Source: Clavulina sp. PMI_390 (lineage: Eukaryota > Basidiomycota > Agaricomycetes > Cantharellales > Hydnaceae). From it: a DNA stretch of 59,084 nucleotides. The stretch lies in assembly GCA_015039315.1 (NCBI GenBank), contig WIDE01000029.1, positions 82,433 to 141,516 on the forward strand. Reading direction: 5' to 3'. The notes below the pieces were generated by a model, which did not search any database, was not told the DNA's origin, and saw only the letters and a list, made by a program, of their open reading frames with translations. Shown here one piece after another: positions 1-59,084 of this stretch. The translations under genes and the position numbers were made by a program. Numbering within the stretch: the first letter of the stretch is position 1; every line of letters begins with the position of its first letter.

Positions 1-2311
1 TTTTTGACAGACATAATTTGTGAGCAAGTGACCCTGATAGCCGCTGAAGACCCTTTCCTGACTACACACTGTTCTTTGAATGTGGGAGGTTTAGGACATC
101 TCTCCGAATAATATTCTTTAGTTTAGTAAATCTTGTTGATGCTGCATGCACTCATAAGCAATAAGCTGGAGAGATTCGGAAGATTCCGAACCAATACATC
201 CCTCGATGGATACCTGACAGCTGCCGTCGCAAAATGATTGGCCATGCCAGGTTTATGAGCACGTCCGGATCGATGTATTCATGACTTATCTTGGGTTCAA
301 CTCAGGAATTTGCTGTTTTTACCTTCCGGGAATATCTGAGTCTCCAAATACAAGGTTCACCCCTGCGGGCGCTACAATAAGGTAGGATAACAAATTGTTA
401 ACATAGCTTCGCTGAAATGCATCGTAAATTTGGACCCAACACACGTATTTAAGCACTGCGCGCTTTCGTAAGATACGTAGGTTGACACTCAATTCTTGAG
501 CGTGCGCTAGGCATGATCTTCTCCAATTCGCTTCCATCCAGTTTACACAGTTTATCCACGGGCCATATAGCTGGCTTCCCTCTCTGGTCCTTTTCTTCCG
601 CTTGGAGAGTCATGCTGCTTGCGGTCCATTGTACATCCCATCCGCTGGTTGCCCGCCCCCCACCCCTCCACGTTTATTTCATGCCATTATTCTAGCTGCT
701 ACCCTAATATTTATACATACTCCCTAGTCAGTAGAATTGGCCCCAACCCCAGAACTCCCGTGTGACTTGAGCGGAGCGGCTAGGCAAGAAACCAACGTCG
801 CTTTTTCTTTTTCTTGTTATTTGAGAGAACACCAATTTTCCTATGCGTCGGGACCGGCATATGATCTTCAATCCATGAGCTGACTTATGATTCTACAAAC
901 AGAAAATCAGACGCAAATCTACCAATATGTCAGTGGGTGTTTCCATAGAACATCAAGAGTAGCTACATATCAACGAATCTCAGTCAAGTATGGGGGATGC
1001 GAGCGATTTATAAGGCCAGTATGATAAGAACAAAATAATTAAAGTCAGCCATGTAGTACTGGGTAATTTGGCTTAACGAACACATCAATGCTAGTCGCGT
1101 GGCAGTAGTCTGCAGTTGTAGGGAGGGCGAGGCCTTAGTGCGAGATGAGGATTATAGGTTATCAGTGAGTGATGACGTGATGAAAGAGTACTCTACTTTG
1201 GTTGTCAGATTGGGAACTGCTGGTATTGAGCCAGAAGATAGGACGGGAAACTCATTATGATAGCGTTCGGCTGCAAGAAATTGCTCATGAGCTAATCACC
1301 GAATAATTGAAAGCCGCATTCTTGCGCAAGATGGTATGGCCCTCTGCGGAATTGTGAGCTTGCTGGCTTACTTTGCAACGATGATCTCAGTTACATGATT
1401 GGGGTGATGGAATATTTGGAGAGGCTACAGGGGTAGTAGCGATAAGGAGTAGTAGTAAAACGGGAGGTACATTCGATTGCAGTAAGCGCCTTGGGGCGGT
1501 AGTGCCTAGAAAGAACCTGAAATGAAGCGTAAATCGACACGGGAGTGGGCAGAATTAGGCGCTTGTGGCACGAAAAATCTAGTGATGAACAGCTGAAGAA
1601 GCAAAGAAACGAACACGGAAATCGAGAAGCGTTGTCTAGGTGGCGGTGCCAAGCTATCACGATCGACCGTTGAAGATCGCTCCACAACGTTTCAGCGTAA
1701 GCGAGGTGGCTGTGGTCGGAGTGTTCCACGGTGGGGTTCCAGCTCGAACAGGCGACGTTCGGGGCTTCATCGCACGCATTAGGAAATATTCTGCCCCGAT
1801 TCTAGGTAATATAACCTGATCCGCCCAGTTGGGCCGCCCCCATGCGAAACGAAGCAGGGTAGCTAATGAGACCATATGGGAACAAGTCAGAGTCACCCAG
1901 TACTCACTAACTGCGGAAAATCAATAGCACTGCAATATGGATAGTTTGATTACATCTCACTCCAATATATTTGGTAAACTACTATGTCACAAAGATGGGT
2001 AGTTGACCTCTCAGATTATCTCCAAAAAAGGTGGCAAAGTGTCATTGGAGGCTCAAGAGCTGCGGCCCCTAGCTTAAATCCTTCAATCAATTCCACCATC
2101 GACAATTGCGGCATCTCAGATACATTTGACCATCTCCGCATAGTTAGGAGCTTAGGGTTGTTTTGAGGCTCTAGGTAATTATTGCACCTCAATAGGAGTT
2201 GCCGCGATGTGAATTGGCAAAGGCGCTGAAAAACCTGGCAGGGTATTTCACCACAATACATAGTAATATTTATCTACATGGAGAGATTATATGCCTGGGA
2301 GACGACGTCGG
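1..2311. other. Gene-poor left end, nothing assigned
   Basis: No frame on either strand gives a recognisable domain, signal peptide or set of exons joined by plausible introns. Short open frames here lack homology that I can recognise and overlap one another on both strands. The DNA is AT-richer than the housekeeping regions. It may hold decayed genes or be the far flank of the peptide-precursor paralogs to the right. Confidence 0.5.
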
Positions 2312-2849
2312 CTAGATGTTACGATCTCTTCGATGATCTGCTTCTGCTTCCGCTCCTTCTTGTGGGGCACCATAATAAGTGGTTACTCGCAAGTCAATCT
2401 GGAGAGCTGATGGTTAGCGTCAAAAAGTTGACGGGAAAGATAGATGCATACGGAATCATGTGCCTCTACACGCTCGCCGTGACGCTGGGTCGAATCATGA
2501 GCCTGCCCGGAATCTGACGCTTCTCCCTCTTCTGCTCCCGCCTCGTTGCTGTTCTGGTTTTTTTGGGCGTTTGACTATAGTTCAGCAGGAACAATGAGCG
2601 CTGAAATTTTAAGAAAGCAGCGGATACTTACAGGGCTGCGTTTAATGCCCCGTCCGCTATAGACCTCGACACGGTCATCTGAATCGATCTACAGCGGAAA
2701 AATTGAGGGAATGTAAGCGGAGACGCAGGCAGAGATCTTACCTCAAAGGCAGCGCCAAGTGCCCTCAGTTCATGTTCACTAGTGATAGGGAGGGCTACCA
2801 CGACGCTAACGAATAGAAGGAAAAAAGCAGCAAGAAGAGAGAGCCTCAT
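2312..2849 (-). CDS. Small secreted peptide precursor, paralog 1 (diverged)
   Basis: Hand-spliced model of about 124 aa with four exons: 2849..2742, 2688..2632, 2574..2452 and 2398..2312. Residues 1-20 form a signal peptide (MRLSLLAAFF start, leucine/valine core, ending VVALP). Exon 1 is exactly 36 codons with a phase-0 intron, as in the paralogs at 4310 and 41831. Exon 2 has the family pattern of an acidic DD pair, a tyrosine segment (VYSG) and a dibasic KR followed by SP. Exon 3 is acidic and Gln/Asn-rich (GAEEGE) and matches exon 3 of the 4310 paralog. Exon 4 contains TTYYG. The last intron has two possible acceptors (2407 or 2399); I prefer 2399 because it continues the reading frame to a tyrosine-pair exon. 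The first KR and the Trp-Tyr-Tyr core seen in the paralogs are missing, so processing may differ or be lost. A TATA-like element lies at 2911-2918. Product and function are unknown. Confidence 0.5.
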
Positions 2850-3896
2850 GACTGCAGAATGTTCACAGTTTGAGTGGACAAGGAGTGGGCTTGACAGCGA
2901 AGGCAGGGAGTTTTATACGTCAGCCATCGATGGTTTGTCTCGGTCCGCATGGTCATTTGAGAAATCTCTCCTAATGGCATCTAGATAACTCGGTCGCTAG
3001 CGCCCACTATGATCTTTGATTTGGTCTCCTCTTTCTGAGACGGGGGTGATTTTCCGAGGCGCCGAATTGGTCAAGATATGTATTGTATTGATGACACCAT
3101 GTTCCCACGCACAGTAGGGCCAGGAGTGGGACCATTCCTACTCTATCAACGACCCCCAGAAATCTATTGCGGATCGATAGGAGTCTTGATGGAGACTGCA
3201 AAAAAAAAAATAGGAAGTATTTTAGATTCAGGCGCTCGCAGCCTCATGGGGCGCATCATCCACGAGAGTCGAACCCCTGAACGAGATCAGAGACAATGAG
3301 GCTCAATTGAGTCATACTGCACGATGATAGTGAGAACAATCTCTGAGTGAGTGCTCCTGACCCCTGTGGAGACTATGTATGCATTCTAGTTCCTGGGCAA
3401 GACCATGAAGTGATGAGGCTACCGAGCAATCACGAGTATACAGGTATCTGCCCCAAAGGGTCCTCATCTAGTAAGCACATGAAGTTTTCCCCTCCGATAC
3501 AACCGACAGATTGCTGAAGTAGTTCAAGGTAGAATACGCAAGTATTTAGACGAGGAATATAACATAGAATAGCACGAGCCTGGAGTATGTTTATTGTTGT
3601 AGGATGGGAGAAATCTTCCGCTAGTTAGGGATCGTTTGCCAATACGCTAGTAATACTAGGCAGCAAATATCTAAGGAATTGGGACGAAGGAGGAAAGTTC
3701 AAACCAAAATTGGGGAGTGGGCCTCCAGCGAGCTTGTAAGTCGGTCCGGAATGCTGGTAGTGAGTGATTGTGCTTTATGTGATGAGAAGAAATGCATACA
3801 GGATCTCCTTTCTAGTCGCTCTCAGGAGCTGGTCTCTGTTCAAACTCCACTCCTACTTGTTCAACGTTTGGGGGTTGGCAAAAGAGGTACAAGCTT
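2850..3896. other. Spacer between precursor paralogs, with shared promoter block
   Basis: The first 170 bases upstream of the 2849 start resemble those upstream of the 4310 start in the same order: a TATA-like element, a TTTGTCT...GCATGGT block and a GCGCCCACT block. The family therefore duplicated together with its promoter. The rest shows no gene. A short inverted repeat (3241-3247 with 3296-3302) resembles a tRNA acceptor stem but lacks the other arms. Confidence 0.45.
2911..2918 (-). promoter_or_regulatory. TATA-like element, precursor paralog 1
   Basis: GTATAAAA read on the minus strand, about 62 bases before the start codon at 2849. It occupies the same relative place as the TATA-like elements of the other two precursor paralogs. 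Confidence 0.4.
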
Positions 3897-4310
3897 TCAA
3901 GTCGGTCTACAACGTCGCTGATGAGCCATAGAACGTTCATGGTAGAATTCGAGGCGTACAGGACCACGCTCGCATTCCTCATCTCTTGCAAGCACCGATA
4001 CCTCTTCATCTTCCGCCCCCAACTCCTTGTTATAAGTCGTTTGGGGGTTCGTCTACAAAGCTGTTGAGGAAACCGAAAGGTCGTCATAAAAAGCATACAC
4101 ATACAAATGCACGTTTCTCCGTGCGCTCATAGTACCACTCATTGAGCTGCAATAGAGACGATAAGTATTAACAATGGTGACGATAGTAAGTGAGAATCTC
4201 GCCTGTGTTTCCGCGTTGCGCTTCACCAATGTATAACGAACAGCAATGGGAAGAGCTGACGCGACATTGGCGAACAGAAGGACAGAGGCACTAAGAAAAG
4301 AGGGCTTCAT
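3897..4310 (-). CDS. Small secreted Kex2-type peptide precursor, paralog 2
   Basis: Hand-spliced model of about 101 aa: exons 4310..4203 (36 codons), 4146..4105 (14 codons) and 4052..3897. A signal peptide covers residues 1-20 (MKPSFLSASV start, SALP end). A dibasic KR follows near residue 30. Exon 2 reads NEWYYERTEKR, a Trp-Tyr-Tyr segment closed by a second KR, so one short core is bracketed by two Kex2-type sites. Exon 3 begins TNPQ and is strongly acidic, matching exon 3 of the 2849 paralog; this supports acceptor 4053. The first intron would start with GC instead of GT (GCGAGA), at exactly the codon where both paralogs have GT. Either it is a GC-AG intron or the splice site is broken and the gene is dead. 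If unspliced, the frame instead runs to a stop near 4053. It is related to the precursor beside the UstYa-like genes at 42-45 kb. Confidence 0.5.
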
Positions 4311-5229
4311 GATGGCAGCTTATTCACGGATTGGAAGGACGGGATGCAGTCAAAAAGAAGGGAACGAGTTTTGTACCTGACGCGCAGAGACTTTGTCTGC
4401 GTTAGCATGGTTATATGAGAAGATGGGCCCTTAGAGCTGCTTGATATCTATTTCTTTGGCGCCCACTCTCCCCTTCACGACGCGGACGTTTTATCCCGAG
4501 GAACCAAATCCGTGAGCAAAGCTCAAGGACGATCCTACATAGCGATGATTCGATTCAAGTGGAATTTATATGGTCGCTATGACGTGCGCGGATCTAGTGA
4601 ATAGCAAGGGTGGGGGCGAATTGTTGCTCTCTTGGCGTCGTAAGTCGCAACTAGTCTCCACAGGAGTACCCATTGGTAACCTGATATTCTGTCTCAGGGA
4701 AGGAGGAGTCTCAGAATTGATTTTATTCCCATAGGCTGTGCTCAATGACGAGCGTCCAAAACATGGACGGCATGGTATCATGGACCGTGTGAGCTCAGCA
4801 TACGAACCGGGATCTCCACCCCGCGATGCCCAGTGCGAGAAATGCAAGCGCGGGGGCATCATAAATCAAGATGCTGGCGAAACGTCACCAAGGAGCACCA
4901 TCAGGGTAGTGATAGGGGGGCAGCCAGCAGCATTCAGTCTCTCAGCGTTTCTTGACAATCGTACCTGGCCACACCGATATCCTAGAATCACCTCCGCTCA
5001 ATTTATCGTCTATGCTCAATTAAACTGAATAATTCTCGTTTGTTGGTCAAGGCAGATGACGTTGCTCTAGATCCACGATACAGCAAGTCACAATGAAATG
5101 AGGGCAGGATATGAACATCGTTCAGCTTGAGTCAACAGACATACTGGGAGTCATCACAGCATTCTTATCCCTCCCACATCTCTTCTTCCAAGCATCACTA
5201 GAAACCTATTGGGAAACATCTGAAATAGG
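4311..5229. other. Divergent spacer between precursor paralog 2 and GlnRS
   Basis: Bases 4311-4475 carry the promoter block shared with the 2849 paralog, including a TATA-like element (TACAAAA, minus, 4369-4376). The remainder up to 5229 holds the GlnRS promoter. I see no further gene. Confidence 0.5.
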
Positions 5230-8118
5230 ATGCCCCCAAAGTTCAACGCGTCTGATCCCGAAACGGCCGCCCAAATCGCGACATTCAAGGCGATCGGCCT
5301 CAACGATACCAAGTCCATCGAGGCGGCACGCGCCCCGAAACAGGCTAGCATACTCCTCTCCTTCATCGATCGCGGCGATCTAAAGGCAAAGCGCGATAGT
5401 GGAGAGCTCGACGATAAGAAATTGGGCCTGGTTGCAGCGCTGTGCGTCGCCTGCGCAAGCCCAAACAGCAAAGTCGAGGAAGAGGGAAGACTCTATGGGC
5501 TAAATGCTATTCTCGATGGAAGGCTGAAGAGTAACGAGCAAGTATCTGGTACGCTCAGCACCGCTTAGTAATCTTTGGTGTGTAGTGGCGCTGATCTACC
5601 TCCAGCGGCTGCAAAATTCTTGGAAACCAATCCTCCCCCGATTGACGCAAAGAAATTCGACGCTGCATGCGGAGTCGGTACGTCTGACCCCGCTCCTTGA
5701 ATTTCTAGCTATTCATTCCCTCATTACGACTGCGCCTTCCAGGAATCGAACTATCGGCAGACGAGGTTTATTCTATTTTCAAATCACTGGTTGTTTCCCA
5801 GAAGGTCGAGGGGTGGAACGCACTCCCAAGTGTTACGGCAGCCGCAAAAGCTGCAACGAGACTGAGATGGGCGGCGCCTCTCGACGTCAAGAACGCAGGA
5901 GATCGCATATTCACGGAATTATTTGGCCCTAAGGAAGTCGGCAAGCCAAAAACAAAGGTACGGGATTCTGTACACTGTTGGCGGGACTATGGGTGCATAT
6001 CTGAGCCTATTAAATTTGCTAGGAACCGAAGAAGGCTGCTCCTGCGAAACAAGCTACCTCAAGTTCATCAGAACCATCCACATCCGCTGCACCGCCTGAG
6101 AGGACCGTATTTGAGGAGGGTTGGCTTTCTAAGCTCCACAAACCAGGAGAGAATCCTCAAGTATCCCCAGCCCTGAGGGATGCTCATCTGGCTGCCACTG
6201 GTGGCCAGGTATGGACCCGATTCCCTCCAGAGCCCAATGGGTATCTCCATATTGGACACTCGAAAGCCATCTTCGTCAACTTTGGATATGCAGCTCATCA
6301 TGGTGGACATTGCTACCTGCGGTACGACGACACCAACCCCGAAGCCGAAGAGGCGCGGTATTTCGAGACTATCCTTGAAACGGTCCGGTGGTTAGGCTTC
6401 GAGCCTTGGAAGATCACATACTCCAGCGACTACTTCGACGAGCTGTACGAATTGGCAATCAAGCTCATTCAGAAAGATGGAGCATATGTTTGCCATTGCA
6501 CAGGTAGGCTCTTTATGAATCCCGCGGGGCAGAGAATCCAGCTGACTTTCTTCCAGGCGAGGAGATCAATGCTCATCGTGGTGGCGAGTCGCATGCCGTT
6601 CGGACAGCATGTGCTCACCGTAGTCGGCCAATCGAGGAATCCCTCGCCGAGTTCAAGAAAATGAAGGATGGGGAATACAAACCTGGTGAAGCTATTCTAC
6701 GAATGAAACAGGATCTCGAGGATGGTAATCCCCAGATGTGGGACTTGATCGCATACCGTATCTTGACGACTCCCCATCATCGCACTGGCGATAAGTGGCG
6801 GATCTATCCCACATATGACTACACACATTGCTTGGTTGATAGTTTTGAAAATATCTCGTGAGTAATATTTGGGTTATACTTTCTTGCTTTAATTGTTCAC
6901 TTTTCCATTTAAAGACACTCCCTGTGTACTGTTGAGTTTGTTCAGTCCCGTCAGTCATATGAGTGGCTCTGTGACGCCGTCGAGGTGTACAAGCCCCGTC
7001 AGTCCGAATATGGACGTCTTAACCTCACTGGAACGGTCATGTCAAAGCGGAAACTCCACAAACTCGTCAAAGAGAAATACGTTTATGATTGGGACGACCC
7101 AAGGTTGTACACCCTGGTCGCCCTTCGGCGGCGCGGCATCCCTCCCCAGGCCATCATCCAGTTCGTATCGAAGCTTGGCGTCTCCACCGCCCTAACAACA
7201 ATCGAGATACCTCGGTTCGAGCAGGCAGTTCGCTCTTACTTAGAGAACACTGCGCCAAGACTTAGCATGGTTCTCAAACCTATCAAGCTTGTACTGGAGA
7301 ACGTCCCAGACGACTACATTTACATGGTAGAGAAGCAGCTCCACCCCAAGGTCCCCGAACTCGGTAAAGTTACCGTACCGTTCACCAAGGTGCTTTACAT
7401 CGAGCAGGACGATTTCCGTCTAGAGGACTCAAAGGATTACTTCCGTCTCGCTCCTGGAAAGACTGTCGGTCTGTTCGGTGCACCGTTCCCTGTTACATGC
7501 ACTTCGTACCGTACCGGTCCCAAGACAGGAGAGGTTGTTGAGCTCACATGTACTCTGGAGGACGGCAAAACTGGTACCTCTGCGGCAGTACCCAAGCCAA
7601 AGGCTTATATCCACTGGTTGGCGGAGCATGGTGCGTCTGGAAGCCCTGTTCGGATCGACGAGACGCGCATCTTCCACCAGCTATTCAAGAGCGATAACCC
7701 TGCCGGGCTAGACAATTTCCTCACTGATGTGAACCCCGACAGCCTGGAAATCGTCCAGGGTGCGCTCATTGAGGTAGCATTCTGGGAACTTGCGAAGAAA
7801 GCATGGGTGGAGGCCAAAGCAGAGAGCAAAGCTCGGACGGAGAAGGCGCTCAAGGACGAGATGTCCGCTAAGCCAAGTGCTAGTGGTGCTGGTTCAGCAG
7901 GCCACGACGAGACACCTGTGCCAACGGCTGACCAGCTAATCGGGAACGAAGTCGTCAGATTCCAGGCACTCCGGGTAGGTTACTTTGCGTTGGATAAGGA
8001 AGCGACGCTAGGATGCCTTGATGAGGGTGTGGACGTCAAGCCTGGCGCTCGTCCTGGGGACCGTGTCATTCTGAATCGCATCGTAAGCTTGAAGGAGGAT
8101 GCAGGGAAGAAGGCATAA
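5230..8118 (+). CDS. GLN4: Glutaminyl-tRNA synthetase
   Basis: Cytosolic class I synthetase that charges tRNA-Gln. Six exons (5230..5548, 5606..5677, 5743..5957, 6023..6503, 6557..6857, 6915..8118) give an 863-aa protein. The first about 190 residues form the non-catalytic N-terminal domain typical of eukaryotic GlnRS, followed by a Lys/Ala/Ser-rich linker. The catalytic domain shows the HIGH signature in [15 protein letters not shown], the [11 protein letters not shown] segment and the KMSKS-type loop VMSKRK. The C-terminal part is the anticodon-binding beta-barrel domain, with an unusual Lys/Ala/Glu-rich insert near residue 790. The GTACGC donor at 5549 with acceptor 5605 was chosen because other pairings break the frame. 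All five introns are short and canonical. It converges on the CNH gene, with 225 bp between the stop codons. Confidence 0.96.
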
Positions 8119-8343
8119 TAATTGTGGATTGTCCTTGATTTATTCTGATTTCACGTGTGTCCTAATGCTCGTTGTAGTCGTACTAGTTCAAATACATATA
8201 CATTTCCTGTGTCCAAGTCTGAGGATTTTCCAAAAGGATGGGAGTAATGATATTCGATGCCGCGAAGCCGGATGACACCACTTTTCGTAGCGCATAGAAA
8301 AAGCACGCTGCACAAGATCACCACGAAAAGCAAATGGAACAGC

Positions 8344-11338
8344 CTAATCAGCCTCCTGATCCCCTTCCACATAATCCCCAACGTAAAAGACTCTGAAATC
8401 GCCCGGCCCACGATAAGTGCACGCGTATACGCCCTGAAGAGTCGTGTCTTCTTGTGGAATTCGCGATCCATACTCGCTTTCACGATCCCAATCATAGTCG
8501 TCTTCACGCGAGAACGTCGCGGACGCCCTGTCGTCTCCTCCCCATGTACCGCCCAAAGCCGAGGTCCTCCCTGTCGCCCGTGCTCTCTGCATATGTGACG
8601 GAGACAGATGACCGTCCTCGAGCATGTCGTGCCAGCGACCGCCAGTGCAGAGGAACGTCGTGTCGGATCCAATGTCAATGTACCCTCTGACGGGCTCGGG
8701 GCTTTCCCAGGGCGGGATAGGCAAGGTCTTTGCCTTGCCCTTCCCTTTACCCTTGACGTCTTCACCTGGCCGCATCAGAGCAGGGTTGGTTGTTGTGGCA
8801 CCAAACTCGTCAGTGAGCGAAAGTGAGATGATCGACTGCGTAGCAATAGGGCTCTCGCTCGTCTGGTTGCCCATATCTTCAGCTCCATCCCCGGGTGAGT
8901 TTGGAGTCATGGGACGATACTGGTTGAGATCGGGGTATCCGGCTGACATCGGCGTCGGAGTCGACGAAGAAGGGCTGGAGTAGCTGAGCGGTGCCGTGCG
9001 TGGTGTATCGGGAAGCTCGGAAGCAAGGAGGTCAACTCCAGTATCTACCGGCAGCCGTGCAGTGTTCGCCGCTTGCGCCGCTCTCGTCCGGATGCTGGAG
9101 ACCGGAATCTCAAGCACTTCAACGCCCGCGGGCCCGAATCCAAGAAGCTGCACTACACCCTCCCAAGGAGCGCTCCCGGGTAGCTCTCGGTTTTGGTGGT
9201 CAGCAACGACCCGCGCAGAGAGGCTTGATGGAGCATGGCGCCATGTGAGTTCGACGAGTGGCATAGTGGTGGAGAGTTGCGCAGGGAGTGGTGAGCGCAC
9301 GATGTGGGTCGTTTTCCCTTTGGTAAGAATGTTGATCGTCTGGAGAGTGAGGACCTCGCGATCATCGGGGCTCAGCACAGGCGGAGGGGGCGGCAGAGTG
9401 AGTGACACAGTGGGTAGCCACACGCCTGGTGAGATGTGGGCAAAGCCCTCGGAGCTCGATCGCCTACCGTGGCCATGCCCGAAATGTAGATTATCTTGCG
9501 AACTTGCTGTCACAGACGTCAGAGCGGGGTCTTTATACAGTGTGACCTCCTGCACACTCGAATCGGACAGCCGGATAATGGCAGCTCGCTTCTCAAACGA
9601 TACAAAAAGTGCAAGATGGCTGTTCGCTCCGACCAAGATAGGAGCTTCAACATCTTGCGGTTTGAGTTGAAGCGATCCACGCATCGAGCGACGGCTTTCA
9701 TGCGTTCCTGATCTTCTTGGTGACGATTTTTCTGAGTGACGGGTGAGAAGACTTTTGGAAATCGCGTGCTCCACGAAGCGAAGATGAGTGACAGGGAACG
9801 GCGTATAAAGGTCCTAAAGACATTGAAATCATATGGAAATCAGCCAAGATCACACTCGAGTTATAAGAAGCTACGATTTGATTAACCTTGACGAATCTGA
9901 AAGCCCTCTCCCCCTGAGGAGCTTCGAAAATGAGGATGCTTGATTTTGCAGCTAACGCCAACAGAGACCCAGCTCTGCCAAAAGTGCCATTAGAATGATA
10001 GAGCTCGAATCTGTTGACATCAATAGTGGGGGTCTTCCCAGAAGCGGGCGCGAGTGGGACAAAGTCTGTGGCCCAACGCATTGGGAGTTCCTCGATGAGG
10101 TCCCATCCTTCCTCGGTTGCTGCGCGAGTCAGAGTGCTTGATGAGCGATCGAGTTGGGAAGAGGAGGAAGGAGTAATGGCGGATTGGGGTTCTGATTTTG
10201 CTGCATGGGAGGAATGGTCACTGATGAGGAGGGAGCGTAGACCGCGACTGATGCTGCGAGAATGTACTTTCTTCGCTGGCGTTTGGAGAGTTGCGTTCAC
10301 ACTCAGATTGAGAGGTTTAGCTGATTCCTTGTTTAGGAGTAGGTGTTAGAGTACATCGACAAGCGACAAGAGCGCAGACTTACAGGTTGGTTTACCGAGA
10401 AGGTGATGAGGCTGCATATACTAGACAGACTATACATCCTCACGGTCCGCTTCTGGTCCTCTGATCCTCTAGAATTGACGCCAACGAGAGCGAGGATAAC
10501 CCCTCGCATCGAGGTCGTGCTCCGACCATCATCGTCATCGTCGTCATAGTTGGGCTTTGCAACCTCCAGAAGAGACAACTGGTAGATTGATTCACCCACC
10601 CAGAGTTTCCGAGGCTTCGCGTCACCAAGATTCATGAGATGACCACGCCCAGCATTATGTCCCGTTGCACCTCCATGAAGACTGGGGAGGAGGTCGAGCA
10701 CGGCGAGGCCGTCATCGGTGCCCAGCAGGAGGTACCGATCTGCCATCACAGGCAACACAGCATGGATCTGACAGTCGGCGTGGGGAATAAAGCGAGAGCC
10801 AAAGTGGTGGATAGAGACATGGCTCTGGGGGATTCGTTCGCCAACAGAGAGGCGCTTTAGAGGGGTATCCTCGTATTCGGTATATGGGATCGACGATGGA
10901 AGGGTTTCGCTATAGTTGGGCTGCGGTTGGAACGACGATGGGGCTGCTGATATAGGGGGAGGAGGCGGGGGGACGCTCTAATGAAGAAGGAGAGAAGAAA
11001 GGATGAACGCTGCGTGCGGTCTCTGCTGAAGGTCGGCCGACTCACCAGACTGCCGTTGCCCCATCCTCGTGCCCGCCGTTTGAGCTTCTGCTCGGGTGTT
11101 GAGCCAAAGGCCCGCTCGTTCGCACGCTTTTCGACCCTAGAGAGATATCATCATCATCAGTGGTGTGGTCCTTGCAGGCTTGGTGGTGTCGGGGGCTCTG
11201 AGCGGCGGGCCCCAACTCGGGTTTGACCTACCAGTCGCGCCACCGTCCAAATCTACTGTTTGGGAGATCAGCTTCTGCGGCAGCAAGGGCGTCGTAGGTA
11301 GGGAGTTCGTCGCCGTGACCAGGAGGCTGGCTGGCCAT
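8344..11338 (-). CDS. CNH (citron homology) domain protein
   Basis: Five exons (11338..11232, 11136..11046, 10977..10384, 10327..9887, 9813..8344) give a 900-aa protein. The N-terminus is Pro-rich and unstructured. From about residue 150 the sequence has CNH features: RYLLLGTDDGLAVLDL, then SIYQLSLLEV, then strand-turn segments with KRTVRMYSL and FRFVKDLYTPFPV. This is the beta-propeller-like fold found in Rho-GEFs of the Rom2 type, MAP4K kinases and Vps39/TGFBRAP1. No DH, PH, kinase or clathrin-repeat segment is visible, so the CNH part stands alone with long Ser/Pro-rich insertions (about residues 560-850). CNH domains usually bind small GTPases or partner proteins; the precise role here is unknown. 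The exon 4 acceptor (10328) was preferred over one seven bases downstream because only it keeps the frame open. Confidence 0.75.
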
Positions 11339-11828
11339 GGAACAGATGTCAGTATTTTCTTTAGTATTTGTGGCCTTGGGTTAAGGAAAGAGGAAGGAGA
11401 GCGCGCGGAATGTGGGTTTGTGGTAAATACTGTAATACGGAGTGTTCGATCGGAGAGGCCGCTGCCCTGGAGCACAGCATCAAGGCATCAACTCAACTGG
11501 GCCCATTTGTTATACATCGACGGTATTGCCAACACCCCCGTTCAGCTGACGACAGAATAAAAACGCATCAAAAAAGTGGCGATAGCGATGTCATTTCGTC
11601 ATAACGAGAAAAGCAAGAAACGAGGAAAAAATGTAACGGGATATTGAAACTTCATATGTCGTAACGGGTCATTTACGTGGTATATATGGGCTACTAATAT
11701 TAATGCAAGGTGGGTGCGTGATATGAACCGAACTTGCCCACGCCACTCCACTGCCGGCTTCCGCACCATGGAACATTGATAACAAGTAGTACACATATCT
11801 ACTACGACGGATCATCAAGCCCCATCTC
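11339..11828. other. Spacer: CNH promoter and upstream gene 3' end
   Basis: Lies between the stop of the FYVE-RING gene and the start of the CNH gene, both on the minus strand. No extra coding exon or RNA gene is seen. Confidence 0.5.
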
Positions 11829-14800
11829 TTATTGGTCGCGTGCGTGAACGGGGCAGGCATGTCCACGCTGGAGCCAGGATGACAAACAGTCTGGTAGAGA
11901 ATGGTACGTTAGTTCTAGTTGAAGTAAAAGCTGCAACTACAGCCACTCACGATTGTGGAAGGTGCACAGACAGCTCAAGCGCGCAACAAGAGTAGCTATA
12001 GACGGTCAGGTCAGCGTCGTAGTAATGATGGAGGAAGATTCAGGGCTAACATTTCTCAAACTCTTCCAGGCAGATAACACATTCCGTTCCGATAAGCACA
12101 CTTTCTACAGGTAGCTGTAGGAAAGAATGTCAGATATCAATCAGCAGATGGAACAGGCAAACGTCATAGAAGAACAAACCTTGTAGACAATGTACTTTGC
12201 AGCCTGGCTAGCACCGGGGCCACTGCCTCCGTCTAGGCAGTCTCTCACATGGCGCTCTTGAAGCGCAGCAGGCCCAACGTCAGCGAGGTTCTGTCCGCAT
12301 ACAGGGCAACTGCGCAGTTGGGAGGAACGATGAAACAAATTAGGTAATAAGCTACTCCGTCCATCGTTGAACTGCACAGATAGGGAAAAAAAATGACGTA
12401 CTCGGCAAGATCACTGATCTGCGAACTTTCTTCCCCTCGTCTCATATGGGCTGGCACAGCAAGGCTTGCTTCGCTCACCATGACACCTTCGAGGCCGGTG
12501 CCTCTGGAAGACCGCAGCGGTCCAGGCGCATCGACGTTCACTTCGTCATAGCATGGCTGACACACGCGTTGCATCGACGCAACCGGGCGTCGCTCCTCAG
12601 AAACAAGTGGGGCCGTCGGATCCGTGACAACTTCGCTTCGATCGAGTAGAGCGCGATGCGAGGAGCAGTTATTGCAAAAGACTTTGCCGCATCGGCGACA
12701 GTGCTAAAAAACCAGAGGTCGTAAGCGGGAGGTGTAAATCACGGACGGGCTGCGCTTCAGAGGTTAAACGTACATGCTAGCGAAGGAGTCAGGTCAGTCG
12801 ACGACGTATCGCAATGCGCAGTCAGAAACACTCACCTTGCGGAAGTAGAATGTAAACCTCTTCCTACAGGTCCTGCACTCGCTCACACTAGCATCCCTCT
12901 CCCATGTCGAGTGCATTGAATGCGGGACAGGAGCGTTCGCCCTCGGCGATATGACCTTCTGGGGGGCATCGTGTGTCGGGACACGGAACTCTGCAGCTTG
13001 CGAAAGCGCCGGCGTGAGATCCGCTGGACGAGAGAACGACGATACAGAGCTGGTGCGTGGGCGAGCGAGGCTGAAGTAGTCGGTGTGGTACGAACGGATA
13101 GACGCGGGGCGGGGTGTGCCCGGGGTAGGTGTGGAACTTCCTGGGTAGTGGAAGCTGTCACCATCCGATCCGTCGTCCTCCTCGGCTTCGTCAATGTTGT
13201 CATCTTTGATAGTGGTGCGAATATCATAAGCCGAGGTACCATAGAGAGGCAATCCATAACGTACCTTCAGCAGTGAGGAAGATCCCTTGGGACGATGCTG
13301 CCAGTCGGGTGCGCTCCAGCTCGCGGTTGTACGTATTGATGAGTACCTCAGCCTGCGTCTTCCGATCGACATCGCCATCATCTGCGAAGGGATCAAACAA
13401 TAAACATCACAAAAGTTCGAAGGATAGGATTGACAACGTACTCAAGATGCCCAGCCTCAATTCACTAACTGCTCTGGACAGCTTGTTGATATTCCTCTTC
13501 AAGTCAGCAGGCGCCAAACTTTGGGGGTCGACGTATGGGCTGCCACCACCACCGTTCCTATTCGAATCTTTGCTTCCCGCAAGATATCGTGCCCTTGCAA
13601 CATAGTCGGAATGTTTCGAAAGGACATTCATCGATGCAGAGGACAACTCTACACCTCCACTCTCTGAGGCATCATCAAAGGCGGGAGCGATGTACGGGAT
13701 GAGCTCGCCGGACTCAGCAAGGGAGTACAGCTGACCATCTGGTTCGAGGAACGGAAGGGGTGCAATATCCAAACGACGACGCATGACACGTACCTAGTTG
13801 GAAATGAGAATGGGTTGTCAGTAATGTGAGCTCGTTCCGTGAACAACTGATGAACACTCACCCATCGCCTACGTCTAGCAAAAGACAATTGGGTATTGGC
13901 TGGTGCTTTGCCCTTGCCCTTACCCCTCGGACCCAATAGTGAGGATGACGATGACCTCTGAACAGAGCCAGAAGGGGTGGATGACGTCATTCCGTGGACA
14001 AGACCCGAGCCGGCGAGGAATCGTTCCAGTTGAGCAGGTTGTTCCGCAGTCCACCTATCTTCAGGATCGTCCAAGACTCGGGCGTACTGCCAACCACCAG
14101 TGATGTCAACTCGTGGATCCGTCACATCCAGGGTCCAATCAGACCTGTTCGAGATAATCAAATAAGTCAAAAATCTCGCAACATGTTGGAGGCATAGACG
14201 TACATCCAGAAATGGCTTCGCTCCGCCCCAGTCGGCGCACTGTCAGCACTTGCACTTGGCAATGGAAGAATAAAGCTTTCTTCCAACGATGGCAGTTGCA
14301 CAGTGCTCTTCCATGCTGCCACATGCTGCTTCTTAACCTCATTAGATGATCCGGCAGAAGAACTGCTGGTGGGTGTGGAGGGTGCGGGAGCATTCGACTC
14401 GCCTCCCCAGAGGACGAGCTCAAACGGAGCTCGACGACCCTCTCTCCCAAGGTGGTAAGCAGAAAACTTGGGCCTTCCTCCGTTCGTGGCAAGGGTCTTC
14501 AGCCGACTATCAAGTCGTTGATGTTCATACAGAATGACAGGCACCGAGGTGTGAACAGCCAGGACATTATAGGGGACGGTCGAGTTGGACTTTCTCCAAG
14601 TTTCGAGCTCTGCTTGCTGAAGGACCTATTGATATAAATGGTGTCAGTGAAAGAGGAGCCGCTGTTTCCTTACAGCGATAACCAACCTCGCAGATGTAAA
14701 CCTCAAACACAGCAGCAGCGATGTCGAACGCCGTTTCGCCCCAGTTGTTGCGGACGAGTGGATTTGCCGATCGTTTAGCCAGGAGATACCGAACGACAGG

Positions 14801-15964
14801 CAAATGACCCTTAGACGCGGCATTCACTATACCGGAGGACGATAAGGTACTGTGGAGGAGTGATAAACCAGGTGATACGCACTGAGTGGTGTCCATCCTC
14901 CCTTGCTCTTGAGGTCAACGCCAGGGGTCAGGGTTTCCCCATCTGCCGAATGAACATAATCACAGGCTCCACATTCCTCACAAAGATAGCGCACGACGTC
15001 CAAGTAACCTTTAGACAATGGTGAGCTGAGCACTTTGATGACACAAGCAAAGCAGGAAATACCTTTGGAGCACGCGTTATGCAGAGCAGTATACCCATCA
15101 CCGTCTGGAGCATGTACGTCGGCCTTACCAAGTGGCAAGTTCAAGACGTATTTCACAATGTCGAAGTGGCCGTTCAATGCGGCTTTGTGAAGACCGGTCT
15201 TTGACAGAACCATGAGCCTTAGATTCAATGTTCACATAGTGAGGGTTCGCACCTCTCCCTCTTTATCTTCCAAGTCGGCCATTGCTCCACAGTCCTCTAT
15301 CACTGTGAAAGATCATCGCATAAGATTAAAAAAAAATTGAACATGTCAGCGCGATAAGGAGGACTGCACTTACACCATCGTGCGATCTCTAGATGCCCGC
15401 GACTGCAGGCGGCATGTAACGGGGTAAGCCCAGTCCTCGATGTTGCATCATTCGCCAGAGCAAATGCGCCAATTCCTTGGTCTTCCTCGGCCGTTCTGAA
15501 TAATCGTCGAAGCTGTGTCATATCGCCAGAGGAGGCCGCCCCGTAGATTGCTTCAAGCTGGGCCGGGGATGGGGTGGGGACAGCTGGCTCTGTTGGTACA
15601 GGTATGGAGAGTGGTTGCTCCGACTGGTGAGCAGGAGGGGATGCAGGAGATACGACTGAGGGCGATGCTGATGCCCCAGGATATGAAAAGGAGTCAGTAT
15701 ACTCCTCAGTAGTATCGCCCGTAGTTTCTTCATGACAAAAGAGCACATGTGTGAGCTCAAACGCGGAAACCCAATCATCGACAGACCCGACGAACCTTGC
15801 GCTGGGTAGACAAATTCTTCGTCATCATCATAGTCTGTCATGGGTGTTCGTGCGGAGGCCGCTGGCTGAACAGCAGTTTGCAAAGGGTCTAATGAGGCAT
15901 TCTGGTGACCATCGTTCGCATCCTCGTGCTGGACGTCGCCCCAAACAGGTGCTGCAGTGTCCAT
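11829..15964 (-). CDS. Ankyrin - dysferlin-like - FYVE - RING protein (putative E3 ligase)
   Basis: Sixteen exons joined by fifteen short introns, roughly 1,050 aa. Order of modules: an acidic Pro/Ser-rich N-terminus; four or five ankyrin repeats (about 14690-15500; for example GLTPLHAACSRGHLEIARW and GGWTPLMNAASKGHL); a middle part with YEHQRL, then DWTLDV...GWQYA...W and RRRRWVRVMRRR, the tryptophan/arginine pattern of the DysF domain of Pex23/dysferlin-type proteins; a FYVE finger (about 12600-12900) with WERD (WxxD), RKHCRRCG and RVC; a short CPVCGQNL zinc-finger-like segment; and a C-terminal RING-H2-like finger starting ECVICLEEF and ending HACPVHARDQ. FYVE domains bind PI3P on endosomes and RING fingers recruit E2 enzymes, as in yeast Pib1. 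The first His of the FYVE RRHHC motif is Lys here. A role as an endosomal or vacuolar ubiquitin ligase is inferred. The start at 15964 is the first ATG of the open frame. Confidence 0.8.
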
Positions 15965-16735
15965 CGAATCTCACGAATCTCGAGGCTTGGGAGTACTGGC
16001 GTCACACAAGAGGGTATGCTGTAGTGGGAGGGAAGAAAGTCGAGGGGTGACTTTCAGAGGTCCGGGTTAGGGGAGGTGGGCAGCAACAGGCAGAGGACCG
16101 AAAACTCGAGGCCTGGCCACTGGCAGACAAACGGAAGGCCGCTTTGTCACGCGTTCAGGATGGCTGTCACACGCTCCTTCGCCATCTCTCCAAAATGTTC
16201 GGCATGCTGTGTCGATGCATCCCCCGCATTGTTAAATAAATAATTTTTTTATTCGATTTCGTTTTCAATAATTACTACAACATTCAATGCTGCCTAAGAC
16301 AAGAACAAAACGTTCTGTGAACATGAGTCCGAGGGAAGGTGGGTGAGAGTCCATGCTACTCATTGTAAGACGCTTCCAGAGCGCAGCACTTGGCTAGAAT
16401 AGAGCGAAAGACAGTGGGGGGCGTTAAAGATTTCGTGAGTGAGGTAACGGGCTGGACATGAAGAAGCCAAGAGGTAATGGCGAAGGGGGAACGGCCATGA
16501 TTCCTGGCGGAACATACTGGGTCAGACGAGGGGTGTGGATAGGGGAGAGGTGGAGATAGTAGAAGGGTTTCAGTTTGAATCGCGGGTAGAGGTTGACATC
16601 AACTTACAATACAACGAGGCCGACAGGGCACAGATCACCAACTAGGGGTATGCAAATAAACGGGGGTCATGTTACTCTACGAGAGCTATAGGGATAACAT
16701 CAGTTTGAGCTATGAAGGACTATGGAGGGGAGGAC
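15965..16735. other. Spacer with duplicated flank
   Basis: Contains the promoter of the FYVE-RING gene, then the 3' region of the first Clr2-like gene with a GTAAGT donor-like site after the stop (near 16612, minus strand) and an AATAAA-rich poly(A) region near 16250. Bases 16120-16280 are repeated at 18911-19085. Confidence 0.5.
16120..16280. repeat. Duplicated 3' flank, copy 1
   Basis: Direct repeat of 18911-19085. Shared landmarks in the same order are a GACAAAC segment, GCTGTCACAC, CTCCTTC, CATGC, the perfect TGTCGATGCATCC block, an A/T-rich AATAATTTTT-like run and TTTCAATAATT. It lies downstream of the first Clr2-like gene, so gene and flank were duplicated together. Confidence 0.65.
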
Positions 16736-17560
16736 TTAATTGACGGTTGAAGCGATGGGTTTGGGGGTCGTTGGCCCATCGCTCGCTGGCGCATCCCAAG
16801 AACTGCACCTGAAGCACGTACAACGCTTCGCCCTGCCCATCACGAGCCAGTGGAGATGGGGGATGTACTCTCTGGTGGACGTGAACTCTTTGACATGAGC
16901 AGAGCCACAGATGTAGGTGTCGTAGTGGGCTCGGACAGGTTCATCCGAGTCACTGTTGTCCCCTCGCCAGGATTGGAAGACGGCGTAACCATCTGGGAGG
17001 TGCGTTACACGGTAGCCATCGACCCCGTTGACAGTCGTGGCGACGTGGGACGATCGAGAGGCACCATCCTCCCGTTTCAGTTGGAGTGATTCTCCTCGAA
17101 GTTCCGCGCGTCTGTAGGCTTCCAATCCGTTGCCAAGAGTTTCAAAGGCTCGACGCATTGTGACATCGCGTCGCTGCCTCTCCATTGTTGTGCATTTCTT
17201 GTTTGCCCTGGCATCGTCAATTTGAAATATCCCCTTCTTTCCGGGAATTCCTGCATGAGATGCCAAAGCCTTTGGCCAGTGCGCCATAGACGCGTCAGAT
17301 ATTCCATCGGGTAAGTCTATAACTCGTGTACTACTGATGCGGGGGACATTTGACACCAGAGATACACGTTTTGTCGCGTCATACGCGTCCTGAGTTATCT
17401 TGTTACGCCATTTGACCTTTCGACGCTTCTCGACTGGACGGATGGCCTTTGAGCCTGGCGGCCATCGATGTGGTTTGGGTGGTGTATTCTTCGGGTACGC
17501 AAGCCGTAACACTGGGTGATCACCATTGACAGGAGTGCAACGATTCTCTTTACCCGCCAT
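16736..17560 (-). CDS. Clr2-like (cryptic loci regulator 2 N-terminal domain) protein, copy 1
   Basis: Single-exon, 274 aa. The start at 17560 (MAGKENR) is fixed by the paralog at 20541; the frame is open further upstream, but the extension is low-complexity and not conserved. The N-terminal 100 residues are basic (KPHRWPPGS, KWRNKITQDAYDA). Then come the family block IDDARANKKCT, the helix ETLGNGLEAYRRAELRGESL, LPDGYAVFQ, YDTYICGSAHVKEF, YIPHLHWL, and a final CTCFRC cysteine pair. The last part, a tyrosine-rich sheet, PHLxWL and CxCxxC, is the pattern I associate with the N-terminal domain of Clr2, a silencing factor of the fission-yeast SHREC complex. No C-terminal Clr2 half is present. A TATA box lies at 17794-17804 (minus). 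Chromatin function is inferred only. Confidence 0.65.
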   Translation of the reverse strand: MAGKENRCTPVNGDHPVLRLAYPKNTPPKPHRWPPGSKAIRPVEKRRKVKWRNKITQDAYDATKRVSLVSNVPRISSTRVIDLPDGISDASMAHWPKALASHAGIPGKKGIFQIDDARANKKCTTMERQRRDVTMRRAFETLGNGLEAYRRAELRGESLQLKREDGASRSSHVATTVNGVDGYRVTHLPDGYAVFQSWRGDNSDSDEPVRAHYDTYICGSAHVKEFTSTREYIPHLHWLVMGRAKRCTCFRCSSWDAPASDGPTTPKPIASTVN

Positions 17561-19737
17561 CAGCAAACGTAGGCAACGGCCGGGATCAGAATGGTAGAGG
17601 AGTGAGAAAGGGTTCGGAGGTAGGGATGAAAAGGGAGAGGAACAGAGAGAGGTGGGAGAAGAGGTACGGAAAGAGAGCTTCGGAGAGAGGCAGGGAGAGG
17701 GGTGGAGGAAGAGGAAGAGGAGGAGAAAGTTTGTGGAAGCCCAATGTAACGAGTACAAAGTGCGACGGGGGTTTATCCCAAGATACATGGGGCCCTTATA
17801 TACCTTGCAGCCATTGAACCACGTGTTAGAGGTCGGTGACTCGCTTGCCCATCAATCTTCTATTAAATTCAGCACGAGGGAGGAGCATTTGGGATCGGGA
17901 TCGGGAGTATTCATTAGCGGCTGTGCACGAACCTGGGTCAATCAAGGTTGAAGTCTCCCTGGTTGTGTACAATGCTCCATCGGGCGGCAAGGCGATCTGT
18001 GAGAAATAATATGCGCGTGACAACCTCGCTGTCGCTGAGGTGGAGTTCGGCTGCCCACAACTGTCAGATGGAGGATAAAAGTGTTTCGTGTTTAGGACTT
18101 CAGGGAGGCCTAGAAGCAACGCAGCTCCCGAAAAAGCATTGGCTCCGCCAACTGATACTATTGGAGACGAATGTCAAACAATCGCAGATCCATATAATTT
18201 GGTGCTTTGGGCGGTGCCTTTTCAGCCGTCCTGCACGAGCAGCGCTCGCGTCACCCAGAAGTAAGACTTCTCTGTGGTGCATACTGGTTTTTCGAGTTTA
18301 CCACAATAACGCTATTTCCTTGAGATCAGCAAATGTTCTAGTTACCCCTTTACTCCTCTACGTGACGGGAACAGCAGGTCAGGAGGAGTCGCTGTATCTA
18401 CCAGGGGTGCTTCCATCGGCGCTGCACTTTCAACCCTGACGGATGCTCCGCACGATCGCTCGATCTCTTTTCACTGTATTGGAGCACAATAAATTCATGA
18501 TTTGTATCTGCAGTGATTTTTTTTCGACACCTCGGCTCATCGCTAGGTGACGGGTGTGTGGTTGTGGAGTTCAAGCACAATCGAAAAGAATTCGATGAAT
18601 TCGCAAGAATTGAGTGGGGCTCTCCCCATACGGCCCGCCCCAACGACGACATAGGAGTCTCTACGGAAAATCCTCTAACAATCACGGCTCCACGGTCTCG
18701 TAATTTCGACGTCTCCATCAGCTGTCAATGCCCAAATGGTTGTTAGATCGCAATAAGATTTACAAATAAAAATGCTTCGTTATCTGATGTTCTGCGCTCC
18801 AGGCTTCGCCTTTGGATATTGCCGGGCCGAATAGGGAGACTAAAACTGTGCGATCGTGGATCGCCATTACCCGATATATGCTACATTATACAAGGTTCGA
18901 AAAATGATGCCTGGCGGCTGACAAACAAAGCGAAGGTCGCTCTGTGACTCGCTCAGATCAGCTGTCACACACTCCTTCTCCATCTCCGGGATGTTCAACA
19001 TGCCGTGTCGATGCATCCTCCGTACGATTAGACAAATATTTTTATTCAACTTGATCACCATGGCTAATTTCAATAATTTCTTACGAAAGAGCCAGCGATC
19101 TCCCATACATGAGCTCAAGTGCAAGGGGTGAGGGCTGAACAACTCGCTGGATGCCCTCATATTCGATTTAATACATAATTGATATTCGATTGTGTCTCAC
19201 AGGTAGAATAGTTTTACAATTTTTTTTCTGACACAAGGGTGAGTACTGTATGACATTGCTAGTGTCGTACAGAGTAGTCCCATTGAGGGGACAAGAGTCC
19301 ATGTTACAGATTGTAACAAAAGTACGAGAGTAGTCGTAGGCTAGTACGGGCTAAAGGGAATCTCAAGGAATATGGAGAACGCAGGGGAGGGGACAGAGTC
19401 AATAAGTAGGGTACGGCCACGGGAGGAAAAGGGACAAAACATAACACGGGGGATTGCGCACGAGGGAGCGGCCAGCTTTATCGATTGGGTATGGCGAGAT
19501 GGATGGGACATCATTATAGGACAGAGATCGGGAATTAGCTTGAGTTGCACAAAAGCATATGGCGTCAACTCACAATAGATAGGTATGTGGGGGGAACAGT
19601 AGAGATATATACCACCGTCATCATCATGTGTAACGTGAGGCTACGTGGTAGCGCACGCTCGCGGGGGCTGCAGGGGGGACGTCAGCTCGAGTCGCTGAGG
19701 TTGATGGGGGTGCACTTAGCTTGATAGCTGTGTCTGT
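17561..19737. other. Spacer between Clr2-like copies 1 and 2
   Basis: Includes a TATA box for copy 1 (TATATAAGG, minus, near 17794-17804), a purine-rich strand at 17580-17750, the second copy of the duplicated flank (18911-19085) and the 3' region of copy 2. Small open frames within it look like chance frames. No other gene is supported. Confidence 0.5.
18911..19085. repeat. Duplicated 3' flank, copy 2
   Basis: Diverged direct repeat of 16120-16280, lying downstream of Clr2-like copy 2. Spacing between the two flanks is about 2.8 kb, close to the spacing of the two genes (about 3.0 kb), which marks one tandem segmental duplication. Confidence 0.65.
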
Positions 19738-20541
19738 TCATTTGGATGTAGTTGGTCTGCCCTTGGTGTAGTGGTGACTGCACCAAAAACACGTGCAGGG
19801 CTTCGCCTTCCGTGTATAGAGCCAGTAGAGGTGCGGGATGAACTCCTTGGTGGACCTGAACTCTTTGACGTGGGCGGAGCCGCAGATGTAGGTATCGTGG
19901 CGGACTCGGAGAAGCTCGTCAACACTGTCGCTTCCCCAGGTTTGGAAGATTGCGTATCCATCTGGGAGATGCTCTATACGGAAGCCATCGACCCCATTGA
20001 TAGCTGTAGACACGTGAGAAGTCCGAGGAGCGCCATCCTCCCATTTGATTTCGAGTGGCTCTCCTCGAAGTTCTGCACGTGTATATGCTTCGATTCCATT
20101 ACCGAGGGCCTCGAGTACTTGGGATACTTTATTGTTGCGCCTCTTTCTCTCCGTAATGGAACAGTTATTGTTTGACTTGACATCATCAATGCGGAAAATT
20201 CCCTTCCTTCCAGGAATATCAGCGTGACGTGCCAAAGCCTTTGGCCAATGTATGGACGAGGCATCAGAGATTCCACTAGGTAATTTTACAATTCGCGTAC
20301 TGCGGGTATGGCGGCCATTTGGCACCAGACGGTTACGTTTGGCCGCATTGTAGGCGTCCTGAGTTATTTTATTACGGAATCTAACATTCGGACGCTTCTG
20401 TGGTGTCTGGACGGGCTGTGAACCGGGGGGCCAATGGTGTGGCTTGCGTGGCAGCTCTGGTGGCGTCACCTCCGTGCTCATCAGCCGGAACACGGGGTGT
20501 TTGAAGTCAACTAGAGCGCCACGGTTCTCCTTGCCCGCCAT
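19738..20541 (-). CDS. Clr2-like protein, copy 2
   Basis: Single-exon, 267 aa, starting MAGKENRG. It shares the whole length with copy 1: KPHHWPPGS, NKITQDAYNAAKR, IDDVKSNNNCS, LEALGNGIEAYTRAELRGE, HLPDGYAIFQTW, YDTYICGSAHVKEF, FIPHLYWL and the terminal CTCFWC. The copies differ by many point changes but few indels, so both frames have been kept open since duplication, which suggests that both are in use. A TATA box lies at 20666-20676 (minus). A GTGAGT site soon after the stop aligns with a GTAAGT after copy 1 and could start a 3'-UTR intron. Function is inferred as for copy 1. Confidence 0.65.
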   Translation of the reverse strand: MAGKENRGALVDFKHPVFRLMSTEVTPPELPRKPHHWPPGSQPVQTPQKRPNVRFRNKITQDAYNAAKRNRLVPNGRHTRSTRIVKLPSGISDASSIHWPKALARHADIPGRKGIFRIDDVKSNNNCSITERKRRNNKVSQVLEALGNGIEAYTRAELRGEPLEIKWEDGAPRTSHVSTAINGVDGFRIEHLPDGYAIFQTWGSDSVDELLRVRHDTYICGSAHVKEFRSTKEFIPHLYWLYTRKAKPCTCFWCSHHYTKGRPTTSK

Positions 20542-21878
20542 AGCTAAATAGGGCTAACTTGAGGGATTACAAGGGGAGGGGTTGGTATGAAGTTCAAATC
20601 GTCCGATGTAAACAAGTACAAAGGATGATGATGGGGGGGAGTGTAAAGTGCAGTGACCCCAGCCGCTATATATACCCCAGCGTGTAATTACGTAAGCATT
20701 TCGCATACCCAATATCTTGACCGGCTTATCAAGCCCATCACGTAATCAAGGACAGGATTGGCCATCAAAGATGGATGATGATGGTAGTTGGGGGGGACAG
20801 GCCAAAAAAAATAGCACAACAATGTCGACTGGTGGCTGTGCATCCCCCAGGCACGCTTCGGATACGGCGGCGGATGCGGATGCGCCGTGGAGCAGCATCG
20901 GAGTACGACGGAATCAATCCGCGGTTTGACCGCGGCTGCCCCGTACACCATCTGCAAATAGGTTTCTGTGATATACAGACTGGGTGGAAACAATCTAAGC
21001 AGTGCGAGACTTTACTGATATCGTAAGGACCAACAGGCTGGCTTTGTGGGATCCAACCTCCAATTGGAACGAGAACTTGGGACTTCGAGAACACAATGTG
21101 TGGGAAGATCCTTGATTCTCTGCCGTGGCTGTGCGTACGGGAACACTGGAATCGACTTCCCAAGGCGACGGTGGTTGTTGTGGGACACACTCCGACCGAC
21201 TCTTCTTGTCGTTCGCGACACGCTTCTACTAGACGGCCTCTGCGGTTGGCAAATGGCAAATTTCAAAAAGGGGCAGTACGGAGGATGCAAAGAATGCTCA
21301 GTATATACACGAAAGCCTCCCCCGAGAAAAAAGAGTTTATAATGAGCTGCAACCATTCTAGCTTCTGCACTGAACTGGTAACGCAAGTAGTGATTTGCCA
21401 TGCCCAACACTAGCGCTTCCAAAGCGTGCTTCCCATGTTCTTATATATTCGGCACGCCCCATTAGTGAGAAATAAGACTGCGCAATAGTAAGTGCTTTCG
21501 GATTCAAGCAACGCTATTCACTCGAAGTTTCCAGGAATGGACAAAGAAGGATAGGTAATCAATCAATCAATCAGGCATCCTGAGAGGATAGTGTACACAG
21601 GTCTAGAATGCACGTCTAGACGACAATAAATTACACAGCTCAATACGAATAGTACAAAAATAACTGAAACGGACAGGGAAAGGGGGCGGTTGGGGGAGGG
21701 AGGTAGAGGAGGGGGGAGGGTTGAGGTTTGGGAGAGCATTAGGAATGAATGCAGCCGCCACAGATCGACGAAGAGGGGTAGTGTAAGACGGCGAGGGTGG
21801 CTGTGATGAATGTGGATGGGCTCAAAAGGTCCTGTGGAAGAGCATATTGAGGCATCGACTTACACGAACGAACAAAGA
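20542..21878. other. Spacer between Clr2-like copies 2 and 3
   Basis: No coding exon is recognised. It holds the promoter of copy 2, several overlapping short chance frames around 20765-21420 and a short tandem AATC repeat near 21560. A GTAAGTCGATGCC site just after copy 3 resembles the post-stop donors of copies 1 and 2. Confidence 0.45.
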
Positions 21879-22820
21879 TTAATGCCCCGATCCCATGTTA
21901 CATGCAACAGGAAGCTGTTCCGATTTCACCGAAGGAGGCTTAAGGGATAAAATGAGCTTTGAGGCACCAACTGCCAGAGTTTCCCGTTGAGCACTCACGA
22001 GGTTGACGACTGTGTCCATGGGTCTGGACGTGTTTGACCTGATCTTCGTTCCTCCACCTCCGCATTGGAAGCACACGCAAGGTTCGACCATCCCAGTGGA
22101 GAGCCAGTGGAGATGGGGGACGAACTCCCTGGCCGACGTAAACTCCTTGACATGCGCAGAACCGCAGATGTATGTGCTGTAGCGAAGGAGCTCGCCATTC
22201 TTGCCTTCTCGCCGAGCTTGAAAGACGGCATAGCCATCCGGTAGTCGCGCCAAACGATAGCCAGAGGCACCGTTAATGGGTGTGGCCACACGAGACGACC
22301 GAGAGGTCCCATCCTTCCGCTTCAGCTGAAGGGATTCCCCTCGAAGTTCCGCTCTCTTGTATGCCATCAATCCTTTGCCAAGGGTCTTGAACAACCTCAA
22401 CATAGTGTCTCTTCGCCTTTTCCTCTCTGTCATGGTGCATTTTTTATTCGCGTCGTCATCATCGATGCGAAACATTCCCGGCTTCCCAGGCATTCCGACA
22501 TCGGAATCCAAGCTCTTTGGCCAATATGCTGGAGATGCATCAGTTATTCCCTTCGGTAACTCTACAATTCGTGCGCGGCTGGTGCGACGTCCCTCAAGCA
22601 CCGGTTGTGCACGCCTTGCAATATTATATGCTTTTTGAGTTACTTTACTATGGAATCGTCTGGGTGATGCAGCTTTAAGCGCTGGGCGCGAAGGTCTCTG
22701 GACCAGCGGCCATGCATGTGGCTTACGAGGGGGATTCTCGGATATCATCTTTGGGTACAGAATACGAAATACGGGATGATTTACATCAACAAAAACATCA
22801 CGATCATTCATATTCAACAT
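21879..22820 (-). CDS. Clr2-like protein, copy 3
   Basis: Open frame of 313 aa starting MLNMNDRD. It aligns with copies 1 and 2 from the N-terminal DVNHPVFRI through KPHAWP, KVTQKAYNIARR, IDDDDANKKCT, FKTLGKGLMAYKRAELRGE, LPDGYAVFQ, YSTYICGSAHVKEF, FVPHLHWL and CVCFQC. It is the most diverged member of the array. After the point where copy 1 stops (…TVN), this frame continues about 30 residues through a good GTGAGTGC donor (near 21997), so the true C-terminus may be spliced instead. A TATA-like element lies near 22945-22954 (minus). Its upstream neighbour is the assembly gap, so further copies may be hidden. Confidence 0.62.
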   Translation of the reverse strand: MLNMNDRDVFVDVNHPVFRILYPKMISENPPRKPHAWPLVQRPSRPALKAASPRRFHSKVTQKAYNIARRAQPVLEGRRTSRARIVELPKGITDASPAYWPKSLDSDVGMPGKPGMFRIDDDDANKKCTMTERKRRRDTMLRLFKTLGKGLMAYKRAELRGESLQLKRKDGTSRSSRVATPINGASGYRLARLPDGYAVFQARREGKNGELLRYSTYICGSAHVKEFTSAREFVPHLHWLSTGMVEPCVCFQCGGGGTKIRSNTSRPMDTVVNLVSAQRETLAVGASKLILSLKPPSVKSEQLPVACNMGSGH

Positions 22821-23241
22821 CGTAAATAATTTCTACAGGGAAAGGGGGGTGGGAGGTCAATGGTTGGGCGGGGAGTTCGACAAAAATAGGGGGGAGATTA
22901 CTGGGGTAAAAGTGTGAGGAAACGTTTCTCGACCCCCCACGTGGCCTTTATATCTTTATGACGGGGTCATATGATTCCCGGCATCTTGCGAAGGAAGAAA
23001 AAATGACTCGACATCGGGGCCGATAGTCCATTTTGAGCAAGCTGGGATAATGTGAGCTTTGAACACAGGATTAGGGGCCGGCATTCAGACCTTTTCAATA
23101 GCGATTATTTTTTGCAGATAATTACAGCGTGCCGTGTGCCAGATGCCAGATACCTATGATTAATATTTGGCTTCCTCGACGCGTTCTTGTCCCATCGGAG
23201 AACGCGACCTCTTATCAGTCACATTCAACTCAATTTTCTTC
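22821..23241. other. Promoter side of Clr2-like copy 3
   Basis: Contains the TATA-like element of copy 3 and no gene. It runs into the gap at 23242. Confidence 0.45.
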
Positions 23242-24146
23242 NNNNNNNNNNNNNNNNNNNNNNNNNNNNNNNNNNNNNNNNNNNNNNNNNNNNNNNNNNN
23301 NNNNNNNNNNNNNNNNNNNNNNNNNNNNNNNNNNNNNNNNNNNNNNNNNNNNNNNNNNNNNNNNNNNNNNNNNNNNNNNNNNNNNNNNNNNNNNNNNNNN
23401 NNNNNNNNNNNNNNNNNNNNNNNNNNNNNNNNNNNNNNNNNNNNNNNNNNNNNNNNNNNNNNNNNNNNNNNNNNNNNNNNNNNNNNNNNNNNNNNNNNNN
23501 NNNNNNNNNNNNNNNNNNNNNNNNNNNNNNNNNNNNNNNNNNNNNNNNNNNNNNNNNNNNNNNNNNNNNNNNNNNNNNNNNNNNNNNNNNNNNNNNNNNN
23601 NNNNNNNNNNNNNNNNNNNNNNNNNNNNNNNNNNNNNNNNNNNNNNNNNNNNNNNNNNNNNNNNNNNNNNNNNNNNNNNNNNNNNNNNNNNNNNNNNNNN
23701 NNNNNNNNNNNNNNNNNNNNNNNNNNNNNNNNNNNNNNNNNNNNNNNNNNNNNNNNNNNNNNNNNNNNNNNNNNNNNNNNNNNNNNNNNNNNNNNNNNNN
23801 NNNNNNNNNNNNNNNNNNNNNNNNNNNNNNNNNNNNNNNNNNNNNNNNNNNNNNNNNNNNNNNNNNNNNNNNNNNNNNNNNNNNNNNNNNNNNNNNNNNN
23901 NNNNNNNNNNNNNNNNNNNNNNNNNNNNNNNNNNNNNNNNNNNNNNNNNNNNNNNNNNNNNNNNNNNNNNNNNNNNNNNNNNNNNNNNNNNNNNNNNNNN
24001 NNNNNNNNNNNNNNNNNNNNNNNNNNNNNNNNNNNNNNNNNNNNNNNNNNNNNNNNNNNNNNNNNNNNNNNNNNNNNNNNNNNNNNNNNNNNNNNNNNNN
24101 NNNNNNNNNNNNNNNNNNNNNNNNNNNNNNNNNNNNNNNNNNNNNN
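23242..24146. other. Assembly gap (905 N)
   Basis: Unresolved bases. The gap borders the tandem Clr2-like array, the kind of place where near-identical repeats stop an assembler. Any open frame crossing it is an artefact. Confidence 0.99.
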
Positions 24147-24654
24147 GTCATAATAGCTCACAAACAAGCACCATCAAGATCGCATGAAGTTGATCCGCAA
24201 GCACATGACTCTGTCCATTGAAGCTTCGAGCGTTGAACTAAACACCGAGGATTGATCCTCGAGCGGCGGCGTCGGCATGTGACTCCTTTCCAGATTCCTC
24301 CTTGGTCTTACTTTTGCATAGAGTCATTCTGAAAGAGCGGCAGATCCATTGCACTTGGACAAAGACAGAGTCTAGGGGGCGGACGAGATCTAACAAACAA
24401 TAGAACGACCATCCTCACACCGAGTGACATGGAAGTATGATGAGGCAGGTATAATGTGCAAACACGGACCGACTAATGAGCGTATAGGATACGAGTGGTC
24501 TAGGGCGAGCTCTAATGGGGAACCAAACAAGATGCTCTATGATGGGAACTCAAAGGTAAAAAAAACGGTTTACAGGCGCTTGCGGCTCCAGCTAGAGATA
24601 GGGGAGGGTTCGGTTAGAGCAGGTTACGCTGAACTGCAGAAGGGCAAAAACGAC
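24147..24654. other. Downstream of the B12D gene
   Basis: No gene seen between the gap and the stop of the B12D gene. Confidence 0.5.
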
Positions 24655-25291
24655 TCACGACTCGGTCAGAGTTCCGCTGGCGTCCATCATCTGGGACGTG
24701 GAGAATGGTCAGGATTGTGAAGATAACAGAGAGAGAGGGTTTTACCTTGGTGTTCATGGCGGGGGCGACATCGTTCCAAGGGGTGGGGTTGCCCCTGCGG
24801 TCCCAGATGACTGGAAAAGTTCAAGGTTATGACGATTGTCAACAGGAGTCGTATTCAACAATGAAGCTTACCATCAGGGCCACGGGCAAGGCGAGTGAGG
24901 TACCAGCCAGCACCACCAACGGCAATACCGACGACAGCGTACTACAGGGATGAGAGGAAAGAAAATCGAATTTTGTTGAATAAACTTCGGATCTCAGGAG
25001 ACGTCGTCGGCATCGAAACTCACAATGGGGATAGCCTAGGAAAACTTCGGATAAGTGTCTGAGGAGGCAGCGGAAGCTTCGGGGAAGCTCGGAGGGCGTC
25101 AACTCACCTCGACGGCGTACCAAGTCTGGGGTAAGGGGATTAAACCCGACTTTTAGCATGCGGAGCAGCCAAAAAAGACAGCTGGCGTACCTGGAAGAAA
25201 GTCTACAACAGCGTGGTGATGAGATTTAGTCATTTTTCCGCAGGTTATTTTGCTTGGAACTCACCTTGCGAGCGGTGTTAGCGACGACCAT
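24655..25291 (-). CDS. B12D/MLRQ (NDUFA4-like) mitochondrial protein
   Basis: A 79-aa protein built from seven exons: 25291..25265 (27 nt), 25202..25191 (12 nt), 25125..25108 (18 nt), 25035..25024 (12 nt), 24941..24872, 24810..24746 and 24690..24655. All borders are GT-AG and the frame is continuous. One membrane helix (YAVVGIAVGGAGWYLTRLA, about residues 24-42) is followed by RGPDVIWDRRGNPTPWN, the hallmark of the B12D/MLRQ family, which includes NDUFA4 of the respiratory chain. It should sit in the inner mitochondrial membrane. The gene is divergent from the spindle-pole gene, with 122 bp between the start codons. The three tiny exons hide it from ORF-based calling. Confidence 0.88.
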
Positions 25292-25413
25292 GATGATTTG
25301 TTGTGGGGGTGGAGTGCAGGTGGGGTGCAAACAAAATGCGGAATATCAATGAACGAACCAATCACGTGACTCTGTTGCCCTTTGCTGTGGTCAGTGTACG
25401 CGACAACTTTGGC
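25292..25413. promoter_or_regulatory. Short divergent promoter
   Basis: Only 122 bp separate the ATG of the B12D gene (minus) from the ATG of the PACT gene (plus), so both must use a shared control region. It contains a CCAAT pentamer (ACCAATCACG near 25355). Confidence 0.5.
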
Positions 25414-28400
25414 ATGAAGTTCGACACACCAGCACGGCTTCAGCGCCAGATTCAGCTCGATGAAGACATCATCGATGACTTGCCATCACTTCCCAATGTC
25501 CCTACTCTGGATTTCTCCTCAGATGACATCGAACTCACCACCAACTCCCTAAACATGGCCCCACTACGCGACGCCTTCTTCAGAGCTGACCGTGCACCAA
25601 TGCGCGCGATACATTCTACACCTCCTCCACTCACCTCATCCTCTGCTACTTCCTCTGTGCGCTCTACGGCCTCTACAGAGCGTTTCGCCGCGTCCCTCCA
25701 AGGCTCCAGGCGTAGCCTAGGCAGTAGTGGCAAGAAAGCCGTTTCCTTTGATGTCAGCAAAATCGAACACGCCTCTCTCGACGAGAATGGGTCACTGCTG
25801 ATGTATGACGAGCATTCACGTATCGCCGCACCTGACTTTGGTGTGCCCGTCGGCCCCGAGCACAATTCTGAGGACGCGTCTCTCTCTGACCCATTGGAGT
25901 CCATCAGCCTTTCCTCATCGTCAAAGAAGACTGAACAGTCGTCTGAGGTATCTCTGGTGAGTTCAAAATTATGTCGTACCACAAATCTTTGTGTGTTAAT
26001 ATTGAGACTAGAGCTCGGCTTCCAGTCGTGCTGCCAGCACGCGAAGTCCATTTCATAATGTCACCCAACGACGTGCAGTGCCGCTACGGGACGATTTCAT
26101 TAACGCGTCAATGTCACTGTTGAACAACTCTCCACTAGCCCGACAAATTTCTTCGCCCTCGCCTCCACTACCCCAGCTGCCTCCTTCCCCTCCGCTTCAG
26201 GATGACCAAGAAGACGAAGATATTGAAATGCCCTCACTACCACAAGCAAATATCTCCCTGAGCGATCTTGATGATGATCTTCCAAGTCCTCAACCAACAC
26301 GTTCCTGGCAGCCAAGAGCTGCCCACCTTGCCTCTTCGGGTACACAAGGGTTTGGGAGCTTGGCATCTATTCGGGAAGAATCCAGGTCTTACGAAGAGCC
26401 ACCTTTAAGCGATGATGGTGCAAAAACGCCAGTCGCTCGTCGCATTGCCGACCGATCTCGGTTCTCATCATCAAGAAGTTCAGATGAAGGTAACTTTGCA
26501 GGACACTCTTCGTCACGAAAGAGTGATCCTGGTAAAGAATCAATCGCCGAGCCTATGTCTGCCGGAGGTACTCCAGACGAGTCTCCCCCTACCAGTCAGT
26601 AGCTGGGTTACCCCATAAGCTTTAGTATTCTAACAGTCTCATCTCGTACCTAGGATTGTATCAACCACGCTCCTTTGCAAAACTAAATATCCAAGCTCCT
26701 TCAGAGGATGAATCAGACGAGTCTCACGTTGGAGGCATCCCTCCCAGTGACATAACTGCGACGCAACCTACTCCCGTTCAACGCAGAGCTGTCTTTACTC
26801 CACGACCTCGTCTTTCCACCCTACGCTCTGCTTATGTTCCTTCCACTCCCGCAAACCATCACAAATCGTTCCTCCTCTCCCTTGCTTCGACAGCAAAAGG
26901 CACCCGTTTTGCGCTCCCCACTCCTCATCCCAATGTCCGCCGCCCTCGTCTCTCACATCCCATCATGCCAGTCCAATCCTCCTCCCCAGCACCTACCCTT
27001 AACGATGGTGACGTTTCAAAGATCTCTAATGCTTCATCAAACGACTTTGTCCGTTTCGACAGAGGCAATACCTCCTTCGACCCCACTGCAGACGCGAAGC
27101 CCAAGTTCAACCACAACAAGTTGAACAACTATCTGAGTGATCTCAACACCCATCTAATGGAGGAGAATGAGGCCCTCAATATGCGCCTAGCAGAATATGA
27201 AGCGAAGCTGGGCATTAGCGAAACTCAGGGTGACGAAAGCGTGGGGGTAACCCCGCGCTCGTCCAGTCTCCGCTCGGCCTTGTCGCCAGGTTCTACTTCC
27301 CGAGGTGCGGCCGCTTCGACGGCAATGATGAACGATCTTGTCGCAGCGCTACAGGAAGAGCTCGAGCAGGCAAAGGCAGATCGTGACGAAGCCCAAGCTC
27401 GCACTGAGAAGCATCTTGTGGACCAGCAGCTCCTGGACGACAGGGCTCAGGAGGTTCGCAATCTCGTCCGAGAACTTGAGGACGTGCAGGCCGACTGTCG
27501 CCGTCAAGTGGAAATTAAGGACGTGAAGATCAAGCAGATTCAGACCGAGAGCATGCAGATACTCGCGGATTCCGATGCAGAGCTTAATGCTGAACGCGAG
27601 AAAGTTGCTGTCCTCGAGGAACGCCTTCAAGAAGGTGCACGCGAGTCGCAGCGAGTGCAGAGAGCCGAAGAGCAGGCTGATGCTGCCCGTGATGCTAAGC
27701 TTGTTGCAGAGCAAGCCCAGGCTGACGCTGAGCGACAGGTGAGGGAGATAACCCTTGAGCGAAACTCCCTCCAAATGGCGAAACGGCATGCTGAAGACCA
27801 ACTCAGAACGATGGAGCAGCGCCTAGAAGAAGAGAGAGAGGCTGGCATCGATGCATCCGATGAACGGGCCATCCAGATTGAGGAGGAACAGCGTCGCCTG
27901 CGCGTGGCCCTTGAAGCTCAGCTTGCCGAGTCGCAATCCACTATTGCACAGCAGAACGCTCGTGTTGCAGCCCTCGAGGAGGACCTTGCTTCGTCTGAGG
28001 AGCGAACGCGCAATGCTCGAGACCAAGTTGCTCAGACTGAGCTCGCTGTCCGTGAAGCACAGAAGCAGATGACTCACGATGCCGAGGAACTTTGTGTACT
28101 CGGTAGCAGGATCGCGATACTCACTGAAGAACGTGACCGGGCGCGCGCGGACGCTGCAAAGGCCAAGTCACCGTCTCCTCTTACACGCAGGGTCAGCGGG
28201 GCATCAACTATTTCTTCTCACTGGACCGCTACTACGGCTCATAGCGACAGCGACGATAACATCCCGCTAGAGGAACACCAGCGCATCGTGGAAGACTATG
28301 AAGCACGGCTTGATGACGCCGAGCGCGAGATCGGGCGCCTTGAACTAGAAGTGAAAGATACGACATCATCTCAAGCCCTCGTTAAAGCCCGGCAGATGCG

Positions 28401-30947
28401 CATTGATATTCTGGAGAAGGAGAACGGAGAGCTAAATGAGAAGGTCGTGGCTCTACGAGAGGCACTTCAACCCTTCGCAGATTCTAGTATGTCAGGGGTT
28501 CGCACTCCCCGGCGTGGAGATAGCATGAAGGGGCTTTCCACACCTCGAGGTACGCTTCTGCGAAACGCTCTGCTAGAGAGAACCTTGCGCACTCCGGGTG
28601 CCGCTGCCATCTTTGCCGACGTGAGTTTGTCTCTCCCTTGGCTGACTTATGCCTAGAACTAATAGCATTTTTTGCCACAGTATACGATGTTCCAGAACAC
28701 GATGAAGGATGGCTCGGTCGATATCTCTCAATATCTCGCCAGGTTTGAGCAGCTCGATGCCCAACTGGAGGTCGCCAACGACAAGCTGGATGGCGCGATA
28801 GAGCAACTTGGATCAGCTGGCGTCACTCGAGTTGAACTGACAGATCAGGTCCATGAACTGCGTGCTCGCGTAGGCGAACTAGAAAAGGAAATATCAGAGA
28901 TGACCCGCAACGAGGAGCGTATCCGAAAGCGCTTGCAGCGGTGCAAGTGTACCCGATGCTCGCGACGGTTCGATGCTTCAGGTGTCGTGGATGCCTTGAA
29001 TGAACCTTCTGTCAGGTAAGCTCGTCCTCTGGACTGTTATTCTGTGCAACCAATACTGAAACGGACCATTTTAGCCTTGCTTCATCTGTCAATATCTCGA
29101 TGGAGGACCCATCTCGTTCTCGTGCTGCTTTACAGAGTGAGCTGGAGCGGGTGAACGCTGAACTGGCTGGCATGAAGAAAGTGTGGACCTCAGAGAAGCA
29201 GAGCCTTGTCGGCGAGCAAGCCGCGCTGCGTGATACAGCAACTCGGCTCATGGCGCAGGTGAAGGCAGAGTCAGCAAAGACTGATGCAGAGCGCAAGAAG
29301 GCTCGAGATGCTACCAGGCGCATTCAAGATGATGGAGAACGCCAAAAAGCAATTATGCAACTGGTAACTGAACACATTGTTCGTCGCCAGTTTATGCGCT
29401 GATCAATTCCTGTGGTTAGGAATTGGACGCTGCAAGAAGCTCCATCTCCATCCTAGAGAGTGAGCTGAAGCAAGAGCGCACCAAGCTTCGTTCTCTCAAC
29501 AGTGAGCGTAATAACGCAACTCGTGAAATGACAGAGGTCATGAACAAGCTTGAGAGCAAGCAAGCTGTGAGTCTTTTCCATAGCCCCCTATTTCAGATGC
29601 TGATCTGAGCCATTATGCCCATTCAGGATCTTGATGAAGTTAAACGGGAGTTGGCGAGATTACGCATGGACAATAGGGATCTTGACGATGAACTTCAACG
29701 TAAGTTCTTTCAAATCCAGGACATTTCCTGTGCTAACACAGCAAAATAGGTCACGGCGAGGCTGACAACAAGGCTAAACGACTGGCGGCGAAAATTGCGG
29801 AGAACCAAAAGGTGGTTGAACGGCTACGTGAGGAACGTGATGCTCTCACACGAGATCATCAGACTCTTCAGAGCCGATATGCCAAGGTGTCCGAGGTTCG
29901 TGCATCCCTCGACCTTGTTATGCCCTCTCCGATGCTCACTTCGGGTTGATGACTAGCAAACCAACTCGGTTCGCCAACAGCTCATCAAGTACCAATCTGC
30001 CCACGACGAACGCCGACATCAACTCGACGTCCGGATTGCTGAAATCGAGGATCTTCGACAGACCATCCAAGAACAAGCTGCAGAGCTGCAGGGAACCGAG
30101 TCTGAACGCATGGCGATGATGACAGAACGAACAAGGGTCGCGCAGGCCGTTTCGCTCTTGGAAGCTGACCTTCACCGCGTGCGACGTGAATCAGACAAGA
30201 TCCGCCGTGACGTGAAGCAGCTCCGAGAGGAACGAGCAACGCTAATGAAGAAGAGCGAACAGGACCACATTGTGACAAAGAGAAGTCAAGCACAACTCCA
30301 TCGGCTACAAGAGGAGGTTGTTGATTTGCGGAAGAAGCTGCGAAGATCGGAGGATTCGATGGCAAGACATGTTTGCGCAGCGTACGTATCTATCACCGAA
30401 CCCTATGCGCAAATTTTGCTCATCTTTAGCTCTCCAGTGACGAGCAAACGCTCAGAGCGATGCAGAGGCTGCATCGTGAACACTGCCAGTCGTTTATGCG
30501 TCGCATCCACTACCTCAAAGCTCGCATCATCCGTGAACTGGGCTTCCGCTCGGACCTTGCCTACCAGAAACAGCATCTCATGGGCACGATCCAAGCCTTC
30601 GAGAAAACGTGCGTATTTCATCTTCCGAAATCTGACGAACGAATAAACGCTGATTGATTTGTCTTTTGCAGTGAGAAGAACGTCGTCCTCATTGCATCGA
30701 GGCTTGGAATCCGACCTCGCCCGAGCCCTCGGAGACGAAAGAGGACTCTCCGTTCGGTGGCTACTGCTGTCATATTCCTTTGCAGGACAAGGTGAGTTTT
30801 CAGCTGGCAAGAGGTTTTGGATCCTTGCTTACATCCTGGTTTTTGTGATATAGGAATGCTTCTGACATGTGGCGCCAAGCCAAGGTCGACCGTGATGCTG
30901 TCGTCGCAGGATACGAGCTCGCTCGTGGCCATCCTCTTCGCAAATAA
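25414..30947 (+). CDS. pcp1: Spindle-pole-body coiled-coil protein with PACT domain (Pcp1/Spc110-like)
   Basis: Twelve exons, about 1,620 aa. The N-terminal 500 residues are Ser/Pro-rich and disordered. A central coiled coil of about 900 residues follows (exons over 27100-30360; for example QEELEQAKADRDEAQAR with heptads). At the end lies a PACT (pericentrin/AKAP450 centrosomal targeting) domain: RAMQRLHREHCQSFMRRIHY, then RELGFRSDLAYQKQHLM, then SRLGIRPRP. In this family the PACT end anchors the protein to the spindle pole body and the coiled coil spaces it from the gamma-tubulin complex; fission-yeast Pcp1 is the closest functional model. The start at 25414 (MKFDTPARL) was chosen over an in-frame start at 25303 because that one overlaps the shared promoter. 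The donor at 30387 (after codon TAC) is the one that keeps frame into the PACT exon. It converges on the cardiolipin synthase gene. Confidence 0.82.
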
Positions 30948-31165
30948 GAGTGTTACCCTCTTTTCCCATCATCCCACCAAATATATTCCCCATTTCCTAG
31001 CATGTTATCATCAAGGTTCTCGCCCCCATGTTCTATGTGATCATCCGAATTCGCTCATGTTCTTATACTCATTACTATAACTTATCCTCTTGATTACACG
31101 CACTGTATTGTATCATCTCGACTTGTTCTTATGCACAGAAATGAATATATGGATGCAAGGTTTGA

Positions 31166-32657
31166 CTAGGTGGTGCGTCTACGATTGTTTCTTTCCTGCA
31201 GATCCTGCACTGCGCGCAACATATCGCACGGCATCTCGAGAGAACAAGTAGCCCATTCCACTCCAAATGGTTGTACCTGCAACAACCCATCTAGATAGAT
31301 GAAACGATCCGGCCAAGTGAGTAGAGAGAACGTCGCAAACAAATCAGCGCAAAGCAGCATGACATACTGGAAAATTTGGAGTCCAACATGCAGGTCCGCA
31401 TCTATGAGAGGGCTGACTGTTGTGCATGCCATCAGGAGCAGTTGAAGAGCAGTGTTGATCTGCGGATGACATGTGCTCAGTATTGCTGCTCTGACCCTTT
31501 ACTGGGAAGCGTTACCTTGCTGATCTCTGTTGGTCTTACTTCTGCGGACGGGATCCCAAAATCCCAATATCGAGACCACGTTTTCTGGGAAGCGGATCGA
31601 TCAGCAGAAGATATTGAGCGTTGGGTCATGGATGAGAGTGCCAGCAAGAGACTCACTGGTGCGGGTAAGGATTTGTAGCGGATATAAAACGCGGACAAGC
31701 TGAGCAGGACATCCCGTCCAAGAATGATGACGGCTAGGGGCACTGTGTGCGAAGAAAGGGAGCAAGTGAGCGACCACAAAAAAGCAAATAATCAAAGATA
31801 GAGGCATACCTGGCAGCAAGCCTTTCACGGCTAGCGTGACCGTAAGCGTGGTCATGAGCGCCTTGTCTGCCGCGGGATCCAGAATCGTGCCTAGGACAGT
31901 CTTCATGTTAAATCGTCGTGCAATGAACCCATCTACCTGTATAGACAAGAGCCAATGGATTAGGCGTTGATAATTCAAGGAGCGGGGAGGGAGGAGGTGA
32001 CAGGGTGCGTACATACCCAATCTGTAATGCCAGCATACGCTAATATCCCTGTCGCCAGAGCAAAATCCCCCTGAATGATCGAGTAGCCAAGTACAGGACA
32101 TGCCAATATCCTCGACACCGTCAATGCATTCGGTATAGTGTAGATATTTTCTCGTACTGTAGGGGTGCTGGTTGGCGTCGAGGGCGTCAGTATCCGAGGA
32201 GCCTCTTCTAAATCTTTTGAAGAGGATTTAGAGTCCGTAGGTGAGGATGAAGACGCGTCGGAAGGCTTGGAGGATAATGAAGGTAGGGATGGGCGGAAAG
32301 GACTCTGAGACTGGAGTAGTGAACGAGAAGACGTGCTCAAGGTGCGCGAAGGGGACTTTAATTGGCTAGAGCAGCGATCCAGTCGGCGAAAAGATACGTT
32401 TGGGTGAAGAAATGAGAGTGAGTGTCGAGCAGATGCCGGCGCGCCGAGGGTGACGGCATGGCTGGACGCAAGAGTACGACTGCCCTGGGTCGCGTTGTTT
32501 AGAAAACACCGCTGAGATACAAGCAGTCGGCTCCTTAAACCTTAGGTATTTCAGCTTGCTGTTGTCTACCAAAGCCAACAGAACCGTGCTTACATCGTGG
32601 TTTTCGCGTCAGCGAGTGGTTCGTCAACAGCCTGCAACAAATGACATATGGACTCAT
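31166..32657 (-). CDS. CRD1: Cardiolipin synthase (CDP-alcohol phosphatidyltransferase)
   Basis: Joins phosphatidylglycerol and CDP-diacylglycerol to make cardiolipin in the inner mitochondrial membrane. About 360 aa. The start at 32657 (MSPYVICCRLL) is a separate small exon with a GTAAGC donor and an acceptor 53 bases on. It yields an N-terminus rich in Arg/Ser with no acidic residue for over 60 positions, a clear mitochondrial presequence. The catalytic motif is split by an intron: GITDW then VDGFIARRF...LGTILDPAAD, matching DxxDGxxAR(x)8G(x)3D(x)3D. ENIYTIPNALTVSRI and the late RPTEISKINTAL segment are typical of eukaryotic cardiolipin synthases. The final exon may be spliced (ending RRRTT, stop at 31166) or read through an in-frame intron; both end at the same stop. 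Confidence 0.9.
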
Positions 32658-33222
32658 TGTAGAGACCAATTTGAGTCACGCGAGAGGAGCGTATAATGTC
32701 CTAATGAGCACAAGATTGAGATGAACACGAAGCTAGGATTAATCGGATGACTATTTATATTACTGTAGTACCGGATGGCACCACCAGAATTGGGGAGTAG
32801 TACATGACAAATGGAAGAAGAACACGATGTAGCCTTCGGCGTCACCCACATCCTTGTTGGTAAGAAAACAACAACACGTACATCGGGGGATGAAAGATGC
32901 GAGGGGGCGATCCAGGTGAGACGAGACAGAAGTGGTTGTGGGATGTGAGATTTGGATATGACAGGCACAAGAGAGATGGTGGAAGGCACAGATAGAACAA
33001 CAGGGTAATAAAATGCGGCACAAGGTGATGGAGTAGTAGCTCTGGATCAACCAGGGCCAAAACCATTATGATAATAAGTCAAAGGATCCACACAGGCGAA
33101 ACCATGAACAGAGGTGTGCGTGTTCAGACGGCAGCGGGGGAAGGGAAAGGGGCGCGAGGAGAAGATGGGATGGTAGAACATGGAGTGGACGTCAGCCACA
33201 AGGAGGCAACACGCAAGAACTT
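32658..33222. other. Spacer: CRD1 promoter and kinase 3' end
   Basis: Separates two minus-strand genes. Short frames on both strands look like chance. No RNA gene is seen. Confidence 0.5.
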
Positions 33223-36200
33223 CTACGTCTGCTCAACGCCTCGCATCGGACTCCCAGGAGCATCCGCGAATGTGGGGACAACAGGGCTCGCCTTGCCCAA
33301 CGGGCTCGGCTGCACATTTCTATGCCGTCTCCCAATAAGTGTCGCGTTGCCTAGATCGAGCGCGAAGCCATGGTTTCCAGCTGCACCCGCCTGACTCTGC
33401 GGGGGTGGTGCCTTTCGAATCTTCGCCGACCCTCCACCTGCACCACGATCACGCACACCAGCGCGACCCCCACCATACACGGCTTCCTGTTGCTGATATG
33501 CTGCCTGTTGATGCCGTCTCGCCGCGGCGTCATCAACCACAGCACGCTCCGCCGCGTCCTCTTCCTCCTCGTCAACCTCGTTGAGCCCGTGCAAGAACCC
33601 TCTTGTTCCAGCTCCACCTGGTCCATTGTATGCACGTCGCCGGGCGCCTTCTTCCTCCATCCTGTGCACGGCATACGTGACGTCGAACGCCTCCTTGAGT
33701 GTTGCCAACCCCGGCGAACGTCCACCCTCGCCGCGGCCGCCACGGACGGAAGAGAGCAAGGGAGAGTCAAGGGGCATGTTGTACTGCGTGCGGAGTCGGA
33801 TAGCTTCGGCTGCTGGGGTGGCAGGCGGCATTGGTGCGGCAGTCTCATGGCACCATGGGTGAGCCAGGAACTCGTCGATGGTGTAGCGCTCCGCAGGGTC
33901 GACGCATAGCAGGTGAGTGATGAGGTCCTTGGCTACATGAACACAACCGAAAAAAAAGGCTGAGACACTAACAACAGTGGATCCCAATCAAAGAGCAGGA
34001 CTCACCAGTGAGACTAATTTCGTTCCACCAGGGCTCTAAAAAGGTATATTGCCCCTTAGCAACCTTCTCCGTGAGCACTTGTATGCTCTCATCGTAGAAT
34101 GGAGGGAAGCCACAGAGCAGGGTATAAAGCACACATCCCAAGGCCCACATGTCCACACTTTTCGAGTATCGCTCATCTTTGACGATCTCTGGCGCTGTGT
34201 ACCCAACGGTGCCACACGGGGTCGCAGTCTCTTCACTCCAGACGACCTTACTTAGCCCGAAATCAGCAATCTTCACCCGCCCAATCTCACCACCGCCACG
34301 ACCGGGGACAAATTCTCCCTCGTCGACCTTGTCCTCGTCGTATTGTCGCTGAACAGGATTCCGTGACGGGATCAAAGGTATCCGCTCAAAAAGCAGATTT
34401 TCCGGCTTTATGTCGCTGTTGATGGAGTAATCGCCGGGAAATAGCAGTGTTGGGGGTGTTGTTGTAGATCGCGCAGGATAGCAACCATGCCAAGATAATG
34501 GCATGACCATCACAGACGACAGAAACCATATATGAGCAGAAGGGGCATTGAGCTATCAGTATTTGAGGCAATGGAAAGGTGCAGCGAGACACTCGGAGCA
34601 GCACCAATGCAGGGAGTATTGAAAGGAATGACGTACCGATGAACAATCCCCCTTTCCTCGTGTAGATATCGAATGCCCTGAGCTACTTGCAGGATGACGT
34701 GACGAGCTAGTGGTTCGCTGAAGTATGTGAGCTTGACACTATTGGAGGGGAGCGCAGGAAAAGAGTAGCTCCTAAGTTAGCTTCAAGGGTTCCAAAGAGG
34801 GGTATCGGAGCGGCCAAGACGAGGAACACACATTTGATGGAAAAGCTCTCCGCCTTCCATTACTAGTGTGCGGGAAAGAAGCGTGGTGAAATTATCAGTC
34901 CAGAGTACGTCCAAACTTGGTTCGCCACCATACGTACGTTCCAATACCAAAAAGAAGTGCTCTTCCGACTCTGAGAATGCTAGCAATTTGACGATCGACG
35001 GGTGGTTAAGGCCGCGCATTATCGATACTTCTTTGAGAATGTTGGCACGCTAAGTGAGAAAGGTGACAACAATAATGATCAGCACCGACGTCATATGTTC
35101 GGGCATTCATAGCCAGAATACAAGAAAAAGATGGACGAAGCTGAGTCAAATCGATGAGAGGGATCATGTATCGCGGGGACCATCGTCGTGGAGCGTGAGG
35201 ATGGGAGCATCGCACATTCTCCGATCGTCGGCAATAACGAGGAAACTCGTCGAGTTGATAACGATCGCAATGCCCAGAAATAACAAAACAGAAGGAGGTA
35301 AGCACGGCGCCGCGAACCCTCACCTCTGTGACTCGTGGCCTCTTTTTGAATTTTTCATTGAGGTGTTTGTTTCCGGCCTTTTGAGTGGATCAAAAGGTGG
35401 AGTGGGGGTTGCGACGCGCGCGCGGGGCCGGACAGAAAGGTGGACCCGAGGATGGGGCAAAACGGATAGGAGTAGGCCATGAGTAACCCAAAGAAGGTAG
35501 ACAAGACGTTAGTAAGACAATCGAGTATGACGACGGGTTTGGAGCCCGAACTCAAGGTAGCGACTCCCAGAAATGAGGAGCAGTGATATGAGCGCGCGGC
35601 CGCCGAGTAGGGACGCAACGCCATCACAACACCAGAGTCATTGGGCAATCGAGCATGTGTACGGCAAAGAGATAGAGAACGCCGCGGGACAGAGAAACGG
35701 AGTATGCACCTGAGAGGCATTCAAGTCGTACTTATGAACGACCTTGACTGCCATCCACAATTGTGCAGAGGAGTGACGTCAGGCGGCGACGGCGAGGGAA
35801 CTGAAACAAAGTAGGCACGACGTACCAGCAACCTTCTTGCCTGTCCTAAGATCTAGCGCCTTGTAAACATTAGAGAACGCGCCACTATTCGAAGGATCAG
35901 TTCCCCCAAAGATCTCCATGAGGGGATTAAATGCGGCTACGTACTCTCCCATTTTCTCAATCAGTTCGAAGTCCTCTAGCCCAGCGTATGTTGGTAGTTT
36001 GTTCTTCGCATCTCGCTCCTCCTTAACGATGAACTCTGCGATCTCTTTGTGGGGTGTTAAACCGTCCGACCCCACGGGTTGGACGTGCTTGTGTTGCTGG
36101 CCTGCCTGCGTTTGGGCCTTGAGCTCCGCGGCGTTGGCCTGCTCCTCAGCCTGGCGTTGTATGAGTTCCTGCTGTTCCCGCTCACGGTCTCGGCGAGCTC

Positions 36201-36398
36201 TTGTTGAGGATGGGGCGGGTGAGGGCTCAGCAGAGACCACGGGTGAGGCAGGCTGCGCTGCTGGGGCGCGAGCATGCTTCCCATGACGGATGAGATCTAT
36301 CCCGCCATTTGCAACGATCGGTCAGAGGGGGCGGATGCGGCGAGCGATGGAAGGCACCCACTCTTAAATGCGTCCATAACAGTCAAAGATACTGGCAT
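33223..36398 (-). CDS. Rck2/Srk1-type MAPK-activated (CaMK-like) protein kinase
   Basis: About 615 aa from nine exons. The N-terminus is Gln/Ala/Glu-rich. The kinase domain shows GAFSNVYKAL, VAVKVV (Lys of subdomain II), HRDIKPENLLF, a long family-specific insert (PVQRQYDEDKVDEGEF), KIADFGLSKVVW, TPCGTVGYTAPEIVKDERYS and DMWALGCVLYTLLCGFPPF. The insert between HRD and DFG, and the C-terminal ATLIGRRHRN segment, are typical of yeast Rck1/Rck2 and fission-yeast Srk1, kinases activated by the Hog1/Sty1 stress MAPK. The start is either 36398 (MPVSLTV) or 36377 (MDAFKN), both in a small first exon with a GTGGGT donor. Eight introns; the one between LNASQ and RANILKE is 660 nt, about ten times the local norm. 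A stress-response role is inferred from the family. Confidence 0.9.
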
Positions 36399-36646
36399 CG
36401 ACCGCCCGGGGAGGTGATAGACGACGGTGGGATGGATGACGACGAAGTCGAGGAGTGGAGGAAGGATGAATCACTCTGTTAGGCTTGTTGATGTCACACA
36501 CTTATACGACGTTTCGAAAACAGGTGACGTCAATCCAAAATACGCTTGCCGACGACAATGACATTTTGCGACAGAACCTGTATATATAATATACGATGAT
36601 GCTGCTCTAGGAACAGGAAATACAACGGCGAAATAGCACAGCATTG

Positions 36647-38731
36647 TCATGGCCGCGCCAAAGCCACAGCTCCCACAACAGCCAATACTGCCAACAATAG
36701 AAGCAAAATCCACATAAGAGTCGAGGCTATACCCGTATGAATCCAGACCAAAAACATGCAAATACCGCAGCAAAGGAAAAAGAAATAGGAGTCGTTAGTT
36801 TCTTAGCTTTCTCTCTCGGCACGGACTGCGGGCGGGCGAGATGACAGGTGCTGACGTACATGAACTGAACAGCTCCGGAACCAAAATAACGCGCAGCGAG
36901 GCGTCGGCGCTCCCGGAAACGAGCACGGTCGCCGATGGGTTGAATTGCAAGAGCGTCGGCGGGAAATCGTGGGACTTCAGAATTGCCAGCAACGGCTGTT
37001 CTCGTCGAGGCCAGGCAACCATAGAGAAAACGCAGAAATACCCATGAGTGAATGCGATACATGCCGCCGGTCAGATCATCATAGCCTGAATTGAGAAAAG
37101 GTCCACTTACCGCAAAGGTGCGGGCATCGAGGATCCCAACAGAACTGTCTGATGCACCATAGGCGAGCAGCTTTCCATTCTCACTGGAGTCAGCAAATTC
37201 GAGAGTCACCAAGTTAGCACGGAAGCCTAGGAAACTGATCAGGAAGCTCAAGGTGGCCGCACCTTGTGGCAAAGACCGTTACCGCCCGCTTGCCCAAGAA
37301 GCGGACCTTTGTCGGCAGCCACTTCTCCGCTGCCTCCTTCTCCTCTTTCTCGTCCTTCTGCTGGCGCTCCCACCGCACTAGGAAGGATTTGCGATCCGCC
37401 TTTTTACTGCCCCGCCCGCTCTGTGGTGCGCTATTCACGACTGTATATAGCACCCCATCCATACCTGCTGCAGTATTAAACCGCCCCGCTCTGAATGTCC
37501 TCAGTCCACCGTCCTCTGAAGCACTGAGGACATCAAGACCTGGCACACTGAGCGTCGTGCTCGGTTCCAATGAAGCAAGTGCAAGCTTATGAGTAACCTC
37601 GGCGTCAGGTTCAGAGGCCTCATCTGGTACGGCAACCATGTTCAGAGGGAGAGGAATGAAGTAAAGGGTCGTGCTGGTGGTAACGAGGAGCTAAAACCAA
37701 GGAGAAGAACATATATATGTGACTCTTGCGTCAACGTTGAAGTTGCACTTAGAGGAACTCACTGTGCCCTTAGAGAAATCAAGCCCGTATAGTGTCCCTG
37801 ACGGGATTTTGAAAGCGTTCGAAACGAACGCAAGCGAAGGGTAAGAGAGAACAACAACCTATCAACAACCAGAGGTGAAGGCACAAGAAAGATTAAGGAT
37901 CGCGAGAGTTAGGTCACTGAAAGCACCTTCTGTTTGTCAATACACTAACCTCGTTGTTACTTGTTCCGACTGCGACGAGTTTCGAGTCCCTTGAGAAAGC
38001 AGTCACATTCTGTCAGCAGCATGAGGATACCAGCTCCATCAGCAAAGAGTTTGCAAGGGAAGGTATTCAGGAGAACCAACCTGGTAGGCCTCCTTCAGGT
38101 CTGGTGATAAGGTCTGCTTCTTCTTTGTCACGGAGAGTCTTGGAGAGAGATGGTAAGTCAGAGAGACATTAGCTAAACAGTAGCGGGGTTGTAAGGATAG
38201 AAGGGGGGACGCACTTATCGTCTGCCACCTGATATAGCCTGCAATGTTCATTTATACCCTCTGCAACGGACTGCTCGCTACTGTTTACACCGCATATCAG
38301 GGAGCTGTCCTGTATTTTCGTGGACACAAGTGGATCAACGACTTGTCCAAGTATCTCGATATGGGGAGGAACGCCTTACCTCGCGATTGACCACTAGCGT
38401 CGTGGGAGAATCCTCCCCCAGTTCCATTTCGGCCTCAGTGACAAGTGTTATATTCTGAGTTGCTTTGTCGACATCATATAACCTCTGTTGCCCCACATCA
38501 TAGCAGCAACAGCAAACCACACATGCAACAGGAGCAGTTTACAAATTCCAGAGCACGAGTAAGTATTATGGCTTCCATAGAGCCTATCTTGTACAAACTC
38601 ACGAGTTTATTCTTGATCCCAGAGCGACCTGTCCCACCTCCACCTCCGACAACAAGTCGCGTGTCAGAAACGAATCCCGCACAGTATACAGGGAACTGAG
38701 GTATAGAATGAAGCGTGTGTTGCGTTCTCAT
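36647..38731 (-). CDS. SEC12: Sec12-like guanine nucleotide exchange factor for Sar1
   Basis: About 410 aa over ten exons, beginning MRTQHTLHSIPQFPVYCAG at 38731. The glycine-rich loop VGGGGGTGRSGIKNKL near residue 30, ending in Asn, is the K-loop signature of Sec12/PREB. Propeller repeats follow (TAFSRDSKLVAVGTSNNE, GKLLAYGASDSSVGILDA, LLQFNPSATVLVSGSADASL). The last exon (near 36720) encodes a single membrane helix, LMWILLLLLAVLAVVGAV, followed by only a few residues. Sec12 activates Sar1 on the ER to start COPII coats; the helix anchors it with the propeller facing the cytosol. Compared with budding-yeast Sec12, the large lumenal tail is missing. Nine introns, all short. It is divergent from the Mum2-like gene and tandem with the kinase gene. 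Confidence 0.85.
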
Positions 38732-39087
38732 CCTGATTTTGGGACGATAGAGGCTGACTTCTACAGAGGTTTGCCGTGGTAGTAGCTGGATTCACAGAAA
38801 GTCGAGCTGGCAAACGCGGCAAGGGGGGGTAGATGTGGCGACGATGTGACGCTCAGAAGATGGTGTGGTGTATTCTAAAGGATAATATCTTGGACTTGTG
38901 GACTTGGCAAGCCCTTGATAGCCAGGATTTAATTTCTCGCCAAGGGAGAGAACCGGGGGGCGACAGCGTCACTCGTGTGTCCAAGTGTGTGACCGTGACA
39001 ATTTAACCACACTTCCCACGCTTGTGTGCTTCCGCTGGCTTCACGCCTTACCCCGCGTCTTTTGAGGTCTACGTTGGAACCGTCGGC
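38732..39087. promoter_or_regulatory. Shared divergent promoter, Sec12 and Mum2-like genes
   Basis: A 356-bp interval between two outward-facing start codons with no other gene. No clear TATA box is seen. Confidence 0.4.
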
Positions 39088-41057
39088 ATGGACGAACCAG
39101 AGCCACAATCGCTGCCGACGACGCGCGAGCTTGAGCTCGAGCGCTTAATAACTGACCGCGATTCCCAAATCGTCGCCCTCACTGTGTGTTGCTTCGCTTC
39201 GACTGCTCTCTGGCTGTTTGTGGCATACAAGCATCAAAGAACCTCACCTTTCATCTTGGGCATTTTATCATGAACAGAATGATATCAAGGCTCTCCGCGC
39301 TTATCTGCCGTCTCAGCTGCCATCCACAACCACTCCAAAAGATACTACTGCTAAACTCCAAATCCCGCCCGCGCTCGCCCGCTTCCTCGCCCCTCTCGCC
39401 CTCCAACACCATCAAAACCAAGTCCAGCGACGCGCTTTACCCGCATCGATTCCTTCCGACAGGGAGGATTCCGCGTTTGCTTCAACAAGTGTTACACAGG
39501 CGCTGAAGCAACGCATCAACCTCCTCCAGGCGGAGAATGACGAGCTCGGTCAGATGCTTGGATCTCCCGGCGTGGCACGCGTACACGAAGAGAATAAGCT
39601 CATGCGCCGGAACTTGCTAAATATGGAAGAAGCTTTGAAAGGTGCGCGCTACGATTTCGTGATAACCAGTGTAGTAACGAAGCCCACTCACTCTCCTGGT
39701 TGTGTTTCTTCTCTAGATTCCCACACGATAATATCGAGACTATCGTATGTATCATGAATCTTGTCCTAATGCCCCATGATATGCTCACAGCTCACTTCTT
39801 TGGTCGTCAAAGTTCTGATTTGGACAAAGCGTACCAAATCATCTCTTCCAGACTCCCCGCAGAACCAGTCTCCCCTGACGCCACATCCCCGGTTCACGGT
39901 CGTAGATCTTCATATTCCCAATCGCGTCGCCGGTCACGGTCTCGCTCACGATCCAACTCCATTTCCCGCTCTCCTTCTCGTTCTCCCATTGCTTCTTCAT
40001 CACGGACCCTCTCTCCCATTCAACCATCTTCTTCGCATACTCAACAGTCTTCTGGACGTAGTATCACCACAGTAAATACCAACAGCAGTCAGAGCCAGAG
40101 CCAATCGTACTCTGCGGGTGTATCAAGCAAAACGAAGAATGGAAACGGATTTACACAACCGCCCGCGGGCTCTTCAGCGACGTCAAGAGTCAGTGCTTCC
40201 ATCACTGACTGAACCGCGGCGAACGTCCGCTTACTGACCACGATGCTAACTATCTGTCTACTATGCGCGTGTCAATCTTACTTTATCCTTTCCAGGCGCA
40301 TCCCTCTCTCCCAGCAAAGCCATCCTTGGGAAAACTTTCTCTACCCACGAATCCTGCAATACCAAGCCCGAATTCAGCATCAACCCCGACTTCCATATCC
40401 AACGGACACAGCGGAGGTCCGGGTGCGAATCCTAACTCTCAAACCACCAGCTCTCGTAAGAGGGATCGCGAAACGTACGAAGACGACGAAGATGCCGATG
40501 GGGACAACGATCGCGCCTATTCTTCGGAACGAGCCCACGCTCACGCGTCTCATATGCACAGTGCGCGCGTCTCTGGCGCTGCTGCTAGTGGCGGCGGAGG
40601 GGGTGGTGGTCGAAGTGGGACGCCTGCGGCTAGTTCATCAGCTTCCGTATCTTCCGCCTCTAAGCGAGATAGGGATCGAGGAGAGTCGAGAGGCAGCCAC
40701 GACCATCGCGAGCGCGAGCGAGATAGAGAGAGGGAGAGGGAGAGGGATCGTGACAGGGATCGCACCCGTGACCGTGATCGCGACCAACATCGAGATCGCG
40801 ACAGAGACAGAGATAGGAACCGACCGCGCGACAGAGAACGCCCTCGGCAGGAGGAGAGGGAGCGGGATCATGGTCGTGAAAGAGGATCAGCTTCAGCAGG
40901 AAGTGCAGGTGGAGGAGGGGGTGGAGGTCTGCAGATTCATGGCCAGGCTGCAAAAAACGTGGCAACTCCCACAGTCCCAACGGGACCTCGTAATGCGCCA
41001 CGTTCTGCTGGTAGTGGTGGTGGGGGCACAAGAAGCCTCGTCGATCGCATAAGATGA
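39088..41057 (+). CDS. WTAP/Mum2-like coiled-coil protein with Arg-Asp-rich tail
   Basis: About 540 aa from five exons, start MDEPEPQ at 39088. A coiled coil covers the first 200 residues: RELELERLITDRDSQIVAL, QRINLLQAENDELGQML, EENKLMRRNLLNMEEAL, and SHTIISRLSSDLDKAYQII across two introns. This layout resembles WTAP/Mum2/FIP37, the scaffold of the m6A mRNA methyltransferase complex. A Ser/Arg-rich stretch follows (near 39900-40000). The last exon carries a long Arg-Asp/Arg-Glu dipeptide tract (about 40670-40860), Gly runs and a terminal SLVDRIR. RS and RD/RE tracts are common in nuclear RNA-processing proteins. The family call rests on the coiled-coil pattern only, and a different splicing-related coiled-coil protein is possible. 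The acceptor at 39810 (GTCAAAG) was chosen over an earlier AG to keep frame. Confidence 0.5.
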
Positions 41058-41490
41058 TACTACCAGGCTTTGGGTACCGATACTTTTCTTGGGCTATTTA
41101 CTTGCTTTCATGCTCTCTACTGACTCTATACGAGCTCCCAATGCAGATCACATGTGATACCACCATGTCATTATCCATACGATGCAATACTACTATAGTT
41201 CGCTCAGTTAGACCTCAAAAGTTCACAACATGGACCATAAATGCTAAGTGGTATTAGACAATTATCTGTCCACACCCAAGAACTTCAATGGCAGTTTCTC
41301 ATAAGTGATGATTTTCCTCATTCGCAATAACAAGGAGGCAGCGATTATTGGTACATGCATGCAGGGATCAAGGTAAACAGGGAACTTGAATCCGAAGCGC
41401 CCTGATCCAGGCGAATAGAAAGGTTGGATTTAGATATTTTGGACCTTATTGCATATACAGTACAAAAACGCGTACTTCATCCGATCTCCC
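41058..41490. other. Convergent spacer
   Basis: 3' ends of the Mum2-like gene (plus) and the precursor peptide gene (minus). No gene seen. Confidence 0.5.
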
Positions 41491-41831
41491 TCATAGGGCC
41501 TCCTCATTCGGCTTGAGTTCTCGGCGATAATATCCAATATTCGCATCAATTTCCTCCTGTAAAGGTGGAGCCTGAGCAGTCATAGCTTATGAAGGGAAAA
41601 AAAAAAAACTTATACCTCAGGACTACGCTTCTCAGCGCGTTCGCGGTAGTATCTAATCCAGTCGTCCGCCTACAGAAGCAACGATCAGCCAAAGTAGGCA
41701 GTCAAGACAGGCGGAGACCTGACCTCAGATTCGTCACCGCGCTTCACCACTCCATCGTCGACAAAGGTGGGGAGAGCTGACACGACGCTAGCGAACAGAA
41801 GTACAACACCGCTAATCAGAGAGAGCTTCAT
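41491..41831 (-). CDS. Candidate dikaritin-type RiPP precursor (signal peptide, Kex2 sites, YY repeats)
   Basis: An 80-aa precursor from three exons: 41831..41724 (36 codons), 41669..41616 (18 codons) and 41571..41491. Both introns are canonical and in phase 0. Residues 1-20 are a signal peptide ending in SALP. A first Lys-Arg site lies at residues 30-31 and a second (EKR) inside exon 2. Two related units follow the leader: WIRYYRE in exon 2 and NIGYYRRE in exon 3, each with a Tyr pair after an Ile and an acidic stretch. A signal peptide, Kex2-type KR sites and short repeated Tyr-containing cores are the features of ustiloxin-, asperipin- and phomopsin-type precursors. The gene lies about 0.9 kb from two UstYa-like genes. 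A TATA-like element is at 41889-41897. The final product, its cyclisation and its activity are unknown. The alternative is an ordinary small secreted or pheromone-like peptide. Confidence 0.6.
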
Positions 41832-42690
41832 GACTGCAACAGGTCCGCAGGTTGAGAAGATGGGGAGCGAGTTTGAGGCGAGAAACGATATTTATACGTT
41901 GGACATCAATTTTTCCTTTCAGATCTGCCCTTGTTGCAATGTGAGAGTTTTGCCATACTGAAAGCAGCGCAGTAGGTCTCCCTGCACCAAATTCTTATCT
42001 TTGAATATAGGTCCCTTCATAACGGGGAAGTCTCTATCCAGAGCACTATATTGTATCCTGTGGGGCATACAAGGGCAGTCACATCCCGCGTGAGAATTAT
42101 ATCTAGATTGCGTGCGTGTAATCTCCACTTGCGCCCGGAGAGCGCGAAACCTGATCCAATCACATCCTTCCCTGACTGTTGTGCTGTCTTCCTTGTTCAT
42201 TGGGGTACAACATAATAGAGGCAGCAGTAGCTCCGGTCGCAGGAATAATTCAGTGGATCTGAGTTGTCGTCAGAATCGGGTGAAGAGAACCCGTAACTTG
42301 GGTAGAAGACAAGATAGGAACATGTGGAAGCACCAGCACTTGAAGTCATGTAGCCTGAGAACACGCGACCGGAGCTTTACGCAAGACTTCAGCGTAGACT
42401 AACAGGGGCTGTGTGTTCTACTCAGATACCAGTGCAATGTTCACTATGACTGCTTCTTGTCGAGATCGTGATTGTGGCCAGGGTCCAGGGAGTAAAGCCA
42501 AATAGATGGCAATAATACTGAATGTCCAACTTGATGCCTCTAAGAGTTTCCCAAATGACCCGTGCTCGATCGTCCCGGTCCCTTGGAATGATACACGGGC
42601 CGAATCATACCTCCTTTTTATGTGAGCTGATTTATCTTAACCATTTTCGTATTCGATATAGGTCCACACCTGTGTCTGCTCATTGCCACT
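41832..42690. other. Divergent spacer of the candidate RiPP locus
   Basis: Promoter region shared by the precursor (minus) and the first UstYa-like gene (plus). The precursor-side TATA-like element is at 41889-41897. No additional precursor or tailoring gene is recognised here. Confidence 0.5.
41889..41897 (-). promoter_or_regulatory. TATA-like element, RiPP precursor
   Basis: GTATAAATA on the minus strand, about 58 bases before the start codon, at the spacing seen in the two paralogs at 2.8 and 4.3 kb. Confidence 0.45.
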
Positions 42691-43748
42691 ATGCCGTCGA
42701 GCTATCAGCCTCTTGAAACGGAGGCTCAGCCTTATCACTCCAGAACTGATGTGCTAGGAGCTCACAATAATGCTGCTGATCTCGACGATAACGTCAGGAC
42801 CTATCCTCCTTCGCGCCTGGGCGGTTGCAGCTCAGGCTCCAAACAACAGCTTTGGATAAGACGCGCCACTGCCGTTTCCTTGGCTGCCAACTTTCTTGCA
42901 CTTCTATATATCTATTACTTATGGCATAGTCGAGGCTCTTATACCATCTGGCGAGGTTCCCAGCCACTCTACAGTATGCACTTTTAAGATGCAGCCCATC
43001 TTCGACGCACCCCTACTGAGCATATCATCCTGTCATAGCCCCTATCGAAGACCCGCCACATAAGCTCATAGTGTCGACTGGTCTACGTGGCAAAACCCCC
43101 TATCACGGGCCTCCATCCCCCGACGTTGATATGCTCTGGGAGAATTTGTATGCACCTTGTTCGTCCTCTTCTCTTTCCCTCGCGTGTGGATACGCTCAAG
43201 TTTGAAACGTACAGACCTACTAGCCGGGATCACTGCTGAGGAGTCTTCCCAGCTCGCGAACGCTACCGCACTTTCCCCAGGCCTTGAGTTGTATGAAACG
43301 CAGATCGAAGTCTTCCACTACCTTCACTGCCTCGTGAGCATACGATAGCCTTCGTAACCTTGCCTTGTCACTCAATTTTTCTATGTTGCAGAATTTCATT
43401 CGTCAACTGGCGTGGCCCACACACTACGGTGGAACAGCAGCCAGCCGTTATGCCATTAGTCGCGGTCAAGTCTTCAGCCATGCTGATCACTGTATTAATG
43501 CCATTCGCGAGGCTCTGATGTGTAACTCACCGATCGCCGCCTTGCCATGGCAGTTTAACCCCGCAAAAAACCATTCCGAAATTCGGTTTGATGTTCTTCA
43601 CACGTGCTCAGATTTTTCCGCTGTCCAAGAAGCTGCAAAGAAGCGTCAAATTCCTGGCAAGATCTCGACTGACCCACTCAACGCGACCCTCCCACCAGAA
43701 TTTACCCCAACACATGCACAATTGGTGGCGGAAGGATGGGAAGACTAG
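42691..43748 (+). CDS. UstYa-like (DUF3328) oxidase 1
   Basis: 292 aa from four exons: 42691..42973, 43039..43158, 43215..43333 and 43392..43748. A short cytosolic N-terminus is followed by one membrane helix (about residues 55-75, LAANFLALLYIYYLW). Then come the DUF3328 landmarks: YHGPPSPDVDMLWENLY, EVFHYLHCL with HxxHC, and HADHCINAIREALMC with the second HxDHC. UstYa/UstYb proteins need both motifs, are membrane bound, and carry out oxidative cyclisation of RiPP cores (ustiloxin, phomopsin, asperipin). The GTTCGT donor at 43159 was selected because the nearer GT leads to a stop. It is tandem with a second UstYa-like gene 275 bp downstream and close to the precursor gene. The exact reaction is inferred. 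Confidence 0.85.
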
Positions 43749-44023
43749 GCCAATGAATCAAGGCATATTGTAACATTAATACAGTGAATAGAAAAGTGTT
43801 CCTCTTATCTTTCCGCCCCAGGATGCGGAAGAGTTTTTTTTCCATTAGATCGAATCAATAGTGACAGGGGGTGGGAGTCTCCACAATCTAGTGGATCAAT
43901 CTGGGTCGTGTGCCCATGAATTCCGTCTCCGCTGAGTTGGCGGGCGCAGTAGGGATCTTCTATGCATGGAACATATCTTGTCTAGTATTCGATGGGAACC
44001 CTCATCACCATCACCCATCCCAA
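43749..44023. other. Short spacer between the UstYa-like genes
   Basis: 275 bp with the terminator of oxidase 1 and the promoter of oxidase 2. An in-frame upstream ATG exists at 43910, but the N-terminus it adds is not like the family. Confidence 0.45.
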
Positions 44024-45162
44024 ATGTTTTCATCACTGCGCAACGCGACTAAATCCACTAGCCCACTCGACGAACCTCTCCTAGATGGCAGCGAGGACAA
44101 GCCCTTGGACCTATTCTCGCAAACTCAAGCTCACTGCAATGTCCAACTGGACCCACTTGAGCCTTCAAAGCCGTCACCACGGCCGCTGCTCCACCTGCTC
44201 GCTTCTCTAGCTATAAACACGGTTCTGTTCGTCATTGTCATCTATGCAGCAGTTCAGCGCTCGATGATGGTGAGGTGGGAGGGAGCACCCCAGGTATATA
44301 GTCAGTACGAAAGTTATTCGTTCCAAGAATATCCGCTGAGTTAGGATGGAATCATCCTCGATAGGCCCAGTATTAGACAGCCTGACCCACAACCACGTCG
44401 TATTTACACCGTTACTGACGCGGACCAAATGGCATGGGCCCCCAAATGATGCGGTCGATAAGGAGTGGGAGGCTCTCTATGATAGTAAGCGATTGCCGCA
44501 CAGGTCCTTCGATAGTGAATGACTGATATATTCTCCAGTCGGTATCTCGGCGATTTCTGGCGCCCAAGCTGCTTTGCTACCCAATAAGACAACGAATCTC
44601 GCGGGGTTGGATGATAAATACATCATCTCTTTGGTAAGATTCGTTCTCATGTTCGTAAGCCCGTGGAGTAAGTGGCTCACCTTGAACACGCGCAGGACGT
44701 GTTCCACCAACTCCATTGCTTGGTGAGTTACCCGCTATGAAAGGGGCCCGGAATGATATGTTGACTAGTGATGCCAGAATACCCTTCGGAAGTTCCAGCA
44801 TCCTAAACGGTATCCTCGAGTCGTCGAGCAGCGATATCGAGATGAGCCTGGGTAAGTCCTCATTGTGGAGTGGATTTGGATCCCCTTACTCAACAGCAAT
44901 TCTTTTCAGATACGGAAAAATCGACCACATCAACCACTGCATCCAAGCAATTCGTGAAGCTCTAATGTGCTATGCGGATCGGACTTTGGATCCATTCCTG
45001 GAGCCGAATGATCGCGATCACAGCCAAGTCTCTTTTGAGAGTTATCATACATGCCGAGATTTTGGGGCAATCCAGAAGTGGGCTCAAGAGCATCAGTCGC
45101 CGTTCAAGTTTAGCGATGTGGTTATGGCGCATGGAGCACTCGTGCCTGCAAACCTTGGTTAG
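44024..45162 (+). CDS. UstYa-like (DUF3328) oxidase 2
   Basis: 289 aa from six exons: 44024..44300, 44341..44484, 44539..44633, 44696..44722, 44778..44851 and 44910..45162. Frame is continuous throughout. A membrane helix (LLASLAINTVLFVIVIYAAV) follows an acidic N-terminus. Family landmarks are KWHGPPNDAVDKEWEALYD, PNKTTNL, DVFHQLHCL and HINHCIQAIREALMC. The fourth exon is only 27 nt and encodes exactly the HxxHC motif. In the second motif the usual Asp is Asn (HINHC against HADHC in oxidase 1), which may change activity. Paired UstYa/UstYb enzymes act together in known dikaritin clusters, so the two tandem genes may cooperate. The first intron (40 nt) is the least certain border. Confidence 0.83.
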
Positions 45163-45728
45163 TCGGATGTACCGTGATGCAGGAGGGTGGCAGAAGCCCC
45201 ACATGATAGGGCGGTTTGATCCAAGGAGGAAAAGAATTGTTCCATAAATGATGGTGACCAATGGATACCTCAAAAATATTGCATGTCTCATAGCTCGATA
45301 AGAATTCGAACCAGTAATATGTCAAAAATTCAAGGGAGACAAGCATCGGCGTGCAACTAAAGCAGCAATGGTTGTCCAGAAAGTCTCAAGCGTTAGGGAG
45401 TTTCGTTCATTTCCGGCCGCCCCAGTCCTAAAAATATGACAAACAAAGCGCTCTAGGTCAGTTTTGCGATGGCTCACGGCCAGTCTACGAGGCCTTCTTA
45501 TTTTGATCAAAGATAAACAACGGCTTCAATTTACGAGGAGAAATCTGTTGGAGGGTCACAGGGTGAACAAGTCCGATATGGGATGTATTCCAAGCATGCA
45601 TGCAAATCTCCGGATGAGACTCAAGACAAAGGAGCCAAGAAGGCCAGCTGCGACAGGCCGATTCAGTCCATTTTGATCCGCCACCCAAGGGCAAAGAGTA
45701 GTGAGGGATGCACAAGCTGAGGGGGACT
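45163..45728. other. Convergent spacer
   Basis: Between the stop codons of oxidase 2 and Dom34. No tailoring enzyme, transporter or regulator of a RiPP cluster is seen here. Confidence 0.5.
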
Positions 45729-47527
45729 TCACGGCTGTACGCCAACGCCCTGGGCAGGGGCTGCAGCTTCTGCAGCTTCGCGCTCCGCTTTTTCTTCTTC
45801 GATGGCTTCTTCAACGTCCAATGGGAATGTCAGGATTGCCGCCAAACCCGTGAGCTGGTTCAGTTCTGGTAGAAAAGATAGGATATCGTCAGAAATTTCC
45901 CGTGCCGTAATGATTAGCGCAAACCTAACGTATGGGATAAATGCTCACGTTCTCCGCTTTCGTGCATGCTCGAGAATATAACCACTTCCCCACCCTTTGC
46001 CCTGACGGCTTCGACCATCTCTACGTACTTATTCCGGGTCTGAGGGTCGCTAGCCCTGAATAGGCTGTCGGAGATGAGCAAGGAACCCACAGCTCCACGG
46101 TCAACGGCCATTGCGACGTGCTCCGGACCATACCATGCGCGGAGCTCATCTGAGCCGAGCATTTTGAAGAATTTGTCGAGTACAATCCCTTCACGGGCAA
46201 ATTTGGTTTCCTTTAGTTGTGAAGTCACCTAAAAGTGGAGCCCATAGCACAATTACGCATGGAAATCGTCAGGTCATGGCCTGACAGCTCCAGAAGATCG
46301 TTGCCACAGATGGAGCACCTACCTCTGGACTCTTCAGAGCCTCCACTAAACTATGCACATGCGGACTGCTGACATGGACGCGCATGAACTTGTTTCTGGA
46401 CGCTAGAAGCGCTTTGTTCCCGGTCCTTGTAGCTTCGGCGAATATATAGTCGTATACGGAATCTTTGGTAAATCCTGGCGAGGCAATGACGATTGCGCGA
46501 AGAGAGTTGAAAGGAATATGACGAAGGAGGGATTGGTATACGGTTTGATAGAATTTTTCCATCCCCTGTGAACGTCCAAGATGTCAGCTGGGATGCTGAG
46601 GCGAATGCACTGGGCGGTTAAGACGATTATACAGACCTTCTCATGGAGGGTAGACGACCCCATTCGTTTTCGTGGAACAGGAACGTCTATTCGCTGCCTT
46701 ACAGTAGTCATGTGCTCCGAAAGCAAGCATATAGCGGCAGTACCTTGATGTACCAAGCTTAGTCCGTATGTCCAGTTCCTTGTTTCAGACTCAATACAGG
46801 ATGGACGAACCTTCACCACAAACTATAGCGCCAAGCTCTGCTCCTCGCCCTTCCACACAAGCATCTTCCACTCTCCCCAGAGAAATCGAATCCCAATTTT
46901 GCTTGATTATTCTGATATCTCGATGTGCTTCGATGTCAAGGGTATGGAAGGAGCCCATCTTGACATCTTTTGACTCTGCGGACACTTTGCCAGCAATGTG
47001 GAGCGCGGCGGTAGGCTCGACGCTCGAGGTCGCAGGTGTCGCAGTTCCACTGGCAGATGGGTTACCCGTGGTAGCTGCATACCCTGAAGGTGCTGTGGAC
47101 GGGGAGAAGTGGATATTCGTGACTTCGATGGTGAGCATCATTTTCTTGCGATGGGATTCGGTGGAGCCGGTTGCAGAGGTAGTTTGAATCCGTCTATTAA
47201 AATAACGGCATTGGGTATGGTTGTAAGGACTGGTTCGAATGAGGCTGGGCTGGCTGGAGCTGCTACTGACCGTATGGCGGTCGCTCTGACCTCATCGCCC
47301 TGGTTATCACGAAGAACATTACTTGCTATAAATCGTGATGAGAGATGGTGGACCTACTTGTTGAATGAGATTGTACAGATGCCACATATCTTCGTCATCT
47401 TCTGGACGAAGTGTAACATATCCCTAGAGCACAGAGTCTCAGCACCTGTGCCTCTGCCCAAAGCTCGATCCTTGAGACAGAAGCTCACCGATCCGTCTTT
47501 ATCGATGCCCTTCCCAACGAGCTTCAT
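45729..47527 (-). CDS. DOM34: Dom34/Pelota ribosome-rescue factor
   Basis: About 423 aa from eight exons, start [13 protein letters not shown] at 47527. The N-terminal Sm-like domain contains [19 protein letters not shown] and [12 protein letters not shown]; the middle domain contains VPRKRMGSS, then [13 protein letters not shown] and [18 protein letters not shown]; the C-terminal domain contains [25 protein letters not shown] and [32 protein letters not shown]. As expected for Dom34, there is no GGQ motif, so it does not release peptide like eRF1. With Hbs1 it splits stalled ribosomes in no-go and non-stop decay. Residues about 95-120 hold a Gly/Ser/Thr/Pro-rich insert. The C-terminus is an Ala/Glu-rich tail. 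Confidence 0.95.
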
Positions 47528-48136
47528 GGTGAGAATACGACTGGTCGAAGAATGGAGGTGATCGAGAGAGGAGTTGGGTCGAGGGAGTAAAGGGTGTCGG
47601 GACGAATATGCGGCGAGGGCGGACTTCCTTTTTAGGACATGGTTCACCCTAGTGTCACTGCTGAGTGTTCTGGAGTCCAATGGCTGAAATTCCGAGTCGC
47701 TAGCTAGTCGAGCATTATTGGAGAAGGCAGAATGATTGAATGCTCATATCTGGTTTGATGACTGGAATGATAGAGATAGGTGGATGGGGCAGCGGTGGTG
47801 GGTGGGGTCCAAGCCGTATGAGAGCTAAACCCATGCTAGGGCTGGTGGTCGGACAAGGTAGAATTAGTAACAACAATCATATGTTCGTTTCTAAGTTGTA
47901 TCCTGGCACAGACAACAGGGGAAGGATGAGGCGGGAGTTCGGGGACTGGGTTCTGGGCGTCAGTTGACACCTACCACGTCCTCGGGGCCGACCCAGGTTA
48001 CTCACAATTGACAGATGTGACAACAGTCTATTGGCTTTAAGTCCTGAAAATTCTAGTGGTTCACGATACATAATGATGATGATAACAAAATAAACTACAC
48101 CAGCTACAATAGGGGGTATAAATTTGCATATACACC
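47528..48136. other. Spacer: Dom34 promoter and NIPA 3' end
   Basis: No gene recognised between these two minus-strand genes. Confidence 0.5.
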
Positions 48137-50441
48137 TCACTCAATACTCTGAACTCTCGGCCGACTCCGGCTAGCCACAGGACTCGAGCTAGCACCACCA
48201 TCCCTATCCCCACCACCACGCTCCCTACTCCGACTCCGACTCGTCCCCCTACTCCTGCTCGCCATCGGATCATAGGCGCCATAACTCCCACTGGGTGTCA
48301 TGCGAGCAGGTAGCGGGCCTGAGCCGTTATAGCTCAACCGCCCGGACCGTGAGGCACCAGGCATTGGTAATGATTGTTGTCGCGTAATCGGCACGCCAAT
48401 AATTGGTACCGTCGCGACCACGGTCGGCTGAGCACTATTGACGCTGGTGCTGGAGGGAGAAGCAGGAATGATGGCGACCGCAGGGGCTGGGGCCTCTGTC
48501 GCCAACAATAAATACTTCCCTGGTGAGAGGCCAATGGTGGTGCTGGAGGATCGAGGACGGACTCTGCGGATGGATCCCGACGTCGAGGTTGATGGTACAA
48601 TGGCAGGAGTAATAGCGGTCGGAAGACCCTGGTGGTGGGCTAATTGTGCGGTAGGGGAGAAAGTGAAAGAACCACGATGCTGCTGTGCTGATCCTGGTCG
48701 CGCGGTACCAGCCTCGCTTGCTGTGTCAGTGGCATCTCCAGACTCCTCCACGGGTCCGTCGGTATTGGTAGCAGGTCTGGCGAGGACAAAAACCCCGAGA
48801 AACGTCGCGGCACATCCATAAAGGAAGATTACCATCCGCTCGAACGGCAGTTTGTCAAAGTCACGGTACAAGACCGCGCTCCCCACAATGGCGCTCAGGT
48901 TGAAAAGCACGAACTGGGTAGGGATTACCACTTTGCTGTCAAACTTCATGAGAGCACGATTGAGGTATCGGATCTGAGCGACTCCAGTCAGTAGGAGAGT
49001 CTAGCAAGGCATGAAAGGATATTAGCACCATGTTTTAGGACCAGGTAATTAGTAAGGTGCGGGATGCGTACCAGTATAAGAGGATATGTGATCCAAAATT
49101 TGAAAATCTGGATCCATGCAAGGCTCAACAGAGTACTGACACCCTTCGTGGACAACACGGTAAAACCACCTATAGGTGTAGGGCATAAAAACCTAGCGCT
49201 CTCAGTGGGGGAGGGAAACCATACCAAAAAGTCCACATAATCCTGTGTCAATCCAGACAACTTCTTGACCTATCCGTCGGTTGGATAGCACCGCAAGTGT
49301 ACAGGCAGCGACAACACAGATGATGGAATATGCGATGAAGATTGGCTGAGATATGGCGCCTATTAGTCCATCGGGATCCAGCTGAAGGAATGGCACGTTA
49401 ATCTTTTGTTGTGGTAAGCTCTCTTGATGTCATTCTCACCCGAATGTCTGATGTCTTGCCGCCAATGACGATAGTGATGATCCCAACAATGCAGAGAGCA
49501 AGTCCGAGGAGATCCAGCTGTGAATGGTGAATTGAGAGAGGCCATAACACAGTTGTGGTCAAACATACGTACTTTCTGGAATTTCTCTTTCAGCATAAGA
49601 GGAGCGAAGAAGCAGTTGGCGATGAGGGCAAACTAGAGAAGTGTAAGTTGATGCACGGAAAGGGAACTCGGATTCTTGACGTACTGCACCAAGGGGTGCA
49701 ACTAGGGAGGCACTATGGACTGCGGCATCAGACAATGCAGGCGGATAGCGGGAAATCGAAAAAATAACGCACGGTGCGAATCCATAAGAAAGGAAATTTC
49801 CAATTTCTCCAATGTTCATCAAGGCAAAGCCGAACCACCTGGAAATCGCAGCTGCTGTTAACACGTGCGAGTTTGGACACAGTGATGACGGAACAGGGAG
49901 CCTACCAGAGTTTCGACTTGAGATAATCAGACTCTGTTTTTTGTGGGGTATATGCCTCTGAGGGAGGCGAGCCCGTGTCACTGTAGGTGCTCAAGTCGTC
50001 GACTTCTTCGACCTCATAGTGACTGCCAAGGGAGGAGGGTCCATTTTCGCGATCCGTTAACATTCGGGAGCGAGGTGAGACGTCGTCATCAGACATTTCT
50101 TCATCTGAGTATGGCCCCGAGGCTATATAGTTGGACCGGGATGTTTTCTTGGAACTCCTGAACGGGGAAGAGACGAAAGAACTGTAACGAGCAAAGGAGG
50201 ATCGGAGAGGCTTGAGAGGGGTTGTCTCGCGCGGTCTTCGTCTATCGCGTCCATTAGCAGCACTAGATTGTGATTGATGTGTAGAGAGTGAAGGACGTTT
50301 TGGTGCCGACGCGGCTTCCTCCAATTTCTTGTGAGCAAGCTTTTGGCAGTTGAGTGCAAGAGAAATGACGACGTTGCCGATAATAGCCACAACGACGCCG
50401 ATGAAGCTTTGGACACGGCTACCACCAGGAAGCTCGTCCAT
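48137..50441 (-). CDS. NIPA-type magnesium transporter
   Basis: About 610 aa from eight exons. The start at 50441 (MDELPGGSRVQ) sits just before the first membrane helix (FIGVVVAIIGNVVISLALN). A long Ser/Arg-rich cytosolic loop separates helices 1 and 2, which is longer than in animal NIPA proteins. Helices then follow in family order: WFGFALMNIGEIGNFLSYGF, APASLVAPLGA, ALIANCFFAPLMLKEKF, LLGLALCIVGIITIVIGG, AYSIICVVAACTLAVL, TLLLTGVAQIRYLNRALMKF, VVIPTQFVLFNLSAIVGSAV and VIFLYGCAATFLGVFVLA. The patterns GEIGNFLSYGFAP and SLVAPLGA are characteristic of PF05653. The C-terminal 200 residues are disordered, ending in an Arg/Ser tail. Transport of Mg2+ is inferred from the family. The divergent neighbour is TAF9, 173 bp away. 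Confidence 0.9.
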
Positions 50442-50614
50442 GATGGCTCCCGTGTACACAACGAATGAGTCCACTGTCACCCGGCAGACGCACTGCGCCG
50501 TAGAGGGGGTGCCGGTCTGCGAGTCGGCGCGGATCACGTGGGCGGCGTGGTAAATTTAGCGAACTCCAGTCAACATCGTCCACACTGGTCCTCATTCAGC
50601 CCCGACCTACGACC
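50442..50614. promoter_or_regulatory. Short divergent promoter, NIPA and TAF9 genes
   Basis: 173 bp between opposing start codons. It includes CACGTG at about 50537, an E-box-type palindrome. Confidence 0.4.
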
Positions 50615-51552
50615 ATGAGCGACACTCTTCCTCGCGATGCGCGTCTAATCGCGCTCATGCTCGCGTCTTCACCCGCAATCTCAGATGCTCAGCCTGGTGT
50701 TTTGCACCAATTACTCGAATTTGCTCATCGTTAGCGCGTTCATCCTCACCGTGTCTGTCTTGGCGAACGCTAACTGTATTTTATCATAGGTTATACGGGG
50801 CAGGTTCTGGGTGATGCATTGACATATGCAGATCATGCTGGAAGGACAGGGAATATCCAGATGGAGGATGTTACGCTTGCCATACAATCACGCGTCGGTT
50901 GGGAGTTTGGTGGGCGAGTGCCCAAGGAGGTGAGTCTTTCTCCCTGCCTTTTACCTGCTATCAACTTAAGTCTCCTCTTCTACTCATCTCCCCCATCGGC
51001 TATGATGCTCTTTTGTCTTGTTTATCACTATAGCATCTACTGTCCCTGGCAACTAAGACCAATTCTGAGCCTCTCCCAACTATCTCTGAAACCTATGGCA
51101 TTCGACTTCCTCCACAAAAATACTGCCTCACTGCTATCGACTTTGACCTTGTTCCCAATAAGCCCCCACCACAAGACATGCCCTCGGTGTCTTCTGATGA
51201 AGAGGACGAAGACGCAGAGGATGAGGAAGACGAAGCAGAGATCGACGAAGCTATGGACGAAGACTTGTTCAGCCCGCGGCGAGATGCAGATGGGGATACA
51301 AACATGATGACTCCAGGCGCTGAGGGACTAAACATTACTACTTCGATGGATGGGCTCGGTCTCCTCTCTGGAGAGCTTGGTGGCGCTGCTGCTGATGCGG
51401 ATAGCGATAGCGACGAGGGACCTGATGGTCTGTTCGATGACGATGAGGAAGATGAACAGGAGGAAGAGTCGCCTGGTGCTGGTGCTGGAGCTTCGAGTGG
51501 GCCGCAGGTTGGCGAGAAGCGCAAGCTGGACGAGGACGACGAATATGACTAA
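50615..51552 (+). CDS. TAF9: TAF9, TFIID/SAGA histone-fold subunit
   Basis: About 257 aa from three exons, start MSDTLPRDARLIALML. The histone fold covers residues 1-85 (LPRDARLIALMLASSPAISD, YTGQVLGDALTYADHAG, IQMEDVTLAIQSRVGWEF). The conserved extension follows directly (VPKEHLLSLATKTN, YGIRLPPQKYCLTAIDFDLV), which fixes both splice junctions. The C-terminal third is a highly acidic Asp/Glu run ending in a basic EKRKLDEDD patch. TAF9 pairs with TAF6 in TFIID and SAGA. The length is near the fungal norm. Confidence 0.96.
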
Positions 51553-52041
51553 TGCCCACCTCAGCATCATCGTACTAAATTATATCATCTAATACTATAC
51601 GCCTTGTACTTCTTCCCTTGTCCAATCTATCCCAGGCTGCGTTCACTCATCGAAAGGTAGAACGTCAATATGCAAGGATAGGGTTTTGGGCCCACAGCCT
51701 AATGATTATGCGATGTCCTTCGGCATCTAGGCTACACTTTGACAGGTTCTGGAATATAGAAGCATCCCGGAAATATCACACCCAAAGCGAAGTGTCAAGG
51801 CCAAGAGAATCGAGTCGAGGCTGGACCCGACATTTATCCGGAGCGGACGACGACAAACCGATCACACCACCAACCCTAAGACCTTGGATGCCGCCTGAAC
51901 ATTATTCTTCCAGCATCGATTTCGGCCGCATCGCATTTCGCGTACATGCTTTTACCTACTCTTAAGCGCTATCCCTCATCCCTAGACCCCGACGCTCCTA
52001 CAATTCTTCTTCCGACCTGATCTCTCGACATACCTCGAAGC
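51553..52041. other. Spacer: TAF9 3' end and HAD gene promoter
   Basis: No gene recognised. A pyrimidine-rich stretch precedes the ATG at 52042. Confidence 0.5.
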
Positions 52042-53246
52042 ATGGCTGACCACACCTATCATGACTTCAAGGGCCTTCTCTTTGTGAGAATCTCGCGTCT
52101 ATCACTATCCGATCTTCCCTAACAGGTTGTGAATCAAGGATATGGACGGCACTCTGATTGACTCGACTCTGGCTGTTCAAGGAGCTTGGGCTTCATTCGC
52201 AGTCACTTACCCTCACCTGAACATCGAGGAGATCTTGAAGAGTAAATGACTAGTTTCGGGGCGATCGGAGTAATCCACTGAACTAGTTGTTCTCTTTTCC
52301 CACAGCATCCCATGGCATTCGTACTGAGGAGAATTTGCAGAACTTCATTCCTACGCTTACCCCTGAGCAAGTAGTGGTATGTCTACGAGCATCCTGCAAT
52401 GTTTCTATGCTTCAAACCATCAACGATTCATTTGGTCCTTAGGCGGAAGCCGAGCGTTTCGAATACGAGATTGTCAACGCTGCTGAGAAAAATGCTGCTG
52501 TCGGCAAGGCTGCGTTCGTGACGATCCCGGGTATTGCGGAGAACATACTGCCGAAGGTTTGTCTTCGTCATATATCTTCGGTAGTGGAGATTACTGATTT
52601 TCATTGTGCTTCTTTTGATTCATTAGCTAGCAGGAACCGAGACATGGGCGGTGTGCACAAGGTGTGTGTTAGCCTCCAGGTTTCCTTGATCGAGGCTGGA
52701 GCATGTGGATTGATCGCCATCTCACCTGTGTGCTGCTCTACAGTGCTACTCGGATTTATGCTACAAAGGCTCTTCCACTGGCAGGGATCCCATACCCTTC
52801 GACCTTCGTGACAGCTGACGACGTAACGATTGGGAAGCCTGACCCTGCACCATACTTGAAAGGGGCCGAAGGACTAAAGCTCAGCGCGTCCGATTGTACG
52901 TCACCCGCTCCTTTGCTTTCATCTCCTTCTCCATATTATCTCGTGGGGTCTCCCGGCTAGTCCAAAACTTAAGCGATCACTTTTGCGCAGGTCTGGTCCT
53001 TGAAGATGCACCCGCCGGTGTCCGTAGCGGGAAAGCGGCAGGTTCAAAAGTTCTCGCTGTGGTCACCACACACTCCCGAGAAAGCCTTGAGGCCGCGGGA
53101 GCGGATTTTATTCTACCAGATTTCAGCGGGTGAGTGCATTAACCACGTTGCTTGCCAGCTTGAATTGGAATTGATGTTACGTCATTGTCAGAGTTGTGCT
53201 GGAGAAAACTGAGGAGGGATGGCGGGTAGGCATACCAAAGGCATGA
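52042..53246 (+). CDS. HAD-family sugar-phosphate phosphatase (Gpp/Dog-like)
   Basis: About 233 aa from eight exons, start MADHTYHDFKGLLF at 52042. HAD motif I is DMDGTLIDS (nucleophile Asp and second Asp, directly after the first intron), motif II is in WAVCTSAT, motif III is the Lys of TIGKPDPAPYLKGA, and motif IV is LEDAPAGVRSGKAAG. The sequence FVTADDVTIGKPDPAPY is typical of the DL-glycerol-3-phosphatase and 2-deoxyglucose-6-phosphatase group. The substrate cannot be told from sequence; glycerol-3-phosphate is a common choice. The stop codon at 53244 lies 20 bases inside the start of the CpG-free block. Confidence 0.9.
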
Positions 53247-54304
53247 TTTAGGGGCTACCAAAGTGGTAATTTAGATAACTGAAGAAATGAGTAGAGTAAT
53301 GACCATAGATCATCCTATACCAAATACATTGGGTTATCCTTACCCTAGATGGACAATCTACCATTACAACTGATTCAGTTGAGCATGGTTCATAATGGCA
53401 GCAACATTACCTGTGTCTCAAAAGGTAGCATCTGGCCTGAATAGGGGCTCCAGTGGAGTGCAGATTAAAATTACCCAGAGATTCTTCTCTTGTTGCCTAA
53501 AGCATTCACCCAGAGAATGACAAAAGGGTTCTCAATTCAGTTTACTGAATAGGAACACAGTTCAAGATGTTTCCAGGTAGGTGATCAAGCCACCCACATC
53601 ATGGTAACAGCCAAAATCCCTCAATTACATACCAGATCAATCAATGCAGTCCCTTCTGAACCCCCCAAATTTGTAGATATGAGATCACTGGTGCAAGCCA
53701 GCAAGGCTCAGAGTACCTTGCCCTTGCAGCTTTTTGCCTGTAGAAATCCAGGCTGTCCTGGCATTTCTCAGCTCAGTGTGCTTGAGACTTTGTAGCTACA
53801 GCTTCAGGGCCTCTAGCTTGCTGCCCTTCCTATGTAGCCATGCATATAAAATGAGGTCTGGTCCTGAGTCAGCTGATCATCAACTAGGTTGTATTATTAC
53901 CCAGAAATTGCATGCATTCAGTTGTTCCCTTGGGGCCCAGCTTCTGGGCAGGACAAGGAATATAGCCAAAAAAAATTAATTTGACCTCCAGTATAAAAAT
54001 GGGCCAGGGGGAGAAAATCCTCTACTTCTTACCACCTTCCCCCCAACACCCCTCCCTTGTACACACTCTATAACCACCATTCCACCTAGATACCATGACC
54101 CACAATAAAAATCATATTCTCAAAATGAAGAAGCCCAGTTACACAACACAGTTCTTTGGCCTGGACCACCCATCCCTTCCCAGTGGTAGCCACTGCACCC
54201 CTAAGCCATTCAACTGGCCACTCCTACCAGCCACTCAAACATCCACAGCCTCCTCTTCTCCCATTGCAAACAATGGTGTTGAAAAGGAAAATAAATCCAA
54301 CCCC
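53225..54304. other. CpG-free block of 1,080 bp
   Basis: Reading every line from 53225 to 54304, and across line ends, I find no CG dinucleotide, although C and G are both common and TG and CA are plentiful. The last CpG before it is in GGCGGG at 53223, and the next is at 54305. Flanking genes on both sides are CpG-rich. The block covers the spacer, the promoter and the first about 210 coding bases of Clr2-like copy 4. This is the footprint expected from long-term CpG methylation and deamination. No other gene is visible within 53247-54094. Confidence 0.9.
53992..53998 (+). promoter_or_regulatory. TATA box of Clr2-like copy 4
   Basis: TATAAAA about 100 bases upstream of the ATG at 54095, followed by a C-rich leader. 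Copies 1-3 have TATA-type elements at a greater distance (about 125-240 bases) upstream. Confidence 0.5.
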
Positions 54305-54985
54305 CGGATGCCACCAGCCATGAGGCAAAAGATGGGCCACACAACTGCCAAACATACACAGAGTGTTCCCCCAGCTGCCCGTGACCTAAACCGCAACACA
54401 AGCCATAGGGGAGTGGTTGAGGTTCCGCAGAGGCCGGAGTACACTGATGCGTGCCCTACCAACTGGCCGCACACAAATCCCGGGAGGTTCAGGATTGATG
54501 ATCCCCAGGAGAATGCAGCATGCACTCAGGCAGAGAGGAACAGGAGGGAGAAATGTATGAGGACCATGATGAGGACCCTGGGAAAGGGGCTTGTCGGGGC
54601 ACAGGAGGCGGCACAGCGAAGTCAGCCGTTGAGGCATCCTCGGCGGGAGGGGAAGAAAAGGCAGTCTCATACGTCACTTGTGCTGACCGATATGGACCGG
54701 TATCAACTCAGGCGGTTGCCCGAGGGTTATGCCGTTTATCAGAGCTGTCGGCAGATCAATGGCGGTGTCAAAGCCTCCGAACACTCCAAGGTGTATGACT
54801 CATATATTTGTGGGTCATCTACCGTAAGGGAGTTCAGGTCAACGAAGGAGTTTATTCCACATCTATACTGGCTAAGTCTTGGGTGTCCAAGGGATACTCC
54901 ATGCGAGTGCTACGGGTGTGGACACCCAACGTCACCGCGACGAAACACGTCTCCGACAACAACTCGTGAAAGCAGCCGCAAATAA
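54095..54985 (+). CDS. Clr2-like protein, dispersed copy 4
   Basis: Single-exon, 296 aa, on the opposite strand and about 31 kb from the array. It keeps the family blocks: RFRIDDPQENAACTQAERNRR, MMRTLGKGLVGAQEAAQRS, LRRLPEGYAVYQSC, YDSYICGSSTVREFRSTKEF, FIPHLYWLSLG and a cysteine end CECYGC. The N-terminal basic region is diverged, with only the DHP...W P spacing shared. The start could be 54095 or the in-frame ATG at 54125. The 5' end lies inside the CpG-free block, while the 3' part regains CpG. The frame is intact despite that, so the protein is probably still under selection. Confidence 0.62.
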   Translation: MTHNKNHILKMKKPSYTTQFFGLDHPSLPSGSHCTPKPFNWPLLPATQTSTASSSPIANNGVEKENKSNPRMPPAMRQKMGHTTAKHTQSVPPAARDLNRNTSHRGVVEVPQRPEYTDACPTNWPHTNPGRFRIDDPQENAACTQAERNRREKCMRTMMRTLGKGLVGAQEAAQRSQPLRHPRREGKKRQSHTSLVLTDMDRYQLRRLPEGYAVYQSCRQINGGVKASEHSKVYDSYICGSSTVREFRSTKEFIPHLYWLSLGCPRDTPCECYGCGHPTSPRRNTSPTTTRESSRK

Positions 54986-56590
54986 TCTCCATCAACGCCC
55001 ATGTTCCCGTATGTGCCCTTTCAAATCTCTTTTCCAGCCCCCTGGTGTATGCCCCTAGTTATTCGCGACGCCATCGCTCACTATGCCTTCTTCTAATACA
55101 TAGGCCCTTTAGATCCCTCCCGAGTTTGTGCACACTTCAGTAGCAGGCCGTCTCATTCCAATCCACGCCCTTCCACCTCCACGCTGACTCCGATTATATA
55201 AGACTTTTTCCCCTTCTTGTTACTATTTCTATTCTCTGTAGCCCAGTACGTTATCATGAACCAAGATACCACGCCCGTTATTGCTCCGGCGAATTTACCC
55301 TCAGCCTCCCTAATCTTATTGTATTATCAGGGCGCGTACCCGAATCTGTCTGTAATATATCCTGTAAATACTATCCTCTACACCATGTCAAAATGGGCCT
55401 CCCTTCCATGAATACAACACCTGTCAACCGCGATATCAACTCCGTCCAAGACCATCAATGCGCATTCTGATGTGTGAAAAGGGTAAATGATTATTGGATC
55501 GACGGGAAGCCTCAAATGGAAATCGAAGGTCTCTCCTTAATGGTGAGAATCCGAACCCTGAAATTGTAATCCCCGCACGACAGATTGACATAAGCGCGCC
55601 GTGGCGCTTCGACGACAAACCACCACCATCAACGCTCTGAGCCAGGCTCCTCACTCGAGGCCCCAGAACAACCGTGCCTAGCTGCGGTCCTAACGTGAAT
55701 TGTCATCACAGGAGGCGTCTCGTCACGGCCGAAACACGGCGTCCCACCGACGTCAAAGGACAAACGGATGCTATTAAGCTCGCTAGGCTGTCGATCGGAG
55801 AATCGGTGCCTGATCCGTCCCAGTGGGTAGATTGTTGTTGAAATATATACGTCAACGGCATGACAGCTGTGGGACGACAGGCGTCGTCACCAGCTACCAG
55901 CGCGTCAACAACATGTATCGTGTTGCCCTCGTGGCGCGATACGTATCCATTCGTAGCTCGCCATCGACAATCTGATACCATACGGACTAAGTCGTTGCCA
56001 GCTATGGTGAAGCCTACAATGATGTGAGCTTGTTTATCCGACAGGGTTCCACTTTAGTTAACCTTCTCAACAGAAGCATTCTCGGAACAGGGGTGAGCGA
56101 GCTTATTTTTCAGAAGCAAGACATTTGAGGGTCTCACCTAGGCGACATTCCGTGTTCCCTCCTCGCAGTGTGGTACCCTCGCTTACCAGGCCTCGTTCAT
56201 ACCGTGTAAAACGCGGTCGGTCAAATTGATCCGACGTACACCATGTCGCAGAATGAGCTTTGGGCGCCGGTATCCGAGACGTCGATGGCCACTCTATCGC
56301 TGCCGAGCACCCCAGGCACAGCCGTTTTGAATTTTTCACCGATGTCCCGGACCTTTCTAAGATGTCGAAGTTTCATAATTACACTCACTGGCTCGATCGT
56401 CCCTGGAATAAAGTCCACTACCTTCGGGTCCCGGCGCATCTTATAAGCTGAGACAAGCCTCACGAGGATAGTTTCGGTCCTCCCGCCTCTCTCTCGCCTT
56501 ATATCTTCCTCCAAAACCTGTCCACTCTTTTTGTTCCCCCCGACGAACTAACGAGAAAACCAGCGCTCGCAGCTGCCTCGAGCTATCACC
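54986..56590. other. Long spacer with unassigned open frames
   Basis: No domain recognised. Two stretches look somewhat protein-like: a minus frame at 55706-55981 and a plus frame at 56260-56451, but neither has a start codon, flanking exons or a family that I recognise. They may be remnants of decayed genes. Confidence 0.4.
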
Positions 56591-58744
56591 ATGGATAGCC
56601 ATAACATGAACTTCCCTAATGTGGGGATGCGTAGCCTCAGCGCCGTCGTTCATTTCGTTGGTACCGCTATTCTCGCTACCTGCCTCGCGCGTCGCGTCGC
56701 ATTCGAGGATCTCAACACTCTCCGAGGCTGGAAACGCCTCTCCACCGCTCGTTTCACGCTCATTCTTACCTTTGCCATTTCCTTACTATTTATCATGGCC
56801 ACCGGCGTCCTCGTCCATGGGGTTGGTCTCGAGGACTCCGCCGCCTCCTGCAGCTTGGCGATCTTCAGCTGTATTCTCCTCTACACCACTACCAAGCTCC
56901 TCATCTATATCTTCCTGTCCGAGCGAGTCTGGCTCGTTTGGTCCAACATGGCTGCCAGTAAGGCTGGACTCGCCAGTCTACAGTCTCCAAACACCCCTCG
57001 CCGCACTTCCATGCACGTACAGTCCCCTACGACGACTTCTCCGGGGGTCGAAAAAACTCAGTTCACTCCGGAGTGGCAGAGTGGCATCATGAAGCGCTTG
57101 AAGAACCCAGTCTATCTTGTCTGTCTGGTCAGCTTGATCGGGTATCTCGTCATCATCATCCTTCTGTGCATCAACCGCATAAACGGTTTCCGCAAGCAAG
57201 ACGGCACTTGTGTCATTGGTCTCGCGCGACAGGGGAGTATTCCATTGATAACCTACGATGCGTGAGTTGTTATGATATTCCGAATTTCCAATCAGTCGCT
57301 TATATGGTTCCGCTTTTGTGACAGTTATATCACGTACGTACCGCACCGTCCAAGCCACCACCCTCTATTTCGTCCGTCGAATACCGCAGTTCCATGTGCT
57401 GATCGGCAATCGTTTTTCCCGTTCCAGTGTGCTCTTGACAACTCTTTTCGTATGGCCCCTTCGTTCCAAGGAAAACTTGAGTAACAAATTGCGCCGCCTG
57501 ACGACGCGAACTCTCCTGTGAGTTTTCCGATCTTCGACTGTTCATAGGATTGTCGATCTGAACTGGCCGTTGTAGGGCCTCTTTCGCCGCCCTGGCGACG
57601 TCTGCTATCAATATCTCCATCCTCGCCGCTCTTAAAGGCCACGAGCTTGGCTGGGTCTGCTTGGCTAGTTGCGGAACTGATGTACGTTCCTATTGTTTTC
57701 TACGATTCCTGGCCAATATTCGTCACTAAAGACACCTTTCTCCAGGTGATTCTCAACGCTCTGGTGTTGGACTACGTTACGGAGACCCGTCTCAAAAGCA
57801 TCGTTAAGAGCAGGTCTGATCGCGCTCGTGCTGGAGTGCTGGGCCTCTCCGACAGCAGCTTCCCTACGAGTCCCGGAAGCCCTTACGCGAGACCGTATCT
57901 CAATGCCCCTCCTCGCGGGATGCGAGCCTCGCAGATGAACCCGCACCTTAACCTCGCTCATAATGGTACAAAACATTCAGTGGATTTCCGCTCACAGAGC
58001 GTGTTGGATGTGAAACCCCCTGGCCTGGATGTCACCCCTACCCCGACGACCCCATCGTTCGCATCGCAAACGGATGTTTCATACCCGCCATCTCCTTTCC
58101 CGCGCGAGGATGACCTCGACAGTCCGCGCAAAGAGTATGAGGCTAATGCTTACAGCGATGCTGATCTCGATCTGGAGCATGACGGTGCTCAGTACCTCCC
58201 TCGCCGCTCCCCTTCCTCCCGCTCTACCCCTCTCTCCCCTGTTCCCCCTCGTCGCATGATCTCCGCCCAGCAACACCTCCCCAGCGTCCATGAGGTTCTC
58301 GACGACAGTCCCCCCCAATCTCCTAGATCTCCCTCGTCGAAAACCCAGCGACGCATTCCTGCGTCTCGGCCTGCACTTCTTCGTAGCCAGACTTCACGTT
58401 CGTCTCTCAATCATGAGGACATTGCTCTCCAGGAGATCAACTCGGCCTCGACTTCCCCTGTCTGGGACCCTACTACTAGCTTCGCTCCTCAACAGCCTAG
58501 CCCGAACAGTGGCTCAGGTACCACCCCTCCAAGTCCCAGCGCAATGAGCCAGCTGTCATCTGGCGATGCTCCTGAGCGTGCTGCGAAACGGTCATCCATT
58601 CCCATCTCGACGTCGGTGACTGTATCGGGCAGGGGAACCAAATCAGGGGGATCATCGCAGACGAGGTCGAGGGGCGGGTCGATCTCCCTCCCTCGCCAGA
58701 TGGAGGTCGTTGTTACGTCAGAAACGGTGGTTGACTCCGACTAA
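56591..58744 (+). CDS. Seven-helix membrane protein with long disordered tail
   Basis: About 620 aa from five exons, start MDSHNMNFPNVGMRS at 56591. Seven hydrophobic helices can be traced: AVVHFVGTAILATCL; LILTFAISLLFIMATGVLV; FSCILLYTTTKLLIYIFL; VYLVCLVSLIGYLVIIILL; ITVLLTTLFVWPL; ASFAALATSAINISILAAL; and VCLASCGTDVILNALVL. The last two introns interrupt the helix 5-6 loop and helix 7. A cytosolic tail of about 330 residues follows, rich in Ser/Pro with many SPR/TPS phosphosite-like motifs. The topology is GPCR-like, but I see no motif of the known fungal receptor classes. The function is unknown; membrane sensing is a guess. The acceptor at 57426 rather than an earlier AG gives an uninterrupted helix 5. 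Confidence 0.7.
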
Positions 58745-59084
58745 TTGATTGACCGCAGAGTGCATCGTTCGCACTATATCACCAGCGAACGCGCCGGGTT
58801 TGTGAGAGCATGCATCGCCACTCTCCCTCTGTTTTGGGCTTCTTATCTTGGGTTTGGTTTTTGGGGTTTTGGCTTCGCTTCTTCTCAGTGCTACTGCCTG
58901 GTGTCCTCTCCTTAACGCCTACATTCATTCAGCTTCTGTTTCTTACCTCTCTCGGACAAACTCATCGGTATCGGGAGTGTTACTATCTTGTTGTTTTGAA
59001 GCCATAGAGCCTGACTTATTTGGAGTTTTTGCCTTTTCTTGTCTATCTACCAAACTGCGGATCTCATTATTATTATCGCACCCT
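58745..59084. other. 3' flank of the seven-helix gene
   Basis: T-rich 3' region; no gene seen up to the window edge. Confidence 0.5.

Follow-up and report, generated by a model that had tools for sequence, protein, structure and literature searches.

Whether a short Kex2-type precursor gene and two neighbouring oxidase genes of the basidiomycete Clavulina sp. PMI_390 together yield a modified ribosomal peptide is the question raised by this locus. In one survey, 103 of 1680 Kex2-repeat proteins of Basidiomycota were counted beside DUF3328 genes (6.1%, compared with 30.1% in Ascomycota), with the suggestion that cyclisation of this kind may be all but absent from Basidiomycota (PMC7329392). 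The characterised dikaritins in the available text of PMC9233826 and PMC12048977 come from Ascomycota only. An initial annotation of this DNA held that few such loci have been described in basidiomycetes, a statement to be weighed against the 103 of that survey. Going by the survey text, precursor-DUF3328 loci in Basidiomycota have already been counted, and the locus is a variation on a known theme. The precursor gene is unusual in its build, each peptide piece having a mini-exon to itself.

Layout of the Locus

The window (the whole analysed stretch of 59,084 nucleotides) contains the following features at the locus.

41491..41571, minus strand: precursor exon 3 of 26 codons and the stop codon, with the second YY unit (DANIGYYRR..)
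41616..41669, minus strand: precursor exon 2 of 18 codons, with the core ADDWIRYYR.. and the second KR site
41724..41831, minus strand: precursor exon 1 of 36 codons, with the signal peptide (..VVSALP) and the first KR site
41832..42690, no strand: divergent spacer, 859 bases between the start codons of precursor and oxidase A (from coordinates)
42691..43748, plus strand: UstYa-family oxidase A, 292 aa, stop included, 4 exons (42691-42973, 43039-43158, 43215-43333, 43392-43748), by splice model, PF11807 and motifs
44024..45162, plus strand: UstYa-family oxidase B, 281 aa, stop included, 6 exons (44024-44300, 44365-44484, 44539-44633, 44696-44722, 44778-44851, 44910-45162), by splice model, PF11807 and motifs

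The three genes lie where the initial annotation had placed them, but the oxidases do not follow the precursor as it described: the precursor lies on the opposite (minus) strand and diverges from the two plus-strand oxidase genes. The spacer is presumed to be a promoter region shared by the precursor and oxidase A. A bacterial-type promoter scan, a type unsuited to a fungus, returned nothing in it, and an Rfam scan of the whole window gave zero matches.

As to tailoring genes, no tyrosinase match occurs within the window, the nearest on the same contig (C198:176668) being about 35 kb past the window end. Pfam was searched with 56 of the 195 window ORFs that reach 90 aa or more, and neither a methyltransferase nor a peptidase family turned up; the single transporter seen, at 48.1-50.0 kb, is a NIPA-type Mg transporter. 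The initial annotation had seen no tyrosinase, methyltransferase or transporter nearby.

The UstYa-Family Oxidases

A profile search against PF11807 gave 107.4 bits (E 1.3e-30) for oxidase A and 149 bits (E 2.4e-43) for oxidase B, both over the curated Pfam cut-off of 25 bits, and each protein carries two HxxHC motifs (residues 169 and 204 in A; 168 and 204 in B). By score and by motif, A and B therefore belong to the UstYa family. The description of two tandem DUF3328 genes with both His-Cys motifs was borne out, and the PF11807 matches, whose absence had been named as fatal to the claim, speak in its favour. Near its N terminus each oxidase has a single hydrophobic stretch, which is borderline in A (1.61). 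The donor of one intron in oxidase A is weak (GTTCGT); this intron is supported by the paralogue C237_A, which helped to build the splice model and whose exons 2 and 3 match those of A in length (120 and 119 nt). Searched against PDB sequences, a UstYa profile built from 8 models found 0 matches up to E 1.

Altogether, 13 UstYa genes in six clusters were modelled in this genome, two of the clusters being near-copies of each other. The model C2_84k, which starts within a run of N, was excluded from the tree and motif counts, and both HxxHC motifs are present in the other 12 of 12. C2_87k was shortened at its end at a run of N, the first residue of the C237_B model is not Met, and alignment A1 comprises 8 of the 12 kept models. 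In all six clusters (counting both near-copies), a Kex2-type precursor stands divergently beside the UstYa genes, and this recurring layout argues that the present locus is more than chance.

The C237 oxidases are 68-70% identical to those of the window with silent sites near saturation, which marks the C237 cluster as an old paralogue of the window cluster. The dN values between the two (0.225 and 0.23, with dS outside the NG86 range) indicate that the oxidases are kept under selection. In the tree, the branch of window oxidase A (W_A) measures 0.41 vs 0.061 for C237_A. This genome also has six places with STE3 receptors, as well as DUF6533 matches, in keeping with a basidiomycete.

The Precursor and Its Relatives

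The exon model at 41491-41831 reproduces all that had been read for the precursor: a spliced product of 80 aa from 36, 18 and 26 codons, with two KR sites (VVKR, AEKR) and two YY units, to which an extra RR (YYRR) is added here. Both introns (54 and 44 nt) are GT-AG, the frame is open, and the signal peptide, called by eye, is intact. The core repeats are diverged and have no NP, which is found in the cores of the related family. Three fragments are predicted, with the following computed monoisotopic masses.

GDESEADDWIRYYRERAE (Kex2/Kex1): M 2258.9828; minus 2 H 2256.9672
SPEAPPLQEEIDANIGYYRRELKPNEEAL (Kex2/Kex1): M 3340.6575; minus 2 H 3338.6418
SPEAPPLQEEIDANIGYY (if RR is also cut): M 2004.9316; minus 2 H 2002.9160

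Two further precursor-like genes, absent from the initial annotation, lie in the window; their exons were chosen by eye.

2312..2849, minus strand: second related precursor-like gene, exons 2742-2849, 2632-2688, 2452-2574 and 2312-2398, with KRSP and a late TTYYGAPQ
3897..4310, minus strand: related precursor-like gene, exons 4203-4310, 4105-4146 and 3897-4052; LNEWYYERTEKR

They have a 36-codon first exon in common with the precursor, with 19/36 and 15/36 residues identical. In the gene at 3897..4310, the first intron would be GC-AG and a decayed-looking repeat lies past the stop. The C237 precursors have repeated NP[DN]xxxYYR cores, one core per mini-exon, and agree with the window precursor in signal-peptide ending, exon phase and divergent place. 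In the precursor cores, YY or Y stands at fixed places, and the seven genes of this type that were modelled have 20 introns, all of them phase 0. The C237 cluster, with its clearer repeated YY cores, strengthens the reading of the window as a RiPP locus.

When the mature part of the window precursor was compared with C263 and C237_33088, 0 of 3000 shuffles scored as high, and with C237_34993 and C237_36855, 13 and 14 of 3000 did so. The unrelated Kex2 precursors C60 and C2 59768, used as controls, gave 119 and 108 of 3000, themselves low values, so the similarity partly reflects general Kex2-precursor make-up. A genome search with the window precursor returned its own exons and, beyond them, the 3897..4310 gene alone (E 0.0575), while searches with three related precursors did not return it at E up to 10. 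The window precursor is probably a member of a small family in this genome whose cores lie on separate phase-0 mini-exons.

For each UstYa pair, there are three precursor genes in the window, two of these 37 kb away, and four (one degenerate) in C237; the contig of C263 has a precursor and no PF11807 match. We tentatively put forward a modular, dispersed peptide library, in which one UstYa pair would serve several precursors, even distant ones, and the number and choice of cores would be set partly at the RNA level and not by a fixed repeat array. With every core on a symmetric (phase 0-0) mini-exon, whole cores could be gained or dropped by exon duplication, by exon loss or by alternative splicing, and the frame would stay intact.

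Proposed Pathway and Alternative Explanations

The locus is likely to be a minimal UstYa-type (dikaritin-like) RiPP cluster, in which a Kex2-cut ribosomal peptide is oxidised by the UstYa pair. The signal peptide would lead the 80-aa precursor into the secretory pathway, and, as in the known pathway, Kex2 would cleave in the Golgi after KR, perhaps also after RR, with trimming by Kex1. On the model of CctR, the UstYa-family pair would be membrane-anchored with its HxxHC..HxxHC domains in the lumen, and would oxidise the YY cores with O2 at a two-copper centre. By analogy, the pair probably cross-links the core at Tyr; the likeliest outcome would be a Tyr side-chain cross-link, whose partner may be an Ile or Trp further upstream; hydroxylation would be the other outcome. 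The modified peptide would then be secreted. The earlier proposal that UstYa-family oxidases and a Kex2-type precursor form a RiPP locus is supported by the PF11807 scores, the HxxHC motifs, the precursor itself and the C237 paralogue. Counting against the pathway are the genome searches that did not return the window precursor, the low shuffle counts of the controls, the linear or minimally modified state of the agaricomycete Kex2-repeat peptides detected so far (PMC9769878), the presence of two cores only, the lack of NP, the long W_A branch, and a tyrosinase and peptidase not found close by.

It is unlikely that the precursor instead yields linear Kex2 peptides, serving as signals, surface peptides or effectors, while the oxidases have a different substrate or bring about only a minor change. 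The agaricomycete Kex2-repeat peptides detected so far are linear or minimally modified according to PMC9769878, and DUF3328 enzymes are described as also hydroxylating or chlorinating non-ribosomal peptides (PMC12435403, PMC12048977), but the association of precursor and UstYa genes in six of six clusters and the fixed places of YY or Y argue against this explanation. Less likely still, and in our view improbable, the window precursor would be a decaying copy, with the conserved A and B now acting on precursors elsewhere (C237, C263). Such decay would agree with the lost NP and two remaining units, the GC donor and decayed-looking repeat of the 3897..4310 gene, the C263 precursor on a contig that has no PF11807 match, and the longer W_A branch, but the window precursor keeps its signal peptide, open frame, two GT-AG introns, two KR sites and usual divergent place. 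That the precursor model is a chance construct beside real oxidases is scarcely credible: its lenient-scan score is no better than that of hits judged false, such as window 48835 minus, but the C237 precursors share its signal-peptide ending, exon phase and divergent place, and the two further window genes its 36-codon first exon.

In that lenient signal-peptide/Kex2 scan, the window precursor on its own was not distinguishable from false hits; the case for it comes from the related genes, the phases of its exons and the place where it sits. Over a dozen other hits had no relatives and were dismissed as false on visual inspection; these include window 20085 plus, 30270 minus, 39776 plus and 48835 minus, C2 53980, 78850, 83453 and 90538, and C237 30209, 32612, 35438, 35671, 36281, 39992, 40214 and 46829. 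A basidiomycete a-type mating pheromone was rejected, as the C-terminal CAAX is absent and a signal peptide and Kex2 sites are present; features of such pheromones are described in PMC9769878.

Implications for Surveys

A two-core precursor on mini-exons is easy to miss, as the initial annotation remarked, and it would fall short of the three repeats required in PMC7329392. Several precursors of this type, with two cores split over mini-exons, would fall under that threshold in this one genome. If this is true in other species, part of the gap between Basidiomycota and Ascomycota would reflect how the precursors are detected, and the predicted peptides, with their computed masses, would form a directly testable set.

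Comparison With Known Systems

Ustiloxin and phomopsin, the dikaritins of Ascomycota, likewise have a signal-peptide precursor, Kex2 sites, Tyr-bearing cores and two or more UstYa/DUF3328 proteins. They differ in having a tyrosinase, other tailoring genes and multi-repeat precursors, whereas no tyrosinase was found in the window and its two cores lie on separate exons. The asperipin-2a cluster likewise has a UstYa-type enzyme without tyrosinase, and its product has internal Tyr cross-links (PMC9233826, PMC12048977), but it has a single UstYa gene, compared with two here, and another core. In the epichloecyclins (gigA), an upstream Ile is linked to a later Tyr, as described in PMC9233826, a geometry possible for I..YY cores; these are ascomycete products of another core sequence.

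CctR, a DUF3328 hydroxylase and the one known case of copper-dependent oxidation with O2 according to PMC12435403, resembles the window oxidases in HxxHC(x)nHxxHC, one N-terminal membrane helix and a large C-terminal domain (PMC12435403), but its substrate is a non-ribosomal peptide. Basidiomycota Kex2-repeat proteins of the survey also adjoin a DUF3328 gene (PMC7329392). The KEP rule, as worded there, sets a minimum of three tandem repeats, each of 8 aa or more and lying between Kex2 sites. With its two cores, the window precursor would behave as a KEP does but lies outside this definition.

An older five-gene definition of dikaritins includes tyrosinase, methyltransferase, transporter or peptidase genes (PMC12048977); the window falls outside it, with no tyrosinase, and no methyltransferase or peptidase among the 56 of 195 ORFs. 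Working clusters that lack some of these genes exist, asperipin-2a being an example given in the same source. In the definition quoted in PMC12048977, the DUF3328 protein is the class-defining enzyme, and the window has two such genes together with a precursor whose signal peptide is followed by core units set between Kex2 sites.

The Window Precursor and Its Two Oxidases

The proposed minimal dikaritin-like cluster consists of three genes within positions 41491-45162. The precursor gene (41831), read from the sequence, lies on the minus strand and both oxidase genes on the plus strand, which makes a divergent pair with a spacer of about 860 bases (859 between genes; start codons 860 apart). 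Exon by exon, the precursor product is MKLSLISGVVLLFASVVSALPTFVDDGVVKRGDESE / ADDWIRYYRERAEKRSPE / APPLQEEIDANIGYYRRELKPNEEAL. Oxidase A (292 aa) and oxidase B (281 aa) match PF11807, the UstYa family, at 107.4 and 149 bits, respectively (Pfam cut-off 25), and each carries the HxxHC motif twice. One oxidase A intron has the weak donor GTTCGT and is supported by paralogue exons of equal length (120 and 119 nt). The cluster is flanked by a WTAP/Mum2p-like ORF, with serine/arginine-rich frames behind it, and by an eRF1/Pelota-type gene, followed by NIPA and TFIID-31kDa.

Genes of the window discussed in the text
41724-41831, 41616-41669 and 41491-41571, minus strand: precursor, exons of 36, 18 and 26 codons
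39152-39754, plus strand: WTAP/Mum2p-like ORF, 29.9 bits, below its cut-off of 35
45.9-47.3 kb, minus strand: eRF1/Pelota-type gene, all three eRF1 domains
3897-4310, minus strand: precursor-like gene, 36-codon first exon
2312-2849, minus strand: precursor-like gene, 36-codon first exon

Of the 195 window ORFs that reach 90 aa or more, 56 were run against Pfam, and none of these showed a methyltransferase or peptidase family; the closest tyrosinase match on the contig (C198:176668-176982) is about 35 kb past the right end of the window. PF16761 (Clr2_transil) was over its cut-off in four ORFs, 16739-17851, 19741-20553, 21882-22832 (minus) and 54074-54982 (plus), placing several paralogues of a silencing-factor domain within one window. 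The single N run of the window (905 N) occupies 23242-24146.

An Old Sister Cluster

Both oxidases have counterparts on contig C237 of the same genome. A tree of 12 models, rooted at the midpoint and with its deeper joins flagged as possible long-branch effects, groups oxidase A with C237_A (support 100/99) and oxidase B with C237_B (100/100); their aligned identities are 70 and 68%. Branch lengths in this tree are 0.41 for oxidase A against 0.061 for C237_A, and 0.31 for oxidase B against 0.16 for C237_B. Silent sites are almost saturated between the pairs: for both, dS falls outside the NG86 range, 46 of 63 (A) and 34 of 59 (B) four-fold sites differ, and differences at codon positions 1/2/3 number 70/45/174 over 276 codons (A) and 69/48/153 over 273 (B). 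With dN at 0.225 (A) and 0.23 (B), the sequence comparison indicates that the duplication is old and that selection has, on the whole, kept both enzymes, pairwise values being unable to place relaxation on a branch.

Precursors That Carry Each Core on Its Own Exon

Contig C237 carries three precursors in a row (36855, 34993 and 33088), with units such as VNKRAEEI / NPDIIIYYRDNKSSEGAENKRAEEV / NPNLILYYRTDGEDAMGTEKRDEEI / NPDLILYWR.., and a fourth at 31364 with the degenerate NPNAILYDR. An orphan precursor on contig C263 (locus L026, from 1501) has the cores NPDITIYYR and SPDIVIYYR; the genome-wide profile search, whose counts are lower bounds, gave no PF11807 match on that contig. The C237 and C263 genes carry one core per short exon. 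All 20 modelled introns of seven genes (window 41831, 4310 and 2849; C237 36855, 34993 and 33088; C263) are in phase 0, with 19 GT-AG borders and one GC-AG (window 4310). Exon readings for this count were picked by eye and the 31364 gene was left out; an all-phase script gave one single solution per protein for 41831, the three C237 genes and C263, and the 4310 and 2849 models rest on a frame check; with an alternative acceptor, the third exon of 4310 would differ.

The window precursor is likely kin to the C237/C263 family, a relationship that is not proven. When its mature part was shuffled 3000 times and scored against each relative, no shuffle did as well against C263 or C237_33088, and 13 and 14 did so against C237_34993 and C237_36855; unrelated control Kex2 precursors gave 119 (C60) and 108 (C2 59768). 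In addition, YYR occupies residues 7-9 of exon 2, the same place as in NPDIIIYYR. At E up to 10, the window precursor was absent from the matches of genome searches that used C237_36855, C263 and C237_34993 as queries, and a search with the window precursor itself matched, besides itself, the 4310 gene alone (E 0.0575).

The 4310 and 2849 genes share with the main precursor a first exon of exactly 36 codons, with 19 and 15 of 36 residues in common, respectively. Both are remote from any UstYa gene, with the oxidases about 37 kb away, and a glutaminyl-tRNA synthetase gene follows them at 6.0-8.1 kb. A 28-nt direct repeat (75% identical) links 4022-4049, the start of the 4310 third exon, with 3849-3876, past its stop; the latter copy may be a decayed core exon.

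Precursors Beside UstYa Genes Across the Genome

The genome surveyed consists of 301 contigs that total 39.4 Mb. Six places match the STE3 receptor (C33, C68, two on C269, C296 and C24) and there are five DUF6533 matches; we take both to be basidiomycete marks, and they agree with a basidiomycete genome. PF11807 gave at least 18 exon-level matches (a lower bound) on four contigs, C198 (the window), C237, C2 and C60, from which 13 UstYa genes in six clusters were modelled. To look for precursors, we read the sequence and scanned 149 kb, made up of the window, 50 kb of C2 and 20 kb from each of C60 and C237, for a signal peptide combined with Kex2 motifs. By scan and our own reading, a divergent precursor adjoins the oxidases in all six clusters of this one genome, C237 36855 and the window precursor being two of them.

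The other four divergent precursors
C60 38588-39030 (8588-9033 in the excised locus L016): four units NGSYYGVAKR or DGSYYGVAKR, all on one exon, beside a UstYa pair
C2 50893, minus strand: many DGSYYGTVKR units, beside a UstYa pair
C2 59768 and C2 91252: DTEFTAYGGEKR, divergent from UstYa genes

The clusters of the last two (about 59-64 kb and 84-91 kb; loci L012 and L015) are near-copies in inverted orientation, so that the independent cases are nearer five than six; the second also has a third UstYa gene, which is truncated by a run of N. The distance between precursor and oxidase start codons is 1155 bases in C237 and 1185 in C60; for the three C2 clusters, coordinates put it at about 1.1-1.4 kb. 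Within the 149 kb, all four places with at least four distinct repeat units, as judged by eye, adjoin UstYa genes. More than a dozen scan matches were judged false, and the signal peptide/Kex2 scan of these 149 kb, taken alone, does not set the window precursor apart. As dikaritin-like candidates, the multi-repeat precursors C60 38588 and C2 50893 are closer to the classic type than the window locus is.

Proposed Chemistry and Known Systems

The UstYa/DUF3328 member CctR is described as a membrane-bound enzyme that carries two coppers in each monomer, at HxxHC(x)nHxxHC, and needs O2 and electrons; its catalytic part is proposed to lie in the organelle lumen, and His and Cys mutants of the motif lost activity (PMC12435403). 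The window enzymes keep both HxxHC motifs. Two further Cys and the Trp of a W..LY stretch are invariant in eight aligned UstYa models; these residues may correspond to the disulfide Cys and W108 of CctR.

The Tyr-Ile link of ustiloxins is formed by UstYa-family enzymes, asperipin has its links through internal Tyr, and in epichloecyclins an N-terminal Ile is joined to a later Tyr (PMC9233826). By analogy with these systems, the UstYa pair would most likely cross-link the I..YY and W..YY cores through Tyr; under that scheme the chief alternative is hydroxylation.

In an incomplete literature search, no published description was found of a precursor family that combines one core per phase-0 exon with several precursors per oxidase pair. 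The window locus is not a new kind, since Kex2 precursors beside DUF3328 genes have already been counted in Basidiomycota, at 103 of 1680 (PMC7329392), and Pleurotus is reported to have 16 UstYa-like genes, of which 6 show developmental expression (PMC8893723). A search by the repeat rule of that Basidiomycota survey, which asks for three or more repeats, each of 8 aa or longer, would overlook the window precursor (PMC7329392).
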